A program made the position numbers and the translations under genes. Positions 1-64,000 of a DNA stretch of 64,000 nucleotides are shown here, one piece after another. Position 1 is the first letter of the stretch, and each line of letters starts with the position of its first letter. The stretch is from assembly GCF_008365315.1 (NCBI RefSeq), contig NZ_CP043506.1, forward strand, positions 1,842,001 to 1,906,000, read 5' to 3'. This stretch comes from Acetobacter vaccinii. Its GTDB lineage: Bacteria > Pseudomonadota > Alphaproteobacteria > Acetobacterales > Acetobacteraceae. The notes below the pieces were generated by a model. That model was not told where the DNA came from. It worked only from the letters and a program-made list of their open reading frames with translations, and searched no databases.

Positions 1-611
<611 letters not shown>

Positions 612-660
612 GCGCGTCGTCTGGTCGGCCCTTCGGGGCCGCCCTTGCCGCAAGGCTGCC

Positions 661-692
661 AATGGCTCCCCCATGCAGATGGGGGAGCCATT
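661..692 (+). terminator. Rho-independent-type hairpin after ilvC
   Basis: A perfect 14-bp inverted repeat (661-674 with 679-692) closes a four-base loop, 50 bases after the ilvC stop. The following bases are T/G-rich (ttggtgttta) rather than a pure T run. It lies between convergent ilvC and csoR and could serve both directions. Confidence 0.75.
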
Positions 693-720
693 GGTGTTTA
701 TGGGGTCTGCAAAGGGGAGG

Positions 721-1071
721 TCAGCGGATCATCCGGCGGATCACGCTCATGAGTTCATCCAGCGACTCCGCACCGCCATTGTCCTGCACGGCCCGGCGCA
801 CACAGCCCTGGGCATGGGTGTTCAGGATCTGGATGCTGACAGCATCAATGGCCGAACGCACGGCGGAAAGCTGGGTCAGAATATCCACGCAATAGCGGTC
901 GTCGCGCACCATGCTGGCAATACCGCCAACCTGCCCTTCAATCCGGCGCAGGCGGTTGAGCAGGGCTGCCTTGTCAGGCTGCACGACCTGCCTGTCCTTG
1001 GTGGGGTCATCGGGCTGCGTGCCGTCATTGCAGGCGGTGCACCCCGCAGGGCTGTGAGAACTGTCTGTCAT
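721..1071 (-). CDS. csoR: CsoR-family copper-sensing transcriptional repressor
   Basis: A 116-residue all-helical DUF156 protein. In this family the apo-repressor binds DNA and is released when Cu(I) is bound. The core RLRRIEGQVGGI is followed by a Cys in RYCVDIL and a His-x3-Cys in THAQGC, giving the Cys-His-Cys triad of copper-type CsoR rather than the RcnR (nickel/cobalt) or FrmR (formaldehyde) patterns. I chose ATG 1071; the open frame extends to 1104 but the added residues do not look like family sequence. A Cys-rich N-terminal tail (SPAGCTACNDG) precedes the core. The gene is separate from the copper operons it probably controls; a matching palindrome lies at 4347-4367. Copper specificity is inferred from the triad and the neighbours. 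Confidence 0.9.
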   Translation of the reverse strand: MTDSSHSPAGCTACNDGTQPDDPTKDRQVVQPDKAALLNRLRRIEGQVGGIASMVRDDRYCVDILTQLSAVRSAIDAVSIQILNTHAQGCVRRAVQDNGGAESLDELMSVIRRMIR

Positions 1072-1163
1072 ACTGCACTGGTTGTAGAACACACCTGCGG
1101 GCATGACAAAGAAAGCCCTGCTGCGCTCTAAGCCTGTTTTTCCGTCCTATGGCTGGAACAAAC

Positions 1164-1192
1164 GGCCTCCGCTGTGCCGTAGGGCGGAGGCC
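1164..1192 (-). terminator. Hairpin downstream of copB
   Basis: A 9-bp perfect inverted repeat (GGCCTCCGC 1164-1172 with GCGGAGGCC 1184-1192) lies just beyond the copB stop and upstream of csoR. On the minus strand it is followed by GTTTGTT, a weak T tract. It probably ends the copper-resistance operon before csoR. Confidence 0.5.
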
Positions 1193-1228
1193 TTTAAAAA
1201 GCGGCTGTTTTGGTCTTGCTGTTTCAGC

Positions 1229-2188
1229 CTAGTACCAGGCGCGCAGGCCGAAGGTAAAACGCACATCATCTCTGGTGCTGGTTTGTGGCCGCCATCCATG
1301 ACCTGCATGACCCATCCCTCCACCATACTGCCCGGAATAGGTCACCGCTATGTAGGGTGCGAGATTGCGGATGAACTCATAGCGCAGCCGCAGCCCCATG
1401 TCGGCATCAGACAGGCCCTGTGACACACCACGCGCCGGGTCTGCGCTGGAATAGAAGTTCAATTCGGCCTGAGGCTGCAGGATCAGCCTGTTGGTAATCA
1501 GCAGGTCGTAGGACCCCTCCAGCTTACCCGCGACCCCTTGGGCGTTGAAGTAGGCGGTGGCTGAGACATCGAAGAAATAAAGGGCAAGCCCCTGTATGCC
1601 TACCGCCCCCCAGGCACGGGCCGGGCCGCTATCCAGGTCCAGCCGGACCCCGGCCTGTGCATCAAAATAGGTGGAAATGGCGTGGTCATAAAAGGCCTCG
1701 TGGTCTCCATCGCTAAAGCGTCCCTGACCATTCATGGTGCCTTCGGACTTCAGCCATAGCTTGTCATGGTCGGTGCCATACCAGGCTTGGCCCGAGTATC
1801 GGAACTGGCTGTCACCTTGGCTGTAACGGCCTTCAAACTGCTCCAAAATGGCATGCAGATAAGTGCCGTGGTCCATGACCGGGGGCATGTCATGTTTGTA
1901 ACGGATATGCGGTATGGCTGGCGGGGTTGCAGGCCAGCGACTGCTGGGGCTGAGCGGTGGCAGAGGTGTGGGCGTCGTGGTGGGCGTGCTGGTGGAGGGG
2001 GCACTGTGCGGGTGTGCTGCTGCGGGGTGTGTCTCCTCCATGTCATCCATATCCATATCGTCCATGTCCTCCATACCTGCCATGGCATGGGGCTGGGTTT
2101 TATGGGTGGGCTGTGCGCTGGCAGCCATGGGCGGCAGGCAGAGGGCTGCCAGCATTATGGTGCGCAGGGTCAGGCTATGGGTCATCAT
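1229..2188 (-). CDS. copB: Copper resistance protein B, outer-membrane beta-barrel
   Basis: A 319-residue CopB/PcoB-family protein thought to sit in the outer membrane and act with CopA in periplasmic copper detoxification. The start at 2188 overlaps the copA stop as ATGATGA, so the second ATG at 2185 is also possible. A signal peptide (ending near MAASA) is followed by a low-complexity metal-binding stretch rich in Met, Asp and His (AMAGMEDMDDMDMDD, then HPAAAHPHS) and a Pro/Thr/Ser linker. The C-terminal two thirds is the conserved CopB barrel: HGTYLHAILEQFEGRY, an FDAQAGVR-like segment, LRLRYEFIRNLAPYIAV and terminal FTFGLRAWY. The terminal aromatic residue fits BAM-dependent insertion. 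Confidence 0.93.
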   Translation of the reverse strand: MMTHSLTLRTIMLAALCLPPMAASAQPTHKTQPHAMAGMEDMDDMDMDDMEETHPAAAHPHSAPSTSTPTTTPTPLPPLSPSSRWPATPPAIPHIRYKHDMPPVMDHGTYLHAILEQFEGRYSQGDSQFRYSGQAWYGTDHDKLWLKSEGTMNGQGRFSDGDHEAFYDHAISTYFDAQAGVRLDLDSGPARAWGAVGIQGLALYFFDVSATAYFNAQGVAGKLEGSYDLLITNRLILQPQAELNFYSSADPARGVSQGLSDADMGLRLRYEFIRNLAPYIAVTYSGQYGGGMGHAGHGWRPQTSTRDDVRFTFGLRAWY

Positions 2189-3873
2189 GACACCACCACT
2201 GTGCGGAACATGCCAAGGTCCATGTGGTAGAGCAGATGGCAATGGAAGGCCCATAGTCCCGGCGTGTCGGCGCTGACCAGATAGCTCAGTCGGCTACCGG
2301 GCTGTGAAATAATGGTGTGCTTGACCGGGTTGTAAAGTCCCTGACCATTTTCCAGTTCGCTCCATAACCCATGCAGATGGATGGGGTGTTCCATCATGGT
2401 GTCGTTGATCAGCACAAAGCGTACCCGCTCACCCAGACGGAGTGGAATGGGCTCGGCTTCCGAGAATTTTTTGCCATCAAACCCCCAGATATAACGTTCC
2501 ATATTGCCGGTCAGGTGCAGGGTAATGGCGCGTGAGGGGGAGCGCGTGTCCGCAATGGGGCGGGTGGCCCGCAGGTCTGCATAGGTCAGCACGCGCCTGC
2601 CGTTGTTCCGCAGGCCATCACCTGGGTCTGCCAGCCGGTTGACGGGCATGGCGGCGACATTCTGGTTTTCCACATTCAACGGGGGCGCGTCGTGGGCCGG
2701 GCCGGGCATGTCTTTCATGCCATGGGTCATGGCCATGCCCATGTCCAGCATGGTGCGGACGGGGCGCGGGTCCATGGGGGGGATGGGGGCTGTCATGCCT
2801 GCATGGGGGGTCAGTGTGCCGCGTGCGTAGCCTGTGCGGTCTTCGGTCTGGGCAAAAACTGTATAGGCCTGGTTGGCGGTGGGCTGCACAAGGCAGTCGT
2901 ATGTCTCGGCTACACCTATACGGAATTCATCAACAGTCACAGGCTCAACATCCTGCCCGTCAGACTGGATAACGCGCATCTGCAAGCCGGGAATGCGGAT
3001 GTCATAAAACGTCATGGCCGAGGCATTGATAAAGCGCAGCCTTACAGTTTCCCCGGGCTTGAACAGGCCCGTCCAGTTGGCCGTGGGGGGCTGTCCGTTC
3101 ATCAGGTATGTATAGGTTGCCCCTGTCACATCGGAAATATCGGTGGCGGCCATGTTCATGCCCGCCCATTGCAGGCGGTCCCGCAGGACAGCCATGGCGC
3201 CGTCACGCCGGGCATCCTTGAAAAAGGACGCCACGGTGCGCTGGCGGAAGTTGTAATAGTCGTCCTGAAATTTCAGGTTATGGACAATCCTGTCCGGGTG
3301 GGTTGCACTCCAGTCAGACAGCAGGATCACATAATCCCGGTCATACTGGTGTGTCTCCCCTCCGGCGGGGTCGATAATGATTGCCCCATACAGGCCCATG
3401 GCCTCCTGCATGTTGGAGTGGCTGTGGTACCAGTAGGTGCCGCTCTGCTTGACGGGAAAGCGGTAGGTAAAGCTCTGACCGGGGGGAATCCCCCCAAAGC
3501 TGAGACCCGGCACCCCATCCATATCGGCAGGACAGCGGATGCCATGCCAGTGGATGGAGGTATCCTCGTCCAGAGTGTTGTGCACATTCAGCGTTACCGT
3601 GTCTCCTTCCCGCCAACGCAGGATGGGGGCAGGCACCTGCCCGTTGACAGAGGGCGCGTGTTGCGGCTGGGGCAGAATATGCACACCTGTGCGCTCTATG
3701 GTCAGGTCAAAGACATCCTGCGGCTTGGGCGGGATCTGGCCGGGCGGCAGGCACGTGGGGGTGGCTCTGGCGGCCGGAGGCAGGCAGGCCAGTGTGGCCA
3801 GCGCCCCGGCACCGGCTAGCAGGCGGCGGCGGGATATGGCCGCACGGCCTGTGGGAAGGGAAGAAACAGACAT
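2185..3873 (-). CDS. copA: Copper resistance multicopper oxidase CopA (Tat-exported)
   Basis: A periplasmic multicopper oxidase of the CopA/PcoA family, about 562 residues, which oxidises or sequesters Cu(I). The N-terminus has a twin-arginine signal (ISRRRLLAGAGALATLA). Copper-ligand motifs are complete: HWHG and WYHSH in domain 1, HPIHLHG and HCHLLYHMDLGM in domain 3, the last with the T1 axial Met. A Met/His-rich segment (MLDMGMAMTHGMKDMPGPAHD) lies between domains, typical of copper-resistance forms. ATG 3873 is my start; ATG 3885 in frame is also possible, and the frame opens with TTG 3900. It is followed by overlapping copB and preceded 76 bp upstream by the His/Cys-rich secreted protein, so the three form one operon. 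The gene name is shared in the literature with copper ATPases; the gene at 4443 is the ATPase. Confidence 0.95.
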   Translation of the reverse strand: MSVSSLPTGRAAISRRRLLAGAGALATLACLPPAARATPTCLPPGQIPPKPQDVFDLTIERTGVHILPQPQHAPSVNGQVPAPILRWREGDTVTLNVHNTLDEDTSIHWHGIRCPADMDGVPGLSFGGIPPGQSFTYRFPVKQSGTYWYHSHSNMQEAMGLYGAIIIDPAGGETHQYDRDYVILLSDWSATHPDRIVHNLKFQDDYYNFRQRTVASFFKDARRDGAMAVLRDRLQWAGMNMAATDISDVTGATYTYLMNGQPPTANWTGLFKPGETVRLRFINASAMTFYDIRIPGLQMRVIQSDGQDVEPVTVDEFRIGVAETYDCLVQPTANQAYTVFAQTEDRTGYARGTLTPHAGMTAPIPPMDPRPVRTMLDMGMAMTHGMKDMPGPAHDAPPLNVENQNVAAMPVNRLADPGDGLRNNGRRVLTYADLRATRPIADTRSPSRAITLHLTGNMERYIWGFDGKKFSEAEPIPLRLGERVRFVLINDTMMEHPIHLHGLWSELENGQGLYNPVKHTIISQPGSRLSYLVSADTPGLWAFHCHLLYHMDLGMFRTVVVS

Positions 3874-3949
3874 GGCATGTACCATCCATCGGGCATGCAA
3901 CGGCGTGCATGACTAAGGCTGAAAGGCAGGGGATATGTCCCTGTTGAAA

Positions 3950-4339
3950 TCAGGCCTGATGGAGTCTGGGTGGGGGCAGGAGGGGCGTTAGCCTCTGTCC
4001 CGGCCGGATGGCACGGGCCTGTGGGGGCTGGGTCAGTGTGCTGGCCAGCAGAGGGTGTGGTGGCGTTATGGCAGGCCGGGCCAGTGCCAGACCATGCTGC
4101 ACCGTGCAGCAGGGCAGGCTATGGGTATGGTGTGTCGCGTTGGAGCCTGTATGCAGGCAGCATGTGCTGTCGCTGGCCTGTGGGCTTGCGGGCGGCATGT
4201 CCGGGCAGTCAGCCTGTGTCGTGGTGGAGTGGCTATGGGGCATGACGTGTGGGGCTGCCAGCGCCATACGGGCCTGTGGCACGGCCATGACAAACAGGCC
4301 GAGCAGTACCATCAGAACCGGGCAGAGGCGATGCAACAT
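3950..4339 (-). CDS. His/Cys-rich small secreted protein heading the copper operon
   Basis: A 129-residue protein of unknown function. An N-terminal hydrophobic signal (LCPVLMVLLGLFVMAVPQ, cleavage near MALAA) is followed by a short mature region with many potential copper ligands: HVMPHSHS, CPDMPP, CCLHTGS, HHTHSLPCC, and a Pro-rich tail. Its size and His/Cys content resemble the DUF2946-type proteins often found beside copper genes, but I cannot confirm the family. The start at ATG 4339 is favoured because the other in-frame ATG (4357) lies inside the CsoR-type palindrome. With the -10 at 4346-4351 the transcript would begin almost on the ATG, so the mRNA may be leaderless. copA and copB follow on the same strand. 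A periplasmic copper chaperone or buffer is a reasonable guess only. Confidence 0.7.
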   Translation of the reverse strand: MLHRLCPVLMVLLGLFVMAVPQARMALAAPHVMPHSHSTTTQADCPDMPPASPQASDSTCCLHTGSNATHHTHSLPCCTVQHGLALARPAITPPHPLLASTLTQPPQARAIRPGQRLTPLLPPPRLHQA

Positions 4340-4342
4340 GGC

Positions 4343-4375
4343 TTGAATATACCCCATGGGGGCATATGATGGCAA
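4343..4375. promoter_or_regulatory. Divergent copper promoters sharing a CsoR-type operator
   Basis: A near-perfect palindrome centred on ATACCCCATGGGGGCAT (4347-4367) has the C-run/G-run form of CsoR operators. On the plus strand, -35 TTGAAT (4343-4348) and -10 TATGAT (4365-4370) are 16 bp apart and face the ATPase gene. On the minus strand, -35 TTGCCA (4370-4375) and -10 TATATT (4346-4351) are 18 bp apart and face the secreted protein/copA/copB operon. The palindrome fills both spacers, so one bound repressor would block both promoters. Placement is seen directly; binding by the CsoR at 721-1071 is inference. Confidence 0.72.
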
Positions 4376-4442
4376 CAGAATCAGAGTGCCTTGCCAAAGG
4401 CTGGCGGTTGCCGGGCCAGAGCATGCACGGGAGTGAAGGACC

Positions 4443-6818
4443 ATGACCCAGACAGTCAGCTTCCCGGTGGAGGGTATGTCCTGCGCCAGTTGCGCCACCC
4501 GGTTGGAAAAAGTGCTCAACCGGCTGGATGATGTGCAGGCCACTGTCAATTTTGCCACAGGCCGTGCCCAGGTCAGCCTGCCGGAGGGTCGGGCCGGGGT
4601 GGACACGGTCTTGGAGGCGGTTGGCAAGGCGGGGTTTGGTGTGGCGCCCGAAACGGTGGATCTGGCGCTGACAGGGCTGACCTGCGCGGCCTGTGCCAGC
4701 AGGGTGGAAAAACTGCTGAATGCTCAACCCTCCGTGCAGGCCTCGGTTAATCTGGCGACCGAGCGCGCACATGTCAGCTTTGTGCAAGGTGTCACAGACC
4801 CCGCCACCCTGATTGCCGCGGTGGAAAAAGGGGGCTACGGGGCCACGGTCTACCAGCCCGAGGCTGATACCGCCCGCACAGACCGCCGTGCGGCGGAATG
4901 GCGGGCTGAATTGCGGGGCTTCCTGTTTGCTCTGGCCCTCAGCCTGCCTTTTCTGGTGCAGATGGTGGCGATGATGCTGGGTCTGCATTGGCTGGAAATG
5001 CCCAATATCGTGCAGCTTGTGCTGGGGGCTGTGGTACTGTTTTGGTGTGGGCGCGGCCTGCATGTTGCAGCTTGGCACGCGGTGCGGAGCGGGTCTGCCA
5101 CCATGGATGTGCTGGTGGTGGCCGGGGCTGGCACTGCATGGCTGTTCAGCACTGTTGTCACGCTTTTGGGGTTGGATCAGCCTGTCTATTTTGAACCCGG
5201 TGCACTGGTTGTCACCTTTGTGCTGCTAGGGCGTGTGCTGGAAAGCCGGGCACGGGCGCGGGCCAGTGCGGGGATGGAAAGTCTGCTGCGCCTTCAACCC
5301 CGCACAGCCCATGTTGAGCGGAATGGCACGGAGGTGGATGAACCCGTTGACCACATAGCCGTGGGCGATGTGTTTGTCGTGCGGCCTGGGGAGTCAGTGC
5401 CGGTTGATGGCGTTGTTCTCAGCGGTGCGTCGGAACTGGACGAGGCCATGTTGACGGGGGAAAGCGTGCCCGTTGCCAAAAAGGAAGGGGCACGCCTGTA
5501 CGCGGGCACCCTGAACCAGACCGGTATGCTGCGGGTTAAGGCAACCCAGGTGGGTGCACAGACCATGCTGGCGGGCATTGTGCGTATGGTGCAGCAGGCC
5601 CAGGGCAGCAAGGCGCAGGTGCAGCGCCTAGCTGACAGGGTGTCGGCTGTGTTTGTGCCTGTTGTGCTGCTGCTGGCGGTACTGACCTTCGGGGTAGGCT
5701 GGTTCTGGACGGGGGATATTGGCCGTGCGGTGCTGAGCGCCGTGGCTGTGCTTGTGGTGGCCTGCCCATGCTCTCTTGGTCTGGCTACGCCGACAGCAAT
5801 CATGGTGGGTACGGCACTGGGGGCCAAGGCGGGCATTTTGTTCAGGAATGCGGATGCGTTGGAGCAGGCCCGACGGTTGACTGTGCTGGTCACAGACAAA
5901 ACCGGCACGCTGACGCTGGGTAAGCCCGGTGTCGTGGCGGTGCAGGCCGCTGCGGGGCAGACCGAGGCAGAACTGCTGGCGCTGGCGGGTGCGCTGGAGC
6001 GCAATTCCGAACATCCATTGGCACGGGCGGTGGTTGCCCATGTGCGCGACAGTGGGGTGGTTGTGCCTGCTCTGGAGGGCTTTAAGGCCACGCCGGGTCT
6101 TGGGGTCAGTGGGCAGGTGCAGGGGCAGCAGGTTGCACTGGGGTCTCCCGCTTTTCTGGCCGAGTTGGGCTGTGGGGGGGATGATGCGCTGGTGAGCCAC
6201 TGGCAGGAGCAGGGCCGCACGGTCATTGGTGTCAGCCGTGGTGCGCAACTGGTGGGCTATCTGGCTCTGGCTGATCAGATTCGGCCCGAAGCCCCGGCGG
6301 CTGTTGCCGCTTTCAAACAGCGTGGCCTGCGGGTGGTCATGCTGACAGGAGATAACGAGCGTGCAGCCCGCGCCGTAGCGGCACAGGTTGGCATAGAGGA
6401 CGTTCTGGCTGGTGTCCTGCCCGGGCAGAAGGCGGAGGCCGTCGGGCGGCTGAAAGGGCAGGGCCAGTGTGTGGGCATGGTGGGTGACGGGCTGAATGAC
6501 GCCCCGGCTCTTGCTGCCGCAGATGTCAGCTTTGCCATTGGGGCCGGGGCCGATGTGGCGTTGGAAACAGCCGATATTGTGCTGATGCGTAGCAACCTGC
6601 TGGCGGTGGAGGATGCAATCTCCCTGTCCCACGCCACTGTCAGAAAAATATGGCAGAACCTGATTTTTGCATTTGGTTACAACATTCTGGGCCTGCCGCT
6701 GGCGGCATCGGGCCATTTGGCCCCCGTTGTTGCGGGGGCGGCCATGGCTATGAGTTCCGTCTCGGTTGTCAGCAACTCCCTGCTGCTCAACCGTTGGAAA
6801 CCTCACCGACAGGGGTAG
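4443..6818 (+). CDS. Copper-translocating P1B-type ATPase with two HMA domains
   Basis: A 791-residue inner-membrane Cu(I) exporter (CopA/ActP type). Two N-terminal heavy-metal-associated domains carry CxxC in GMSCASC (Cys14, Cys17) and GLTCAAC (Cys81, Cys84). Then come the transmembrane segments with the CPC ion site ACPCSLGLATP (Cys441-Pro-Cys443), the actuator motif LTGESVPV, the phosphorylation site DKTGTLT (Asp485), the SEHPLA nucleotide motif and the GDGLNDAPAL hinge. The C-terminus carries MSSVSVVSNSLLLNRW, usual for Cu(I) ATPases. ATG 4443 follows a GAAGGA ribosome-binding sequence. It is transcribed away from the copA/copB operon and ends 2 bp from the convergent phosphatase gene. 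It would export cytosolic Cu(I) to the periplasm, where CopA and CopB act. Confidence 0.97.
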   Translation: MTQTVSFPVEGMSCASCATRLEKVLNRLDDVQATVNFATGRAQVSLPEGRAGVDTVLEAVGKAGFGVAPETVDLALTGLTCAACASRVEKLLNAQPSVQASVNLATERAHVSFVQGVTDPATLIAAVEKGGYGATVYQPEADTARTDRRAAEWRAELRGFLFALALSLPFLVQMVAMMLGLHWLEMPNIVQLVLGAVVLFWCGRGLHVAAWHAVRSGSATMDVLVVAGAGTAWLFSTVVTLLGLDQPVYFEPGALVVTFVLLGRVLESRARARASAGMESLLRLQPRTAHVERNGTEVDEPVDHIAVGDVFVVRPGESVPVDGVVLSGASELDEAMLTGESVPVAKKEGARLYAGTLNQTGMLRVKATQVGAQTMLAGIVRMVQQAQGSKAQVQRLADRVSAVFVPVVLLLAVLTFGVGWFWTGDIGRAVLSAVAVLVVACPCSLGLATPTAIMVGTALGAKAGILFRNADALEQARRLTVLVTDKTGTLTLGKPGVVAVQAAAGQTEAELLALAGALERNSEHPLARAVVAHVRDSGVVVPALEGFKATPGLGVSGQVQGQQVALGSPAFLAELGCGGDDALVSHWQEQGRTVIGVSRGAQLVGYLALADQIRPEAPAAVAAFKQRGLRVVMLTGDNERAARAVAAQVGIEDVLAGVLPGQKAEAVGRLKGQGQCVGMVGDGLNDAPALAAADVSFAIGAGADVALETADIVLMRSNLLAVEDAISLSHATVRKIWQNLIFAFGYNILGLPLAASGHLAPVVAGAAMAMSSVSVVSNSLLLNRWKPHRQG

Positions 6819-6820
6819 GA

Positions 6821-8116
6821 TTACACAGGCAGGCTGGGGGTGCTGTCACCGAGCAGGATGCTGCTGCTATGGGGCCGCCATTCCCCGGTGTTTTCATCCC
6901 GCCCTTGTAGGTACAGGCGGCGGGTTTTGCCTGCGGGTACGGGGTTGCTGGCCTCGCGCATAAAAGGCTGCATGGCGGCTGTTTGTTTGTGGTTGATCAG
7001 GCAGCAAAGCGGAGTGGCGGTATAGGTTGTCAGCAAGTCTGCTGAACTGTCCTCCCCCACAAACAGCATCAGCGGCGGGCGCTTTCGCTTGTCCTGAAAA
7101 TGCTTGCGGATCAGCGCGACCTTGTTTTCCCCAAACGGCAGGGGCGTATGGGGGGCTTCCACGGGCTGCATGATATGTTTTTTCTCTGCCAGTCGGGCAC
7201 CAAAAACATCATCATGCCGGACGGTGTAGCCATACTCGGCTGAGGAGGCGAACAGGGCGACAACATCCTCCATTGCGGAGGAGCAGATAACCGGGTCTAT
7301 CCCGTGTTCCAGCAGGATCTGGAACAGATTGGCCATTTCCGCTGTCAGCCGCAGCATCTGGGTGACACTGGCAGCGACCGGCCCAGCTTTGCCGGGGCGG
7401 TCGGTCGGGCAGCGCCAGTTGCGGGTGGCAATGGCGGCCCCCAGCCCCCATTCATTGGTAGCACGGCTGAGGGTGGAGACCTCGGTATCATGCTGTCCGG
7501 CCAGCAGGCTGATCATCCAGCGTTGAGCGACTTCTGGCCCACGGGTTGCTGTCAGTGCCTGGTGGCAGAATGCCATTCTGGCCCTAAACCCCTGCAATGC
7601 GGGGTCTTTGTCCAAGTCCTCAGCGGGTAGGGGGGGTGGCTTCTGGCCATAGCGACCTAGCAGTGTGGCGTAATCTTCCACAATGTCATCCACCAGTGCA
7701 TCAAACAGCACGGGCTGGTGGTGCAGGTTTACAAAGGGGGCTGGCAGTGGTCCCGTTGGTGCAAGGCCATGGAATAATTGGCGAAAGTCGAGCACTGGCA
7801 GAACAAAGCTGAAATGTTCCAGCATGAATAAAAACAGCATCTGCTGGGCGTCGCCCACAATGGCGGTGTTATTCCAGTCAGACACCACATAGGGGCGGGA
7901 CTGCGGGTCGTAGGTTTTGGAATACCGGCCATGGGTATTGACCAGCGCCTGAATAGCCGCATGCAGCGGCGGATTCCACTTGAGCGTATCAAGCTGCGGG
8001 GGCGGGCGTTCCTGCATTTCGGGCGGGGTTGCGGCCCAAGCGCGGGGCATGGCCAGCAGGCTGGCAGCCCCAAGTCCAAACAGGCGGCGTGACAATGTCA
8101 GGCTGACGGGGGGCAT
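6821..8116 (-). CDS. Exported HAD-superfamily phosphatase-like protein (phosphorylcholine phosphatase-type)
   Basis: A 431-residue protein with a Tat-like signal (SRRLFGLGAASLLAMPRAWA) and a haloacid dehalogenase fold resembling the periplasmic phosphorylcholine phosphatase group. Motif I is DWNNT (Asp80-Trp-Asn82-Asn-Thr84), motif II the Ser of ICSSAMED, a motif III Lys probably in GENKVALIRKHF, and motif IV GEDSSADLL. The second motif I Asp, the usual general acid, is Asn here, which could weaken or alter phosphatase activity. It is probably the last gene of the minus-strand operon beginning at pncB, 42 bp after pncA, and is convergent with the copper ATPase. The substrate cannot be named from sequence. 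Confidence 0.72.
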   Translation of the reverse strand: MPPVSLTLSRRLFGLGAASLLAMPRAWAATPPEMQERPPPQLDTLKWNPPLHAAIQALVNTHGRYSKTYDPQSRPYVVSDWNNTAIVGDAQQMLFLFMLEHFSFVLPVLDFRQLFHGLAPTGPLPAPFVNLHHQPVLFDALVDDIVEDYATLLGRYGQKPPPLPAEDLDKDPALQGFRARMAFCHQALTATRGPEVAQRWMISLLAGQHDTEVSTLSRATNEWGLGAAIATRNWRCPTDRPGKAGPVAASVTQMLRLTAEMANLFQILLEHGIDPVICSSAMEDVVALFASSAEYGYTVRHDDVFGARLAEKKHIMQPVEAPHTPLPFGENKVALIRKHFQDKRKRPPLMLFVGEDSSADLLTTYTATPLCCLINHKQTAAMQPFMREASNPVPAGKTRRLYLQGRDENTGEWRPHSSSILLGDSTPSLPV

Positions 8117-8158
8117 GGCGCGGACAATCCTGCTCTGTCTGGTTCATGCCTGCCTTGG

Positions 8159-8755
8159 TCAGGCAGTGGGGCGGTGCGCCAGAAGTGTAATGGCGTGTTG
8201 TGTCAGTTCATTCAGCACCGCAGTCGGGTCTGCCTCCAGGCCCTTACTGGCCTCTGTCAGCAGGATGGTGTCAAAGCCATGGCGGCGGGCATCCAGGGCA
8301 GTCGCGCGGACACAGTATTCCAGCGCGACCCCACAGACAAAAACCCGCGTTATGCCCGCAGCCTGGAGCAGATCGGCCAGTGGAGTGCCGTTGGCGGTGG
8401 TGCCTTCAAAGGCAGAGTAATGATCCGTCTCTGCGTCCACCCCTTTGAAAACAGCCTGTGTGCTGGCGGGCAGCCGCAGGTCGGCCGCGAGTGCTGCGCC
8501 ATCGGTGTCAGCAACACAATGGGCGGGCCATGGCCCCGCAGGCGTGTTGGCGGCAAAGGAGGAATGTTCGGGCGGGTGCCAGTCCTGACTGGTGGCGACA
8601 CAGCCAAAAGGCAAAGCCGCCCAGGCATTGATAACAGGGATAACAGCCTCAGCCCCCGCCACGGCCAGACTGCCGCCGGGCAGAAAATCATTCTGCACGT
8701 CCACAATCAGCAGGGCATCCTGCGGCCCTGGCGGGGGGGAGAGGGGTGGTGTCAC
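8159..8755 (-). CDS. pncA: Nicotinamidase (pyrazinamidase)
   Basis: Hydrolyses nicotinamide to nicotinate, feeding the Preiss-Handler NAD salvage route. At 198 residues it has the family length. The catalytic triad is visible as Asp19 (LLIVDVQNDF), Lys104 (AVFKGVD) and Cys148 (GVALEYCV), and the metal site as Asp58, His60 and His64 (SQDWHPPEH). The start is GTG 8755, overlapping the gltX stop as GTGA; no ATG precedes the conserved core, so the GTG start is required. It lies in one minus-strand run with the nicotinate phosphoribosyltransferase at 10575, the next enzyme of the pathway. Confidence 0.95.
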   Translation of the reverse strand: MTPPLSPPPGPQDALLIVDVQNDFLPGGSLAVAGAEAVIPVINAWAALPFGCVATSQDWHPPEHSSFAANTPAGPWPAHCVADTDGAALAADLRLPASTQAVFKGVDAETDHYSAFEGTTANGTPLADLLQAAGITRVFVCGVALEYCVRATALDARRHGFDTILLTEASKGLEADPTAVLNELTQHAITLLAHRPTA

Positions 8756-10083
8756 ACCGCCCCCGGTGTCAGGCGTGCCAGAGCGCGTTTACGCCCGATC
8801 AGTGGCAGCAGGTCACGCAGTTCCGGCCCCTGCTCCTCACCCGTCAGCGCCAGACGGAGGGGGTGGAACAGGGCTTTGCCTGTCCGGCCTGTCTGTTCAC
8901 GCAGGGCTGTGGTCCATGTTTTCCAGGTTGTGGTGTCCCATGGTTCGGCAGGCAACAGGGCTGCTGCCTCTTTTAGGAAGCTTTCCTCCCCTTCCTGCAC
9001 CGGGGGGATAATGTCTTCACAGGTGACCTGATGCCACAATCTGGTTTCAGACAGCAGTTCCAGATTGCCACGCACAGCCAGCCAGAAGGCCTCGGTCGCA
9101 CCTTCCGGCAGGCGGCTGGACACGGCCTCGTAGGGCAGTTGGGCCAGCAGCTTGTGGTTCAGGGCAAGGAGCTGGCGGGTGTCAAACCGTGCTGCCGAGC
9201 GCGAAATATGGGATAGGTCGTACAGAGCAGCCTGCTCGTCAAAGGGCAGCAGCACCGGGTCGTCTGAACTACCCAGCCGTGCCAGATAGGACACAAGGGC
9301 CTGTGCCTCTACCCCATCCTGCCGCAGTGTGCGGAGGGAGCACGCGTCAAACCGCTTGGACAGTTTGGAGCCGTTTTCATCCAGCAGCAAAGGCATATGC
9401 GCAAAGCGGAAGTGGTCGGGGTGTGCGCCTAGAGCTTCTGCAATATCAATCTGCACGCCGGTATTGGTGACGTGGTCTTCCCCACGGATAATGTGGGTGA
9501 CCTTGCTTTCCAGATCATCCACGACTGAGGCAAGGGCGTAAAGCACGGTACCATCGGCCCGAACCAGCACAGGGTCGGAGACAGACGGCAGCTTGACCTG
9601 GCAATCCCCCATGACCATGTCGCGCCAGCGTACGGTCTTATTGGACAGCATAAAGCGCCAGTAAGGCACCTTGCCATTGGCTTCGGCCTGGGCACGCTGC
9701 TGGGCAGTCATTTTCAGCATGGCGCGGTCATACACCGGGGCGCGGCGCTGGCGGATCTGCGTTTCCCGCTTGGTGGCCAGCTCCTGCTCGTTTTCAAAGC
9801 AGGGGTAAAGCCGGCCGGAGGCTTTCAGTGCAGCAATGGCGCGCTCGTACCTGTCCAGCCGGTCGGTCTGGCGGAAGGTTTCATCCCAGGTAATGCCCAT
9901 CCAGCCCAGGTCCTGCTTGATGGCGTCCACCAGTTCCTCGCGCGATCGGCCGGTATCGGTGTCGTCGATACGGAGCTGAAAGCTTGCGCCATGGCGGCGG
10001 GCATACAGGGCGTTGGCAATGGCAAGGCGGGCATTGCCCACATGCAGGAGGCCGGTAGGGCTGGGAGCGAAGCGGAGTTTCAT
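8752..10083 (-). CDS. gltX: Glutamyl-tRNA synthetase
   Basis: A class I aminoacyl-tRNA synthetase that charges tRNA-Glu (and, in GatCAB organisms, possibly tRNA-Gln) in the cytoplasm. The 443-residue protein has the HIGH-type signature in FAPSPTGLLHVGNAR at its N-terminus and KLSKR near residue 240. It is slightly short for the family (about 470). ATG 10083 begins MKLRFAPSPTG; a TTG two codons earlier is unlikely. Acetic acid bacteria often carry two gltX copies, so this may be one paralogue, which cannot be judged here. The stop overlaps the pncA start, coupling translation of a tRNA synthetase with NAD salvage. Confidence 0.95.
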   Translation of the reverse strand: MKLRFAPSPTGLLHVGNARLAIANALYARRHGASFQLRIDDTDTGRSREELVDAIKQDLGWMGITWDETFRQTDRLDRYERAIAALKASGRLYPCFENEQELATKRETQIRQRRAPVYDRAMLKMTAQQRAQAEANGKVPYWRFMLSNKTVRWRDMVMGDCQVKLPSVSDPVLVRADGTVLYALASVVDDLESKVTHIIRGEDHVTNTGVQIDIAEALGAHPDHFRFAHMPLLLDENGSKLSKRFDACSLRTLRQDGVEAQALVSYLARLGSSDDPVLLPFDEQAALYDLSHISRSAARFDTRQLLALNHKLLAQLPYEAVSSRLPEGATEAFWLAVRGNLELLSETRLWHQVTCEDIIPPVQEGEESFLKEAAALLPAEPWDTTTWKTWTTALREQTGRTGKALFHPLRLALTGEEQGPELRDLLPLIGRKRALARLTPGAV

Positions 10084-10117
10084 GCTCAAGGCTTATGACG
10101 TGAAAGGGGAATAAAGG

Positions 10118-10582
10118 CTAGAAGGAAGAAAACCGCCCTGAGGAGGGAAGGTGCTGGGCAATGTCTTCGTCCAGGGCGTCTTCTGCCGTGTCTTCCGCAG
10201 TGGTGTCCTCGGCGCTGTCGTCGTCCTCGTCGTCAACAAGGCGGCGGGGGTCCAGGGTGCGCCAGTCGCGTTCCATGGGGCTTGCGGGTTCTGCTGTAAA
10301 ATCATCCAGCTCATTGGCGGAATGCCAGCCGTCCTCACCCGCATCGACCACCACAGCATCTTCGCCAAAGCTGCACCATGCAGCCAGCACGTCGCGGGCG
10401 GAGGCACCGGGCACGCGGCAGCGTTCCACACTGTCGCGCACATAGGCGCGGGCAAAGGCGTTGGCGTGGGGCAGGTCGTAAAAGACTTTTACTTCCTCAA
10501 TGACGTTATCATCCCCTTCAGCCGAGAGGTCGATGATACGCACAGTCCATGTCTTGTCCTGTGGGGTGGCGGCTTCAGTCAT
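10118..10582 (-). CDS. Acidic conserved hypothetical protein
   Basis: A 154-residue cytoplasmic protein with no signal peptide or membrane segment. The N-terminal two thirds looks folded (WTVRIIDLSAEGDDNVIEEV, FYDLPHANAFARAYVRDSVERC). The C-terminal third is strongly acidic and low in complexity (LVDDEDDDSAEDTTAEDTAEDALDEDIA), likely disordered. The start at 10582 overlaps the pncB stop by 8 bp, and gltX follows after 34 bp, so it is translated as part of the NAD-salvage/gltX run. I do not recognise the family. The acidic tail could bind basic partners, but that is speculation. Confidence 0.75.
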   Translation of the reverse strand: MTEAATPQDKTWTVRIIDLSAEGDDNVIEEVKVFYDLPHANAFARAYVRDSVERCRVPGASARDVLAAWCSFGEDAVVVDAGEDGWHSANELDDFTAEPASPMERDWRTLDPRRLVDDEDDDSAEDTTAEDTAEDALDEDIAQHLPSSGRFSSF

Positions 10583-11783
10583 GGCTGTCTTTCTTCGTCT
10601 GTTCCGGGCGGGTGGCGGAAAACAGGAACTCCCGCCCCACTTTTACCCGCCGGACACCATCGTAGGCAATAATATCGGCCGTGGCGTAGGTTTCGTTCCA
10701 GAGTTCAGGAATATAGGAACCCGTGCCCACAACATCCAGCGGTGCCTTGGCATCGGCCATACAGGCGCATTTTGTCACACCAAAGCCTGATGAGGCGATG
10801 ATGCGTACCAGCGGAAAGCCTGCGTCATCAAGCGTGTCACGCATTTTCCAGATTGCAGCAGCCGAGACACCAGTGCCGATCAGGTAGCGTAGTTCCTTGT
10901 CGGACCGGTAGCGGCGCAGGGCTTCTGGCGCATGGCGGTTGACCACGGCGTAGGAATCCTGCGGGTTCAGCCCTTCCATAAAGCGCCCGCCGTGGGTGTC
11001 CAGGCGCACGGCCAGACGGCCAGCGGCCGCCAGCTCTGGAAAGCGGCGGCAGACCGCCAGGGTGTCGGTAATTTCCTGCCCGAAGTAGTCAACCAGCACG
11101 ACCAGGTCCGTATTGGGGAACTGGTCGTGGAACATCTCGGCAGCCCGCACGGTGGAACCGGCATAGCCGATCAGCGCATGGGGCATGGTGCCCAGCCCGT
11201 GGGTTGTTTCAAAAAACGGAGCCACGGCGTCGTTTGCCGTGCCGACAAAGCCGGTTGCTCCGTCCTTGCGCGCAGCCCTGCTGCCGACAGAGGCGGCATA
11301 GGCCATCAGCTCCTGCATTTCGTACCCGGCACAGTGCCGTGCATCCATGGCCAGAAAGCGGGTGCGGGGCAGGGAAAGGGCCATCTGGTAGGCCCGTAGG
11401 GCTGCCACACAGGGGCTGCCCAGTTTTTGCAGCAGCAGTGTTTCCAGGTCGGCCAACTGGCTGAAGGGGCCGGTAATGTGTAGCAGAGGTTCCCCGGCTC
11501 CCACCCATTCCCCTTCCGGGTGGATCAGGTTGACCGAGTAGGTGCAGCCTCGGGCTTTAAGCACATTGTCCAGCCACGCCAGCATAATGCCGGGCGCGGA
11601 AATGACCGGTGTGCGGATAAAGAAGGCATAGGTAACTTCGCAGTCGCCAAAGTGGCTGACAAGCTGCCGGGTGCGGTTGAAATAGGAATCCGTACGGGCT
11701 CGGATGTCGGCGTCAGCCAACGCGGCGCTGGAACGGGCCTGTGCCACGCCGGGCAACCCTGCGGGAGTGGGGGGGGTAGTCAT
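10575..11783 (-). CDS. pncB: Nicotinate phosphoribosyltransferase
   Basis: Forms nicotinate mononucleotide from nicotinate and PRPP, the committed step of NAD salvage. The 402-residue protein has family features: DSYFNRTRQLV near the N-terminus, the phosphate-binding HGLGTMPHALIG segment, VDYFGQEITDTL, the RLDTHGG strand and IIASSGFGVTKC near the C-terminus. ATG 11783 is preceded by no upstream gene overlap, so it probably heads the operon pncB-unknown-gltX-pncA-phosphatase. Together with pncA it recycles nicotinamide released by NAD-consuming enzymes. Confidence 0.92.
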   Translation of the reverse strand: MTTPPTPAGLPGVAQARSSAALADADIRARTDSYFNRTRQLVSHFGDCEVTYAFFIRTPVISAPGIMLAWLDNVLKARGCTYSVNLIHPEGEWVGAGEPLLHITGPFSQLADLETLLLQKLGSPCVAALRAYQMALSLPRTRFLAMDARHCAGYEMQELMAYAASVGSRAARKDGATGFVGTANDAVAPFFETTHGLGTMPHALIGYAGSTVRAAEMFHDQFPNTDLVVLVDYFGQEITDTLAVCRRFPELAAAGRLAVRLDTHGGRFMEGLNPQDSYAVVNRHAPEALRRYRSDKELRYLIGTGVSAAAIWKMRDTLDDAGFPLVRIIASSGFGVTKCACMADAKAPLDVVGTGSYIPELWNETYATADIIAYDGVRRVKVGREFLFSATRPEQTKKDSHD

Positions 11784-11833
11784 GCGTGGATGCTCTTCTT
11801 GCTACCATTGGCGGTGGCTGGATGATGGCCACT

Positions 11834-11863
11834 GCGGGCGGTGGCGTAAAGGCCACCCCCCGC
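11834..11863 (-). terminator. Hairpin between aroG and pncB
   Basis: GCGGG-C-GGTGGC (11834-11845) pairs with GCCACC-C-CCCGC (11852-11863), 11 bp with one internal mismatch and a six-base loop, just after the class II DAHP synthase stop. No T tract follows on the minus strand, so it may slow rather than end transcription. Confidence 0.35.
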
Positions 11864-11893
11864 GTGTGTGATCAGCGGAAAGAGCGTGGCGCG

Positions 11894-13273
11894 TCAGACG
11901 CGTGCGGTCAGTTCCTCAGCGATCAGGAAGGCCAGTTCCAGCGACTGTTCCGCATTCATGCGCGGGTCGCAGAAGGTTTCATAGCGGTCGCCCAGGTCTG
12001 CTTCTGTCAGGCGCTGCGCGCCGCCGACACATTCCGTCACGTTCTGGCCGGTCATCTCCAGATGCACGCCCCCTGCGGGCACACCTTCGGCCGCGCAGAC
12101 ACTGAAGAAGCCTTTGACCTCGTCCATGATGGAGTCGAAGGAGCGCGTCTTCACTTTCTGCTGGGTGGAGATGGTGTTGCCGTGCATGGGGTCGCTCAGC
12201 CATGTCACCTGCTGGCCGCTGTCGCGGACGGCGCGCATGATGGGGGGCAGGAATTCCCCGATCTTGCTGGCTCCCATGCGAGAGATCAGCGTAATACGCC
12301 CGGCCTCGTTGTTCGGGTTCAGAATGTCGTTCAGGCGGCGGATGTCATCAACGCTGGTGGTGGGGCCAACCTTGATGCCAATGGGGTTACGCACCCCGCG
12401 CAGGAACTCAACATGCGCTCCGTCGGGCTGGCGGGTACGGTCCCCGATCCAGACAAAATGGGCCGAGCAGTCGTACCATTCCCCGGTTGTGGAATCGATG
12501 CGCGTCAGAGCCTGCTCGTAAGGCAGCAGCAGCGCCTCGTGCGAGGTGTAGAACTCTGTTTCATCCACCTGCGCGGAGGAGGCAGCATCAATCCCGCAGG
12601 CCTGCATGAAGGCCAGGGTCTCGCCAATACGTTCGGCCATGGCGCGGTAGCGGTTTGCCAGCGGTGAGCGCTCGACAAAGCCAAGGTTCCAGCGGTGCAC
12701 CTGGTGCAGGTTGGCATACCCACCGCGGGAGAAGGCGCGCAGCAGGTTGAGAATGCCAGCAGACTGGAAATAGCCGGTTTCCATCCGCACCGGGTCGGGG
12801 ATACGTGCTTCGGGGGTGAATTCCGGCCCGTTGATAATATCGCCCCGGTAGGACGGCAGGGTGACATCGCCCTGTGTTTCGGTGTCGGAGGAGCGCGGCT
12901 TGGCAAACTGCCCGGCCATGCGGCCCAGCTTAATCACCGGCACTTTGGCGCCAAACGTCAGCACCACAGCCATCTGCAACAGCACGCGGAACGTATCGCG
13001 GACAATATCGGATTTGAATTCGCTGAAGCTTTCAGCGCAGGCACCGCCCTGCAACACAAAGGCGCGACCTTGCGCAGCCTGTGCCAGATGGCTTTTTAGC
13101 CGCCGGGCTTCTCCGGCGAAAACAAGCGGCGGGTAGGCACCAAGGCGCTGTTCAACAGCGTCCAGAGCTGCGGTATCCGGATACGACGGTATCTGCCGGA
13201 CAGGAAACGAACGCCAGCTCTCCGGCATCCAGGGCGCAGACGTCGGGTTGGGCTGGGTGAGCGTTGCACTCAT
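11894..13273 (-). CDS. aroG: 3-deoxy-7-phosphoheptulonate synthase, class II
   Basis: Condenses phosphoenolpyruvate with erythrose 4-phosphate in the first step of the shikimate pathway. The 459-residue protein is of the class II (plant/mycobacterial) type: [14 protein letters not shown] near the N-terminus, the PEP-site segment [10 protein letters not shown], the [19 protein letters not shown] motif, and [13 protein letters not shown] and [17 protein letters not shown] toward the C-terminus. Class II enzymes are the usual DAHP synthase in many Alphaproteobacteria. The upstream 279 bp to the divergent secreted protein hold its promoter, but I see no convincing -35/-10 pair. The gene symbol follows common use and is not diagnostic of the class. 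Confidence 0.95.
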
Positions 13274-13552
13274 AACGCGGTTCCTGTTGCTTGTTGTATA
13301 TGTCAGTCAAGGACAAGGGGTGAGGGAACGGGCTGGTGGCCATTTATCCACAGCAACCCGCCATACGGCCTGCCTTTATGTCCAAAACATGAAGAATAGG
13401 CAAATCCCATCTCCTGTCCGGCACGGGGGTGGGCAGGCTGGTGGTTGGTTTTTTGGCAGGTTGGTGCGATAATGTGCAAAGCATGCCCACTGTGGCCAGA
13501 GCCGCAGGGTGGGCAGGATCATCATTTTCTGAGTTCGCGGGAGTAATACGCG

Positions 13553-13951
13553 ATGGTGTCGCAGCGTAAACCTTTTGTGGCCGCCCTGTGTGGCCTGTGC
13601 GTGGGGGCTGTCGTGTCCGTTGGGGTGTCGCCCGCCCATGCGGACCCAGGGCTGGTGCCCGGTGATGGTGTCTCGTTCTCCCAGGGCGGGATGGATACCG
13701 GCACATCCAAGGGCCAGTCGTCTGAAAAAAAGACCGTGCATGGCCACCGCAACCTGCCCCCAGGGTATCAGGATGCTCCGTCGATGGACTTCCAGCATGG
13801 TGATGACCCTGACCATCTGGCCAAAGTGCAGCGCGACCCTGTGACCGGGGCTGATCTGTCCCGTTATGGTTCGGCCTATCAGAGCTCCGGCCCGTTTGGG
13901 AGCGGTCAGGTGGGTGATGCTACCGGCAACGGCTGGGTTATTCCCCGCTAA
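13553..13951 (+). CDS. Small secreted hypothetical protein
   Basis: A 132-residue protein with a clear Sec signal (KPFVAALCGLCVGAVVSVGV, cleavage after SPAHA). The mature part is polar, rich in Gly, Asp, Ser and His, with no Cys, and lacks recognisable domains; it contains HGHRNLPPGYQDAP and ends NGWVIPR. The reading frame is supported by the signal peptide and a GGGAG ribosome-binding sequence about 10 bases before ATG 13553. No function is evident. It is transcribed divergently from aroG. Confidence 0.7.
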   Translation: MVSQRKPFVAALCGLCVGAVVSVGVSPAHADPGLVPGDGVSFSQGGMDTGTSKGQSSEKKTVHGHRNLPPGYQDAPSMDFQHGDDPDHLAKVQRDPVTGADLSRYGSAYQSSGPFGSGQVGDATGNGWVIPR

Positions 13952-14077
13952 TAAGCAAACTGTTTAAACGCAGGGCACGGGCAGGCACATCCAGAGTGTG
14001 CTGCCAGCCTCTGTGTGCCGTGGAATCGGCAGCCACTGTTGATCCAGCAGTGAGTCCATGCGGTTGAGACCGTATTG

Positions 14078-14695
14078 TCAGGCCATGATGGTGTCTGTTG
14101 AGGGCTCCACCACGTCCACGCATGTCTGTCCTCTGGTCATATCAGTAATGCGGTGGGTGATGTCATCCTGCCACTGGGCGGGTATGGTCAGCACGAAACG
14201 TGCGCCAGTGGCATCAAACACGGGTGGGTCACTGTCCACGCCCCATTCCGGCAGGCGAGCCTGCACAAGCCCGATAAGAGAAAACGGGCAGTGGAAAGTC
14301 AGGCGAATACGCTCGATCAGTTCCTCTTTAGGGGCTTCACGTAGGCATTCGGCGGCAGTGCCTGCATAAGCCCGTACCAGCCCACCGGCACCAAGCTTGA
14401 TCCCGCCAAACCAGCGGGAAACAACAATGGCCACCCGGTCCAGTTTCTGGGCCACCACGACCTGGAGAATGGGCCTGCCAGCCGTGCCTGAAGGCTCTCC
14501 CGCATCATGGCAGCGGCAGTGCGGGCCTATCTGCCAGGCCCAGCAGTGGTGGGTCGCGTCTGGTCCGGCAGCGGCAATGCGGGCAATAAAGTCCTCGGCC
14601 TCCTGCACGGTACTGACAGGCATGGCGCTGGCCAGAAAACGGCTCTTTTTAATGTCACGCTCGAGCGTGTGCGGGGCGATGAGCGTTTCTGTCAT
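14078..14695 (-). CDS. yigZ: YigZ/IMPACT-family (UPF0029) protein
   Basis: A 205-residue cytoplasmic protein of the UPF0029/IMPACT family, related to yeast YIH1 and E. coli YigZ; the biochemical role in bacteria is not settled, with a link to translation suggested from the eukaryotic members. The core is visible as IKKSRFLASAMPV, the His-rich ATHHCWAWQIG, GEPSGTAGRPILQVV and the signature VVSRWFGGIKLGAGGLVRAY, followed by a C-terminal DUF1949-like ferredoxin domain. It stands alone on the minus strand between two small secreted proteins. Confidence 0.9.
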   Translation of the reverse strand: MTETLIAPHTLERDIKKSRFLASAMPVSTVQEAEDFIARIAAAGPDATHHCWAWQIGPHCRCHDAGEPSGTAGRPILQVVVAQKLDRVAIVVSRWFGGIKLGAGGLVRAYAGTAAECLREAPKEELIERIRLTFHCPFSLIGLVQARLPEWGVDSDPPVFDATGARFVLTIPAQWQDDITHRITDMTRGQTCVDVVEPSTDTIMA

Positions 14696-14911
14696 GACAC
14701 GGATATTACAGGTTTCGTTTTTGTGGCGACAAGGCCAGGTGGCCCCTTCACCCCTGCTTTTATGGGGGTGCTGATACGTTTGGTTTTAAAACTGCACCTG
14801 CAAGGCTTGTGGTGTGCCCAGTCGCGCAGGATAAAGGGTGGCAGGCATGGCTTGTCGGGCAGCGCATTTGGTGCAGCCCAGACGCACGTAAAAGAAAAGG
14901 ATAGAGTGGAC

Positions 14912-15292
14912 ATGCTGCCTATATTACGGAAGGGCCGCCTTGTTCTGGCAGGTCTGTGTGTGCTGGCGCTGCCACCGTTGGTCAGCGCCGCCTGGGCGGA
15001 AGATGCGCCGGACAAAGAGGCCGACCCCGATACCCCAAACCCTGCCGCCATGCGTAGCCTTGCCAGCAAGCCGCCTTTGCCGCGTGCCCACAAGGACTTT
15101 AGCAAATATCGGTTCTGCCCACCGGGCGACAAGATTAAGGAACAGCCCGATAGCAACCGCCTGTTGTTCTGGACCCAGGACGGCAAGCCTGATGGCTATG
15201 CCCAGCGCCGCGGGAGCAGCATTATCTATTACAATGCTCAGGGGCAGGCGATCAGGGTACAGCGGCTGACTGCGGAAGAACTGGCCGACTGA
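14912..15292 (+). CDS. Small secreted hypothetical protein
   Basis: A 126-residue exported protein. I chose ATG 14912, the first Met directly before the signal peptide (GRLVLAGLCVLALPPLVSAAWA); the open frame extends to 14507 but the added part overlaps yigZ on the other strand and lacks protein character. The mature region has a Pro-rich start, then a compact domain: KYRFCPPGDKIKE, RLLFWTQDGKPDGYAQRRGSS and YYNAQGQAIRVQRL. It has a single Cys. Such proteins occur in Acetobacteraceae without known function. A terminator hairpin follows six bases after the stop. Confidence 0.68.
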   Translation: MLPILRKGRLVLAGLCVLALPPLVSAAWAEDAPDKEADPDTPNPAAMRSLASKPPLPRAHKDFSKYRFCPPGDKIKEQPDSNRLLFWTQDGKPDGYAQRRGSSIIYYNAQGQAIRVQRLTAEELAD

Positions 15293-15297
15293 AGCAC

Positions 15298-15333
15298 CGT
15301 GGCACCCGTTCCTCTGTCAGGCCGGGTGCCACG
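15298..15333 (+). terminator. Bidirectional hairpin between convergent genes
   Basis: A perfect 11-bp inverted repeat (CGTGGCACCCG 15298-15308 with CGGGTGCCACG 15323-15333) is followed on the plus strand by TTATTGTT. It separates the secreted protein gene from the convergent ppsR. Confidence 0.7.
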
Positions 15334-15340
15334 TTATTGT

Positions 15341-16165
15341 TCAGGCTCCCTCGATCAGGTCGAGGATGGCAGCAGATGTTTCCTCGATCGAGCGACGGGT
15401 CACATCAATCACAGGCCAGTTGTGGCGGCGGCACAGGCGACGCGCCCAGTGCAGCTCTTCCTTCACCTTTTCAAGGTCCACATAGGCATAGTCGGCCACA
15501 GCGGTGGCATGGTGTTTGCCCGGCACCATCTGCGACAGCCGGTTACGGCGGATCTCGATCAGGCGTTCGGGGTCGATTGTCAGACCAACCACTGGCTTTT
15601 TGGTGCTGAACAGGCTGTCTGGGGGTTCTATGCCCATAACCAGCGGCACGTTGGCGGCTTTTAGCCCCCTGTTGGCCAGGTAGAAGCAGGTCGGGGTTTT
15701 GGACACGCGGGAAACGCCAACCAGAATGACATCGGCATTGTCCAGGCCTTTGACTTCCTGCCCGTCATCATGCGCCAGCACGTAGTGCATGGCCTCAATG
15801 CGCTGGTAGTAGTTTTCGTCCATGATGTACTGGCCGCCAGGGTGGCGTGTAGCCTTTTCCCCGGTTTCTTCGGTCAGAAAGTGCAGGGCGTTGTCCAGCA
15901 CGTCCAGCAGGCGGACCTGCAGGCTGGCGCACCCGGCTTCCATATCCGCCTGGAGTGTGGGGTCTGTCAGCGATGACATGACAGGCCCACGCTCGCGCGC
16001 GATATTACGCAACACCCGCCGAAGCTGAATTTGCGTGCGAACAAGGTTCCAGTGCCGCAGCCTGACATCCGTGTTGGGGAACTGTGCGATACAGGCCCGC
16101 GCAACGGAGTCCAGTGTCTGCCCCGTGGCTTCGGATACAAGATGGAGGGTGAGGGTTTTTTGCAT
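15341..16165 (-). CDS. ppsR: Pyruvate, phosphate dikinase regulatory kinase/pyrophosphorylase
   Basis: A 274-residue DUF299 protein. Family members both inactivate PPDK (or PEP synthetase) by ADP-dependent threonine phosphorylation and reactivate it by phosphate-dependent dephosphorylation. Visible features are HLVSEATGQTLDSVARAC at the N-terminus, the P-loop-like GVSRVSKTPTCFYLA, and the C-terminal DVTRRSIEETSAAIL. The target, ppdK, lies directly upstream on the same strand; a strong terminator stands between them, so ppsR is expected to have its own promoter or depend on read-through. The adjacency makes PPDK rather than PEP synthetase the likely substrate. Confidence 0.93.
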   Translation of the reverse strand: MQKTLTLHLVSEATGQTLDSVARACIAQFPNTDVRLRHWNLVRTQIQLRRVLRNIARERGPVMSSLTDPTLQADMEAGCASLQVRLLDVLDNALHFLTEETGEKATRHPGGQYIMDENYYQRIEAMHYVLAHDDGQEVKGLDNADVILVGVSRVSKTPTCFYLANRGLKAANVPLVMGIEPPDSLFSTKKPVVGLTIDPERLIEIRRNRLSQMVPGKHHATAVADYAYVDLEKVKEELHWARRLCRRHNWPVIDVTRRSIEETSAAILDLIEGA

Positions 16166-16178
16166 GGTGTTCCATTGA

Positions 16179-16212
16179 AAAATGGCCGCCCCTGGGAGGG
16201 AGCGGCCATTTT
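16179..16212 (-). terminator. Intrinsic terminator after ppdK
   Basis: A perfect 11-bp stem (AAAATGGCCGC 16179-16189 with GCGGCCATTTT 16202-16212) follows the ppdK stop by seven bases and runs into TTTTT on the minus strand. It sits between ppdK and ppsR. Confidence 0.85.
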
Positions 16213-16219
16213 ATCATGC

Positions 16220-18895
<2,676 letters not shown>

Positions 18896-19096
18896 GTTTG
18901 CCGTTCGCTTCATTACTGTGCGCAGCGGAGCCAAAGTTCCGATTGAAGGGGGGAGGCAAGGTTGCTCAACCGGGACGATAGGCCGGACTGCACACGTGTT
19001 TTTTTTGGTTTTGGACGACGAGATCAACCCCTTCGCTGACGCCCTTAGCATGATGTTGGCGCGCTAGTCGAGCGATCTCTGCCGTTTTTGGGCCAT

Positions 19097-22935
<3,839 letters not shown>

Positions 22936-23069
22936 CACGACATTCCGGCTGTTTGGCTCGTGCATGAGGGGTCGGAGACCAAGCCAGTGCCCAGAACTGT
23001 GGCTGAACGGCGTATTGCCTACGCCTGTGGGCGGACACAAGCCTGGCGACCCCGGAGGGTAGCTTGACC

Positions 23070-23098
23070 TATATGTTCCTGTTGTGTTCTTACTTCAA
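23070..23098 (-). promoter_or_regulatory. recN promoter with LexA (SOS) box
   Basis: On the minus strand -35 TTGAAG (23093-23098) and -10 CATATA (23070-23075) are separated by 17 bp. In the spacer lies GTTCCTGTTGTGTTC (23075-23089), an exact match to the alphaproteobacterial LexA box GTTC-N7-GTTC. recN is a standard SOS gene. The promoter lies about 135 bp before the recN ATG, just outside the bamD stop. Confidence 0.78.
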
Positions 23099-23117
23099 GA
23101 AAAAAACCGGGCCGCTG

Positions 23118-24137
23118 TTATTTTTTCTGGCTGCTATCCGTGGCGCCTTGAGGGGCTGCAACAGGTTCTGCCTTAACGGGCGAGACTGGTGCTTTTTTGA
23201 TAGCCATGGGCTGAGGTGCCCGGGCAGGCGCAGCAGCAAGAGCACTGGGTGCCGGGGCTGTACCTTTTTTGGCACCGGCCAGATCAGCCTGCGTTTCCGC
23301 CGCTGTGACCAGCTTGCCGGGCAGAGGTAGTTTGCCGTCCAGCAGTTTATGGCTCTTCAGCTTGTTATAGGCATAGTGGTACCACTGGCTACCGGGATAG
23401 TTGTAGCCCAGCACTGTGGCGGCTTTGCGGGCCTGATCCACCAGACCAAGGTCCAGATAAACTTCGACCATACGTTCCAGCGCTTCAGGCACATGGTTGG
23501 TGGTCTGGAAGTCCTGGATCACGCGCTGGTAGCGGTTGACGGCCGCTTCGTAATTGCCTTCGCGCTGATAGTACCGGCCCACAAGCATTTCCTTGCCCGC
23601 CAGATGGTCGCGGCAGAGGTCAATCTTCAACTGGGCATCGCGGGCATATTTGGTCTGCGGGAAGCGGGTGATTACTTCCTCCAGCGCATCCATGGACTCG
23701 ATGGTGCCCTGCTGGTCACGCTGCACATCGGCAATCTGCTCATAAAAGCACAGGGCGCGCAGGTAATAGGCGTAGGCGGCGTCCGGGCTGGTCGGATGCA
23801 GGCTGATAAAGCGGTTGATCTGCTGCACGGCATCGGGGTAGCGGCCCTGCAGGTAGTAGGCATAGCCTTCCATAAGCTGGGCGTTGGCAATGTAGCCAGA
23901 ATATGGATAGTTCTGCTGCAGGCTCTCAAACTGGCTGGCAGCCAGTGGGAAGCGATGCGTCTGCAAGGCATCGATGCCGTCGTTGTACAGTGTCTCGGGC
24001 GGGGCAATCCGTGGTGTGGCGGGCGGCTTGCTGTCACTGAAAAGCCCGCAGCCACCAAGCCCACTCAACAATGCAGTGGCGAGCAGGCGCGGCAGAACGT
24101 GGCGGGCTGACAGGGGTTTCACAGGGAGATCAGACAT
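23118..24137 (-). CDS. bamD: Outer membrane assembly lipoprotein BamD
   Basis: A BAM-complex lipoprotein required for insertion of outer-membrane beta-barrels. The signal ends in the lipobox LSGLGGC, giving a lipidated Cys near residue 30. TPR-like repeats follow from ETLYNDGIDALQTHRFPLAASQFE through WYHYAYNKLKSHKL. After residue 270 or so there is a Lys/Ala/Pro-rich tail (KKGTAPAPSALAAAPARAPQP to the end) longer than in E. coli BamD (about 245 residues). The protein is 339 residues. The gene lies 98 bp after lpxC and before recN, as in other Alphaproteobacteria. Confidence 0.95.
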   Translation of the reverse strand: MSDLPVKPLSARHVLPRLLATALLSGLGGCGLFSDSKPPATPRIAPPETLYNDGIDALQTHRFPLAASQFESLQQNYPYSGYIANAQLMEGYAYYLQGRYPDAVQQINRFISLHPTSPDAAYAYYLRALCFYEQIADVQRDQQGTIESMDALEEVITRFPQTKYARDAQLKIDLCRDHLAGKEMLVGRYYQREGNYEAAVNRYQRVIQDFQTTNHVPEALERMVEVYLDLGLVDQARKAATVLGYNYPGSQWYHYAYNKLKSHKLLDGKLPLPGKLVTAAETQADLAGAKKGTAPAPSALAAAPARAPQPMAIKKAPVSPVKAEPVAAPQGATDSSQKK

Positions 24138-24235
24138 ACCGGCCCTTCGGATAGAGACGAGACCTTATAGCATGCCAGACGACCAAGAAAAGTCAGGAAA
24201 AACAGTTTGCCATGCCTTGTCATGAATTAAAGCGG

Positions 24236-25216
24236 TCAGGCGGCAGCAGCACTCGCTGCTACGCTTCCCACCTCTCGCCATGCGCTGTGACGGGCAAAAA
24301 GTTTCCGCAAAAGCTGGTTGTTCAGGCCATGGCCCGAGCGATGGCCCCGCAGACGGGCCTGCAATACCCCACCGGCAAGGTAAAGATCGCCCACGGCATC
24401 AAGCATTTTGTGGCGGATAAACTCATCCGGGCTGCGTAATCCGCTGGGGTTGAGAACGTGCTCACCATCCACCACCACGGCATTGTCGAGCGACCCGCCG
24501 CGCGCCAGACCAGCCTGGTGCAGGGCGTCTATTTCCTCACGCAGGGTAAAGGTGCGGCTGGCAGCCAACTCGGTGCGGAAGGATGTCGGGGTCAGGTCCA
24601 GCGTATAGGCCTGCCGCCCAATGGCACGGGCTGAAAACTCAATGCTGAGGGAGAGTGACAGGCCGGGGCTGGTGCTGGGCAGCAGTTCCACAAAAGCGTT
24701 GCCATGCTCGACCCGCACAGGCTCAAGCACTTCAAACATCTTGCGGGGCAGAGTCTGCTGCGTGCGTCCTGCACAGTCGAGCAGAAAGACAAAGTCGGTG
24801 GAGGACCCGTCAAAAACCGGCACCTCAGGCCCGTCCACCAGCACCAGAACATTGTCGATCCCACAGCCGTTCAGGGCGGCCATAAGGTGCTCGACTGTGG
24901 CAATGCGGTTTTCTGGGTGGGCCTGCTGCCCCAGTACGGTGCTCAGGCGGGTATCAATAACGCTGTCGTAGCGGGCAGGCAGGGGGGCGGCCTGTGGCAG
25001 ATCGGTACGCTGGAAAACAACACCGTGGCCCACCGGGGCGGGCTGGAGGCTGATCCGAATGGACTGGCCTGTATGCAGGCCTATCCCGACTGCGGAAATG
25101 GCATGGCGGAGAGTATGCTGCATTGGCAATGACTGCTGTGTCTGGCGTCGCGGGCGGAAAGTGTGGTGTTCTGCCACGCTGGTGTGCGGCGCTGTGTCTA
25201 TCGGCAGGCTGTCCAT
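24236..25216 (-). CDS. lpxC: UDP-3-O-acyl-N-acetylglucosamine deacetylase
   Basis: The zinc-dependent committed step of lipid A synthesis. Motifs include HTLRHAISAVGIGLHTGQ, EHLMAALNGCGIDNVLV (zinc His), FDGSSTDFVFLLDCAG, RTFTLREEIDALHQAGLARGGSLDNAVV and the zinc ligands of RHKMLDAVGDLYLAG. It is 326 residues from ATG 25216, with about 31 residues before the usual N-terminus; ATG 25123 would give the canonical MQHTLRHAI start, and no ribosome-binding site decides. A terminator after ftsZ separates it from the division genes, so it needs its own promoter in 25217-25320. Confidence 0.95.
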   Translation of the reverse strand: MDSLPIDTAPHTSVAEHHTFRPRRQTQQSLPMQHTLRHAISAVGIGLHTGQSIRISLQPAPVGHGVVFQRTDLPQAAPLPARYDSVIDTRLSTVLGQQAHPENRIATVEHLMAALNGCGIDNVLVLVDGPEVPVFDGSSTDFVFLLDCAGRTQQTLPRKMFEVLEPVRVEHGNAFVELLPSTSPGLSLSLSIEFSARAIGRQAYTLDLTPTSFRTELAASRTFTLREEIDALHQAGLARGGSLDNAVVVDGEHVLNPSGLRSPDEFIRHKMLDAVGDLYLAGGVLQARLRGHRSGHGLNNQLLRKLFARHSAWREVGSVAASAAAA

Positions 25217-25323
25217 GGTGCGGGCATCCGATCAGTCATGTAGGGCATCGTTGATTGCATAACGTTTAGGTGCTGCGCGGGATTGATGCGAGTCACTGAT
25301 TATTGCGGTCCATTACACAAAAA

Positions 25324-25354
25324 AAGCCGCACATCCGGGTGGAATGTGCGGCTT
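25324..25354 (-). terminator. Intrinsic terminator after ftsZ
   Basis: AAGCCGCACAT (25324-25334) pairs perfectly with ATGTGCGGCTT (25344-25354); on the minus strand the stem runs directly into a run of seven T. It ends 16 bases past the ftsZ stop and closes the division/cell-wall transcript. Confidence 0.9.
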
Positions 25355-25370
25355 GCGGGAATACTAGGCG

Positions 25371-26867
25371 TTAGCGGCGCAGGAAGGTCGGGATTTCAAG
25401 CCCGTTTTCCCCATCGCCCGAGCGCAGGCCATTGCCCTGTTCCGCCTGGCTGATGGTCGGCTGGGCCTGCGGTGTGGGCTCCTGACGGGTGCCATCGGGT
25501 GCACGGCGGAATGCACCGGTTACGCGGCCAAACAGGCTGCGTGATGCCGTGTCCTGCGGCGGGTAGGGGGCAGGACGGGGTGGTTCCGTAAACAGGTTGG
25601 CATGCTTTGATGCCGCAGGGGCGGCGGGTGCCACCGCTGCGGGGGCTGCGGCAACTTGACCCGGAATGGTGTGGGCCGGGGGGGCTGTCGTGCCAGTTGT
25701 AGGAGCTGCCTGTACCGGCTGGCGGGGCAGCGGGGCAGCCGTTGGCTCCACAGGTTTGGGGGCCGGTGCCGCTGTGGTTGCGGACGGAGTATGGGCAGGC
25801 TGGCTGACAGCAGGCCCGGTACCGGTTGCCTGAACCGGCACTTCTGTCGGGGCTTCGTTTTCAACCGGTGTCAGGTGCCCGCCATCGCTGCCTGCGGGAA
25901 TATCAATGCCCGTTGCAACCACAGAGACGCGCAGGCGACCGCTCATTTTTTCATCAATGACGGTGCCGAAGATCATGTTCGCATCTTCCGGCACTTCGCG
26001 GCAGACACGGTTGAAGGCTTCTTCCGCTTCGAAGAAGGTCATGTCCTCACCACCGGTCACATTGACCAGCAGGCCCTTGGCGCTGGACATGCAGGTGTCT
26101 TCCAGCAGGGGGTTGGAAATGGCGGCTTCGGCGGCTTCGACGGCGCGGTTTTCACCTTCGGCCTGACCGGTGCCCATCATGGCCTTGCCCATTTCCGCCA
26201 TGACGCTGCGGATGTCGGCAAAGTCGAGGTTGACGTAACCGCGTTCCATCATCAGGTCCGTCACGCCGCGCACACCCATGTTCAGCACTTCGTCAGCCAG
26301 TTTATAGGCTTCGCGCAGGGTGGTGCGTTCGTTGGCAATGCGGAAGAGGTTCTGGTTGGGGATGACAATCAGCGTATCAACATACTGCTGCAGGTCTTTG
26401 ATGCCGTCATCGGCAACACGGGCGCGGCGCTTGCCTTCGTAGGCGAAAGGCTTGCTGACAACCCCGATGGTCAGGATGTTACGTTCCCGCGCCATGCGCG
26501 CAATGACAGGGGCCGCACCCGTGCCGGTGCCACCGCCCATACCGGTGGTGATGAACACCATGTGCGCGCCGTCCAGATAGCGGGCAATTTCATCCGCTGC
26601 TTCCTCTGCCGCGGCACGGCCAACTTCCGGCTTGGCCCCGGCACCCAGCCCGTGGGTCAGGTGCGGGCCAAGCTGGATGCGGCTTTCGGCCAGGCTGCGG
26701 GCCAGACTCTGGGCATCGGTGTTGGCAACAACAAAATCAACACCTTCCAGATTGGAGGCAATCATGTTGTCAACCGCGTTCGTGCCACCACCGCCAACGC
26801 CGATTACTGTTATCTTCGGCGAAAAATCCGAATGCATCTGGGGAGGAACGGTAAGGTTGAGCGTCAT
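25371..26867 (-). CDS. ftsZ: Cell division protein FtsZ
   Basis: The tubulin homologue that forms the division ring. The 498-residue protein has the GTP-binding core ([22 protein letters not shown] at residues 111-117; the T7 loop [11 protein letters not shown]). After about residue 330 comes a long Pro/Ala/Thr-rich linker of about 140 residues, then the conserved C-terminal peptide [11 protein letters not shown] that binds FtsA. A good ribosome-binding sequence (GGGAG) lies 8 bases before ATG 26867. ftsA precedes it by 87 bp and a terminator follows. Confidence 0.98.
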
Positions 26868-26954
26868 GGAGCATCTCCCGAAAGATGACGGATTGTTTGT
26901 AAGGAGCGCAGTTGGATAATTTGTGCAGAGTTTATCAGCGATTCTGCAGGCAGA

Positions 26955-28388
26955 TCAAACCCTCTGGCGAATAAAAGAAACAAGTTTCTGTAAAAAACCT
27001 GCAGGTGGTGCTTCGCGGAATTCCACATCACCAAATGGGCGTTCAGCACTGGCTGCCCAGAACAGTAGCCCTGCGGCTGTGGCAAAACCTGCTGCCGCAG
27101 CAGTGTTTTCTGGCAGGCCGATAATGTTTTTTGGCCGCCCCAGCCTGACAGAACGGGTAAAGCCGGGGCCGGAGTGGCGGCCAATGCTGACAGGTGTGCC
27201 AAGAATACGCTCGGCCAGGGGGCGGATGCCATCCAGCAGGGAACCGCCGCCAGTCAGCACAATTCGCCCGCTGGCAGCCATGCCAAGCCCGGCGCCATCA
27301 AGCCGCTCACGCACCAGTTCCAGTGTTTCTTCCATCCGGGGGCGGATGATGCGGCCAAGCTGCGCGCGGGATATCTGTTCAAAATGCGGGACATCATTGC
27401 CCAGCAGTTCAACAGTCAGGACTTCATCCTCCACATCGGAGGCCAGATCAGCGCTGCCATAAACGGTTTTGAGGCGCTCGGCATTGTCCAGGGAGGTGCT
27501 AAGCCCGCGTGCAATATCGCGCGTGACATGCAGCCCGCCCACCGCAATCTGGGCTGTATGCAGGATCTGTCCTTCCCCGAACACGGCAAGGGAGGTTGTG
27601 CCGCCGCCCATGTCCACCACCGTTGTGCCCAGGTCGCGCTCGTCCGCATCCAGCACCGACAGGCCGGAGGCAAGGGGGGAGGCCACAAGGGCTTCTATTT
27701 TCAGTTCGGTACGGGCCAGCACGGTTTCAAGGTTGATCAGGGCCGTGGTGGCGGCGTCGATAATGTGCAGCCGGGCCTTCAGAGTCTCGCACAGATGGCC
27801 CCTGGGGTCCGACACGCCTTCCGTATCATCAACGGTAAAGTCGATGGGGAGTGTATGAATGACCTCGCGGTCCTGCACTGTGGCCTGGATACGCCCTTCG
27901 GTGACCACGCGGCGCAGGTCGGCATCGGTCACGACGCGCCCGCCAATGGGCCAGCGGACATTGAACAGGCGGCTGGCGGGGTGCCCACAGGACAGGTTGA
28001 CCACAACCCGGTCTATCGGCCGCTCGGCCATGGTTTCGGCTTGCGCGACCGTGGCACGGATGGCGGCTTCGGCATCGCGCAGGTCGGTGATTGCGCCGTT
28101 ACGCACCCCTGCGGAGCGCCGCCAGCCATAGCCTGTGACCCGTAGTGTGCCGTTAGGTTCGCCCTTGCCGATCAGGCAGCTGATCTTGGTCGAGCCAATA
28201 TCAAGGACCGCGCAGTAGCCATGCCGCCAGACGTGGGGGCGCTTGTTCTTCTCGCTGGGGGGGAGGGGCAGGGATGTGTCACCACCACTCATGCGCAGGT
28301 GTGATGCGGTGGACCCCGCGCGCTTTTTGCGCCCGCGCCCGCCAAGCCCGCCCGCCATGGAAGGGGATGTCCACACTGTCTCAGTCAT
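26955..28388 (-). CDS. ftsA: Cell division protein FtsA
   Basis: The actin-like membrane tether of FtsZ. The 477-residue protein begins with an unusually long Ser/Gly/Arg-rich leader of about 55 residues before the phosphate-1 motif (CAVLDIGSTKISCLIG). Then come the 1C domain, the DMGGGTTSLAVF phosphate-2 motif, VLTGGGSLLDGI, and a C-terminal amphipathic helix (PAGFLQKLVSFIRQRV) for membrane binding. ATG 28388 overlaps the ftsQ stop by 8 bp. No nearer Met gives a shorter family-like start except the one in LRMSGGD, so the leader length is uncertain. Confidence 0.96.
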   Translation of the reverse strand: MTETVWTSPSMAGGLGGRGRKKRAGSTASHLRMSGGDTSLPLPPSEKNKRPHVWRHGYCAVLDIGSTKISCLIGKGEPNGTLRVTGYGWRRSAGVRNGAITDLRDAEAAIRATVAQAETMAERPIDRVVVNLSCGHPASRLFNVRWPIGGRVVTDADLRRVVTEGRIQATVQDREVIHTLPIDFTVDDTEGVSDPRGHLCETLKARLHIIDAATTALINLETVLARTELKIEALVASPLASGLSVLDADERDLGTTVVDMGGGTTSLAVFGEGQILHTAQIAVGGLHVTRDIARGLSTSLDNAERLKTVYGSADLASDVEDEVLTVELLGNDVPHFEQISRAQLGRIIRPRMEETLELVRERLDGAGLGMAASGRIVLTGGGSLLDGIRPLAERILGTPVSIGRHSGPGFTRSVRLGRPKNIIGLPENTAAAAGFATAAGLLFWAASAERPFGDVEFREAPPAGFLQKLVSFIRQRV

Positions 28389-29313
28389 GCTGTGCGTTTT
28401 CCGTCTGGGGGTGCCGCGTGGTGTCGGGGGCTGCGGGTTGCGGGTGTGCGGCAGGCGTAGTGCCCCCTGTCGGGGGGGCAGTGTCAGCCGGGGTGGGGGC
28501 AGGGGTGGGGCGCTCGCGAATGGTCAGCCTGTCGGGCAGACGCATGTCTATCAGCAGGACGGGTCTGTCCAGCAGGCGGGTCGTGGCGTCCAGCTTGGCC
28601 AGTCGGTGAATGGCAGGTTCTTCCTCGCCCTCGGGTAAAAGCACGGTTGCGCCGTCGCGCAGGGTCAGGTTCCAGCGGCGATTGCTGACCCGGACCGCCG
28701 CAGTAACGCGTGACTTCACCTCTGGTTCCTGCGCCAGCAGGTCAATCAGGGTAGCGGCGGCCTCATTCGCGCCATCACCCACAACAAGGGGCAGGCGGGT
28801 AAAGGCTGTGGCGTCCTTGCTGCTGGAGCCTTGGTCCGGCACGCGCTGGCCCTGCCGGTCAATGAGCATGAACTGTCCCTGATGCTGCCACACGGCATAG
28901 GGGGGACGTTCGACAATCTGCACCTCGATCTCACCTGACAGATGTCGGGAGACCGCAACATGGTCAATAAACGGCAGGGTGTTCAGCTTGGCGCGGGCAC
29001 GCAGCACATTAAAGCTCAGCACCGGGTCGCCCACACGCACACCCAGCGCCTGACGGATGGCGGCCTCGTCCGTCAGTTGTGCCCCTTCTATACGGATATT
29101 GGTAATCCGCAGGGCGGCTGTGCCGAGCAGCCTGTCACGCAGGGGCAGGATTCGGTCCTGCACTGCGGGCACCTGCACGGCAAACCAGGCTCCGCCCCCA
29201 AGGGCAGCCATCATGGCAAGCCCCAGCAAGGGCCGCAACAGCCGCTTCTGGCGGCGTATGAACAACCCGCTGCGGGATGGACGGTCCTTGGGAGAGGAGG
29301 GGCGTTGGTTCAT
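28381..29313 (-). CDS. ftsQ: Cell division protein FtsQ
   Basis: A bitopic inner-membrane divisome protein, 310 residues. A basic cytoplasmic N-terminus (LFIRRQKRLLRPLLG) leads into one transmembrane helix (LAMMAALGGGAWFAVQV), then the POTRA domain (ITNIRIEGAQLTDEAAIRQALG) and the FtsQ domain with VAVSRHLSGEIEVQIVERPPYAVW. The C-terminal 50 residues are Pro/Thr/Ala-rich. ATG 29313 overlaps the ddlB stop as ATGA; the open frame upstream runs into ddlB and is not used. Confidence 0.95.
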   Translation of the reverse strand: MNQRPSSPKDRPSRSGLFIRRQKRLLRPLLGLAMMAALGGGAWFAVQVPAVQDRILPLRDRLLGTAALRITNIRIEGAQLTDEAAIRQALGVRVGDPVLSFNVLRARAKLNTLPFIDHVAVSRHLSGEIEVQIVERPPYAVWQHQGQFMLIDRQGQRVPDQGSSSKDATAFTRLPLVVGDGANEAAATLIDLLAQEPEVKSRVTAAVRVSNRRWNLTLRDGATVLLPEGEEEPAIHRLAKLDATTRLLDRPVLLIDMRLPDRLTIRERPTPAPTPADTAPPTGGTTPAAHPQPAAPDTTRHPQTENAQHD

Positions 29314-30248
29314 GCCCGGCAGGTAGCCTGTGCAACAAGCCAGCCACACAGTTCGGGGTAGCTGATCCCGCAGTAGGCTGCCTGTTCTGGCAGGAGCGAT
29401 GTTTCCGTCATGCCCGGCTGGGTGTTGACCTCCAGCAGCACAAGGCGCGGCTTGCCGGGCTGGGTGTCATCAAGGCGGAAGTCCGATCGGCTGGCTCCGG
29501 CACACCCCAGCACGTGGTGGGCGGCAACGGCGACTTCCATGGCCTGACGGGCTGTTTCCGGGTCGATCTGGGCAGGCAGCACATGGCGGGAGCCACCGGC
29601 TGTGTATTTGGCGGCATAGTCATAAAAGCCGGTGCCATCACCACAGGGTGTAATGTCGGTGACGGTCAGCGCCCGTTCCCCCATGACCCCGACTGTAATT
29701 TCCCGACCGGGGATAAAGGCTTCCACCAGCGCGTAGGGGCCGAAACGCCAGTCCTGCGCAATTTGCGCGCGCGTGTTGGAGCCGGGGTGAACAATGGAAA
29801 CCCCGACCGAGGAGCCCTCGCTCACAGGTTTGACCACATAGGGGGCAGGCAGAGGGTCGGCGGCGGCAAGGGTGGCAATATCCACCATCCGCCCTTCGGC
29901 CACGGGCAGTCCTGCGGCCAGAAAGGCAGCGCGAGCGGCCTCCTTGTTCATGGCCGTGGCTGAGGCCCGCACGCCAGAATGAGTGTAGGGGATGCCGAGC
30001 CAGTCCAGTACACCCTGAATACAGCCATCTTCACCAAAGCGGCCATGCAGGGCGTTAAAAACGACATCGGGTTTTTGCTGGGTCAACTGGCTGACCAGGT
30101 CCGCCAGATCAGCTCCGGCATCGAGTGTCTGCACCTGATAGCCAAGGCTTGTCAGGGCTGCGGCCACCCCCGCGCCGGAAGACAGGCTGACAGCCCGCTC
30201 GGAAGAAATCCCGCCCATGAGCACGGTGACGCGTTTTGTCGTGGTCAT
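29310..30248 (-). CDS. ddlB: D-alanine--D-alanine ligase
   Basis: Makes the D-Ala-D-Ala dipeptide for peptidoglycan. The 312-residue ATP-grasp protein has VLMGGISSERAVSLSSG at its start, NALHGRFGEDGCIQGVLDWLGIPYTHSG, the ATP-site VVKPVSEGSSVGVSIV and LLEVNTQPGMTETSLLPEQA at the end. ATG 30248 overlaps the murB stop as ATGA. The chain murB-ddlB-ftsQ matches other Alphaproteobacteria. Confidence 0.96.
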   Translation of the reverse strand: MTTTKRVTVLMGGISSERAVSLSSGAGVAAALTSLGYQVQTLDAGADLADLVSQLTQQKPDVVFNALHGRFGEDGCIQGVLDWLGIPYTHSGVRASATAMNKEAARAAFLAAGLPVAEGRMVDIATLAAADPLPAPYVVKPVSEGSSVGVSIVHPGSNTRAQIAQDWRFGPYALVEAFIPGREITVGVMGERALTVTDITPCGDGTGFYDYAAKYTAGGSRHVLPAQIDPETARQAMEVAVAAHHVLGCAGASRSDFRLDDTQPGKPRLVLLEVNTQPGMTETSLLPEQAAYCGISYPELCGWLVAQATCRA

Positions 30249-31189
30249 TGGGGCAAGGCCTCCGTTCTGCCGAGTCGTTTGATTTCCCAATGCAGGTGCA
30301 CACCACAATGCTGGGCTACTCTGGTGCGGACATCCTCACCCAAAGCTTCAAGCTCTGCGGCAGTGGCCGTGCCCAGGTTGATGAGAAAGTTGCAGTGCTT
30401 CTCGCTTACCTGTGCCCCGCCCAGTTGCAGGCCACGACAGCCTGCGGCGTCTATCAGTTCCCACGCTTTCAGGGCGCTGACTTCGGGTTCGGGATTGCGG
30501 AAAGTGGACCCTCCGGTTCTTGCCCGTACGGGTTGGGACAGTTCCCGCGCGGCACGTACCTGGGCAATGCGCCCGGCAATATCGGCCGGGGCGGCAGGGG
30601 TGCCACGCAGGCGTGCGCGGGTAACGACTGCCCCTTCGGGCAGGCCGGAGCGGCGGTAGCCAAAGCGCAGGGCTGCGTTATCCAGTGTCAGCACGCTGCC
30701 ATCGCGCGTGACAATTTCCGCCCAGTCCAGCACGGTGGCAATATCAGACCCGTAAGCCCCGGCGTTCATCCGCACGGCACCGCCAATGGAGCCAGGAATG
30801 CCCGCCAGAAATTCCAGCCCGGCCAACCCGGCCTCGGCAGCCTGTTCAGCCACGGTCGCATCCAGGCATGCGCCCCCGGCTACAAGACCGTCTGCCTCAA
30901 CCGTAATGCCTGAAAAACCACGGGCCAGCCGGATAACCAGCCCTTCCAGCCCACCATCGCGGATGATGACGTTGGAGCAGGCACCCAGCACAGTGACAGG
31001 CAGTTCGGGCGACAGGTTTTGCAGGGCCGTGGCCAGGTCTTCCGTATCGGCTGGTTGGTACAGCCACTCGGCAGCCCCACCAACCCGGAACCAGGTGCGT
31101 GCGCCCAGCGGTGCCTGCGGGGTCAGGCGGCCGCGTGTGGTGGACAGGGCCTTTGTGACCATGTCCTGCAAGGTGGGTGTGTTGCTCAT
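30245..31189 (-). CDS. murB: UDP-N-acetylenolpyruvoylglucosamine reductase
   Basis: An FAD enzyme that reduces UDP-GlcNAc-enolpyruvate to UDP-MurNAc with NADPH. The 314-residue protein shows the FAD-binding segment [55 protein letters not shown] and the C-terminal [10 protein letters not shown] with its catalytic Ser. ATG 31189 overlaps the murC stop as ATGA. Lengths and motifs fit type II MurB. Confidence 0.96.
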
Positions 31190-32619
31190 GCCGCGCCGGT
31201 GCCCCGGCCTTTGTCCTGGAGGGCGGCCAGTTCTGCGGGCAGGGTCTGCGCCCAGTTGGTAATGGTGCCAGCGCCCAGACACACCACGTAATCCCCCGGC
31301 CGGGCAATGGCGTTGATCATCTCGGCCAGATGTTCCGGGCTGGAAAGCGGCACGACCGAGCGGTGTCCACGTTCGCGCAGGCCTTCTATCAGCCTGTCGC
31401 GGTTGATGTCGGGCAGGGGTTCTTCCCCAGCAGCGTAAACATCGCTGACAATCACGGTATCGGCGTCGTTCATGCAGGTGCAGAAGTCGGAAAACAGGGT
31501 TTTCAGGCGGGAGTAGCGATGCGGCTGCATCACCGCGATTACACGGCTGGCCCCTGCCTGTCGGGCGGCTTTCAGCACGGCGGCAATCTCGACCGGGTGG
31601 TGGCCGTAATCGTCAATAACGGTAATGCCGCCCGCTTCCCCCGTGCGGGTAAAGCGCCGTTTGACACCGCGGAAACTGGCCAGACCGGAGCGGATGACAT
31701 CGGCGCTGATGTCCATTTCCGTGGCAACAGCAATGGCGGCCAGAGCATTCTGCACGTTGTGCGCCCCCAGCATGGGCAGGCGGAAGGGGCCAGCCTTGCG
31801 GGTGCGGCGTGTCACACGGTCCGTCAGTGTGACCTCAAACGTGGCGCCAAGCTTGTCGGTAATCACCTTTTCGGCCCGTACATCGGCCTGGGGGGAAAAC
31901 CCGTAGGTGACAATGCGGTGGTCCGACAGGCGCGGGATCATCTGCTGCACACCGGGGTGGTCGATGCACAGCACGGCAAAACCATAGAACGGCACGTTGG
32001 ACACAAACTGGTCGTATCCGGCTTCCATCGCCTCAGCCGTGCCCCAGTGGTCAAGGTGCTCGGGGTCCATGTTGGTGACAACCGAGATCACCGAGGGCAG
32101 GCGCAGGAAGGAGCCGTCGCTTTCATCAGCTTCCACCACCATCCAGTCGCCCTTGCCCATGCGGGTGTTGGTGCCATAGGCCTCGATAATGCCGCCATTG
32201 ATCACGGTGGGGTCCAGCCGTGCGGCTTCCAGCACGGCGGCCACAAGGCTTGTGGTCGTGGTTTTGCCGTGGGTGCCGCCTACGGCAATGGCCCAGCGCA
32301 GGCGCATGAGTTCGGCCAGCATTTCGGCCCGGCGGACAACGGGCACCAGCCGGGCGCGGGCGGCCAGCACCTCGGGGTTGTCGCGGCTGACTGCGGTGGA
32401 AATCACCACAACCTGTGCGTTGCCCAGATTTGCCGCGTCATGCCCGATGGCAACGGGAATACCCGCAGCGCGCAGGCGGCGCACATTGGCGTTTTCAGCA
32501 ATGTCCGACCCCTGGACGGAATACCCCAGCAGGCACAGCACCTCGGCAATGCCGGACATGCCAATGCCGCCAATGCCGACAAAATGGATGGTTCCGATGG
32601 ACAGGGGCAGGGCTCTCAT
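31186..32619 (-). CDS. murC: UDP-N-acetylmuramate--L-alanine ligase
   Basis: Adds L-Ala to UDP-MurNAc, the first of the ATP-dependent Mur ligases. At 477 residues it has [18 protein letters not shown] at the N-terminus, the P-loop [20 protein letters not shown], the middle-domain [11 protein letters not shown] and [20 protein letters not shown] in the C-terminal domain. ATG 32619 overlaps the murG stop as ATGA. Confidence 0.97.
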
Positions 32620-33761
32620 GGGCGTGTCTCCATGCCGTTCGAGGGCGAAGGGGCGTGCGAGGGGGAAAGCTGGAGGCATTCTTCTACTGTATTGGCCAGG
32701 CGCTGTGCGGCGTCCGGGCGGGCAAGTGCTGCCGCTGCCATGGCCGCCTGGGCGAGGTCTTGAGGAGTGGTGAAAAGGTCCGTCAGGCGCGAAGCCAGGG
32801 CGACGGGTGTGAAATCCGGCTGGCGCACCATCCAGCCCGCCCCGGCCTGGGTGATGGCACGGGCGTTTTCTGTCTGCTCATCACTGGCCGCCAGAGGCAG
32901 CGGCACAAGGATGGACGGACGCCCGGCGGTGGTGATTTCTGCAATGGAGGAGCCACCCGCCCGCCCGATGACCAGATGGGCATTGGCCAGCAGGTCAGGC
33001 ACATCGTTCAGGAAAGGCTCCACCCGTGCCGTAATGCCCATGCTGGCATAAGCGGCCCGCACGGTCTCCAGGTCTTCCTTACGGGCCTGCTGGGTCACAT
33101 GGACTTGCGTGCGCAACGCATCGGGCAGGCGGGCAAGGGCATCAGGGACCACCTGCGAGAACACACGTGCCCCCAATGACCCCCCCCAGACCAGCAGGTT
33201 GATGCGGTTTTGGGGCGGCGCCCAGGGCTTGCCTGCCAGAGCGGCTATGGCGGGGCGCACGGGCATGCCTGTCAGTTCGGTTCTGGAGCCAATGGGCAGG
33301 CGCGCAACGGAGGGAAAGGATGTCGCAATAACATCGGCAAAGCGCGACAGCAGGGCATTGGCCTTGCCCAGCACGGCATTGCCTTCATGGATGATCAGGG
33401 CCGGGTGCTTGCGCCCCAGCAGCCGTGCGCCCAGCAACGGTGGCACGGAGGGATAGCCCCCAAAGCCCACAACCGCATCAGGCTGCAACGCGGACAGGAT
33501 ACGCCGGGCCTCCCACGCGCTGCGGAGCAGGGTCAGGCCCGCGCGGGCCGCACGCAGGGGGCCACGCCCGGCTACGCCCGCCCCAGCCAGCACATATTGC
33601 CTGCCGGTGGAAAACACGCCGGTGTCCCGCCTGCCCGCACGGGCGTCGGTCATCAGCACCAGCGTGTGGCCCCGGCTGGCCAGAGCGTCGGCCAGAGCTT
33701 CGGCAGGGAAAAAATGCCCGCCCGTGCCGCCTGCGGCAATAACAATGGTGCTTGGCTTCAT
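32616..33761 (-). CDS. murG: UDP-GlcNAc:undecaprenyl-PP-MurNAc-pentapeptide transferase
   Basis: A peripheral inner-membrane GT28 glycosyltransferase that converts lipid I to lipid II. The 381-residue protein has the first glycine loop [44 protein letters not shown], the third glycine loop [15 protein letters not shown], and the UDP-GlcNAc site [27 protein letters not shown] 33761 overlaps the ftsW stop as ATGA. Confidence 0.97.
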
Positions 33762-34921
33762 GCGGACCGCCAGTGTCTGAGTGTGGCTACAAACCTGCTG
33801 CCAGCAGGGTTTTCCCCCGGCTGCTGCCGTGTCAGGGCCAGAATCATGCCAATGGCCAGCGCGATGGACATGGCCGATGACCCCCCATAGGAAATGAACG
33901 GCAAGGTCATGCCCTTGGTCGGGATAAGGTGGAGGGAGGAGGCCATGTTAACAAAGGCCTGCAACCCAAAACCCGTGACCAGCCCTGCGGTGGAGATGAT
34001 GACAAACGGATCATCCTCACGGATCAGGCGCAGCAGGGTGCGAATAACAATGGTTGCAAAAACGCAGATGATGAGCATGCACACAACCAGCCCGTATTCC
34101 TCCCCCGCCACGGCAAAGACAAAGTCGGCATGGGCGTCGGGCAGCAGGTCCTTGACGCGGCCCTCCCCAGGGCCACGGCCCATCAGTCCACCATTGCCAA
34201 AGGCGCGCAGGGCGGTGTCAATCTGGTAGTGGTCGCCTACGTTGGGGTGCAAAAACCGCTCCACGCGTGAGCGCACGTGCGGGAAGATGAAAAAAGCCCC
34301 CACCCCAGCGCCCGCCATGGCCCCACAGCCAACGCCCACAAGAGCAAGGTTGAGCCCGTCAACAAAAAGCTGGGCCAGAAAGACCGAGGTAATGACGGTC
34401 AGCATCCCGATGTCAGGCTGGGACTTCAGCAGCAGCACGATAACGCCGTACAGCGCAAACGCGATCAGCATACCGGGGAAGTGGCGCAGGGTGTGCCGCT
34501 GTGTCAGCAGCCAGCCGGTGGCGACCGCAAAACAGGGCTTGAGGAATTCGGACGGCTGGAGCGACATCATCGGCAGGGCAATCCACCGTCTGGCCCCCTT
34601 GATTTCCAACCCATGCACCAGTGTTAGTCCGGTAGCCCCGAGCATGAGTGCCCCACCCAGCAAGGACAGCCGGAGCACAGACCTGCGGGACAGCATGGAA
34701 ATGGAAATGACGATCACCCCGGCCAGCGCCAGAAACACAACCTGTTTAAGAATAAACATGTTGCGTGACGCGCCAATACGCACAGCCACGGCAGGGCTTG
34801 CGGCCAGCATGAGGATATAGCCAAACCCGATCAGGATAAACGCGCAGATCAGCGTGGTGCGGTCGATATTGCGCCACCAGCGGCCGAAGGAGGAATCATC
34901 GGTGCGGGAATATCCGGCCAT
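33758..34921 (-). CDS. ftsW: Peptidoglycan polymerase FtsW (SEDS family)
   Basis: A SEDS-family septal glycosyltransferase, 387 residues, with about ten membrane segments. Signatures include HGLEIKGARRWIALPMMSLQPSEFLKP and, near the C-terminus, LHLIPTKGMTLPFISYGGSS. The essential Asp region of SEDS proteins falls in the loop containing SQPDIGMLTVI. It works with FtsI encoded seven genes upstream. murD ends three bases before its start codon. Confidence 0.96.
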   Translation of the reverse strand: MAGYSRTDDSSFGRWWRNIDRTTLICAFILIGFGYILMLAASPAVAVRIGASRNMFILKQVVFLALAGVIVISISMLSRRSVLRLSLLGGALMLGATGLTLVHGLEIKGARRWIALPMMSLQPSEFLKPCFAVATGWLLTQRHTLRHFPGMLIAFALYGVIVLLLKSQPDIGMLTVITSVFLAQLFVDGLNLALVGVGCGAMAGAGVGAFFIFPHVRSRVERFLHPNVGDHYQIDTALRAFGNGGLMGRGPGEGRVKDLLPDAHADFVFAVAGEEYGLVVCMLIICVFATIVIRTLLRLIREDDPFVIISTAGLVTGFGLQAFVNMASSLHLIPTKGMTLPFISYGGSSAMSIALAIGMILALTRQQPGENPAGSRFVATLRHWRSA

Positions 34922-34924
34922 TGC

Positions 34925-36331
34925 TCACTGTCCTGTCCTGGCTGCGTGGTCCGGGTGGATACCCCTCGCCAGTTCCTCAAACCGTATGCCACGCGCCTCA
35001 AAGCCGGGAAACTGGTCAAAGCTCGCACAGGCGGGTGACAGCAGCACGACAGGCACAGCGGTGCGACATGCCTCGATATAGGCTGCGGGCACGGCATTTT
35101 CCAGTGTGCCTGCAAGAGTGTAGGGCACATTATGTGCGGCAAGAGTATCAGCCAGCATCTGCGCATCGCGCCCGATCAGGAAAGCATGGGCAATACGGGG
35201 GAAGTCGGGGGCCAGTGCGGTAATGCCTCCCTCCTTCGCAATGCCGCCTGCAATCCAGATCAGCCGGTCATAACAGCCAAGGGCGCGGGCGGCGGCATCG
35301 GCATTGGTGGCCTTGCTGTCATCCACAAAAGCAACGCCGTTGCATGTGGCCACCAGTTTCTGGCGATGTGGCAGGCCGGGAAAGGACAGGATCGCCTGAG
35401 CGATCAGTGTGTCGGCAATGCCCAGAAAGCGCGCCATGGCCACTGTTGCCGCTGCATTCTGGCAGTTATGGGCACCGGGCAGGGAGGGACCAGTGCGTGC
35501 TATCAAGGTGCCTTTATGCCAGACACCGCTGTCATGCCCGTAATAGGTGCAGGTGGGGTCTGTGGTGGCAATGGTGTCACATTGGGCCGGACCATTGAGC
35601 AGGGTTTGAGCCAGAGCGCGGCACAAAGGATCATCAAGCCCGATAACCGCGAGGTCCTGATTGGTCTGGCCCCCAAAAATGCGGGCCTTGGCGCGGGTAT
35701 AACCGGCCATATCGCCATGGCGGTCCAGATGGTCGGGGGTCAGGTTCAGCAGGCAGGCCACATCAAAGTGCAGGCTGTCTAGTCGTTCCAGCATGTAGGA
35801 CGACATTTCCAGCACGTACACGCCGTTGTCGGGCAGAAGTGGCAGGGCAAGGGCGGCTGGCCCCAGATTGCCTCCCGCTGCTACGGGCACCCCGGCCTGA
35901 GCGAGAATATGAGCCAGCAATGTGGTGGTCGTGGACTTGCCATTGGTGCCGGTAATGCCGACAAAGCGTGCCCGGCTGCCTGCGGCGCGCACGGCGCGGA
36001 ACAGAAGTTCGGCGTCCGAGACAATAGGCACCCCTGCCTGCCGGGCCATGAGGGCGACCGGGTGCGGCTTTGGCAGAATATGTGGGATGCCGGGGGACAG
36101 CACGAGGGCTGTGAACCCGGAGAGTGTTTCAAAAGGGGCAATCACCACCTGCTCTGCCAGATCGGGCGGGAGCTGTGCCGCCAGCGCTGTCCGCGCGGCT
36201 TCCCCATCATCCCATGCCTGAACGGACGCACCGCAGGCCGCCAGAGTGCGGACGACTGGCAGCCCGTTACGGCCCAGACCAAGGACCGCAAAGCGCTGCC
36301 CGGCAAAAAGAGCGGGGGGAAACGGTGTCAT
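34925..36331 (-). CDS. murD: UDP-N-acetylmuramoylalanine--D-glutamate ligase
   Basis: Adds D-Glu to UDP-MurNAc-L-Ala. The 468-residue protein has an N-terminal uridine-binding domain (RFAVLGLGRNGLPVVRTL), SPGIPHILPKPHPVALMARQAGVPIVSDAELLF, the P-loop GITGTNGKSTTTTLLAHIL, NLTPDHLDRHGDM, and the C-terminal VDDSKATNADAAARALGCY and WIAGGIAKEGG. ATG 36331 overlaps the mraY stop as ATGA. Confidence 0.97.
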   Translation of the reverse strand: MTPFPPALFAGQRFAVLGLGRNGLPVVRTLAACGASVQAWDDGEAARTALAAQLPPDLAEQVVIAPFETLSGFTALVLSPGIPHILPKPHPVALMARQAGVPIVSDAELLFRAVRAAGSRARFVGITGTNGKSTTTTLLAHILAQAGVPVAAGGNLGPAALALPLLPDNGVYVLEMSSYMLERLDSLHFDVACLLNLTPDHLDRHGDMAGYTRAKARIFGGQTNQDLAVIGLDDPLCRALAQTLLNGPAQCDTIATTDPTCTYYGHDSGVWHKGTLIARTGPSLPGAHNCQNAAATVAMARFLGIADTLIAQAILSFPGLPHRQKLVATCNGVAFVDDSKATNADAAARALGCYDRLIWIAGGIAKEGGITALAPDFPRIAHAFLIGRDAQMLADTLAAHNVPYTLAGTLENAVPAAYIEACRTAVPVVLLSPACASFDQFPGFEARGIRFEELARGIHPDHAARTGQ

Positions 36332-37422
36332 CGCAGTTTCAGCGTTGCCAGACCGCACAGGCCCAGCACGAAGGAGACGATCCAGAAACGGATGACAATC
36401 TTGGGTTCGGCCCAGCCTTTCTTTTCAAAATGGTGGTGGATTGGCGCCATCAGAAAGACGCGCCGTCCTGTACGTTTGTACCACAGCACCTGGATGATGA
36501 CGGACAGGGTCTCCACCACAAAAAGCCCGCCGACAATGCACAGCACCAGCTCGTGCTTGATGGCAACAGCCAGCGACCCCAGCGCCCCGCCAAGGGAGAG
36601 CGAGCCTGTGTCACCCATGAAGACCGAAGCCGGAGGGGCATTGAACCACAGGAACCCAAGCCCGGCCCCGACAAGGGCTGCACAGAACACAACCAGTTCG
36701 CCCGTGCCCGGCACGGCATGCACTTGCAGGTAGTCGGCAAAGCCATGGTTACCCACGAGGTAGCACAGGATGGCAAAAACAAGTGTTGCAACCAGCACTG
36801 GCCCAATGGCCAGCCCGTCCAGCCCGTCGGTAAAGTTCACGGCGTTGCCAAAACCGGTAATGGTGACCATGGCAAAAACGGGGTACAGAATACCAAGGGG
36901 CAGTAGTAGGTCCTTGGCGAAGGGAAAGGCCAGATTATAGGCCAGTTCTGGCGGCATAAGTGCCTGAAGCCACCAGCCGCACAGCAGGGAAATACCAAAT
37001 TCGGACCCAAGGCGCGTGCGCTTGGACAGGCCGTCCGTATTGCGCCGTGCCAGCTTGCGGTAATCATCCGCAAAGCCGATGGCACCAAACCCCAGCGTTG
37101 TCAGCCAGACCGCCCAGACAAACCCGTTTTCCAGATCGCCCCATACCAGCATGGATACGCTGAGTGCGATCAGGATCAGCACACCGCCCATGGTTGGGGT
37201 GCCTGCTTTTTCCACAAGGTGCCGCTCCGGCCCCAGAGCCCGGATGGGCTGCCCACCGCGCTGGATACGCCGCAGGGCGGCAATAAACGGCTTGCCCAGC
37301 ATAAGGCTGAGGGCAAGGGCAGTCAGGCAGGCGCAGCCTGCGCGGAACGAGATGTAGCGCAGCAGGTTGAGCATTGTGATGTGCCCATCATGAAACGCAT
37401 GGGAAACCAGCATATACAGCAT
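36328..37422 (-). CDS. mraY: Phospho-N-acetylmuramoyl-pentapeptide transferase
   Basis: The ten-helix membrane enzyme that makes lipid I from undecaprenyl phosphate. The 364-residue sequence begins MLYMLVSHAFHDGHITMLNLLRY and contains KAGTPTMGGVLI, the Asp-rich FADDYRKLARRNTDGLSKRT loop, NFTDGLDGLAIG, FMGDTGSLSLGG and the His motif MAPIHHHFEKKGW. Its start overlaps the murF stop, keeping the murF-mraY-murD chain coupled. Confidence 0.97.
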   Translation of the reverse strand: MLYMLVSHAFHDGHITMLNLLRYISFRAGCACLTALALSLMLGKPFIAALRRIQRGGQPIRALGPERHLVEKAGTPTMGGVLILIALSVSMLVWGDLENGFVWAVWLTTLGFGAIGFADDYRKLARRNTDGLSKRTRLGSEFGISLLCGWWLQALMPPELAYNLAFPFAKDLLLPLGILYPVFAMVTITGFGNAVNFTDGLDGLAIGPVLVATLVFAILCYLVGNHGFADYLQVHAVPGTGELVVFCAALVGAGLGFLWFNAPPASVFMGDTGSLSLGGALGSLAVAIKHELVLCIVGGLFVVETLSVIIQVLWYKRTGRRVFLMAPIHHHFEKKGWAEPKIVIRFWIVSFVLGLCGLATLKLR

Positions 37423-38807
37423 CAGGCAGCCCCTACCGCAGGCAGGGCTTCCAGCGCCTGTACAATATCGCGCATGCGGCTGCCCAGACTGCCTTTGACC
37501 AGCACGGCATCCCCCGTAGTCAGGCGGGGCGCGAGCATGGGGGCAAGGTCTGCGGCGGTTTCCGCCCAGGCACCCTGGCGGGCAGGGGGCAGGGCTTCAA
37601 AAAGGCTTTTCATATGGGGTCCACAACAAAAGACAAGGTCGGCGGATGCAGCGGCCGGGGCGGCCAGGGCATGGTGTTCGGCATCGGCAAATGCCCCCAG
37701 TTCACGCATGTCACCTAAAATCGCGATGCGGCGGCTGGCGGGCAGGTGGCTTAGCACGTCCAGCGCAGCCCGGACAGAAGCGCTGGAGGCATTGTAGCTT
37801 TCATCCAGCAGGATGATCTGCCCCTGTGCCACGGTGCTGACAGCACCACGGCCTTTACCGGGGCGGAAGGCACGCAGGGCCATGGCGGCAGCATGGGTGT
37901 CGGCCCCAAGGGCTGCGCAGGCAGCAAGGGCTGCCAGTGCATTGCGGACCAGGTGCAGGCCCGGCGCGCCAAGTCGTACGGCTATGGATTGCCCAGCCAG
38001 TTCCACCACAAAAACAGACCCTTCAGGCCCGCTTTCCACGTTGTCGTAACGGGCGGTGCTGCCTGCCTGCGCCCCGGCCAGCCAGAGCGTGGCATGGGCC
38101 TTGCGGGCGGCATCGACGATCATGGGCAGGCCGTGGGCGTCGTCGGGGGCAATGGCTGTGCCACCGGCTGGTAACGCCAGAATGAGCGAGGCCTTTTCCT
38201 GCGCGGTGGCATCCAGACTGCCCATGTGGCCCAGGTGGGCAGACCCGATGGTGGTAATAACCGCAACGTCCGGCCGCACCATCTGGGCGAGGGGCAGGAT
38301 TTCCCCCGGATGGTTCATGCCGATTTCACTAATGCAGAAGGCGGCCTCTCGCGGCATGCGTGCGAGGGTTAGCGGCACGCCCCAATGATTGTTGTAGGAG
38401 GCCTCGGCCGCATGGGTTGGGCCACAGGCTGCCAGACACAGGCGCAGCATTTCCTTTGTCGTGGTTTTGCCAACACTGCCGGTAATGGCCACAACCTTGC
38501 CACCAAAACGCGCCCGGGCCGCAAGGCCGAGGGCTTGCAGGCCCGCCATTGTATCCGCAACCCGCAGAATGCGTGGGTCGGTGGGGCACTGTGTGGTGTC
38601 ATGCACCATAACAGCCGCCGCCCCACGCTCCAGCGCCGTGGCAATATGGGCGTGGCCGTCGCTGCTGTCGCCTTTGAGGGCAATGAACAGATCACCCGGA
38701 CGGAGGGTGCGGGTGTCGATGGAGATACCCGATACATCCCCGTCACCTGCGGCCAGAAACTGCCCATTTGTTGCGGCTTCCAGATCCGCCCGTGTCCAAA
38801 GTGCCAT
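37422..38807 (-). CDS. murF: UDP-N-acetylmuramoyl-tripeptide--D-alanyl-D-alanine ligase
   Basis: Adds the D-Ala-D-Ala made by DdlB, completing the UDP-MurNAc-pentapeptide. The 461-residue protein has GISIDTRTLRPGDLFIALKG, the P-loop AITGSVGKTTTKEMLRLCL, EASYNNHWGVPLTLARMP, SEIGMNHPGEI and ILLDESYNASSASVRAALDVL. ATG 38807 overlaps the murE stop as TAATG. Confidence 0.97.
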   Translation of the reverse strand: MALWTRADLEAATNGQFLAAGDGDVSGISIDTRTLRPGDLFIALKGDSSDGHAHIATALERGAAAVMVHDTTQCPTDPRILRVADTMAGLQALGLAARARFGGKVVAITGSVGKTTTKEMLRLCLAACGPTHAAEASYNNHWGVPLTLARMPREAAFCISEIGMNHPGEILPLAQMVRPDVAVITTIGSAHLGHMGSLDATAQEKASLILALPAGGTAIAPDDAHGLPMIVDAARKAHATLWLAGAQAGSTARYDNVESGPEGSVFVVELAGQSIAVRLGAPGLHLVRNALAALAACAALGADTHAAAMALRAFRPGKGRGAVSTVAQGQIILLDESYNASSASVRAALDVLSHLPASRRIAILGDMRELGAFADAEHHALAAPAAASADLVFCCGPHMKSLFEALPPARQGAWAETAADLAPMLAPRLTTGDAVLVKGSLGSRMRDIVQALEALPAVGAA

Positions 38808-40279
38808 TATGCCTGCCCCGCGAGTGTTCTGATGACATCGGCATCATCAAACGGCAGGATATCCGTGCCGATAATCTGCCCCTGTTCATGCCCTTTGCCC
38901 GCCACAACCAGCACATCGTCTGGCTCCAGCAGGGCCAGAGCGTCGGCTATGGCAGTCCGGCGGTCTGGTATTTCCAGCGCATTGGGTGCCCCGGTGCGGA
39001 TGGCTGCGCGGATGGTGGCCGGGTTTTCCGTACGGGGGTTGTCGTCGGTAATAATGGCAATATCGGCTCCCTGCGCGGCTTCCTGCCCCATGAGGGCGCG
39101 TTTGCCACTGTCGCGGTCTCCACCAGCGCCAAACACCAGTACCAGCCTGCCGCGCGCATGGGGGCGGAGGGAGGTCAGAAGCCGCGCCAGCGCATCGGGC
39201 GTGTGGGCATAGTCAACATAGGCACACGCACCATTTGGCAAGAGGGCGGCCCGTTCCATACGACCGCGTACGCCAGTCAACTGGGGCAGCAGGGCAAGCG
39301 TGTCAGACAATGCGCCATGGGCTGGTGTCGCAAGAGCAACGGCCAGCAGGGCGTTATCAACCTGAAAACGGCCGGGAAGGGGCAGCAGAACGTGGTGCAC
39401 CCGCCCGTCACACTCCAGTGTCAGTTCCTGCCCGGCGGGTGTGGGGGTGCAGGCGCTCAGGCGCAGGCTGTCTCCGTTTTCGCCCACAAGGCGCAGGTTT
39501 TGGGCACGGTCGTGTGCGATGGCGCGCAGGGCATGGAGCGTTTCACGGTCCATGTCTGCATTGGCCGCCACGAGCCCACCCCGAGGCACAAGCGTGCTGA
39601 ACAGCCGCAGCTTGGCATCGCGGTAGGCGGCCATGGTGCCATGATAGTCCAGATGGTCGCGCGTCAGGTTGGTAAAGCCTGCGGCACTGAACTGTAGCCC
39701 ATCCAGCCGGTCCTGCTCCAACCCGTGGGAGGATGCTTCGAGCGCCACATGGTGCACGCCATGCTGTTCTAATGCTGCAAGGGTGTTGGCAAGGCTGACG
39801 GGGTCAGGTGTTGTCAGGGCAGGCAGGGTAATACTGACCGGTGTTGCACCTGTCAGTCCCAGCGTGCCGATGCCCGCAGCCTGATAACCCTGCAGGGTCC
39901 ATATCTGGCGGATAAAGTCGGTTGTGCTGGTCTTGCCGTTAGTGCCGGTGACGGCCACTAGTGCCGGGGGCTGTGGCCCGGCCAGTGTTGCCGCCATAAG
40001 GGCAAGCACGTGGCGGGGGTTATCAGCCATGATCAAGGGGTGAGGGGGGACGTCGGCGGGCCACTCGGTGCCCGTTGGGGCCAGCACGGCCGCAGCACCC
40101 TGGCTGACAGCCATGGGGATAAACCTGCGGCCATCCACCTTTGTGCCAGCAAGAGCAACAAACAGCATGCCAGCGCGCACGGCCCGGCTATCTGCCGTCA
40201 CAGCGTCAATCATGACATCCTGTCCCGCAAGGGGAGGCAGGCCAGCCGTGGCAAGAAGGTGCGACAGAGGCTGGCTCAT
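38807..40279 (-). CDS. murE: UDP-N-acetylmuramoyl-L-alanyl-D-glutamate--2,6-diaminopimelate ligase
   Basis: Adds meso-diaminopimelate to the peptide stem. The 490-residue protein has AVTADSRAVRAGMLFVALAG, the P-loop VAVTGTNGKTSTTDFIRQIW, EASSHGLEQDRLDGLQFSAAGFTNLTRDHLDYHG, and the DAP-specificity DNPRTENPATI in the C-terminal domain. ATG 40279 overlaps the ftsI stop as ATGA. Confidence 0.97.
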   Translation of the reverse strand: MSQPLSHLLATAGLPPLAGQDVMIDAVTADSRAVRAGMLFVALAGTKVDGRRFIPMAVSQGAAAVLAPTGTEWPADVPPHPLIMADNPRHVLALMAATLAGPQPPALVAVTGTNGKTSTTDFIRQIWTLQGYQAAGIGTLGLTGATPVSITLPALTTPDPVSLANTLAALEQHGVHHVALEASSHGLEQDRLDGLQFSAAGFTNLTRDHLDYHGTMAAYRDAKLRLFSTLVPRGGLVAANADMDRETLHALRAIAHDRAQNLRLVGENGDSLRLSACTPTPAGQELTLECDGRVHHVLLPLPGRFQVDNALLAVALATPAHGALSDTLALLPQLTGVRGRMERAALLPNGACAYVDYAHTPDALARLLTSLRPHARGRLVLVFGAGGDRDSGKRALMGQEAAQGADIAIITDDNPRTENPATIRAAIRTGAPNALEIPDRRTAIADALALLEPDDVLVVAGKGHEQGQIIGTDILPFDDADVIRTLAGQA

Positions 40280-42234
40280 TCGTCCATGGTTTCCCGGCTG
40301 TGTTTGTGGGTATCGTCGGCAGTCTGGCGGTTGGCACCCGTATGAGGGTCACCGGGGTCATTGCCCGGGCCGAGGGGGCGCGCCCCGCGGGGCACTGCCG
40401 GGTGCATGGGCAGGGCCATCTGGGCGTCAATACGTGCCGCATGCTCAAGGTCGGGGAAGACCTGCAACAATGGCCCCACGCGGGAGACAATTTTGGAAAC
40501 AGTGGGCGCGGCGTTCCAGCCTGCGGTGGTCCAGCCGTGCGTCTGTGCCGTGGGCAAGGGGCTGTCGAGCATGACATACACCGCGTAACGCGGGGCATTC
40601 ATGGGGAAAATACCAGTAAAGGCGGAGATGTTGACGTGCTTGAGGTAGCCGCCATGAGCGCCGATTTTTTCTGCCGTGCCGGTTTTGCCACCAACAAAAT
40701 ACCCGGGGGATTCTGCAGTTCTGCCCGTGCCCTGGGTCACATCAAGCCGCAGCAGGCGGCGCAGCAGGGCGGAGACATTTTCTGACAGGACACGAGGCCC
40801 CTGTGGGGTTGTTGGGGCGTCTGCCGTGGTGGCCAAAGGTGCTGCAGTGCCGGGCAATGCAGGGTGTGCACCCGGCAGGTCTTGCGGGTCGATGTCTTTG
40901 TCATCCCGGTCCAGCAGGGTGGGGGCGACGAGGATACCACCATTCACAGTAGCGGCGGTGCCACGGACAATGGCCAGGGGAGGTTCGGCCACGCCATGGC
41001 CAAAGCCTACGGTCATGGTGGTGGCAAGCCCCCACTGGCGTGGGTAGAGCGGGCGGGCTGCCTCGGGCAGTTCAATGGGCACGGGGGAGAAAAACCCCAT
41101 GGAACGCAGCCATTCTGCCTGTTTCTTGCCGCCGACATCCAGCGCAATATGGGCGGCCGCCGGGTTGGAGGAATACGCCATGACCTCTGGCAGTGTCAGC
41201 CAGGGCGAGAAATGGTCGTTCTTCATATCGCGGATGGTAAAACGACCGATCCGCAGCGGGATTGAGGAAAACCGATCCCAGATATGAATGGTGCCGGTTT
41301 CAAGCCCCATGGCCGCAGTCTGGAGCTTGAAGGTGGAGCCAGGTTCGTACAGCCCAGTGACTGTGCGGTTAAAGCGCTCGTCATTCGTAGCGTGGGAAAA
41401 TTCGTTGGCGTCATAGTCAGGCAGGCTGACCATGGCCATGATTTCCCCCGTGCGGACGTCCATGACAATGCCGCATGCGCCAATGGCCTGAAAGGTCTGC
41501 ATGGCATTGGCCACTTCCTCACGCACGGCGGACTGTACCCGAATGTCCAGCGACAGGCGTAGAGGGCGGTGTTCGTTCAGCAGTCTTTTGTCGAAGTATT
41601 TTTCAACCCCGGCAATGCCGTGGCCATCAATATCGACAGCCCCCAGAATCTGGGCGGCCATGTGGCCCAGCGGGTAGTGACGGCGCTCACCCGGTTCAAA
41701 ATAAATGCCCGGAATCCCCAAATTGTTGATCGCCAGTTCCTGCTGGGGGGAAATATTGCGGGCGATATAGACAAACTGCTTGGGCTTGGAAAGGCGCTGG
41801 ATGGTGTCGTTTTCATCCAGGTCATGCAGGACAGTTTTGAGCTTGTGGGCAATATCGACAGGATCAATCAGTTCCTGCGGGTTGGCGTACACCTGTGCCA
41901 CAGGCAGCGATAGTGCGAGGGTCTGGCCGTTGCGGTCCACAATGCTGGCGCGGTGGGTCTGCGGCAGGGACAGATCTTCCGCAAGGCTGCCCTTGGGGTC
42001 GATTTTGGGGATTTCGGGTACTTGCGGGGCAATCTGGCGCTTTTCTGGTGCCATGGGGCGCACCACAGTGGCGTAGATCAGCTTACCTGTAACAAAGGAG
42101 AACAGCAGGCAGAAAATGCCCGATAGGCCCAGTAGCCTGACATGCATGCGTTCCCTGTGCGCGCGACGGCGCGGGGTATCCCCCGTGACATCAGGCGGTA
42201 GGGCTGTGTCGGGTGCATGCGGGGGCAGGGGCAT
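40276..42234 (-). CDS. ftsI: Septal peptidoglycan transpeptidase FtsI (class B PBP)
   Basis: Cross-links septal peptidoglycan with FtsW. At 652 residues it is longer than E. coli FtsI. An Arg-rich cytoplasmic tail (PRRRAHRERMHVR) leads into a transmembrane helix, then the dimerisation domain (HRASIVDRNGQTLALS) and the transpeptidase domain with active-site Ser300 in STFK, SSN at 355-357 and the KTG motif in VGGKTGTAEKIG. A Pro/Gly-rich C-terminal tail follows. ftsL lies 33 bp upstream. Confidence 0.96.
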   Translation of the reverse strand: MPLPPHAPDTALPPDVTGDTPRRRAHRERMHVRLLGLSGIFCLLFSFVTGKLIYATVVRPMAPEKRQIAPQVPEIPKIDPKGSLAEDLSLPQTHRASIVDRNGQTLALSLPVAQVYANPQELIDPVDIAHKLKTVLHDLDENDTIQRLSKPKQFVYIARNISPQQELAINNLGIPGIYFEPGERRHYPLGHMAAQILGAVDIDGHGIAGVEKYFDKRLLNEHRPLRLSLDIRVQSAVREEVANAMQTFQAIGACGIVMDVRTGEIMAMVSLPDYDANEFSHATNDERFNRTVTGLYEPGSTFKLQTAAMGLETGTIHIWDRFSSIPLRIGRFTIRDMKNDHFSPWLTLPEVMAYSSNPAAAHIALDVGGKKQAEWLRSMGFFSPVPIELPEAARPLYPRQWGLATTMTVGFGHGVAEPPLAIVRGTAATVNGGILVAPTLLDRDDKDIDPQDLPGAHPALPGTAAPLATTADAPTTPQGPRVLSENVSALLRRLLRLDVTQGTGRTAESPGYFVGGKTGTAEKIGAHGGYLKHVNISAFTGIFPMNAPRYAVYVMLDSPLPTAQTHGWTTAGWNAAPTVSKIVSRVGPLLQVFPDLEHAARIDAQMALPMHPAVPRGARPLGPGNDPGDPHTGANRQTADDTHKHSRETMDE

Positions 42235-42267
42235 ATCGAGTCAAAAGAACTTTCAGTCAGGCGGTGC

Positions 42268-43266
42268 TCAGTTGGCCACGGGAACAGGCGGGGGCAGCAT
42301 GCTGTCGCCCCGGCTGAGGAGAGAGCCGCCCGTATACCCGGAAGTGGCGCGAGCTTCCATATAACCCCGACCTATGGCGTCAGTGTGGCGCGCGCGTGTC
42401 GGGTGCCAGGTTGCAGCAGCCATAGGCAGCGGGTGGCGAACCTGCTGGGGTGTGCTGTCATCTGCCATCAGTGTTGTGTGATGGCTGGCAGGTGCTGCCG
42501 CATGGGCCAGTGTGCTGCTGGCGTGCGTGTCGGGAGTGCTCGTTGCGGCATCAAGGGCTGCCGTATCCTGCTTGTGGATCACCGGGCGGGGTGTGAGAGC
42601 CGCTACCTGAGTATGCCGGTCTGTGCTGGTGCGTTGCAGGCCAAACGTATCATGCCCGACTGCGTTGGTTCGGGTCGCAGAGGGCGTGGCCGCAGTTGTT
42701 ACTACAGTGGTGTAAGCCGGTTCAGCATGTGGGGCCGCAAGGGCAGGGCGGGTTGCCCGTGGGGTTTCGGTATTCAGGCGCAGTATATGCGGCTGGGCAA
42801 CCTGGGGTGCCGGGCGTGTATCAGCAACCATAACGGGTGCTGGGGCCGGGTGCGTGTTAGCGACGGCAACAGGCCGGACAGGGGCTGCCACGGGTGCGGC
42901 GGCCATAGCAATGCTATCCACGTGGGCCGGTGTGGGTGCGGCTGCAACAGGTGTGCGGGCTGGAGCGTTTTTATCGACCGCAGGCAGGTGCTCTTCAAGA
43001 TCGCTCAGGCGCACGAACTGCGCAGGGTCCATGGTGCGAAGGTAGGGCGCATGGTGGCTGGCAAGCTGAGCCAGTCGCTCGGGCTGGTTTTCCAGCGCCC
43101 ATTCCGTACGCAGCATGGCGGTCTGGGTACGCACGTGCTCGGTTTCATGCACCAGAGCCGAAATCTGCTGGTCCAGCAGAGTGGTCTGGTGTTTTTTTGT
43201 GTACAGGAAAAACCCCGAAGCAATGGCCAGAACAGCGCAGCAGCATGTAAACGGACGAGTAATCAT
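42268..43266 (-). CDS. ftsL: FtsL-like divisome protein with a very long Ala/Pro/Thr-rich tail
   Basis: The position between rsmH and ftsI, a short N-terminal transmembrane helix ([17 protein letters not shown]), and a following coiled coil ([28 protein letters not shown]) identify Fts[37 protein letters not shown] closes the normal FtsL region at about residue 95. Another 235 residues follow, low in complexity and rich in Ala, Pro, Thr, His and Val, without Cys. Canonical FtsL is about 100-120 residues, so two thirds of this protein is extra, predicted disordered and periplasmic. The start overlaps the rsmH stop as ATGA. Confidence 0.85.
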
Positions 43267-44279
43267 GAAGTCTGTCCTTTGCTCGGAAAAGGCGTGGCCA
43301 GAGGGCGTCTGGCAATGGCGCGTAGCCGGGCACTGCGCGCGCGGGGGTTAGCGGTGCATTCAGCAGGGCCGGGGCGGATGGCCTTGGTTGTTAGGGCTAC
43401 CAGATCGGCTTCCGTCCCGCGGGACATGGCGGCGCGGGGGTCATGGCGGGAAAAGCTGTTATCCTTGCCTGTGGCATGGGCCATGGCGCGTTTGACCAGC
43501 CTGTCCTCCAGCGAGTGGAACGAGACCACAACCAGCCGCCCGCCAGGGGCCAGCAGGTCCAGAGCCTGTTGCAGGCCGCGTTCTATTTCACCCAGCTCAT
43601 CATTGACCGCGATACGCAGGCCCTGAAAGGTCCGGGTGGCCGAATCCAGACCGGAACGATCCTGCGGCACAACCCGGCGGACAAGCCCTGCCAACTGGAG
43701 AGTTGTGGTGAACGGGGTTTGCACCCGGTCGGCAACAATGGCGCGGGCTACGCGGCGTGCGTGCCGTTCCTCCCCATAATAATGGAGGATATCGGCCAGT
43801 TCCTGTTCGCTGGAGGTATTGACCAGATCGGCGGCACTGGGGCCGTTTTTTTCCATCCGCATGTCCAGCGGGCCGTCCTGCCTGAAGGAAAAGCCGCGTT
43901 CGGCCTCATCCAGCTGGAAGGAGGACACACCAAGGTCCATGACAATACCATCAAACGCGGGGGCCTCTGCGGCCTCTGCCAGTGCCTGCATGGTGCCAAA
44001 GCTGCCATGCAGCATGTGCAGCCGCTGGCGGCCTTCGGCGCGGATCAGGCTTTCGGTTAGGCTCTGCCCACGGGCTATGGCGTCCGGGTCGCGGTCGATC
44101 CCCCACACCGCGCAGTCGGCGCTGGCCAGAATGGCGCGTGTATAACCGCCCCCGCCAAAGGTGCAGTCCAGAATGGCATTGCCAGCCGCAGGCTGCAGAT
44201 AGGCCAGCACTTCGGCCAGCATGACAGGCACATGACCGCTCAAAGCAGGTTCTGCGAGGGGGGAGACAAGGGCATTCAT
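43263..44279 (-). CDS. rsmH: 16S rRNA (cytosine-1402-N4)-methyltransferase
   Basis: Methylates N4 of C1402 in the 16S rRNA P site, using SAM. The 338-residue protein starts with the substrate motif [15 protein letters not shown], the SAM-binding [14 protein letters not shown] and GIDRDPDAI, then [29 protein letters not shown], and ends with [14 protein letters not shown]. Short C-terminal His/Asp and Arg-rich tail. ATG 44279 overlaps the mraZ stop as ATGA. Confidence 0.97.
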
Positions 44280-44758
44280 TGCGCGGTGTGCCCACCCTCG
44301 GCGCGTGCGGCGGGAATGGTGACAGTGCGTGAACGCTGACGGGCCTCGGCCCGGCGCTGGCGTGCGGCTTCTGGTTCCCAGATCTGGAATGTGCGGCCAA
44401 GACCCATAAAGGCGACCAGCGGGCTGTCTGTCAGGCGTGCGTGGTCACGCAGGATGTCGGGGATGATGATGCGGCCTTCGCGGTCGGGGTCCAGGGGGTA
44501 GGCATCGGCGTAAAGGGCGGCGGCCAGGTCGTCGTGCTCTTCAGAGAACATATCCAGCCGGTCCAGCGGTTCGGTCAGGCGGGCAAAGGCCGCTGCTGGC
44601 CAGGCTTCCACGCAGGGCAGGGTGTGGGAGGGGCGAAGGATCATCAGCGTGTTGTCTTCCGTCTGCTGGGCTCTGAGCACGGACCGGAAGCCGGCCGGAA
44701 TCGAGACGCGTCCTTTAGCGTCGAATCGGTTCTCATGCGTGCCAAGGAACACACCCAC
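44276..44758 (-). CDS. mraZ: Transcriptional regulator MraZ
   Basis: An AbrB-fold DNA-binding protein that, in E. coli, represses its own division/cell-wall operon. The 160-residue protein has two MraZ repeats: [21 protein letters not shown] and the later [20 protein letters not shown]. The start is GTG 44758, with AAAGGA 12 bases upstream; GTG 44752 would align better with short MraZ N-termini but is further from the ribosome-binding sequence. It is the first gene of the cluster, and TGGG repeats upstream provide a self-binding site. Confidence 0.93.
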
Positions 44759-44836
44759 GTGAATCAGAAGTCCTTTGCTGCCTGTGGTTTCCAGTCATGG
44801 TGCCTAGGGGGAAGGGCATGCTTTCTCCCTGCCGTA

Positions 44837-44861
44837 TGGGATAACATGGGATAGCGTGGGA
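44837..44861. promoter_or_regulatory. MraZ operator: three TGGG repeats at 10-bp spacing
   Basis: TGGGA occurs at 44837, 44847 and 44857, each followed by five other bases, an exact 10-bp period on the plus strand. E. coli MraZ binds direct TGGGN repeats separated by five bases upstream of mraZ. The repeats start 79 bp before the mraZ GTG. They should allow MraZ autoregulation of the whole cluster. Confidence 0.78.
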
Positions 44862-44924
44862 AGTAAATTTAAAAGGAAGAAAAAACGGCAGAAAATAGCC
44901 ATCCGTTAAGTATTTGGCATACTC

Positions 44925-44953
44925 TGTGCAAGAACCGGGCAAGAGAATGTCAA
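44925..44953 (-). promoter_or_regulatory. Candidate mraZ promoter
   Basis: A consensus -35 TTGACA (44948-44953) on the minus strand is 17 bp from a poor -10 (TGCACA, 44925-44930). If used, the leader is about 160 bases and includes the MraZ repeats. The -10 is weak, so the start site is uncertain. The rest of 44759-45012 shows nothing else clear. Confidence 0.35.
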
Positions 44954-45012
44954 GAAACGGGCGTGAGCCTGTCGATGACTCGCCTGTTCTTTTTTTGTTC
45001 TATAAAAGGGAA

Positions 45013-45430
<418 letters not shown>

Positions 45431-45435
45431 GGCGC

Positions 45436-45464
45436 ACCCTGCTGTGCGCAGGGGCTAAGGTCAA
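45436..45464 (-). promoter_or_regulatory. Promoter of rnpB
   Basis: On the minus strand -35 TTGACC (45459-45464) and -10 CAGGGT (45436-45441) are 17 bp apart; a start 6-7 bases downstream coincides with the 5' strand of helix P1 at about 45430. The -10 is weak but the position agrees well with the RNA end. Confidence 0.5.
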
Positions 45465-45521
45465 GTGCTTTGTGAGAGGTAGGAGGCTGGTATTGTGTGA
45501 AAAAATTGCTAAATTTTTTGC

Positions 45522-46562
45522 ATGTCGGATCAAGCAGACCTCGCCACACCCGCCACGCCAGCCCGGCCCAACCTGCCGTCGCGCCTGCTTTTGCGCTGGA
45601 TTGCGTGGCAGGCGGCCAGAAAGGTCAGGCACGTTACCATTCGCCCCCCGCCAGAAGGTCCGGTGCCGGAGGAAAAGGTCGCGGCACATTTTTTGCGTGT
45701 TTTGCGCAAGAATATGGATACGCCGTCTTTCCCGCCCTTTCTGTCCTCTCTGCCCCTGCGCAGGGTCCTAACAGTTGAGGTGCCGGGGCCTGCGGGGATG
45801 ATGAAGGCACGGCTATTTGTGCCCCATGGCCGGGTACGCGGGGCCGTGCTCTACCTGCATGGTGGTGGGTTTGTGCATTGCGGTTTGAACTCACACCACG
45901 GCATTTGCTGCCGTCTGGCGCGGACATCTGGCGCTGCGGTGCTGCTGCCTGATTACAGACTGGCCCCGGAACATCCTTTTCCCGCCGCGGTGGAGGATGC
46001 TCAGGCTGCTCTGGCGTGGCTGGCCCGTCTTTCCGCCCGTTTCTGGGGTGGTGGCGTTGCAGTCGCGGGGGATAGTGCCGGGGGCAATCTGGCCGCAGTG
46101 CTGGCGCAGGAGGGGCGCAGCGGGGTGGGGCCGACGCCTGTCCTTCAGGTCTTGTACTACCCCTCGCTCTATGGGCGCAGGACATTCCCGTCCCATCAGA
46201 CTTACGCCAAGGGCTACTTCCTCTCCCGTCGGTCTATGGAATGGTATGGGGAGCAATATATCCAGACGGTACAGGACTGGACTGACCCCCGCTTTGTTCC
46301 GGGTGAAAACCCGGACCTGACAGGGTTGGCCCCGGCGGTGATCATCACGGCCGAGTGTGACCCCATGCATGATGAAGGGGCAGCCTATGCCAATGCCCTG
46401 CGGCGGGCCGGGGTGCCGGTGCTATACCGTTGTTACCCTGGGACTTTGCATGCGTTTTTGAATTTTTATGCCCTGATGCCACATGGCAAGGCTGCATTAC
46501 GGCTGGCGGGCAGGGCGTTGCGTAAAGCCTTTGCCCACCATGGCGGCAAGGCTGTTCCATAA
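45522..46562 (+). CDS. Alpha/beta-hydrolase, hormone-sensitive-lipase (family IV) esterase
   Basis: A 346-residue cytoplasmic esterase/lipase-like enzyme. The oxyanion-hole motif HGGG is in LYLHGGGFVHCG, the nucleophile Ser in VAGDSAGGNLA, the acid Asp in AECDPMHDEG, and the catalytic His in GTLHAFLNF; DYRLAPEHPFPAA is characteristic of family IV. The N-terminal cap region is Arg-rich. ATG 45522 has no strong ribosome-binding site. It starts 91 bases from rnpB, divergently, and is followed by a hairpin. The natural substrate (short-chain esters) is inferred from the family. Confidence 0.88.
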   Translation: MSDQADLATPATPARPNLPSRLLLRWIAWQAARKVRHVTIRPPPEGPVPEEKVAAHFLRVLRKNMDTPSFPPFLSSLPLRRVLTVEVPGPAGMMKARLFVPHGRVRGAVLYLHGGGFVHCGLNSHHGICCRLARTSGAAVLLPDYRLAPEHPFPAAVEDAQAALAWLARLSARFWGGGVAVAGDSAGGNLAAVLAQEGRSGVGPTPVLQVLYYPSLYGRRTFPSHQTYAKGYFLSRRSMEWYGEQYIQTVQDWTDPRFVPGENPDLTGLAPAVIITAECDPMHDEGAAYANALRRAGVPVLYRCYPGTLHAFLNFYALMPHGKAALRLAGRALRKAFAHHGGKAVP

Positions 46563-46587
46563 ACCCTTTTTGACCAAGGTATCATGG

Positions 46588-46616
46588 TCCGGCGGGCGTA
46601 CGATAGGCCCGCCGGA
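46588..46616. terminator. Bidirectional hairpin between esterase and zwf-side genes
   Basis: TCCGGCGGGC (46588-46597) pairs perfectly with GCCCGCCGGA (46607-46616), a 10-bp GC-rich stem with a 9-base loop, between convergent genes. No T tract follows on either side. Confidence 0.6.
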
Positions 46617-46624
46617 AGTCCGTG

Positions 46625-47065
46625 TCAGGGAACGGGGTGGAACACGCCTGGCGAGTTCTGGTCGGATTCGATAACCCTGTTCATACGGTCCACCCGCAGG
46701 GTGAACAGGCGGGGCAGGTCATCCTTGGGGCCGGGGCAGGTGCCAGAATGTTTTTCCATGACATCAATGCGCGATGCTGTGGGGGCATCGTTGCCGTTGA
46801 CCACAAACAGCAGGCAGTCCGGCCGGTCATGCGTCATGCCATTATGGGTGACAAGCAGGCGCAGATGGCGAATAAGCGCTGTGTCATCATACCAGTTGGC
46901 GGGGCGGAAGGTATAGCGGTCCACCAGCGTATCCAGCATCCCGCTGCGGGCCAGCCCGATCATCAGCAGGGACAGGGGAAGCACCAGAGCAATCCGCCGC
47001 AGAAGATGCTGGCGGAAGGTTCTTTTGGTAAACGGGCCTTTAAGCCTGGGGGGTTGTATTGTCAT
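46625..47065 (-). CDS. Membrane-anchored hypothetical protein coupled to zwf
   Basis: A 146-residue protein of unknown function. An Arg/Lys-rich N-terminus is followed by one hydrophobic segment (IALVLPLSLLMIGLA), which makes it likely anchored in the inner membrane with the C-terminal 95 residues in the periplasm; these include two Cys (DRPDCLLFVV and HSGTCPGPKDD). ATG 47065 overlaps the zwf stop as ATGA, so it is translated with glucose-6-phosphate dehydrogenase. The overlap rather than homology supports it as a gene. Confidence 0.65.
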   Translation of the reverse strand: MTIQPPRLKGPFTKRTFRQHLLRRIALVLPLSLLMIGLARSGMLDTLVDRYTFRPANWYDDTALIRHLRLLVTHNGMTHDRPDCLLFVVNGNDAPTASRIDVMEKHSGTCPGPKDDLPRLFTLRVDRMNRVIESDQNSPGVFHPVP

Positions 47066-48534
47066 GGCAGCATATCTTCGTGCCACATGGCACCATCACG
47101 GGCAAGCAGGGCGCGGGCCGAGGGCGGACCCCAACTGCCTGCCGGATAGGGCTCCAGCGGGGTCAGGGCCTGCTGCCAGGATGTCAGGATCGGCTCGACC
47201 CAACGCCATGAGGCATCAACCTCGTCCCGGCGGATAAACAGTGCGGGGTCTCCCCGGACTGCATCCAGCAGCAGGCGCTCATAGGAGTCCTGATATGCGA
47301 GGGAGAAAACATTTTTATAGGCCATGTCCAGCTTGGCATTCTGCACGCGGAAGCTGCCTGCGGCGGGGTCACGCACAGCCATGACAAAGGACAGTTCCTC
47401 ATGCGGGGCAATGCGGATGACCAACCGGCCGGGGGAGGGCATGTTGGTAAAAATGGGCCACACCTGCGGGCGGAACTGGAGCACGATTTCCGTGGTTTTT
47501 GTGGCAAGGCGCTTGCCGGTCCGCAGGTAGAAGGGGGTATTGCCCCAGCGGGCCGTGCGTATTTTGGTGCGGATGGCCACAAATGTTTCTGTGCTGCTGC
47601 TGCGACCGGTGTTCAGGTCTTCCGTGTAGCCCGGCACGATCCTGTTTTTCAGCGTGCCGCTGACATATTGCCCGCGGATGACATTTTGCCGCACCATGTC
47701 CGGTGTCATCGGGCGCAGGGCGTTGAGAACTTTCATTTTCTCATTACGCAGGTCGTCAGAGCGCAAGGAGGCCGGGGCATCCATGGCGACCATACACAGG
47801 ATTTGCAGCAGGTGGTTCTGCATCATGTCCCGCAGGGCACCTGCCTCGTCGTAGTAAGACCCTCGGTCTTCCACCCCGACGGTTTCGGCCGCAGTAATCT
47901 GCACATGGTCGATCGCACTGGATGACCACAGCATTTCCAGAGCCGGGTTGGCAAAACGCAGGGCCAGAATGTTCTGGACCCCTTCTTTCCCCAGATAATG
48001 GTCAATCCGGTAGATCGATTCTTCAGGGAAATACCGGCCCACGCCAGTGTTGATCGCCTGTGCCGTGGCCAGGCTGGTGCCTATGGGTTTTTCCAGCACC
48101 ACGCGGGATGTCGGCGTGACCAGTCCCTGTTCCGCCAGCGACTGGCACAGCACGGAAAACAGCGACGGGGCCGTGGCAAGGTAGAACACCCGCGCCCGTG
48201 GGCTTTCAGGCAGCAGGGCGCGCAGGCCGTCCCAGTTGGCTTCCTGTTTTGTGGCGTCGAGGTAGATGTAGGTCAGCAGGCCCAGAAAGCGGTGCAGTGT
48301 GTCCTTGTCCTGCGTGGCTTCGGGGGCAAATTCCCTGAGGGAGCTGATGACACTGTCGCGGAACTCTTCGGTCGTCAGGTTTGAGCGTGCAACGCAGATA
48401 ATGCGGGCATCATCATCAAACTCCTGCGCCATGAAGCGGCGGAGGAAGGCAGGCAGCAGTTTGCGGCGTGACAGGTCGCCAGTAGCGCCAAAAAGAACGA
48501 AATCAAAGGGGTCCGTGCGGTTCACAAGGGCCAT
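47062..48534 (-). CDS. zwf: Glucose-6-phosphate 1-dehydrogenase
   Basis: Opens the oxidative pentose-phosphate (and Entner-Doudoroff) route; in acetic acid bacteria the pentose-phosphate pathway is the main cytoplasmic sugar route because glycolysis is often incomplete. The 490-residue protein has the nucleotide-binding LFGATGDLSRRKLLPA, the active-site RIDHYLGKEGVQNIL, and C-terminal ATTxRT-like substrate segments (TGKRLATKTTEIVLQF). The start at 48534 has a candidate promoter about 95 bp upstream. Confidence 0.97.
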   Translation of the reverse strand: MALVNRTDPFDFVLFGATGDLSRRKLLPAFLRRFMAQEFDDDARIICVARSNLTTEEFRDSVISSLREFAPEATQDKDTLHRFLGLLTYIYLDATKQEANWDGLRALLPESPRARVFYLATAPSLFSVLCQSLAEQGLVTPTSRVVLEKPIGTSLATAQAINTGVGRYFPEESIYRIDHYLGKEGVQNILALRFANPALEMLWSSSAIDHVQITAAETVGVEDRGSYYDEAGALRDMMQNHLLQILCMVAMDAPASLRSDDLRNEKMKVLNALRPMTPDMVRQNVIRGQYVSGTLKNRIVPGYTEDLNTGRSSSTETFVAIRTKIRTARWGNTPFYLRTGKRLATKTTEIVLQFRPQVWPIFTNMPSPGRLVIRIAPHEELSFVMAVRDPAAGSFRVQNAKLDMAYKNVFSLAYQDSYERLLLDAVRGDPALFIRRDEVDASWRWVEPILTSWQQALTPLEPYPAGSWGPPSARALLARDGAMWHEDMLP

Positions 48535-48628
48535 GGTGCAAAGGTTCCAGCAAAGCGGCAGGGGGCGCGACCCACCTTAGGCAAGACAAGGTTCCGGGCC
48601 ATGGTGGACACCGGGTGCGGTTGCACCG

Positions 48629-48657
48629 CTTATGGAAGGTGGGCATCGTGTTTGCAA
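48629..48657 (-). promoter_or_regulatory. Candidate zwf promoter
   Basis: On the minus strand -35 TTGCAA (48652-48657) and -10 CATAAG (48629-48634) are 17 bp apart, about 95 bp before the zwf ATG, in the zwf/gapR divergent region. No plus-strand promoter for gapR was convincing. Confidence 0.45.
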
Positions 48658-48788
48658 GAGCCGCGCCATGCAGGCACATTGACCGCTTGCACGCGGCACG
48701 ATAAGCCCGCGCCTTCCACCCCACCGGCGGAGCGTGGCCTGTCTGCGTGCCATGCCGGAATACATGATGTGAAAGAAAGGGCCCAGTC

Positions 48789-49061
48789 ATGGATGGTGAA
48801 CACTTTTCTGGTGATGACGACGCAGCCGTAGGTGGAATTGCCGCAGACCGGCTGAGAAGCATCATTGAAAGAGTTGAGCGGCTGGAAGAAGAGCGCAAAG
48901 CTCTTGCCGGCGATATCAAGGATATTTTTACAGAAGCCAAATCCGCAGGGTTTGATGTAAAGGTTATTCGCCAGATTATCCGCCTGCGTAAGCAGGAGCC
49001 TGCGGAAGTGGAAGAGCAGGAAACACTGCTGGACATTTATCGTCGCGCACTTGGCATGTAA
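48789..49061 (+). CDS. gapR: GapR-family nucleoid-associated protein (DUF2312)
   Basis: A 90-residue protein. Caulobacter GapR forms clamps on overtwisted AT-rich DNA ahead of polymerases and helps topoisomerases. The DUF2312 core is unmistakable: ADRLRSIIERVERLEEERKALAGDIKDIFTEAKSAGFDVKVIRQIIRLRK, a coiled coil with basic DNA-contacting residues, ending TLLDIYRRALGM. An acidic, Gly-rich N-terminus precedes it. ATG 48789 follows GAAAGGG. The next gene starts 30 bp downstream. Confidence 0.95.
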   Translation: MDGEHFSGDDDAAVGGIAADRLRSIIERVERLEEERKALAGDIKDIFTEAKSAGFDVKVIRQIIRLRKQEPAEVEEQETLLDIYRRALGM

Positions 49062-49091
49062 AAAAATCAGGCTGGATCAGGTCGGTTTGTC

Positions 49092-49715
49092 ATGATGTCT
49101 CTGTCTTTTCCGGAATGGATGCCCCTGTGGGGCCAACTGCTGGTACTGGCTTGCGGGCTTATGTTCGGGCTTGCATTCATGATGATGCCTTTTGCGGTTT
49201 TTGGCGTGAAAGGCAGGCTGACCGAACTGTCCTTGCAGGTTGAGGAGCTCCAGGCCGCAGTGCGTTCTCTGGGTATGCGCACCGCTGCCACGCCACAGGG
49301 GTTGGCAGCGCCAGAAGGCGCTGTGGTGGAGGAGATTCGTGCCACCCCGTGGGAGGCGGCAGAAAAGCCGCCTGTGGTGCGGGAAGTGCCGATTTTTCCG
49401 GAGCTGCGGACACCGCGTGTTTCCGACGCGTATGAGGCACGGCAGGCCGAACCTCCTGTGCCGGTTATGGAGCCAGCATCGGTCGCTTCCAAACGCATGC
49501 CCTGGCATGAGGAGGAACCCGAGCGGCAGGAAACGGCAGAGGAAATTTTGCGTCGGCAGAGAGCGCCTGATGCTAACCAGCCTGCCTACAGGCCCGATTT
49601 TTCGCGCGAGGCCCCAGCCCGCGCGGCGACTTTGGGCCAGTCCACCCCACGTTATGACGACCATACAGGTCGTGCGGAACCAGTTCTGAACTGGCCCGGG
49701 CAGCCCGCCCCCTGA
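49092..49715 (+). CDS. Single-pass membrane hypothetical protein
   Basis: A 207-residue protein with one N-terminal transmembrane helix (LLVLACGLMFGLAFMMMPFAV), a short coiled coil (LTELSLQVEELQAAVRSL), and a long Pro/Glu/Ala-rich C-terminal domain that looks disordered. The architecture resembles short membrane tethers. It lies in the same direction as gapR, 30 bp downstream, and may be co-transcribed. Not recognised as a named family. Confidence 0.7.
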   Translation: MMSLSFPEWMPLWGQLLVLACGLMFGLAFMMMPFAVFGVKGRLTELSLQVEELQAAVRSLGMRTAATPQGLAAPEGAVVEEIRATPWEAAEKPPVVREVPIFPELRTPRVSDAYEARQAEPPVPVMEPASVASKRMPWHEEEPERQETAEEILRRQRAPDANQPAYRPDFSREAPARAATLGQSTPRYDDHTGRAEPVLNWPGQPAP

Positions 49716-49730
49716 AACAAGGCGGGTTAC

Positions 49731-50510
49731 TTAGCCCTGTGCGTTTGTATCCGGTGTGTTCTCCGTTGCTGGGAGCACGGCAGCCAGTCTGGCCTGGGTG
49801 GCAACCAGCAGGGTCCGGGCGCGTGGCATGTCCAGAGCGCTCAGGCTACGCTGCATAGCCAGTAGAATGTCGGAGGTTGCATCGGGCAGGGCTTTGTCCC
49901 ACCAGTCCAGAGCGTCCTCCAACTGGCCACGTTCAGCCAGAACCGTCGCGTGGTTGTGGCATCCGCGGTAATCCCCTGTTTCGGCTGACCGTTGGTACCA
50001 GGCGTGGGCAGCCTGCACGTCTTTGCCAACAACCCAGCCTTCTTCATAAAAGCGGCCCAGAATATTCATGGACTTGGCGTGGTTGTTGTTGGCTGCGGTC
50101 TGGAAGAGGTCAAAAGCCTTGGGCAGGTTTTGGGGCATGCCAATCCCGCGCATGGTCAGGATGCCAAGGTTGTAGTGCCCCCACTCATCACCCAGTTCGG
50201 CGGCTTTGGCGTAGTGGCTGGCGGCTTCGGTCAGGTTTTTGTCACACCCCCAGCCAAAGTGATGGCATCGCCCCAGCATGTTATGGGCTGGCCCGTAGCC
50301 TGCATTGGCGGCCATGGTAAACCAGATGATGGCCTGCTGCGGGTCGGGGGGCATGAACGTGCTGTTAAGCAGGGCCTTGCCCCACAGAACCTGCTCAAGA
50401 TGATACCCAAGCAGTGCCTTTTGATGAATGGCCTGAATGGAGTCAGGAAGCTGCAAGGCCGAGGTATCAGCCTTATCCTGTTTGCCAAAAGGGAGAAAAT
50501 TCTTGAGCAT
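49731..50510 (-). CDS. Sel1/TPR-repeat protein
   Basis: A 259-residue cytoplasmic protein built of Sel1-like repeats. No signal peptide. Repeats are visible as QQAIIWFTMAANAGYGPAHNMLGRCHHFGWGCDKN, LTEAASHYAKAAELGDEWGHYNLGILTMRGIGMPQN, LPKAFDLFQTAANNNHAKSMNILGRFYEEGWVV and VQAAHAWYQRSAETGDYRGCHNHATVL, shortened motifs of which the A..G..A..LG pattern is diagnostic. These scaffold protein-protein contacts; the partner is unknown. It lies alone between a convergent gene and proB. Confidence 0.85.
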   Translation of the reverse strand: MLKNFLPFGKQDKADTSALQLPDSIQAIHQKALLGYHLEQVLWGKALLNSTFMPPDPQQAIIWFTMAANAGYGPAHNMLGRCHHFGWGCDKNLTEAASHYAKAAELGDEWGHYNLGILTMRGIGMPQNLPKAFDLFQTAANNNHAKSMNILGRFYEEGWVVGKDVQAAHAWYQRSAETGDYRGCHNHATVLAERGQLEDALDWWDKALPDATSDILLAMQRSLSALDMPRARTLLVATQARLAAVLPATENTPDTNAQG

Positions 50511-50618
50511 GGCCAGTCACTGCAAAAAGCGGAAATGATAGCCAAGCGTAATGGCAGAACCCGGCAATGTCACGGGCACAGGGTCAGTAAACCCCGACCG
50601 TGACAAAGGGTGCGGGTG

Positions 50619-51749
50619 TCAGAGCATGACAAGGTCATCCCGATGGATGATTTCTCCACGCCCAGGGCGACCAAGGAGCTGACTGGTTTCGGTTGAGTGG
50701 TGGCCAGCCAGACGGCGGGTATCCTCCGCATCATGCGCGGCAAGGCCGTGGGCAAGAACACGGCCACCATTTTCAACAATTTCCACAAGGTCACCTTGGG
50801 AAAAATCACCCTTCACGGCCAGTACCCCGGCAGGGAGCAAGGAGCGGCCATGCCGTAGTGCGGCGGCCGCACCATCATCGACAAGAATTTCTCCGGCAGG
50901 GTTCAGGCTGCCAACAATCCACTGCTTGCGGGCTGTCGGAGTCTGCGCCTGTGGGAGAAACCACGAGCAGCGTGCCCCATCCATCAGGGCTTTCAGAGGG
51001 TGCAGGGTTTTGCCAATGGCAATTGCCATGGCGCAGCCAGACCGTGTGGCAATACCCGCAGCCAGCAGCTTGGTACGCATACCGCCGGAGGAATAGCCCG
51101 GCGGGGGCGCGCCCCCCATGGCTTCGATCTCGGGGGTTAGAGTCTCAATAATCGGCAGATGGCGCGCCTCGGGGTTGGTGCGGGGGTCGGCTGTGTAAAG
51201 CCCGTCGATATCAGACAGCAGTACAAGCTGGTCGGCATCTGTCATCTGGGCGACCCGGGCCGCCAGACGGTCATTGTCACCAAAGCGGATTTCTGCCGTT
51301 GCAATGGTGTCGTTTTCGTTAATGACCGGCACGCAGCCCAGTTCCAGCAGGGTTTTCAGGGTTGCCCGTGCATTCAGGTAACGGCGGCGGTCTTCCGTAT
51401 CTTCTGGCGTCAGCAGCAACTGCGCGGCTGTCAGGCTCTGGGCAGACAGGGCGTTGCTCCAGGCCTGCGCAAGGCGGATCTGGCCAACGGCTGCGGCTGC
51501 CTGTTTTTCCGCCAGTCGCAGGACGCCCTCTGTCATGCCAAGGCTATGTCGGGCCAGAGCAATCGCGCCGGAGGAAACAACAGTGACCGAAGTACCCTGC
51601 TGGCGCAGCAGGGCAATATCCTCCGCCACACTGGCCAGCCACTCCTGCCGGGGGGCGGCTTTGTGTGGGTCCACCACCAGTGCACTGCCGATTTTGACAA
51701 CCAGGCGTTTGGCGTTGCTCAGGGAAGGGCAGGGCGGTGTTGCACTCAT
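50619..51749 (-). CDS. proB: Glutamate 5-kinase
   Basis: First step of proline synthesis, phosphorylating glutamate with ATP. The 376-residue protein has the amino-acid kinase domain (LVVKIGSALVV, VVSSGAIALAR, VPVINENDTIA, LVLLSDIDGLYTADP) and a C-terminal PUA domain (GEILVDDGAAAALRHGRSLLPAGV). The gene follows obgE by 40 bp on the same strand, a common alphaproteobacterial order (rplU-rpmA-obgE-proB). Confidence 0.97.
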   Translation of the reverse strand: MSATPPCPSLSNAKRLVVKIGSALVVDPHKAAPRQEWLASVAEDIALLRQQGTSVTVVSSGAIALARHSLGMTEGVLRLAEKQAAAAVGQIRLAQAWSNALSAQSLTAAQLLLTPEDTEDRRRYLNARATLKTLLELGCVPVINENDTIATAEIRFGDNDRLAARVAQMTDADQLVLLSDIDGLYTADPRTNPEARHLPIIETLTPEIEAMGGAPPPGYSSGGMRTKLLAAGIATRSGCAMAIAIGKTLHPLKALMDGARCSWFLPQAQTPTARKQWIVGSLNPAGEILVDDGAAAALRHGRSLLPAGVLAVKGDFSQGDLVEIVENGGRVLAHGLAAHDAEDTRRLAGHHSTETSQLLGRPGRGEIIHRDDLVML

Positions 51750-51789
51750 GGGATAAACCTGCTGCGGAGGTTGCTGCGTGCCTGTGGGC

Positions 51790-52854
<1,065 letters not shown>

Positions 52855-52910
52855 GACCCTGTCACTAGGTCCAGTCACGCGGGGGCCGCGTGCTGGAAAA
52901 GCCCGTGTGC

Positions 52911-53180
52911 TTATTCAGCCGCGAGGGGCAGCGCGTCAACAGAAACATGCACGCGGCCTTCGGTGCGGCGTTCAAAGCGAACGTTGCCGTCAACCAGCGC
53001 GAACAGCGTGTGGTCACGACCGACGCCAACATTCAGGCCAGCCTTCACCTTCGTGCCGCGCTGACGGATGATGATGTTGCCAGCGATAACCTGCTCGCCA
53101 CCAAATTTCTTGACGCCAAGACGACGTCCGGCGCTGTCGCGCCCGTTGCGGGATGAACCGCCAGCTTTCTTTTGTGCCAT
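52911..53180 (-). CDS. rpmA: 50S ribosomal protein L27
   Basis: An 89-residue ribosomal protein whose N-terminus reaches the peptidyl-transferase centre. It begins [20 protein letters not shown], the long conserved start, with [19 protein letters not shown]. No N-terminal cleavage extension is present. rplU lies 48 bp upstream. Confidence 0.98.
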
Positions 53181-53228
53181 GACCTAAATCCTCCTCGGTC
53201 CTGACCGCGTGTATTCCCTTGTGGGGAA

Positions 53229-53543
53229 TCAGGCGGCGTTGATTTCCTGAATGCGCACAACGGTAACCGGCTGGCGGTGACCGTTCTTGCGGCGGCTGTT
53301 CTGCCGACGGCGCTTCTTGAAGATGATGACCTTCTTGAGGCGGTCCTGAGCGATGACAGTGGCCGTTACCAGTGCGCCAGCAACTGTGGGTGCGCCGATC
53401 TTGGAGCCGTTTTCGCCGCCGACAGCCAGAACTTCATCAAAAGTGATGGTGGCGCCAGCTTCGACTTCCAGCTTTTCGATCTTCAGCACCATGTTGGGCT
53501 CGACCCGGTACTGTTTGCCGCCTGTGCGGATAACTGCGAACAT
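53229..53543 (-). CDS. rplU: 50S ribosomal protein L21
   Basis: A 104-residue L21. I chose ATG 53543 because [16 protein letters not shown] is the family N-terminus and a GGAAAGAGAG sequence lies just upstream; the frame is open to 53630 without family sequence. The C-terminal [25 protein letters not shown] binds 23S rRNA. Confidence 0.98.
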
Positions 53544-53674
53544 AAACTCTACTCTCTTTCCGAATCCCTGACCTTCGCGGTGCCTGCTGACACAGGCGAA
53601 GAGTCTGATCGCTTTTTCATCTTTGGCCACGCGGTAGGCGGTGGCATGCTTCCATCTTTGTGGATTAAGTGGGG

Positions 53675-53703
53675 CTTTAGAGCGACAGGGGGAGAGTCGT
53701 CAA
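53675..53703 (-). promoter_or_regulatory. Candidate rplU-rpmA promoter
   Basis: On the minus strand -35 TTGACG (53698-53703) and -10 CTAAAG (53675-53680) are 17 bp apart. The leader would be about 125 bases, long enough for regulation. Confidence 0.45.
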
Positions 53704-53728
53704 TAGTTTTAAAGCGTACGAATGCCTC

Positions 53729-53757
53729 TTGCATCGGTGGCGGAGGCTGTTTATAAG
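53729..53757 (+). promoter_or_regulatory. Promoter of tRNA-Ser
   Basis: -35 TTGCAT (53729-53734) and -10 TATAAG (53752-53757) are 17 bp apart, placing the start about seven bases before the mature tRNA 5' end. Confidence 0.7.
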
Positions 53758-53770
53758 CCCCCTACATGCT

Positions 53771-53860
<90 letters not shown>

Positions 53861-53900
53861 AAACCCCAATAATTTACAAAAAATCAAAAACCCTGATCAT

Positions 53901-54247
53901 TCAGGTCCTTACGTTTCCTGATGGCGTTCCGTAAAAGTTCTTCTTTTGTGGGTGATCGCGAGCATACAGGTCAGTGCTGAGTTTGAACCGCCTAAGATCA
54001 AGCTTGCCGGTCTGGAAGATAGCAGGGGCTATCCATTCCAATTTTGCAGCAAAGTTGCTTATTCCTGCGTGCTGGTACTGACTTTTTTATCCCGATAGCA
54101 ATTTGGGACATTTTCAAAAATGTGCAGAACGGCAAGCCTAGAATGCCTTCTAGCTTGGGAAACTATCTTGGGTAAAGAATTTGCAGCAGGGTCTATGCTG
54201 AGTGCAGTCCAATTCAAGCGGTCCACGTTCCCATTAGTTATAAATGG
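53901..54247 (-). pseudogene. Frameshifted gene remnant of unknown family
   Basis: Two protein-like minus-strand frames overlap in different phases. The upstream frame runs from after the stop at 54248 to a stop at 54059-54061 and encodes NGNVDRLNWTALSIDPAAN and later HSRLAVLHIFENVPNCYRDK. The downstream frame runs from after the stop at 54087-54089 to a stop at 53901-53903 and encodes SNFAAKLEWIAPAIFQTG and later KLSTDLYARDHPQKKNFYG. They join if the run of six T at 54083-54088 changes by one base, so this is probably a broken gene. A third frame upstream (stop at 54234-54236) may be an earlier part. I do not recognise the family. Confidence 0.45.
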
Positions 54248-54313
54248 CTAACGTGCTTGATTGGATGACTGACTGCTTAACTGACGACGGAGCTTTTTTA
54301 TCGGCCTCGAAAC

Positions 54314-54403
54314 TCAAGAGGCTGCCAAGCAGCAGATAGAAATATCGTCATAGCGCGTCAGCCTCTCAATCGTTGAGGATAAGAGGCTAACGCGTTTAAG
54401 TTG
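54314..54403 (-). mobile_element. Possible transposase C-terminal remnant (IS5-like)
   Basis: A minus-strand frame ending at 54314-54316 encodes IERLTRYDDISICCLAAS. The TRYD, six residues, LAA pattern matches the tail of many IS5-family transposases (RIATRYDKLxxxFLAA type). It abuts the yfdX stop and has no upstream part of the element. Terminal repeats were not found. The rest of 53861-54403 is AT-rich without an intact gene. Confidence 0.4.
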
Positions 54404-55099
54404 TTAGTGGCTGCTTTTTGTGGGTGTTTTGCCGCTTTGCGGTAAGGCAGATTCAGCAAAATTTTCTGAGACAAACACCAGGCTATCTGGGATTTGGTCA
54501 AGGGCTGCAATTGCCTCAGCAGTCTGCTTGCCTTCGGTAAAGACTGTTGCCCGGTTGACCGCACCCTGTGTCTGGGCCAACGGAGCCAGTGCAATAATGA
54601 AGTCAGCATCTGCGCCGACAAGCTGTAGTGTTTGCGCGGCTTTGTCTGGCTGGCCTGCGTTAAGTTGCCCATTTGCGGTGGCAACGGCTGCTTTTTTTTC
54701 TGGTGAGAAGGTTTCGGTGGCAATAAATTCACCACCAACAGGAACCCACGTTGTCGTCCCTGTCAGCGGCGTGTGAGACGGAGAAACAGGGCGCTGCGGT
54801 GCGGGTTGAAGCTGGTTTTCGGCTGCATCAAACTTTGTGGCTGCTTTGCTTGCGGCAACCAGGCGTTTTTGTGCGTCATAGAGGAAAGGGATTGCAGCTT
54901 CGGTATTGCCTGCGGCAAGTGCTTTGCGTGCCTGAATAATATCGACCAGAGCATGTTGGCCATCTTCAGAGAGATGATGGAAGGCCCTGCCAGCTTTAAA
55001 CTGCTCCCATTTGGTATGAACGCTGCTTGCGTAGGTTGTCATTGGTGCTGCTGTCAGAATTGCCAGTGTTGCCAGGGACAATTTAGCTTTAAAACGCAT
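54404..55099 (-). CDS. YfdX-family secreted protein
   Basis: A 231-residue periplasmic protein of the YfdX family, which in enterobacteria is linked to acid stress and multidrug-response regulons; biochemical function is not settled. The signal peptide is AKLSLATLAILTAAPMTTYA. Family features are HLSEDGQHALVDIIQARKALAAGNTEAAIPFL, WVPVGGEFIATETFSPEKKAAVATANGQLNAGQPDKAAQTLQL (here as separate short motifs) and the C-terminal EAIAALDQIPDSLVF. The upstream 262 bp are AT-rich. It is transcribed alone, with the AraC-type gene upstream on the same strand. Confidence 0.82.
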   Translation of the reverse strand: MRFKAKLSLATLAILTAAPMTTYASSVHTKWEQFKAGRAFHHLSEDGQHALVDIIQARKALAAGNTEAAIPFLYDAQKRLVAASKAATKFDAAENQLQPAPQRPVSPSHTPLTGTTTWVPVGGEFIATETFSPEKKAAVATANGQLNAGQPDKAAQTLQLVGADADFIIALAPLAQTQGAVNRATVFTEGKQTAEAIAALDQIPDSLVFVSENFAESALPQSGKTPTKSSH

Positions 55100-55361
55100 T
55101 ATAACGCTCCGGTTTCTAAATTTTTAAGTCAATGTTACGAATATCTTTTTTTGACTAATATCGAGTATAAAATGGCCTTCTTTGTCAGGCAATTCTGAAG
55201 CTGGGTTTTGAAATTAAATTTAGGAATATTTTCCTTAATATATGCTTATTTATTATATTATCTATAATTTCTCTTTTTAAATTCACTCTGTGCGTGATGA
55301 AGAAATTTCAGATAATAAATGCATTATGGTGACCGTGGATGTTCGGTATTTTATGCACCCT

Positions 55362-56276
55362 TTAACGCTTTCTATAAGCGCGCGGGCTTATGCCCTTTGT
55401 TTTGCGAAAAACCTGCGAAAAGTGACTCGAGCTTTCATAGCCTACAGACAAGGCTATTTCGAGAATAGACATATCAGTTTGTCGGAGTTGCGTTGCTGCC
55501 AACTCAATCCGGCGTTGTATGAACCAGTGTGAGGGGCTGTGCCCCATAGTATGATGGAAAGAGCGGCTGAAATGAAAGCGGCTCATTCCACACAGACTGG
55601 CTAAAATATTTAAATTAAAAGGCTCTGTAAGATGTGTCTCGATATGGTCGAGTGCTTTGCGGAGTTTCCATTCTGGTAAATGCATTGTGGCTTTGTATGG
55701 GATGGAGTCCGTCTTTGTATAAGAGCGTAGAAGGTGGATAGTCAGGCTTTCCAGAAGCCCTTTTACAAATACAATATTAGCCGGTTCCGGAGATTGTATT
55801 TCAGTTGTCAGACCACCGAGAACTCCTGATATCAATGGGTCTTGTGCACCAGAGATGTCGCGCATGCGACAGCGGTTCGGATTAAGCCCCAAAGAACGGG
55901 CTGTCCGATTGATCAGGTCAGGACCAAGGTAGAGATGGAGGACTTCAAACGGATATTCTGTCGTGGGTCTCCAGCGCATCAGATAGGGGGCTTCCGTTTG
56001 AGTGAGAAAAAATGATCCAGGGGATGCTTCACTTCGCTCCCATGCTCCTGCCGTTTCCCGTTCTTCGATGATGGCCTCTCCAGATATAACCCATACCAGA
56101 AGCGGGTCTGATACGGCTGGAACAAGAATCTCCTCTTCCTGAAGAGCACGAGAAAAAATCTGTGCTTGTGCATCATTCCAGGCATCACCTGTGGCCTGAA
56201 TGATTTTTTGGCCAGGAAGATACTGTTCCAGTGCCGAACTTGCAGTTTGTAAGGGTGGACGATGCAGGAGAGGCAT
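55362..56276 (-). CDS. AraC-family transcriptional regulator
   Basis: A 304-residue regulator. The N-terminal half (to about residue 200) is a cupin-like sensor with ISGEAIIEERE and PYLMRWRPTTEYPFEVLHLYLG. The C-terminal 100 residues hold two helix-turn-helix motifs: LNILASLCGMSRFHFSRSFHHTMG and ILEIALSVGYESSSHFSQVFRKTKGISPRAYR. It is divergent from the short-chain dehydrogenase at 56424, with 147 bp between them, so it probably controls that gene and itself. The ligand is unknown. Confidence 0.9.
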   Translation of the reverse strand: MPLLHRPPLQTASSALEQYLPGQKIIQATGDAWNDAQAQIFSRALQEEEILVPAVSDPLLVWVISGEAIIEERETAGAWERSEASPGSFFLTQTEAPYLMRWRPTTEYPFEVLHLYLGPDLINRTARSLGLNPNRCRMRDISGAQDPLISGVLGGLTTEIQSPEPANIVFVKGLLESLTIHLLRSYTKTDSIPYKATMHLPEWKLRKALDHIETHLTEPFNLNILASLCGMSRFHFSRSFHHTMGHSPSHWFIQRRIELAATQLRQTDMSILEIALSVGYESSSHFSQVFRKTKGISPRAYRKR

Positions 56277-56309
56277 CTGGTTTGGCCTTGTGGTTGATAA
56301 ACCCGTTCA

Positions 56310-56338
56310 GTTTTAGAGCAAACTTACAATGGTTTTAG
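56310..56338. promoter_or_regulatory. Direct repeats GTTTTAG in AraC/dehydrogenase intergenic region
   Basis: GTTTTAG occurs at 56310-56316 and 56332-56338, 22 bp apart, about two helical turns, as expected for tandem AraC-type half sites. Function is inference. Confidence 0.35.
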
Positions 56339-56379
56339 CAAGAGCTCTAACGCACGTGATTTTTGTATACGCTAAATAT

Positions 56380-56421
56380 TTTTCCTCAAACTTCCAGTTT
56401 TTAAAAAAATATTGAGGAAAA
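56380..56421 (+). repeat. Inverted repeat enclosing the dehydrogenase ribosome-binding site
   Basis: TTTTCCTCAA (56380-56389) is the exact reverse complement of TTGAGGAAAA (56412-56421), with a 22-base AT-rich loop. The second arm is the ribosome-binding sequence (GAGGA) of the gene starting at 56424. In mRNA the stem would hide it; in DNA it could be an operator. Confidence 0.6.
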
Positions 56422-56423
56422 CT

Positions 56424-57170
56424 ATGACTCTTGCAGGGAAAGTGGCTCTTGTAACAGGGGCTTCCAGCGGTATCGGGGCAGCAACGGCACGCAAGCTTGC
56501 ATTGGAAGGGATGATCGTTGGATTAGCGGCCCGACGTGTAGACCGTCTGGAAGAACTTGTGGCAGATATTACGACAACGGGAGGGAAAGTCATTGCCCTG
56601 CCAACAGATGTTGTTGACCCAGCATCCTGCAAGACAGCGGTTGGGACGCTAATCCATCACTTTGGGCAGGTGGATGTTCTGGTCAACAATGCGGGGCTTA
56701 TGCCGCTGTCAAACGTTGATAGTTTGAAAGTGGATGAATGGCAGCGGATGGTGGATGTCAACATCTCGGGTGTGTTGAATGCGACAGCAGCGGTGCTTCC
56801 GCATATGATGGCGCAACAGTCAGGGCATATTTTCAATATGTCCTCGATAGCGGGAAGAAAAGTTTTTACAGGTCTTGCAGTTTACTGTGCCACCAAGGCG
56901 GCTGTTGCAGCATTTTCGGATGGGCTGCGTATGGAAATTGGTCCCAAGCATAATATTCGTGTCACATGCATTCAGCCTGGGGCGGTCAAATCGGAACTCT
57001 ATGAACAGATCACGGATATTGAGTATCGCAAACAGATGGATGATCTAGCTGCATCGATGACGTTTTTAGAGGGAGAGGATATCGCTGAGAGTATTCTGTT
57101 TGCTCTTAAAGCACCTGAGCGGATGGATGTAGCTGAACTGTTCGTGCTGCCCACAGAGCAAGGCTGGTAA
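56424..57170 (+). CDS. Short-chain dehydrogenase/reductase
   Basis: A 248-residue classical SDR oxidoreductase. The Rossmann motif TGASSGIG is at residues 11-18, Arg37-Arg38 after strand 2 suggest NADP preference, NNAG is at 88-91, and the catalytic Ser140/141, Tyr154 and Lys158 are present (YCATK). The family includes YdfG-like NADP-dependent serine/hydroxy-acid dehydrogenases, but the substrate is not evident. ATG 56424 is chosen because GAGGA lies 6 bases before it; the frame opens with TTG 56412 inside that sequence. It is divergent from the AraC regulator. Confidence 0.92.
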
Positions 57171-57222
57171 ATGACCGGGATACTGGGTTTTTCTGCTGAA
57201 AAATATATTACGACAGTGGCGC

Positions 57223-58116
57223 TTATGGCGGAAAGGCGCGTTGGACCTCGGTGACGAACATTCTCAGCTTAGGCGTCATGATCGGGCCTGCATTGTAAAG
57301 GAGATGCATGGGGCGGTTAGCTATTGTCCACTCAGGTAAAACACGGACAAGGTTTTGCTTCTCCATGTCGGGCTGCAAGGCTTGCGCATATCCAAGGAGA
57401 ATACCCTCTCCCGCGAGAGCCGCAGACTGAAGGATACTGGAATCATTACAACGAAGCTTGCCAGAAATGGTGATGGATCGTTTAGAGCTTCCGCGGGAAA
57501 GTGCCCATGACGTTGCTGCTCCGGCTGCGTTTTCGTAAACAAGGCATTGGTGGTTGCTCAGGTCTTCAGGCATCATTGGGGTGCCGTATTTTGCAAGATA
57601 GGCCGGAGCAGCACATAGAATACGGTGATAGGCCGTAAGTGGGCGGCTGATGACTGTCAGGTCGGTATCCAGCGTGCCAATACGGATGACAGCCTCGTAG
57701 CCATCCATGGTTGGGTGCACCAGTTGGTCGGTAAGTGAAAGCTGGATGTGTATCTCAGGATATTTCTTTTGAAAGTTGCTGAGGAAAGGGGCAAACACTG
57801 TGCGACCAAACGTGACTGGGGCACTGACTGAGAGTGTCCCGCGCGGGGTGCCGAGCGTATCGGCTGCCAGGCTGTCTGCCCGTTCGGCAGCGTTTAACAC
57901 AAGATGGCACTGTTCGCAGTAGAGGCGGCCTATGTCTGTCAGGCTTTGCCGACGCGTAGTCCTATGTAGCAGGCGTGTGCCAAGGTGATGTTCCAGGGCT
58001 TCTATGTGCTTTGCAACCATCTGAGGAGATAATGCCAGAAACTGCGCAGCGGCAGCGAAAGAACCCAACTCCACCACCTTGATAAAAACTTTCATGCTGG
58101 TCAGACGGTCGAGCAT
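57223..58116 (-). CDS. LysR-family transcriptional regulator
   Basis: A 297-residue regulator: N-terminal winged helix (MKVFIKVVELGSFAAAAQFL, SPQMVAKHIEALEHHLGTRLLHRTTRR) and a periplasmic-binding-fold effector domain (TLSVSAPVTFGRTVFAPFL, LPEWTIANRPMHLLY). It is convergent with the dehydrogenase and divergent from the YciI/metallo-hydrolase pair, the likely targets. A palindrome lies in the divergent region. Confidence 0.92.
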   Translation of the reverse strand: MLDRLTSMKVFIKVVELGSFAAAAQFLALSPQMVAKHIEALEHHLGTRLLHRTTRRQSLTDIGRLYCEQCHLVLNAAERADSLAADTLGTPRGTLSVSAPVTFGRTVFAPFLSNFQKKYPEIHIQLSLTDQLVHPTMDGYEAVIRIGTLDTDLTVISRPLTAYHRILCAAPAYLAKYGTPMMPEDLSNHQCLVYENAAGAATSWALSRGSSKRSITISGKLRCNDSSILQSAALAGEGILLGYAQALQPDMEKQNLVRVLPEWTIANRPMHLLYNAGPIMTPKLRMFVTEVQRAFPP

Positions 58117-58149
58117 TCATCACCCTAAGTTGTGACTGATGTGGTTTTT

Positions 58150-58166
58150 TGAGGATTTATATCTCA
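58150..58166. promoter_or_regulatory. Candidate LysR operator
   Basis: TGAG (58150-58153) and CTCA (58163-58166) form an inverted repeat enclosing GAT-N4-ATC (58154-58163), within the 118 bp between lysR and the YciI gene. It fits the loose LysR dyad pattern; no binding is shown. Confidence 0.35.
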
Positions 58167-58234
58167 GGCAGGGTGAATATGCTTGAGTTTTCCAAGGAAG
58201 AGCAAGCACGCTTTTCTGCCCGGAGGATTGCAAC

Positions 58235-58567
58235 ATGCCTGTTTATCTTGTTCGTATGGATCACCCGGATGGGGCAGGGTGGGGGGAGCACGTTAGAGCG
58301 CATATTCTGTATCTCCAGCGGTTGATACAGGAAGGGAAGCTTCTGGCCTCTGGCCCGTTGAGAAACACACCGTTGCGATCGGGTTTTCTGATCATGAAGG
58401 GAGATACCATGCAGCAGATTGAAGAGATGGTTGCAAATGACCCTTTTGCCGTGCAGGGGTTGATTTGTGCATTACGGATTGAGGAATGGGACCCTCTGTT
58501 CGGCTGTCTGTCAGACCACGCAACAGGGGAGCTGCCGCCGGAACTGGCCGCTGGTGTCTCATTATGA
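58235..58567 (+). CDS. YciI-like protein
   Basis: A 110-residue ferredoxin-like alpha/beta-fold protein of the YciI family, small proteins sometimes acting as hydrolases or as fusion domains. Family features are YLVRMDHP, the His of RAHILYLQRLIQEGKLLASGPL, and VANDPFAVQGL. GGAGG lies 8 bases before ATG 58235. The stop overlaps the start of the metallo-hydrolase as ATGA, so the two are translated together. Confidence 0.85.
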   Translation: MPVYLVRMDHPDGAGWGEHVRAHILYLQRLIQEGKLLASGPLRNTPLRSGFLIMKGDTMQQIEEMVANDPFAVQGLICALRIEEWDPLFGCLSDHATGELPPELAAGVSL

Positions 58568-59451
58568 CAGCGGGGCAATGGCATGCGGTGGGGGCTGCGC
58601 GGGTTACCAAAATTCAGGACACAGTGCTGGCTGTCCTGACCCCGGAGCAATTATTGCCAGAGTGGGATAGCAGTCGTGCCGTGCAATGCTATCCACAATA
58701 CAATGAAGTATTGGATATAACGCAAACAAAAGTGCCCTTGAGCATTCATGCCTGGTTGATAGAAGATCGTGGTCGAAAGATCCTTGTTGATACTGGTGTA
58801 GGGAACGACAAGCCACGCCCGGCGGCACCCCATTTTGACCATCTGCACACTGGCTGGCTGAACAACCTGAGGCAGGCTGGTATTCAGCCTGAAGAGATCG
58901 ACTTTGTGCTTCTGACACATCTACATGTTGATCATGTTGGCTGGAATACGCGTAAGGAAAATGATCGTTGGGTGCCAACTTTTCCCAATGCACGATATCT
59001 CTTCTCTAAGGAGGAATATCAGTTTTTTAAAGATCCGGCGAACAATAACGGTCGTAATCAGACCAGTTTTATAACGCGAGAAGATAGCATAGATCCGATT
59101 GTTGCCTGTGGCCTTGCCGACCAGATTGATGTGAGTGGAGAGGAGGTTTTGGAAGGAGTGTCTTTTCACTCAACACCAGGCCATACAGCCCATCATGCGT
59201 CTATCGTTCTGCGGTCTGGGGCGGAGCATCTGCTTTTTACGGGGGATGTCATGCACCATCCCGTTCAAGTGAGCCAACCAGGTTGGAATGCAGTGTTTGA
59301 TGCAAACCCGCAATTGGCTATGGCCTCCCGTCAGTGGGCTTTGGAGTATGCCGCCAGACATGATGCGACCGTATTCACGTCCCATTTTCCGCTAACGTCA
59401 GTGGGTAGGGTTGAAAAAGACCATGAGACTTACAGATGGTCTTTTCTATAA
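58564..59451 (+). CDS. Metallo-beta-lactamase-fold hydrolase
   Basis: A 295-residue hydrolase of the lactonase-like MBL group. The zinc-binding motif is His119-x-His121-x-Asp123-His124 (THLHVDHVGW); further ligands lie in TPGHTAHHAS and LLFTGDVMHHP. No signal peptide. ATG 58564 overlaps the YciI stop; the open frame starts at 58486 but that part covers YciI. The nearest known activities are lactone or aryl-ester hydrolysis, which cannot be assigned from sequence. Confidence 0.88.
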   Translation: MTAGQWHAVGAARVTKIQDTVLAVLTPEQLLPEWDSSRAVQCYPQYNEVLDITQTKVPLSIHAWLIEDRGRKILVDTGVGNDKPRPAAPHFDHLHTGWLNNLRQAGIQPEEIDFVLLTHLHVDHVGWNTRKENDRWVPTFPNARYLFSKEEYQFFKDPANNNGRNQTSFITREDSIDPIVACGLADQIDVSGEEVLEGVSFHSTPGHTAHHASIVLRSGAEHLLFTGDVMHHPVQVSQPGWNAVFDANPQLAMASRQWALEYAARHDATVFTSHFPLTSVGRVEKDHETYRWSFL

Positions 59452-59530
59452 ACAGTTTTTGGGAAAAATAGGATAGTAAGGGGGGGTAATGGAGCATATT
59501 TACCATCCTGTTTGGTTGTTTTGATAGTGT

Positions 59531-60778
59531 TCAAGCCTTGTTTGACGGCAGATATTTTAGAACACAGGTATTGATGAATGGGAGAATGGCTAACGTTATA
59601 AAGGACGATATTGCGGCTATGAGAAAAACCTTATCGTACCCTATTTTCCCGGCCAGAAAAGCCCCTGTTCCTCCAAGTAAAGCGGCTGTTATGGCACTTG
59701 CACTTTGAAAAAGTGAGAAGTCTATGCCGGGTTGATGTGTGGCGGTAAAGGCCATCAACCGGGAGTAGCTGGCAACAAAGCTGGCTGCCATTAGGGCGGC
59801 TTCAATAATGAAGAGGCAAAGAAAAACAGGTAAAAGCAGGGCATGAAGCATCAGTGATAATAAAAGTGCTGACAGGACAATGATGTGACAGGTGGCAAGT
59901 ACATACATGGCGTTTTTGGCACCTGCCTGACGTACAAGGCGGCCCCCCGCGACCGTGCCGCAAAGCCCTGCAATAACACCGCCACTGCCGTTAAACAGAC
60001 CGACGATACTCAGGGACACCCCATGATCAACTAAAAAAGGTCCAGTCAGTCCTTGCACCAGACGGCCGCTCATCTCGTAGGTTATTGTTAAGGCAATCCC
60101 ACACCATATTTCGCCTCTCTTGAAAGAATTCAGGATATTCGGACGTATTGTTTTTGAAAATGGAAAGACTTTTTCATTATCGCCATGGTGACCAAAAAAC
60201 ATTGGAATAGTCAAAAATACTATCAGGAAAGCCATAATAAAGCAGTCCAGATGCCACCCGACCTTTGCAAAGAGACTTGTAAAAAGGCTTCCACCAATAA
60301 CAAGGCCGAGATAAGCACCGCCGACCTGTGCCATGTTACCTTTTTCACGCTGTGTTGCGGGAATGTGCTCAATCAAAAATGCATCGCAGGCAATATCCAC
60401 GACAGTTGCAAAAAAGGCTGCGCATAGAAGAAGAGCTAACAGGCCGGAGAGCAACTGAGGAGGCCAAAATGCAATCACACATAAAATGCTGGCAATAAAA
60501 AATTCACCTATCAGGATGATCTGGCACGAACGCCTGCGGCCACTGGTCGTAATACGCAGTCTTTCAACAGGTTGTGCCCACAGGAATTTGAAAGCCCACA
60601 CAAGCATAACCAAAGAGAGCAGAGCAATTTTTTCTAATGGGATATGCTGACTACGCAGAATGACGGGTAATCCCGCAAAGGTCAGTCCCCCCAGTGCCCC
60701 CTGTGCAATATAGATGCCCCAGATGGCAGCGAGAACTCCCGTGTTGAGGGGATTGTCTCTAACAGTATGGCTTGTCAT
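59531..60778 (-). CDS. MFS transporter, RhtX/FptX/YbtX-like (siderophore locus)
   Basis: A 415-residue inner-membrane MFS protein with about 12 helices. Short loops, AQGALGGLTFAGLPVILRSQHIPLEKIAL near the start and the length fit the RhtX/FptX/YbtX group associated with siderophore uptake. ATG 60778 overlaps the receptor stop as ATGA, so it is the last gene of the ABC-receptor-MFS operon. In that group the MFS protein helps import the siderophore or its iron; the exact role here is inference from context. Confidence 0.82.
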   Translation of the reverse strand: MTSHTVRDNPLNTGVLAAIWGIYIAQGALGGLTFAGLPVILRSQHIPLEKIALLSLVMLVWAFKFLWAQPVERLRITTSGRRRSCQIILIGEFFIASILCVIAFWPPQLLSGLLALLLCAAFFATVVDIACDAFLIEHIPATQREKGNMAQVGGAYLGLVIGGSLFTSLFAKVGWHLDCFIMAFLIVFLTIPMFFGHHGDNEKVFPFSKTIRPNILNSFKRGEIWCGIALTITYEMSGRLVQGLTGPFLVDHGVSLSIVGLFNGSGGVIAGLCGTVAGGRLVRQAGAKNAMYVLATCHIIVLSALLLSLMLHALLLPVFLCLFIIEAALMAASFVASYSRLMAFTATHQPGIDFSLFQSASAITAALLGGTGAFLAGKIGYDKVFLIAAISSFITLAILPFINTCVLKYLPSNKA

Positions 60779-62892
60779 TTTGGAGAATCACCAATAGCCA
60801 CTTTCAGGTTAAATCCAACTGTTCGTCCAAAGCTGATCTGTGCGACATTTCCAGCTGGGCCGGTAAAGGCATAGGTCCGGTAAAGCTTGTCGGTCACATT
60901 GTTGGCGTAGAGCATAACCTCGTAACGTGTGCCCAAGGTCCAGGTAGTTCTTAAATCGAGCTGCGCGTATGTCGGTTGTTTAAGCTGGTTTGTGATATCA
61001 AAATATTGAGGACCGGTTACGCGCAGGTCCAGCCCAGGTTCAATACGACCAAAGCCTGTCTGGAAACGGGCCGAGAGGTGTCCAGCCGCCATAAACTCAG
61101 GCACGTAAGGCATACGCAGGCCAGCGTAATTATTGCCCGCGCCATCGTTGAAACTATCAAATTTGGAGAGTGTTCGATTGCCGTCAGCACCAATGCTCCA
61201 TCCGGGCTTGAATTCCCACTGTATTTCTCCTTCCACACCACTTGCATGGGCCCGTGCGGCACTGGCAATGGTCTGGTAACCAGCAGGACCAACATAAACC
61301 TGCTCATTCTGGAGGTTATTGTAAAAATACCCTGCTCTTGCAAAAAAGTTTTTCTGTCTGTAAATGCTTCCGATTTCGTAGCTCAACTCTCGCTCCGGGT
61401 TGTAGGACGTGGCATCGGCAATGCTTGTCGGGGCGTAGTTAAATCCAGCGGGCTTGTAGCCTTGGCTGATGCGACCATGCAGATGCCAGCCCGGTAAAGC
61501 CTCATAATCAAGCGAGATATTGCCAAGGCTCATGTTCTGGTTACGGCTTTTGGCGCCTGTATACAGTGTTTGCCCCCCATAGGTGGAGTTGAACGCTATG
61601 CTGGCCATATCCCGCGACAGGCGCCCACCCATACCAAGGTCCAGATTTTTGAGGAGGTGCCAGTAAACATTGCCGTAAAGAGCAACAGTTTCTGAGCGAT
61701 TATGAGACGAGGTCAGAGGGTAGGGAATATAACTGGGCACATAAGCTGCCGTCTGGCTTGTGCGGTCCTGATAGGTTGTCTGGTGGTAAAAGCCAGTTAC
61801 GACATCATAAAAACGGTGCTTGCCTTCTGTGCCAAAGCGTAGCTCCTGAGTGTTGGCACTCCACTGTTCTGGTTGGGTTGAAATATAGGAATAGTAAGGA
61901 AAGGAACGGCTGATACTGCTGTCCTGCCATGAGGCAATGGCGGTCAGTTTCCAGCCATTAAAGTGGTAAAGACCACGCAGGGATTCATCGTGTCCACAAC
62001 GGCTCAGGCGTGGGTCCGGTGTGCCAGGCACGGCACTGGCAACTTGACGATTTTGAAGGTTGTTGAAGCCCACATAAACATCCTGGCTGCCATAGCTGCA
62101 TGCTCCATCAACGCTAAAAGACACCTCCCAGGGGTGGTCTGTCGGGGCAAGGCGCAGGGTAGCGCGCCCACCGCGGCTTTCAAAACCGCCAAGGTGTTTT
62201 GATCCAGTGGCTGGGTTGCTGATATTCCCTTGCTGGTCTTGAGATGTCAGGGCGATGGAGCCGTAAAGCCAGTCTTTGAGGATGGTACCATCGGCTGTGC
62301 CCGTCACATGGTAGCCATAGCGACTTTCTGCTCCTGCCTCGAATGAGGCATGAGGGCGTGCGCCGGGTTGGCGCGTTGTAATGTCGACCACACCGCCTTC
62401 GGCACTCTGCCCGTATAAAGCTGTTTGAGGGCCGCGTAAGAACTGCACGCTCTCGATATCCACAAGGGATTGCATGGCATTGATCGGCAGAACAGGAACA
62501 TCATCTATATAAAACGTCGTTGCCGGATGGTAGAGGTCCTGTGCTGAAGTAATGCCCCGTACCGTAATGGCGGGGAAGAGGAAACTGCCTGAATTTTGAA
62601 TTTGCAGTCCCGGCAGCACACGGCCCAGGTCATTGGTGTCACGCACCTGTTTCTGGCGCAATTGGCTACTGGTCACAAACTGGCCGCTGGTGCCTGTTTG
62701 ATCCAAGCGGCGGGGCTGACGGATACCGACCACATCCACGTGTTCTGGTGTTGATTTTGCGACAGTTTCCTTCTGTTTTGTAACTGTCGTTTCTGCATGA
62801 ACAGAACAGGAGACAAGAACACCCCCTGCCATAAGGCTTTTGCAAAGAGTGTGATGCCACCGTGCTGATGTATGATGTGTATGGTAAGGCAT
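60775..62892 (-). CDS. TonB-dependent siderophore receptor, FyuA-like
   Basis: A 705-residue outer-membrane receptor. A signal peptide (ending VHA) precedes a plug domain (GRVLPGLQIQNSGSFLFPAI, ITVRGITSAQDLYHPATTFY, LRGPQTALYGQSAEGG) and a 22-strand barrel ending in an aromatic-rich strand (GRTVGFNLKVAIG). From the plug to the C-terminus the sequence follows yersiniabactin receptor FyuA as I recall it: NPATGS, LRLAPTDHPWEVSF, SQDVYVGFNNL, CG-containing loop, TQELR, SQGYKPAGFNYAP, NNVTDKLYRTY. ATG 62892 is preferred over GTG 62907. It is in one operon with the ABC protein and MFS protein. The natural siderophore is unknown. Confidence 0.88.
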   Translation of the reverse strand: MPYHTHHTSARWHHTLCKSLMAGGVLVSCSVHAETTVTKQKETVAKSTPEHVDVVGIRQPRRLDQTGTSGQFVTSSQLRQKQVRDTNDLGRVLPGLQIQNSGSFLFPAITVRGITSAQDLYHPATTFYIDDVPVLPINAMQSLVDIESVQFLRGPQTALYGQSAEGGVVDITTRQPGARPHASFEAGAESRYGYHVTGTADGTILKDWLYGSIALTSQDQQGNISNPATGSKHLGGFESRGGRATLRLAPTDHPWEVSFSVDGACSYGSQDVYVGFNNLQNRQVASAVPGTPDPRLSRCGHDESLRGLYHFNGWKLTAIASWQDSSISRSFPYYSYISTQPEQWSANTQELRFGTEGKHRFYDVVTGFYHQTTYQDRTSQTAAYVPSYIPYPLTSSHNRSETVALYGNVYWHLLKNLDLGMGGRLSRDMASIAFNSTYGGQTLYTGAKSRNQNMSLGNISLDYEALPGWHLHGRISQGYKPAGFNYAPTSIADATSYNPERELSYEIGSIYRQKNFFARAGYFYNNLQNEQVYVGPAGYQTIASAARAHASGVEGEIQWEFKPGWSIGADGNRTLSKFDSFNDGAGNNYAGLRMPYVPEFMAAGHLSARFQTGFGRIEPGLDLRVTGPQYFDITNQLKQPTYAQLDLRTTWTLGTRYEVMLYANNVTDKLYRTYAFTGPAGNVAQISFGRTVGFNLKVAIGDSPK

Positions 62893-62918
62893 GTCTGGTT
62901 GTTCCACGCAAATAGGGT

Positions 62919-64000
62919 TCAGTTCAGTGGGGCATCGGGGGTTGTCCAGCAGCGTGGCTGCTGTTGAGCGTGCCAGAGCCGGGCATAGGTGTTGGCAGAC
63001 GCCATAAGAGTGTCATGGGGGCCGCGCTCTATAATGCGGCCGTTGTCCATGACCCAGATTTCGTCAACGTCCTGTGCGATCCACAGACGGTGGGCTATTG
63101 TCAGAAGTGTGCGGTCAGGTCCGATATGGTGCAGCGTGCTGCGGATAGCGGCTTCGCTATGTGTATCAAGCTGGGAGGTTGCCTCATCCATCACCACGAT
63201 TGGGGTGTTCATGAGTAGGGCACGTGCAATAGCCAGGCGCTGTTTTTCACCTCCTGAGAGAGTGCTTGCGGCCACCTGAATGTCTGTCATCAGGCCATTG
63301 GGCAGACGTTGGGTAAACGCGTGAGCCTCGGCCTGTTTTAGAGCAGACAGAACCTCAGCATCAGTGGCATCTGGTCGGCCGAGGCGGATATTATCTGCCA
63401 GCGTGCCTTCAAAGAGGTGCACATCCTGCGGCACCAGCGTCATAATATTGCTGAGCGTGTCGTGATGCATGTTGCGCAGGTTAATGCCGCCGATTGTGAC
63501 AGCCCCGGCACCAACATCCTGCAGGCGAAGAGCTAGATGGGCGAGCGTTGTTTTGCCAGAGCCTGAGACACCAACAAGGGCGATTTTTCTGCCTTGTCGT
63601 ATGGTCGCGTCAATGGCTGCAAGGCCGCCGTGCATGGGGTATTCTGCATCAAATGTTGCAGATACATTTGAAAACCTGATTTCAAAGTCATCAGGTTTTG
63701 ATGCGTGCTTGGGGTCCTCTAGAGTGGGCCGCGCCATAATCTGGCTTATACGTTGGAGCGTATTTCTGGCAAAGCGCAGGCCTGCAATCTGGCCTGCCAG
63801 ATCGGTGATGCATCGGCTGAAGCGATAGGCCAGAATAAGAGCAGCAAAAGCAGACCCTACGGAAATGTCCTGTTTCTGGAAGCCCAGAACAATAACGAGA
63901 ATAGCCAGTGCCATGCCAGTCTGCGCGGCAAGGGCGTAGCCTATAATGGCGGGAGCAGGAGCGACTTCCAGCGCCATTTGTGCGGCTTTTAACTGGTGGG
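62919..64000 (-). CDS. Exporter-fold ABC transporter (permease-ATPase fusion), C-terminal part; 5' end outside window
   Basis: The open frame runs off the right edge, so only the last 360 residues or so are seen: the end of a transmembrane domain (AQTGMALAILVIVLGF, FAALILAYRFSRCITDLAG) and a complete nucleotide-binding domain with Walker A (GVSGSGKTTLA), Q-loop (LVPQDVHLFEGT), signature (LSGGEKQRLAIARAL), Walker B (VVMDEATSQLD) and H-loop (IAHRL). Fusion of membrane and ATPase domains in an exporter fold is the YbtP/YbtQ (and IrtAB) type that imports ferric siderophores. The receptor gene begins 26 bases after its stop. A second such gene is expected further right. Confidence 0.87.
   Translation of the reverse strand, partial: HQLKAAQMALEVAPAPAIIGYALAAQTGMALAILVIVLGFQKQDISVGSAFAALILAYRFSRCITDLAGQIAGLRFARNTLQRISQIMARPTLEDPKHASKPDDFEIRFSNVSATFDAEYPMHGGLAAIDATIRQGRKIALVGVSGSGKTTLAHLALRLQDVGAGAVTIGGINLRNMHHDTLSNIMTLVPQDVHLFEGTLADNIRLGRPDATDAEVLSALKQAEAHAFTQRLPNGLMTDIQVAASTLSGGEKQRLAIARALLMNTPIVVMDEATSQLDTHSEAAIRSTLHHIGPDRTLLTIAHRLWIAQDVDEIWVMDNGRIIERGPHDTLMASANTYARLWHAQQQPRCWTTPDAPLN

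Follow-up and report, generated by a model that had tools for sequence, protein, structure and literature searches.

Gene content and layout of the locus

The window analysed in this study is a stretch of 64 000 nucleotides from Acetobacter vaccinii (contig NZ_CP043506.1, positions 1 842 001 to 1 906 000), whose source assembly comprises 3.08 Mb in 3 contigs. At its right end, on the minus strand, genes for an MFS permease, a TonB-dependent receptor and an ABC transporter were all present where the first-pass annotation had placed them. Extending the analysis to the right of the window revealed that this trio belongs to a five-gene locus, consisting of the MFS gene, the receptor gene, two ABC genes (ABC2 and ABC1) and a divergent AraC-type gene. 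The features are listed below; adding 54 000 to an L009 position gives the extrapolated window position.

59531..60778, minus strand: MFS permease, YbtX/RhtX/FptX-like, 415 aa (TIGR02718, 150.5 bits; 33 % identity to YbtX and 41 % to the MFS protein of genome G046, described below)
60775..62907, minus strand: FyuA-type TonB-dependent outer-membrane receptor, 710 aa (PDB 4epa; plug and barrel; tree)
62919..64000, minus strand, cut by the window edge (full gene L009:8919-10676): ABC2, exporter-fold half-transporter, YbtQ side, 585 aa in full
L009:10673-12442, minus strand, outside the window: ABC1, YbtP side, 589 aa (list of open reading frames right of the window; tree)
L009:12507-12525, outside the window, between the AraC-type gene and ABC1: Fur-box-like site, 15/19 consensus match
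L009:12550-13542, plus strand, outside the window: AraC-type regulator, about 330 aa (PF12833, 86 bits)

The coordinates confirmed that the trio lies in one place with a 4-bp overlap, and direct reading of the sequence showed the overlap to be ATGA, which contains the stop codon of the receptor gene and the start codon of the MFS gene. The receptor start is GTG as called, and an ATG five codons inward is equally plausible. The first-pass annotation had proposed looking right of the window for a second ABC gene, and one was found there in ABC1, which overlaps ABC2 by 4 bp. Gene order and overlaps suggest that ABC1, ABC2 and the receptor gene form one transcription unit. Beyond the AraC-type gene lie MntR, the manganese transporter MntH and another TonB-dependent receptor gene. 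The five operon genes have a G+C content of 47–56 %, compared to 59.9 % for the window, and five genes measured just left of the operon gave 48–54 %; the right end of the window (about 55000–64000) is therefore a lower-G+C stretch as a whole.

A FyuA-type receptor

Against the PDB, the receptor scored 505 bits to FyuA (4epa, 'Pesticin receptor') and only 39 bits to the next distinct receptor, a gap that rules out chance resemblance; best matches to unrelated receptors, which would have told against the first-pass reading, did not occur. The alignment covers FyuA residues 66–703 and both PF07715 (plug) and PF00593 (barrel) scored above their cut-offs, bearing out the claim that the resemblance spans plug and barrel. 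Identity to E. coli FyuA was 39 % across 638 residues. The receptor fell under the cut-off of the general siderophore-receptor model TIGR01783 (173.9 vs 223.5 bits), a model to which FyuA scored 498 and the receptor of G046 scored 154.

Phylogenetic inference with 52 receptors grouped those of the window, A. senegalensis and G046 together (100/100), with enterobacterial FyuA as their sister clade (98/95), although the program flags long branches meeting at this point. The tree admitted only loci with an open frame meeting a length and score rule, and 7 loci were dropped by hand as near-duplicates (L037, L057, L060, L067, L069, L073 and L074). By its sequence the receptor is of the FyuA type and may bind ferric yersiniabactin, although the identity of the substrate does not follow from a resemblance of only 39 %.

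MFS permease, regulator and Fur-like site

The MFS protein scored 150.5 bits against TIGR02718, the RhtX/FptX model, which is under the cut-off of 356 bits but above the 123.2 bits of E. coli YbtX itself. Together with the 33 % identity to YbtX, this agrees with its initial description as YbtX-like. The AraC-type protein was 36 % identical to YbtA by BLAST, over 132 C-terminal residues only, and its gene, which encodes an AraC-type DNA-binding domain (PF12833), is divergent from the ABC genes, as expected of a YbtA counterpart. YbtA is described as needing a CXXC motif, C206–C209 (PMC8725597). This motif was sought in the AraC-type protein and found to be absent, and YbtA-like copper sensing through CXXC was rejected as a candidate.

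A Fur box to the right of the window had also been proposed for inspection, and a Fur-like site was indeed found between the AraC-type gene and ABC1. Scored against a Fur-box consensus, it is the only 15/19 match in 73.9 kb and the best there, and it is identical in A. senegalensis. Other 15/19 sites were found in G046, preceding the receptor gene and the Irp2-like gene, and within the E. coli island.

The ABC pair

Both ABC1 and ABC2 carry PF00664 and PF00005, and are fused transmembrane and ATPase half-transporters. The best single-domain PDB matches of ABC1 were IrtA and YbtP (199 bits each), and that of ABC2 was YbtQ (6p6i_B, 202 bits), with MsbA at 189 bits. By whole-protein score, eukaryotic ABCB exporters came first for both proteins, because the scores of two-domain chains add up. 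Identity to YbtP/Q was 27–30 % over most of the length and reached 40 % across one 278-residue stretch.

In a tree of 59 rows, ABC1 grouped on the side of YbtP (95/87) and ABC2 on that of YbtQ (95/92); each had a separate stem, 2.24 and 2.14 changes per site long, outside the core YbtP and YbtQ clades. ABC1 joined the row of G063, a placement flagged as a possible long-branch effect. Three rows were dropped before this tree was built, including the two CydDC-like proteins of the window organism itself, and nine loci were removed as near-duplicates. By placement the ABC pair is therefore of the YbtPQ kind, but not core YbtPQ, which refines the first-pass description as YbtP/Q-like. We also considered a close kinship with the ABC pair of G046, which neither the identities nor the tree supported.

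The placement bears on whether the ABC pair could be an exporter, of drugs or otherwise, that merely shares an operon with a siderophore receptor. The long stems, the identity of about 30 % to YbtP/Q and the exporters topping the whole-protein PDB list would fit such a role. However, the two proteins group with receptor-linked pairs, separate from E. coli MsbA, MdlA, MdlB, CydC and CydD (90/93), in a tree where exporters are thinly represented because the rows beyond these five all come from receptor-linked loci; they also divide between the YbtP and YbtQ sides, appear from order and overlaps to share a transcription unit with the receptor, and are kept beside it in A. senegalensis. We regard an exporter as improbable, and infer that ABC1/ABC2 probably works as an importer with an exporter fold, in the manner of YbtPQ.

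Search for biosynthesis genes

The earlier reading had allowed for a local siderophore product encoded right of the window. Within about 30 kb on that side the longest listed open frame was ≤771 aa, and therefore no frame is long enough for a multi-domain NRPS. Across the 3.08-Mb assembly the NRPS condensation family PF00668, the IucA/IucC family PF04183 and the Irp3-like family each gave 0 matches in searches where the positive controls matched. The idea of a local product was abandoned on these grounds, with local biosynthesis ruled out for the condensation and IucA/IucC families, while the observation that no biosynthesis genes accompany the uptake genes was extended, for these three families, to the whole assembly. 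Synthesis of the siderophore by the organism from genes at another locus is highly improbable, as these same null results oppose it and no supporting evidence was found. As a separate observation, 37 TonB receptor barrel matches were counted in this genome, which has neither a PF00668 nor a PF04183 match.

Distribution and conservation

All counts include the window's own genome. At E 1e-60, the receptor was found in 2 of the 49 Acetobacter genomes, in 3/299 genomes of the order sample and in 2/398 of the phylum sample, where the other one was 29 % identical. In the family sample it was found at E 1e-40 in 4/397 genomes, two of which had receptors only 29–30 % identical. ABC1 was matched (E 1e-70) in 2/397 family genomes, its own and G063 (32 %). 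Apart from A. senegalensis, no Acetobacteraceae were present among 55 receptor loci obtained from named genomes.

The second Acetobacter carrier was A. senegalensis (G796), with identities of 80 % for AraC, 72 % for ABC1, 71 % for ABC2 and 87 % for the receptor. The ABC pair adjoins the receptor in this species too, and the MFS gene had no match in its draft genome. NRPS condensation domains were found in A. senegalensis (6 matches), on contigs other than that of the uptake locus. Between the two species dN/dS was 0.035 for the receptor, 0.16 for ABC1 and 0.14 for ABC2, ratios that are rough because synonymous sites are near saturation, and was not computable for AraC; these values indicate that the receptor and ABC genes are under purifying selection. 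The operon is real, conserved and rare in Acetobacter.

The neighbouring manganese genes were seen in other settings. In the related genome G349, which has the second receptor as well as MntR and MntH, no operon gene was found within the 3.3 kb of contig before MntR. In A. senegalensis C76, about 12 kb away from the uptake operon, an additional MntH copy is split and adjoins a copy of the TonB receptor that comes next in the window organism (L128, 6635–9918); a full-length MntR–MntH pair lies on another contig.

A producer cluster in a related genus

The closest receptor relative within a biosynthetic cluster was found in G046, which represents another Acetobacteraceae genus and has a genome of 2.18 Mb in one contig:

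G046:C1, about 365.0–394.9 kb (L016, L129, L130): complete yersiniabactin-type cluster, in which EntC/EntB/EntA-like genes replace the salicylate synthase

Its receptor and MFS proteins (68 and 41 % identical to those of A. vaccinii, respectively) are encoded adjoining biosynthesis genes, whose products are 41–55 % identical to E. coli Irp2, Irp1, YbtU, YbtT and YbtE. The Irp2-like protein (2048 aa) has two condensation-type stretches, one AMP-binding and one methyltransferase stretch and two carrier stretches, and the Irp1-like protein (3172 aa) has ketosynthase, acyltransferase, methyltransferase, ketoreductase, condensation, carrier and thioesterase domains.

The precursor genes suggest a different cap. 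The chorismate enzyme of G046 was 37 % identical to EntC over 370 residues, compared to 26 % to YbtS over 203. The two precursor genes that follow encode proteins 52 % identical to EntB and 47 % to EntA; the combination of EntC and EntA has been used, in one paper, as a mark of 2,3-dihydroxybenzoate (DHB) (PMC12971057). The ligase was 55 % identical to YbtE and 42 % to EntE. Serine has been described at the first discriminating position of DHB ligases, and isoleucine at the second in the salicylate enzyme PchD (PMC9470617, PMC3672683), and the G046 ligase is mixed, with a DHB-like serine at the first such position and isoleucine at the second, as in PchD. Despite this mixed code, a DHB cap is favoured over salicylate because the EntC/B/A-like genes are present, and the product of G046 is predicted to be a DHB-capped (catechol) analogue of yersiniabactin rather than a salicylate-capped one. 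This qualifies the phenolate–thiazoline ligand that had been suggested for the Acetobacter receptor: the yersiniabactin-type character is retained, but the cluster holding the closest receptor points to a catechol variant and not to a plain phenolate.

An Irp3-like domain was present in 3/397 genomes of the family sample, namely G046, G126 and G063. G063 holds a more distant cluster. In G126, a genus mate of G046, the same cluster has decayed into many pieces and frames (C1, about 346–365 kb; L135, L136), with no Irp2-like or receptor match within the 59 kb read.

The G046 cluster also informs the question of whether family likeness misleads on the ligand, such that the receptor takes a different thiazoline/phenolate chelate (pyochelin-like) or a non-ferric metal complex. 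An identity of 39 % to FyuA leaves room for this, the ABC pair and the AraC-type protein differ from YbtPQ and YbtA, and the MntR/MntH pair adjoins the operon. Nevertheless, the closest receptor relative with a biosynthetic cluster sits in a cluster of the HMWP1/HMWP2 type that has full yersiniabactin length, and the site before the operon is Fur-like, and we consider a different ligand unlikely, if less so than an exporter role for the ABC pair.

Interpretation

Taken together, the evidence suggests, with a probability of roughly 80 %, that the locus is self-contained, probably repressed by iron, and serves the uptake of a foreign metal chelate of the yersiniabactin type, the substrate being inferred. 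This upholds the initial proposal of uptake of a foreign yersiniabactin-like siderophore without synthesis by the organism itself, to which our study adds the second ABC gene, the AraC-type gene and the Fur-like site. A. vaccinii probably lives on a neighbour's siderophore, since the regulator and transporters are present, the synthesis domains searched for are absent, and a relative in the family has a matching receptor beside apparent producer genes. The chelate taken up is possibly a catechol analogue of yersiniabactin.

In the proposed mechanism, TonB would power passage of the ferric chelate across the outer membrane by way of the FyuA-type receptor, and an ABC1/ABC2 heterodimer, with or without the YbtX-like MFS permease, would move it across the inner membrane, after which the metal would be released. 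The AraC-type protein would probably act as a sensor of the incoming chelate that switches the operon on, and Fur would switch the operon off when iron is plentiful.

A wider scenario can be put forward more tentatively, as one that we think could well prove wrong: acetic acid bacteria may trade a catechol-capped yersiniabactin analogue, which G046 would make from 2,3-dihydroxybenzoate on HMWP1/HMWP2-type enzymes, and for which a few Acetobacter species would keep only the receptor and importer, the ABC pair having diverged to suit the ligand.

Our findings describe a stand-alone yersiniabactin-type uptake set in acetic acid bacteria and tie it to a producer cluster in the same family that is complete and seems to be a catechol variant. 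A producer/taker pair outside any disease setting thereby becomes testable, and the pair offers a natural case for studying how changing the ligand is matched by a FyuA-type receptor and its importer. Narrow literature searches on yersiniabactin, siderophores or FyuA homologues in acetic acid bacteria, Acetobacter or Acetobacteraceae gave no paper dealing with such uptake, as judged by title and the start of the abstract.

Comparison with known systems

Yersiniabactin-type iron uptake is known mainly from enterobacterial pathogens. The E. coli high-pathogenicity island (FyuA, YbtP, YbtQ, YbtX and YbtA) has the same five kinds of gene, with 39 % identity for the receptor and 33 % for the MFS protein, a divergent AraC gene and a Fur-like site. 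In contrast to the island, the A. vaccinii genome lacks irp2/irp1-like condensation domains and the Irp3-like domain, its receptor gene stands in line with the ABC genes, its ABC pair occupies separate branches, and its AraC-type protein is without the CXXC of YbtA. Pyochelin uptake (FptA, FptX, PchHI and PchR) follows the same logic of receptor, MFS protein, ABC pair and AraC regulator, a likeness of gene kinds in which the sequence comparison is that with the RhtX/FptX model only.

Our scan of named genomes yielded 55 receptor loci, of which 5 with a receptor match of <400 bits were set aside and 50 kept. In fetched flanks of ≤10 kb, with thresholds of 150 bits for ybt biosynthesis, 230 for ABC, 100 for MFS and a loose 55 for AraC, a biosynthesis match was found in 11/50 loci and none in 39/50, more distant genes being missed at this flank length. 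ABC, MFS and AraC matches were all present in 20 of these 39, and the orphan uptake arrangement therefore recurs. Orphan loci with a FyuA-type receptor were seen in Burkholderiales, Pantoea and Marinobacter (for example L061, L075 and L022). They resemble the Acetobacter locus in having a receptor, AraC gene and ABC pair, with an MFS gene also in L061 and L075 and no ybt biosynthesis match in the fetched flanks; they differ in that their receptors fall in other clades and their closest ABC proteins are only about a third identical. Separately, Klebsiella indica (L074, 3688–11872) carries ybtX, ybtQ, ybtP, ybtA and fyuA together, 92–99 % identical to E. coli, with no irp2, irp1, ybtU, ybtT or ybtE match in the fetched flanks, and is seemingly a taker derived from the island. 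Bordetella petrii has been described as a likely 'cheater' that kept only the transporter genes beside an NRPS fragment (PMC12971057).

The G046 cluster shares with the Acetobacter locus its receptor, its MFS protein and the same 4-bp receptor/MFS overlap, and differs from it in having full biosynthesis, a different ABC pair and the EntC/B/A-like precursor genes. The orphan uptake arrangement is already known elsewhere, and this sister cluster is the more interesting part of the comparison.
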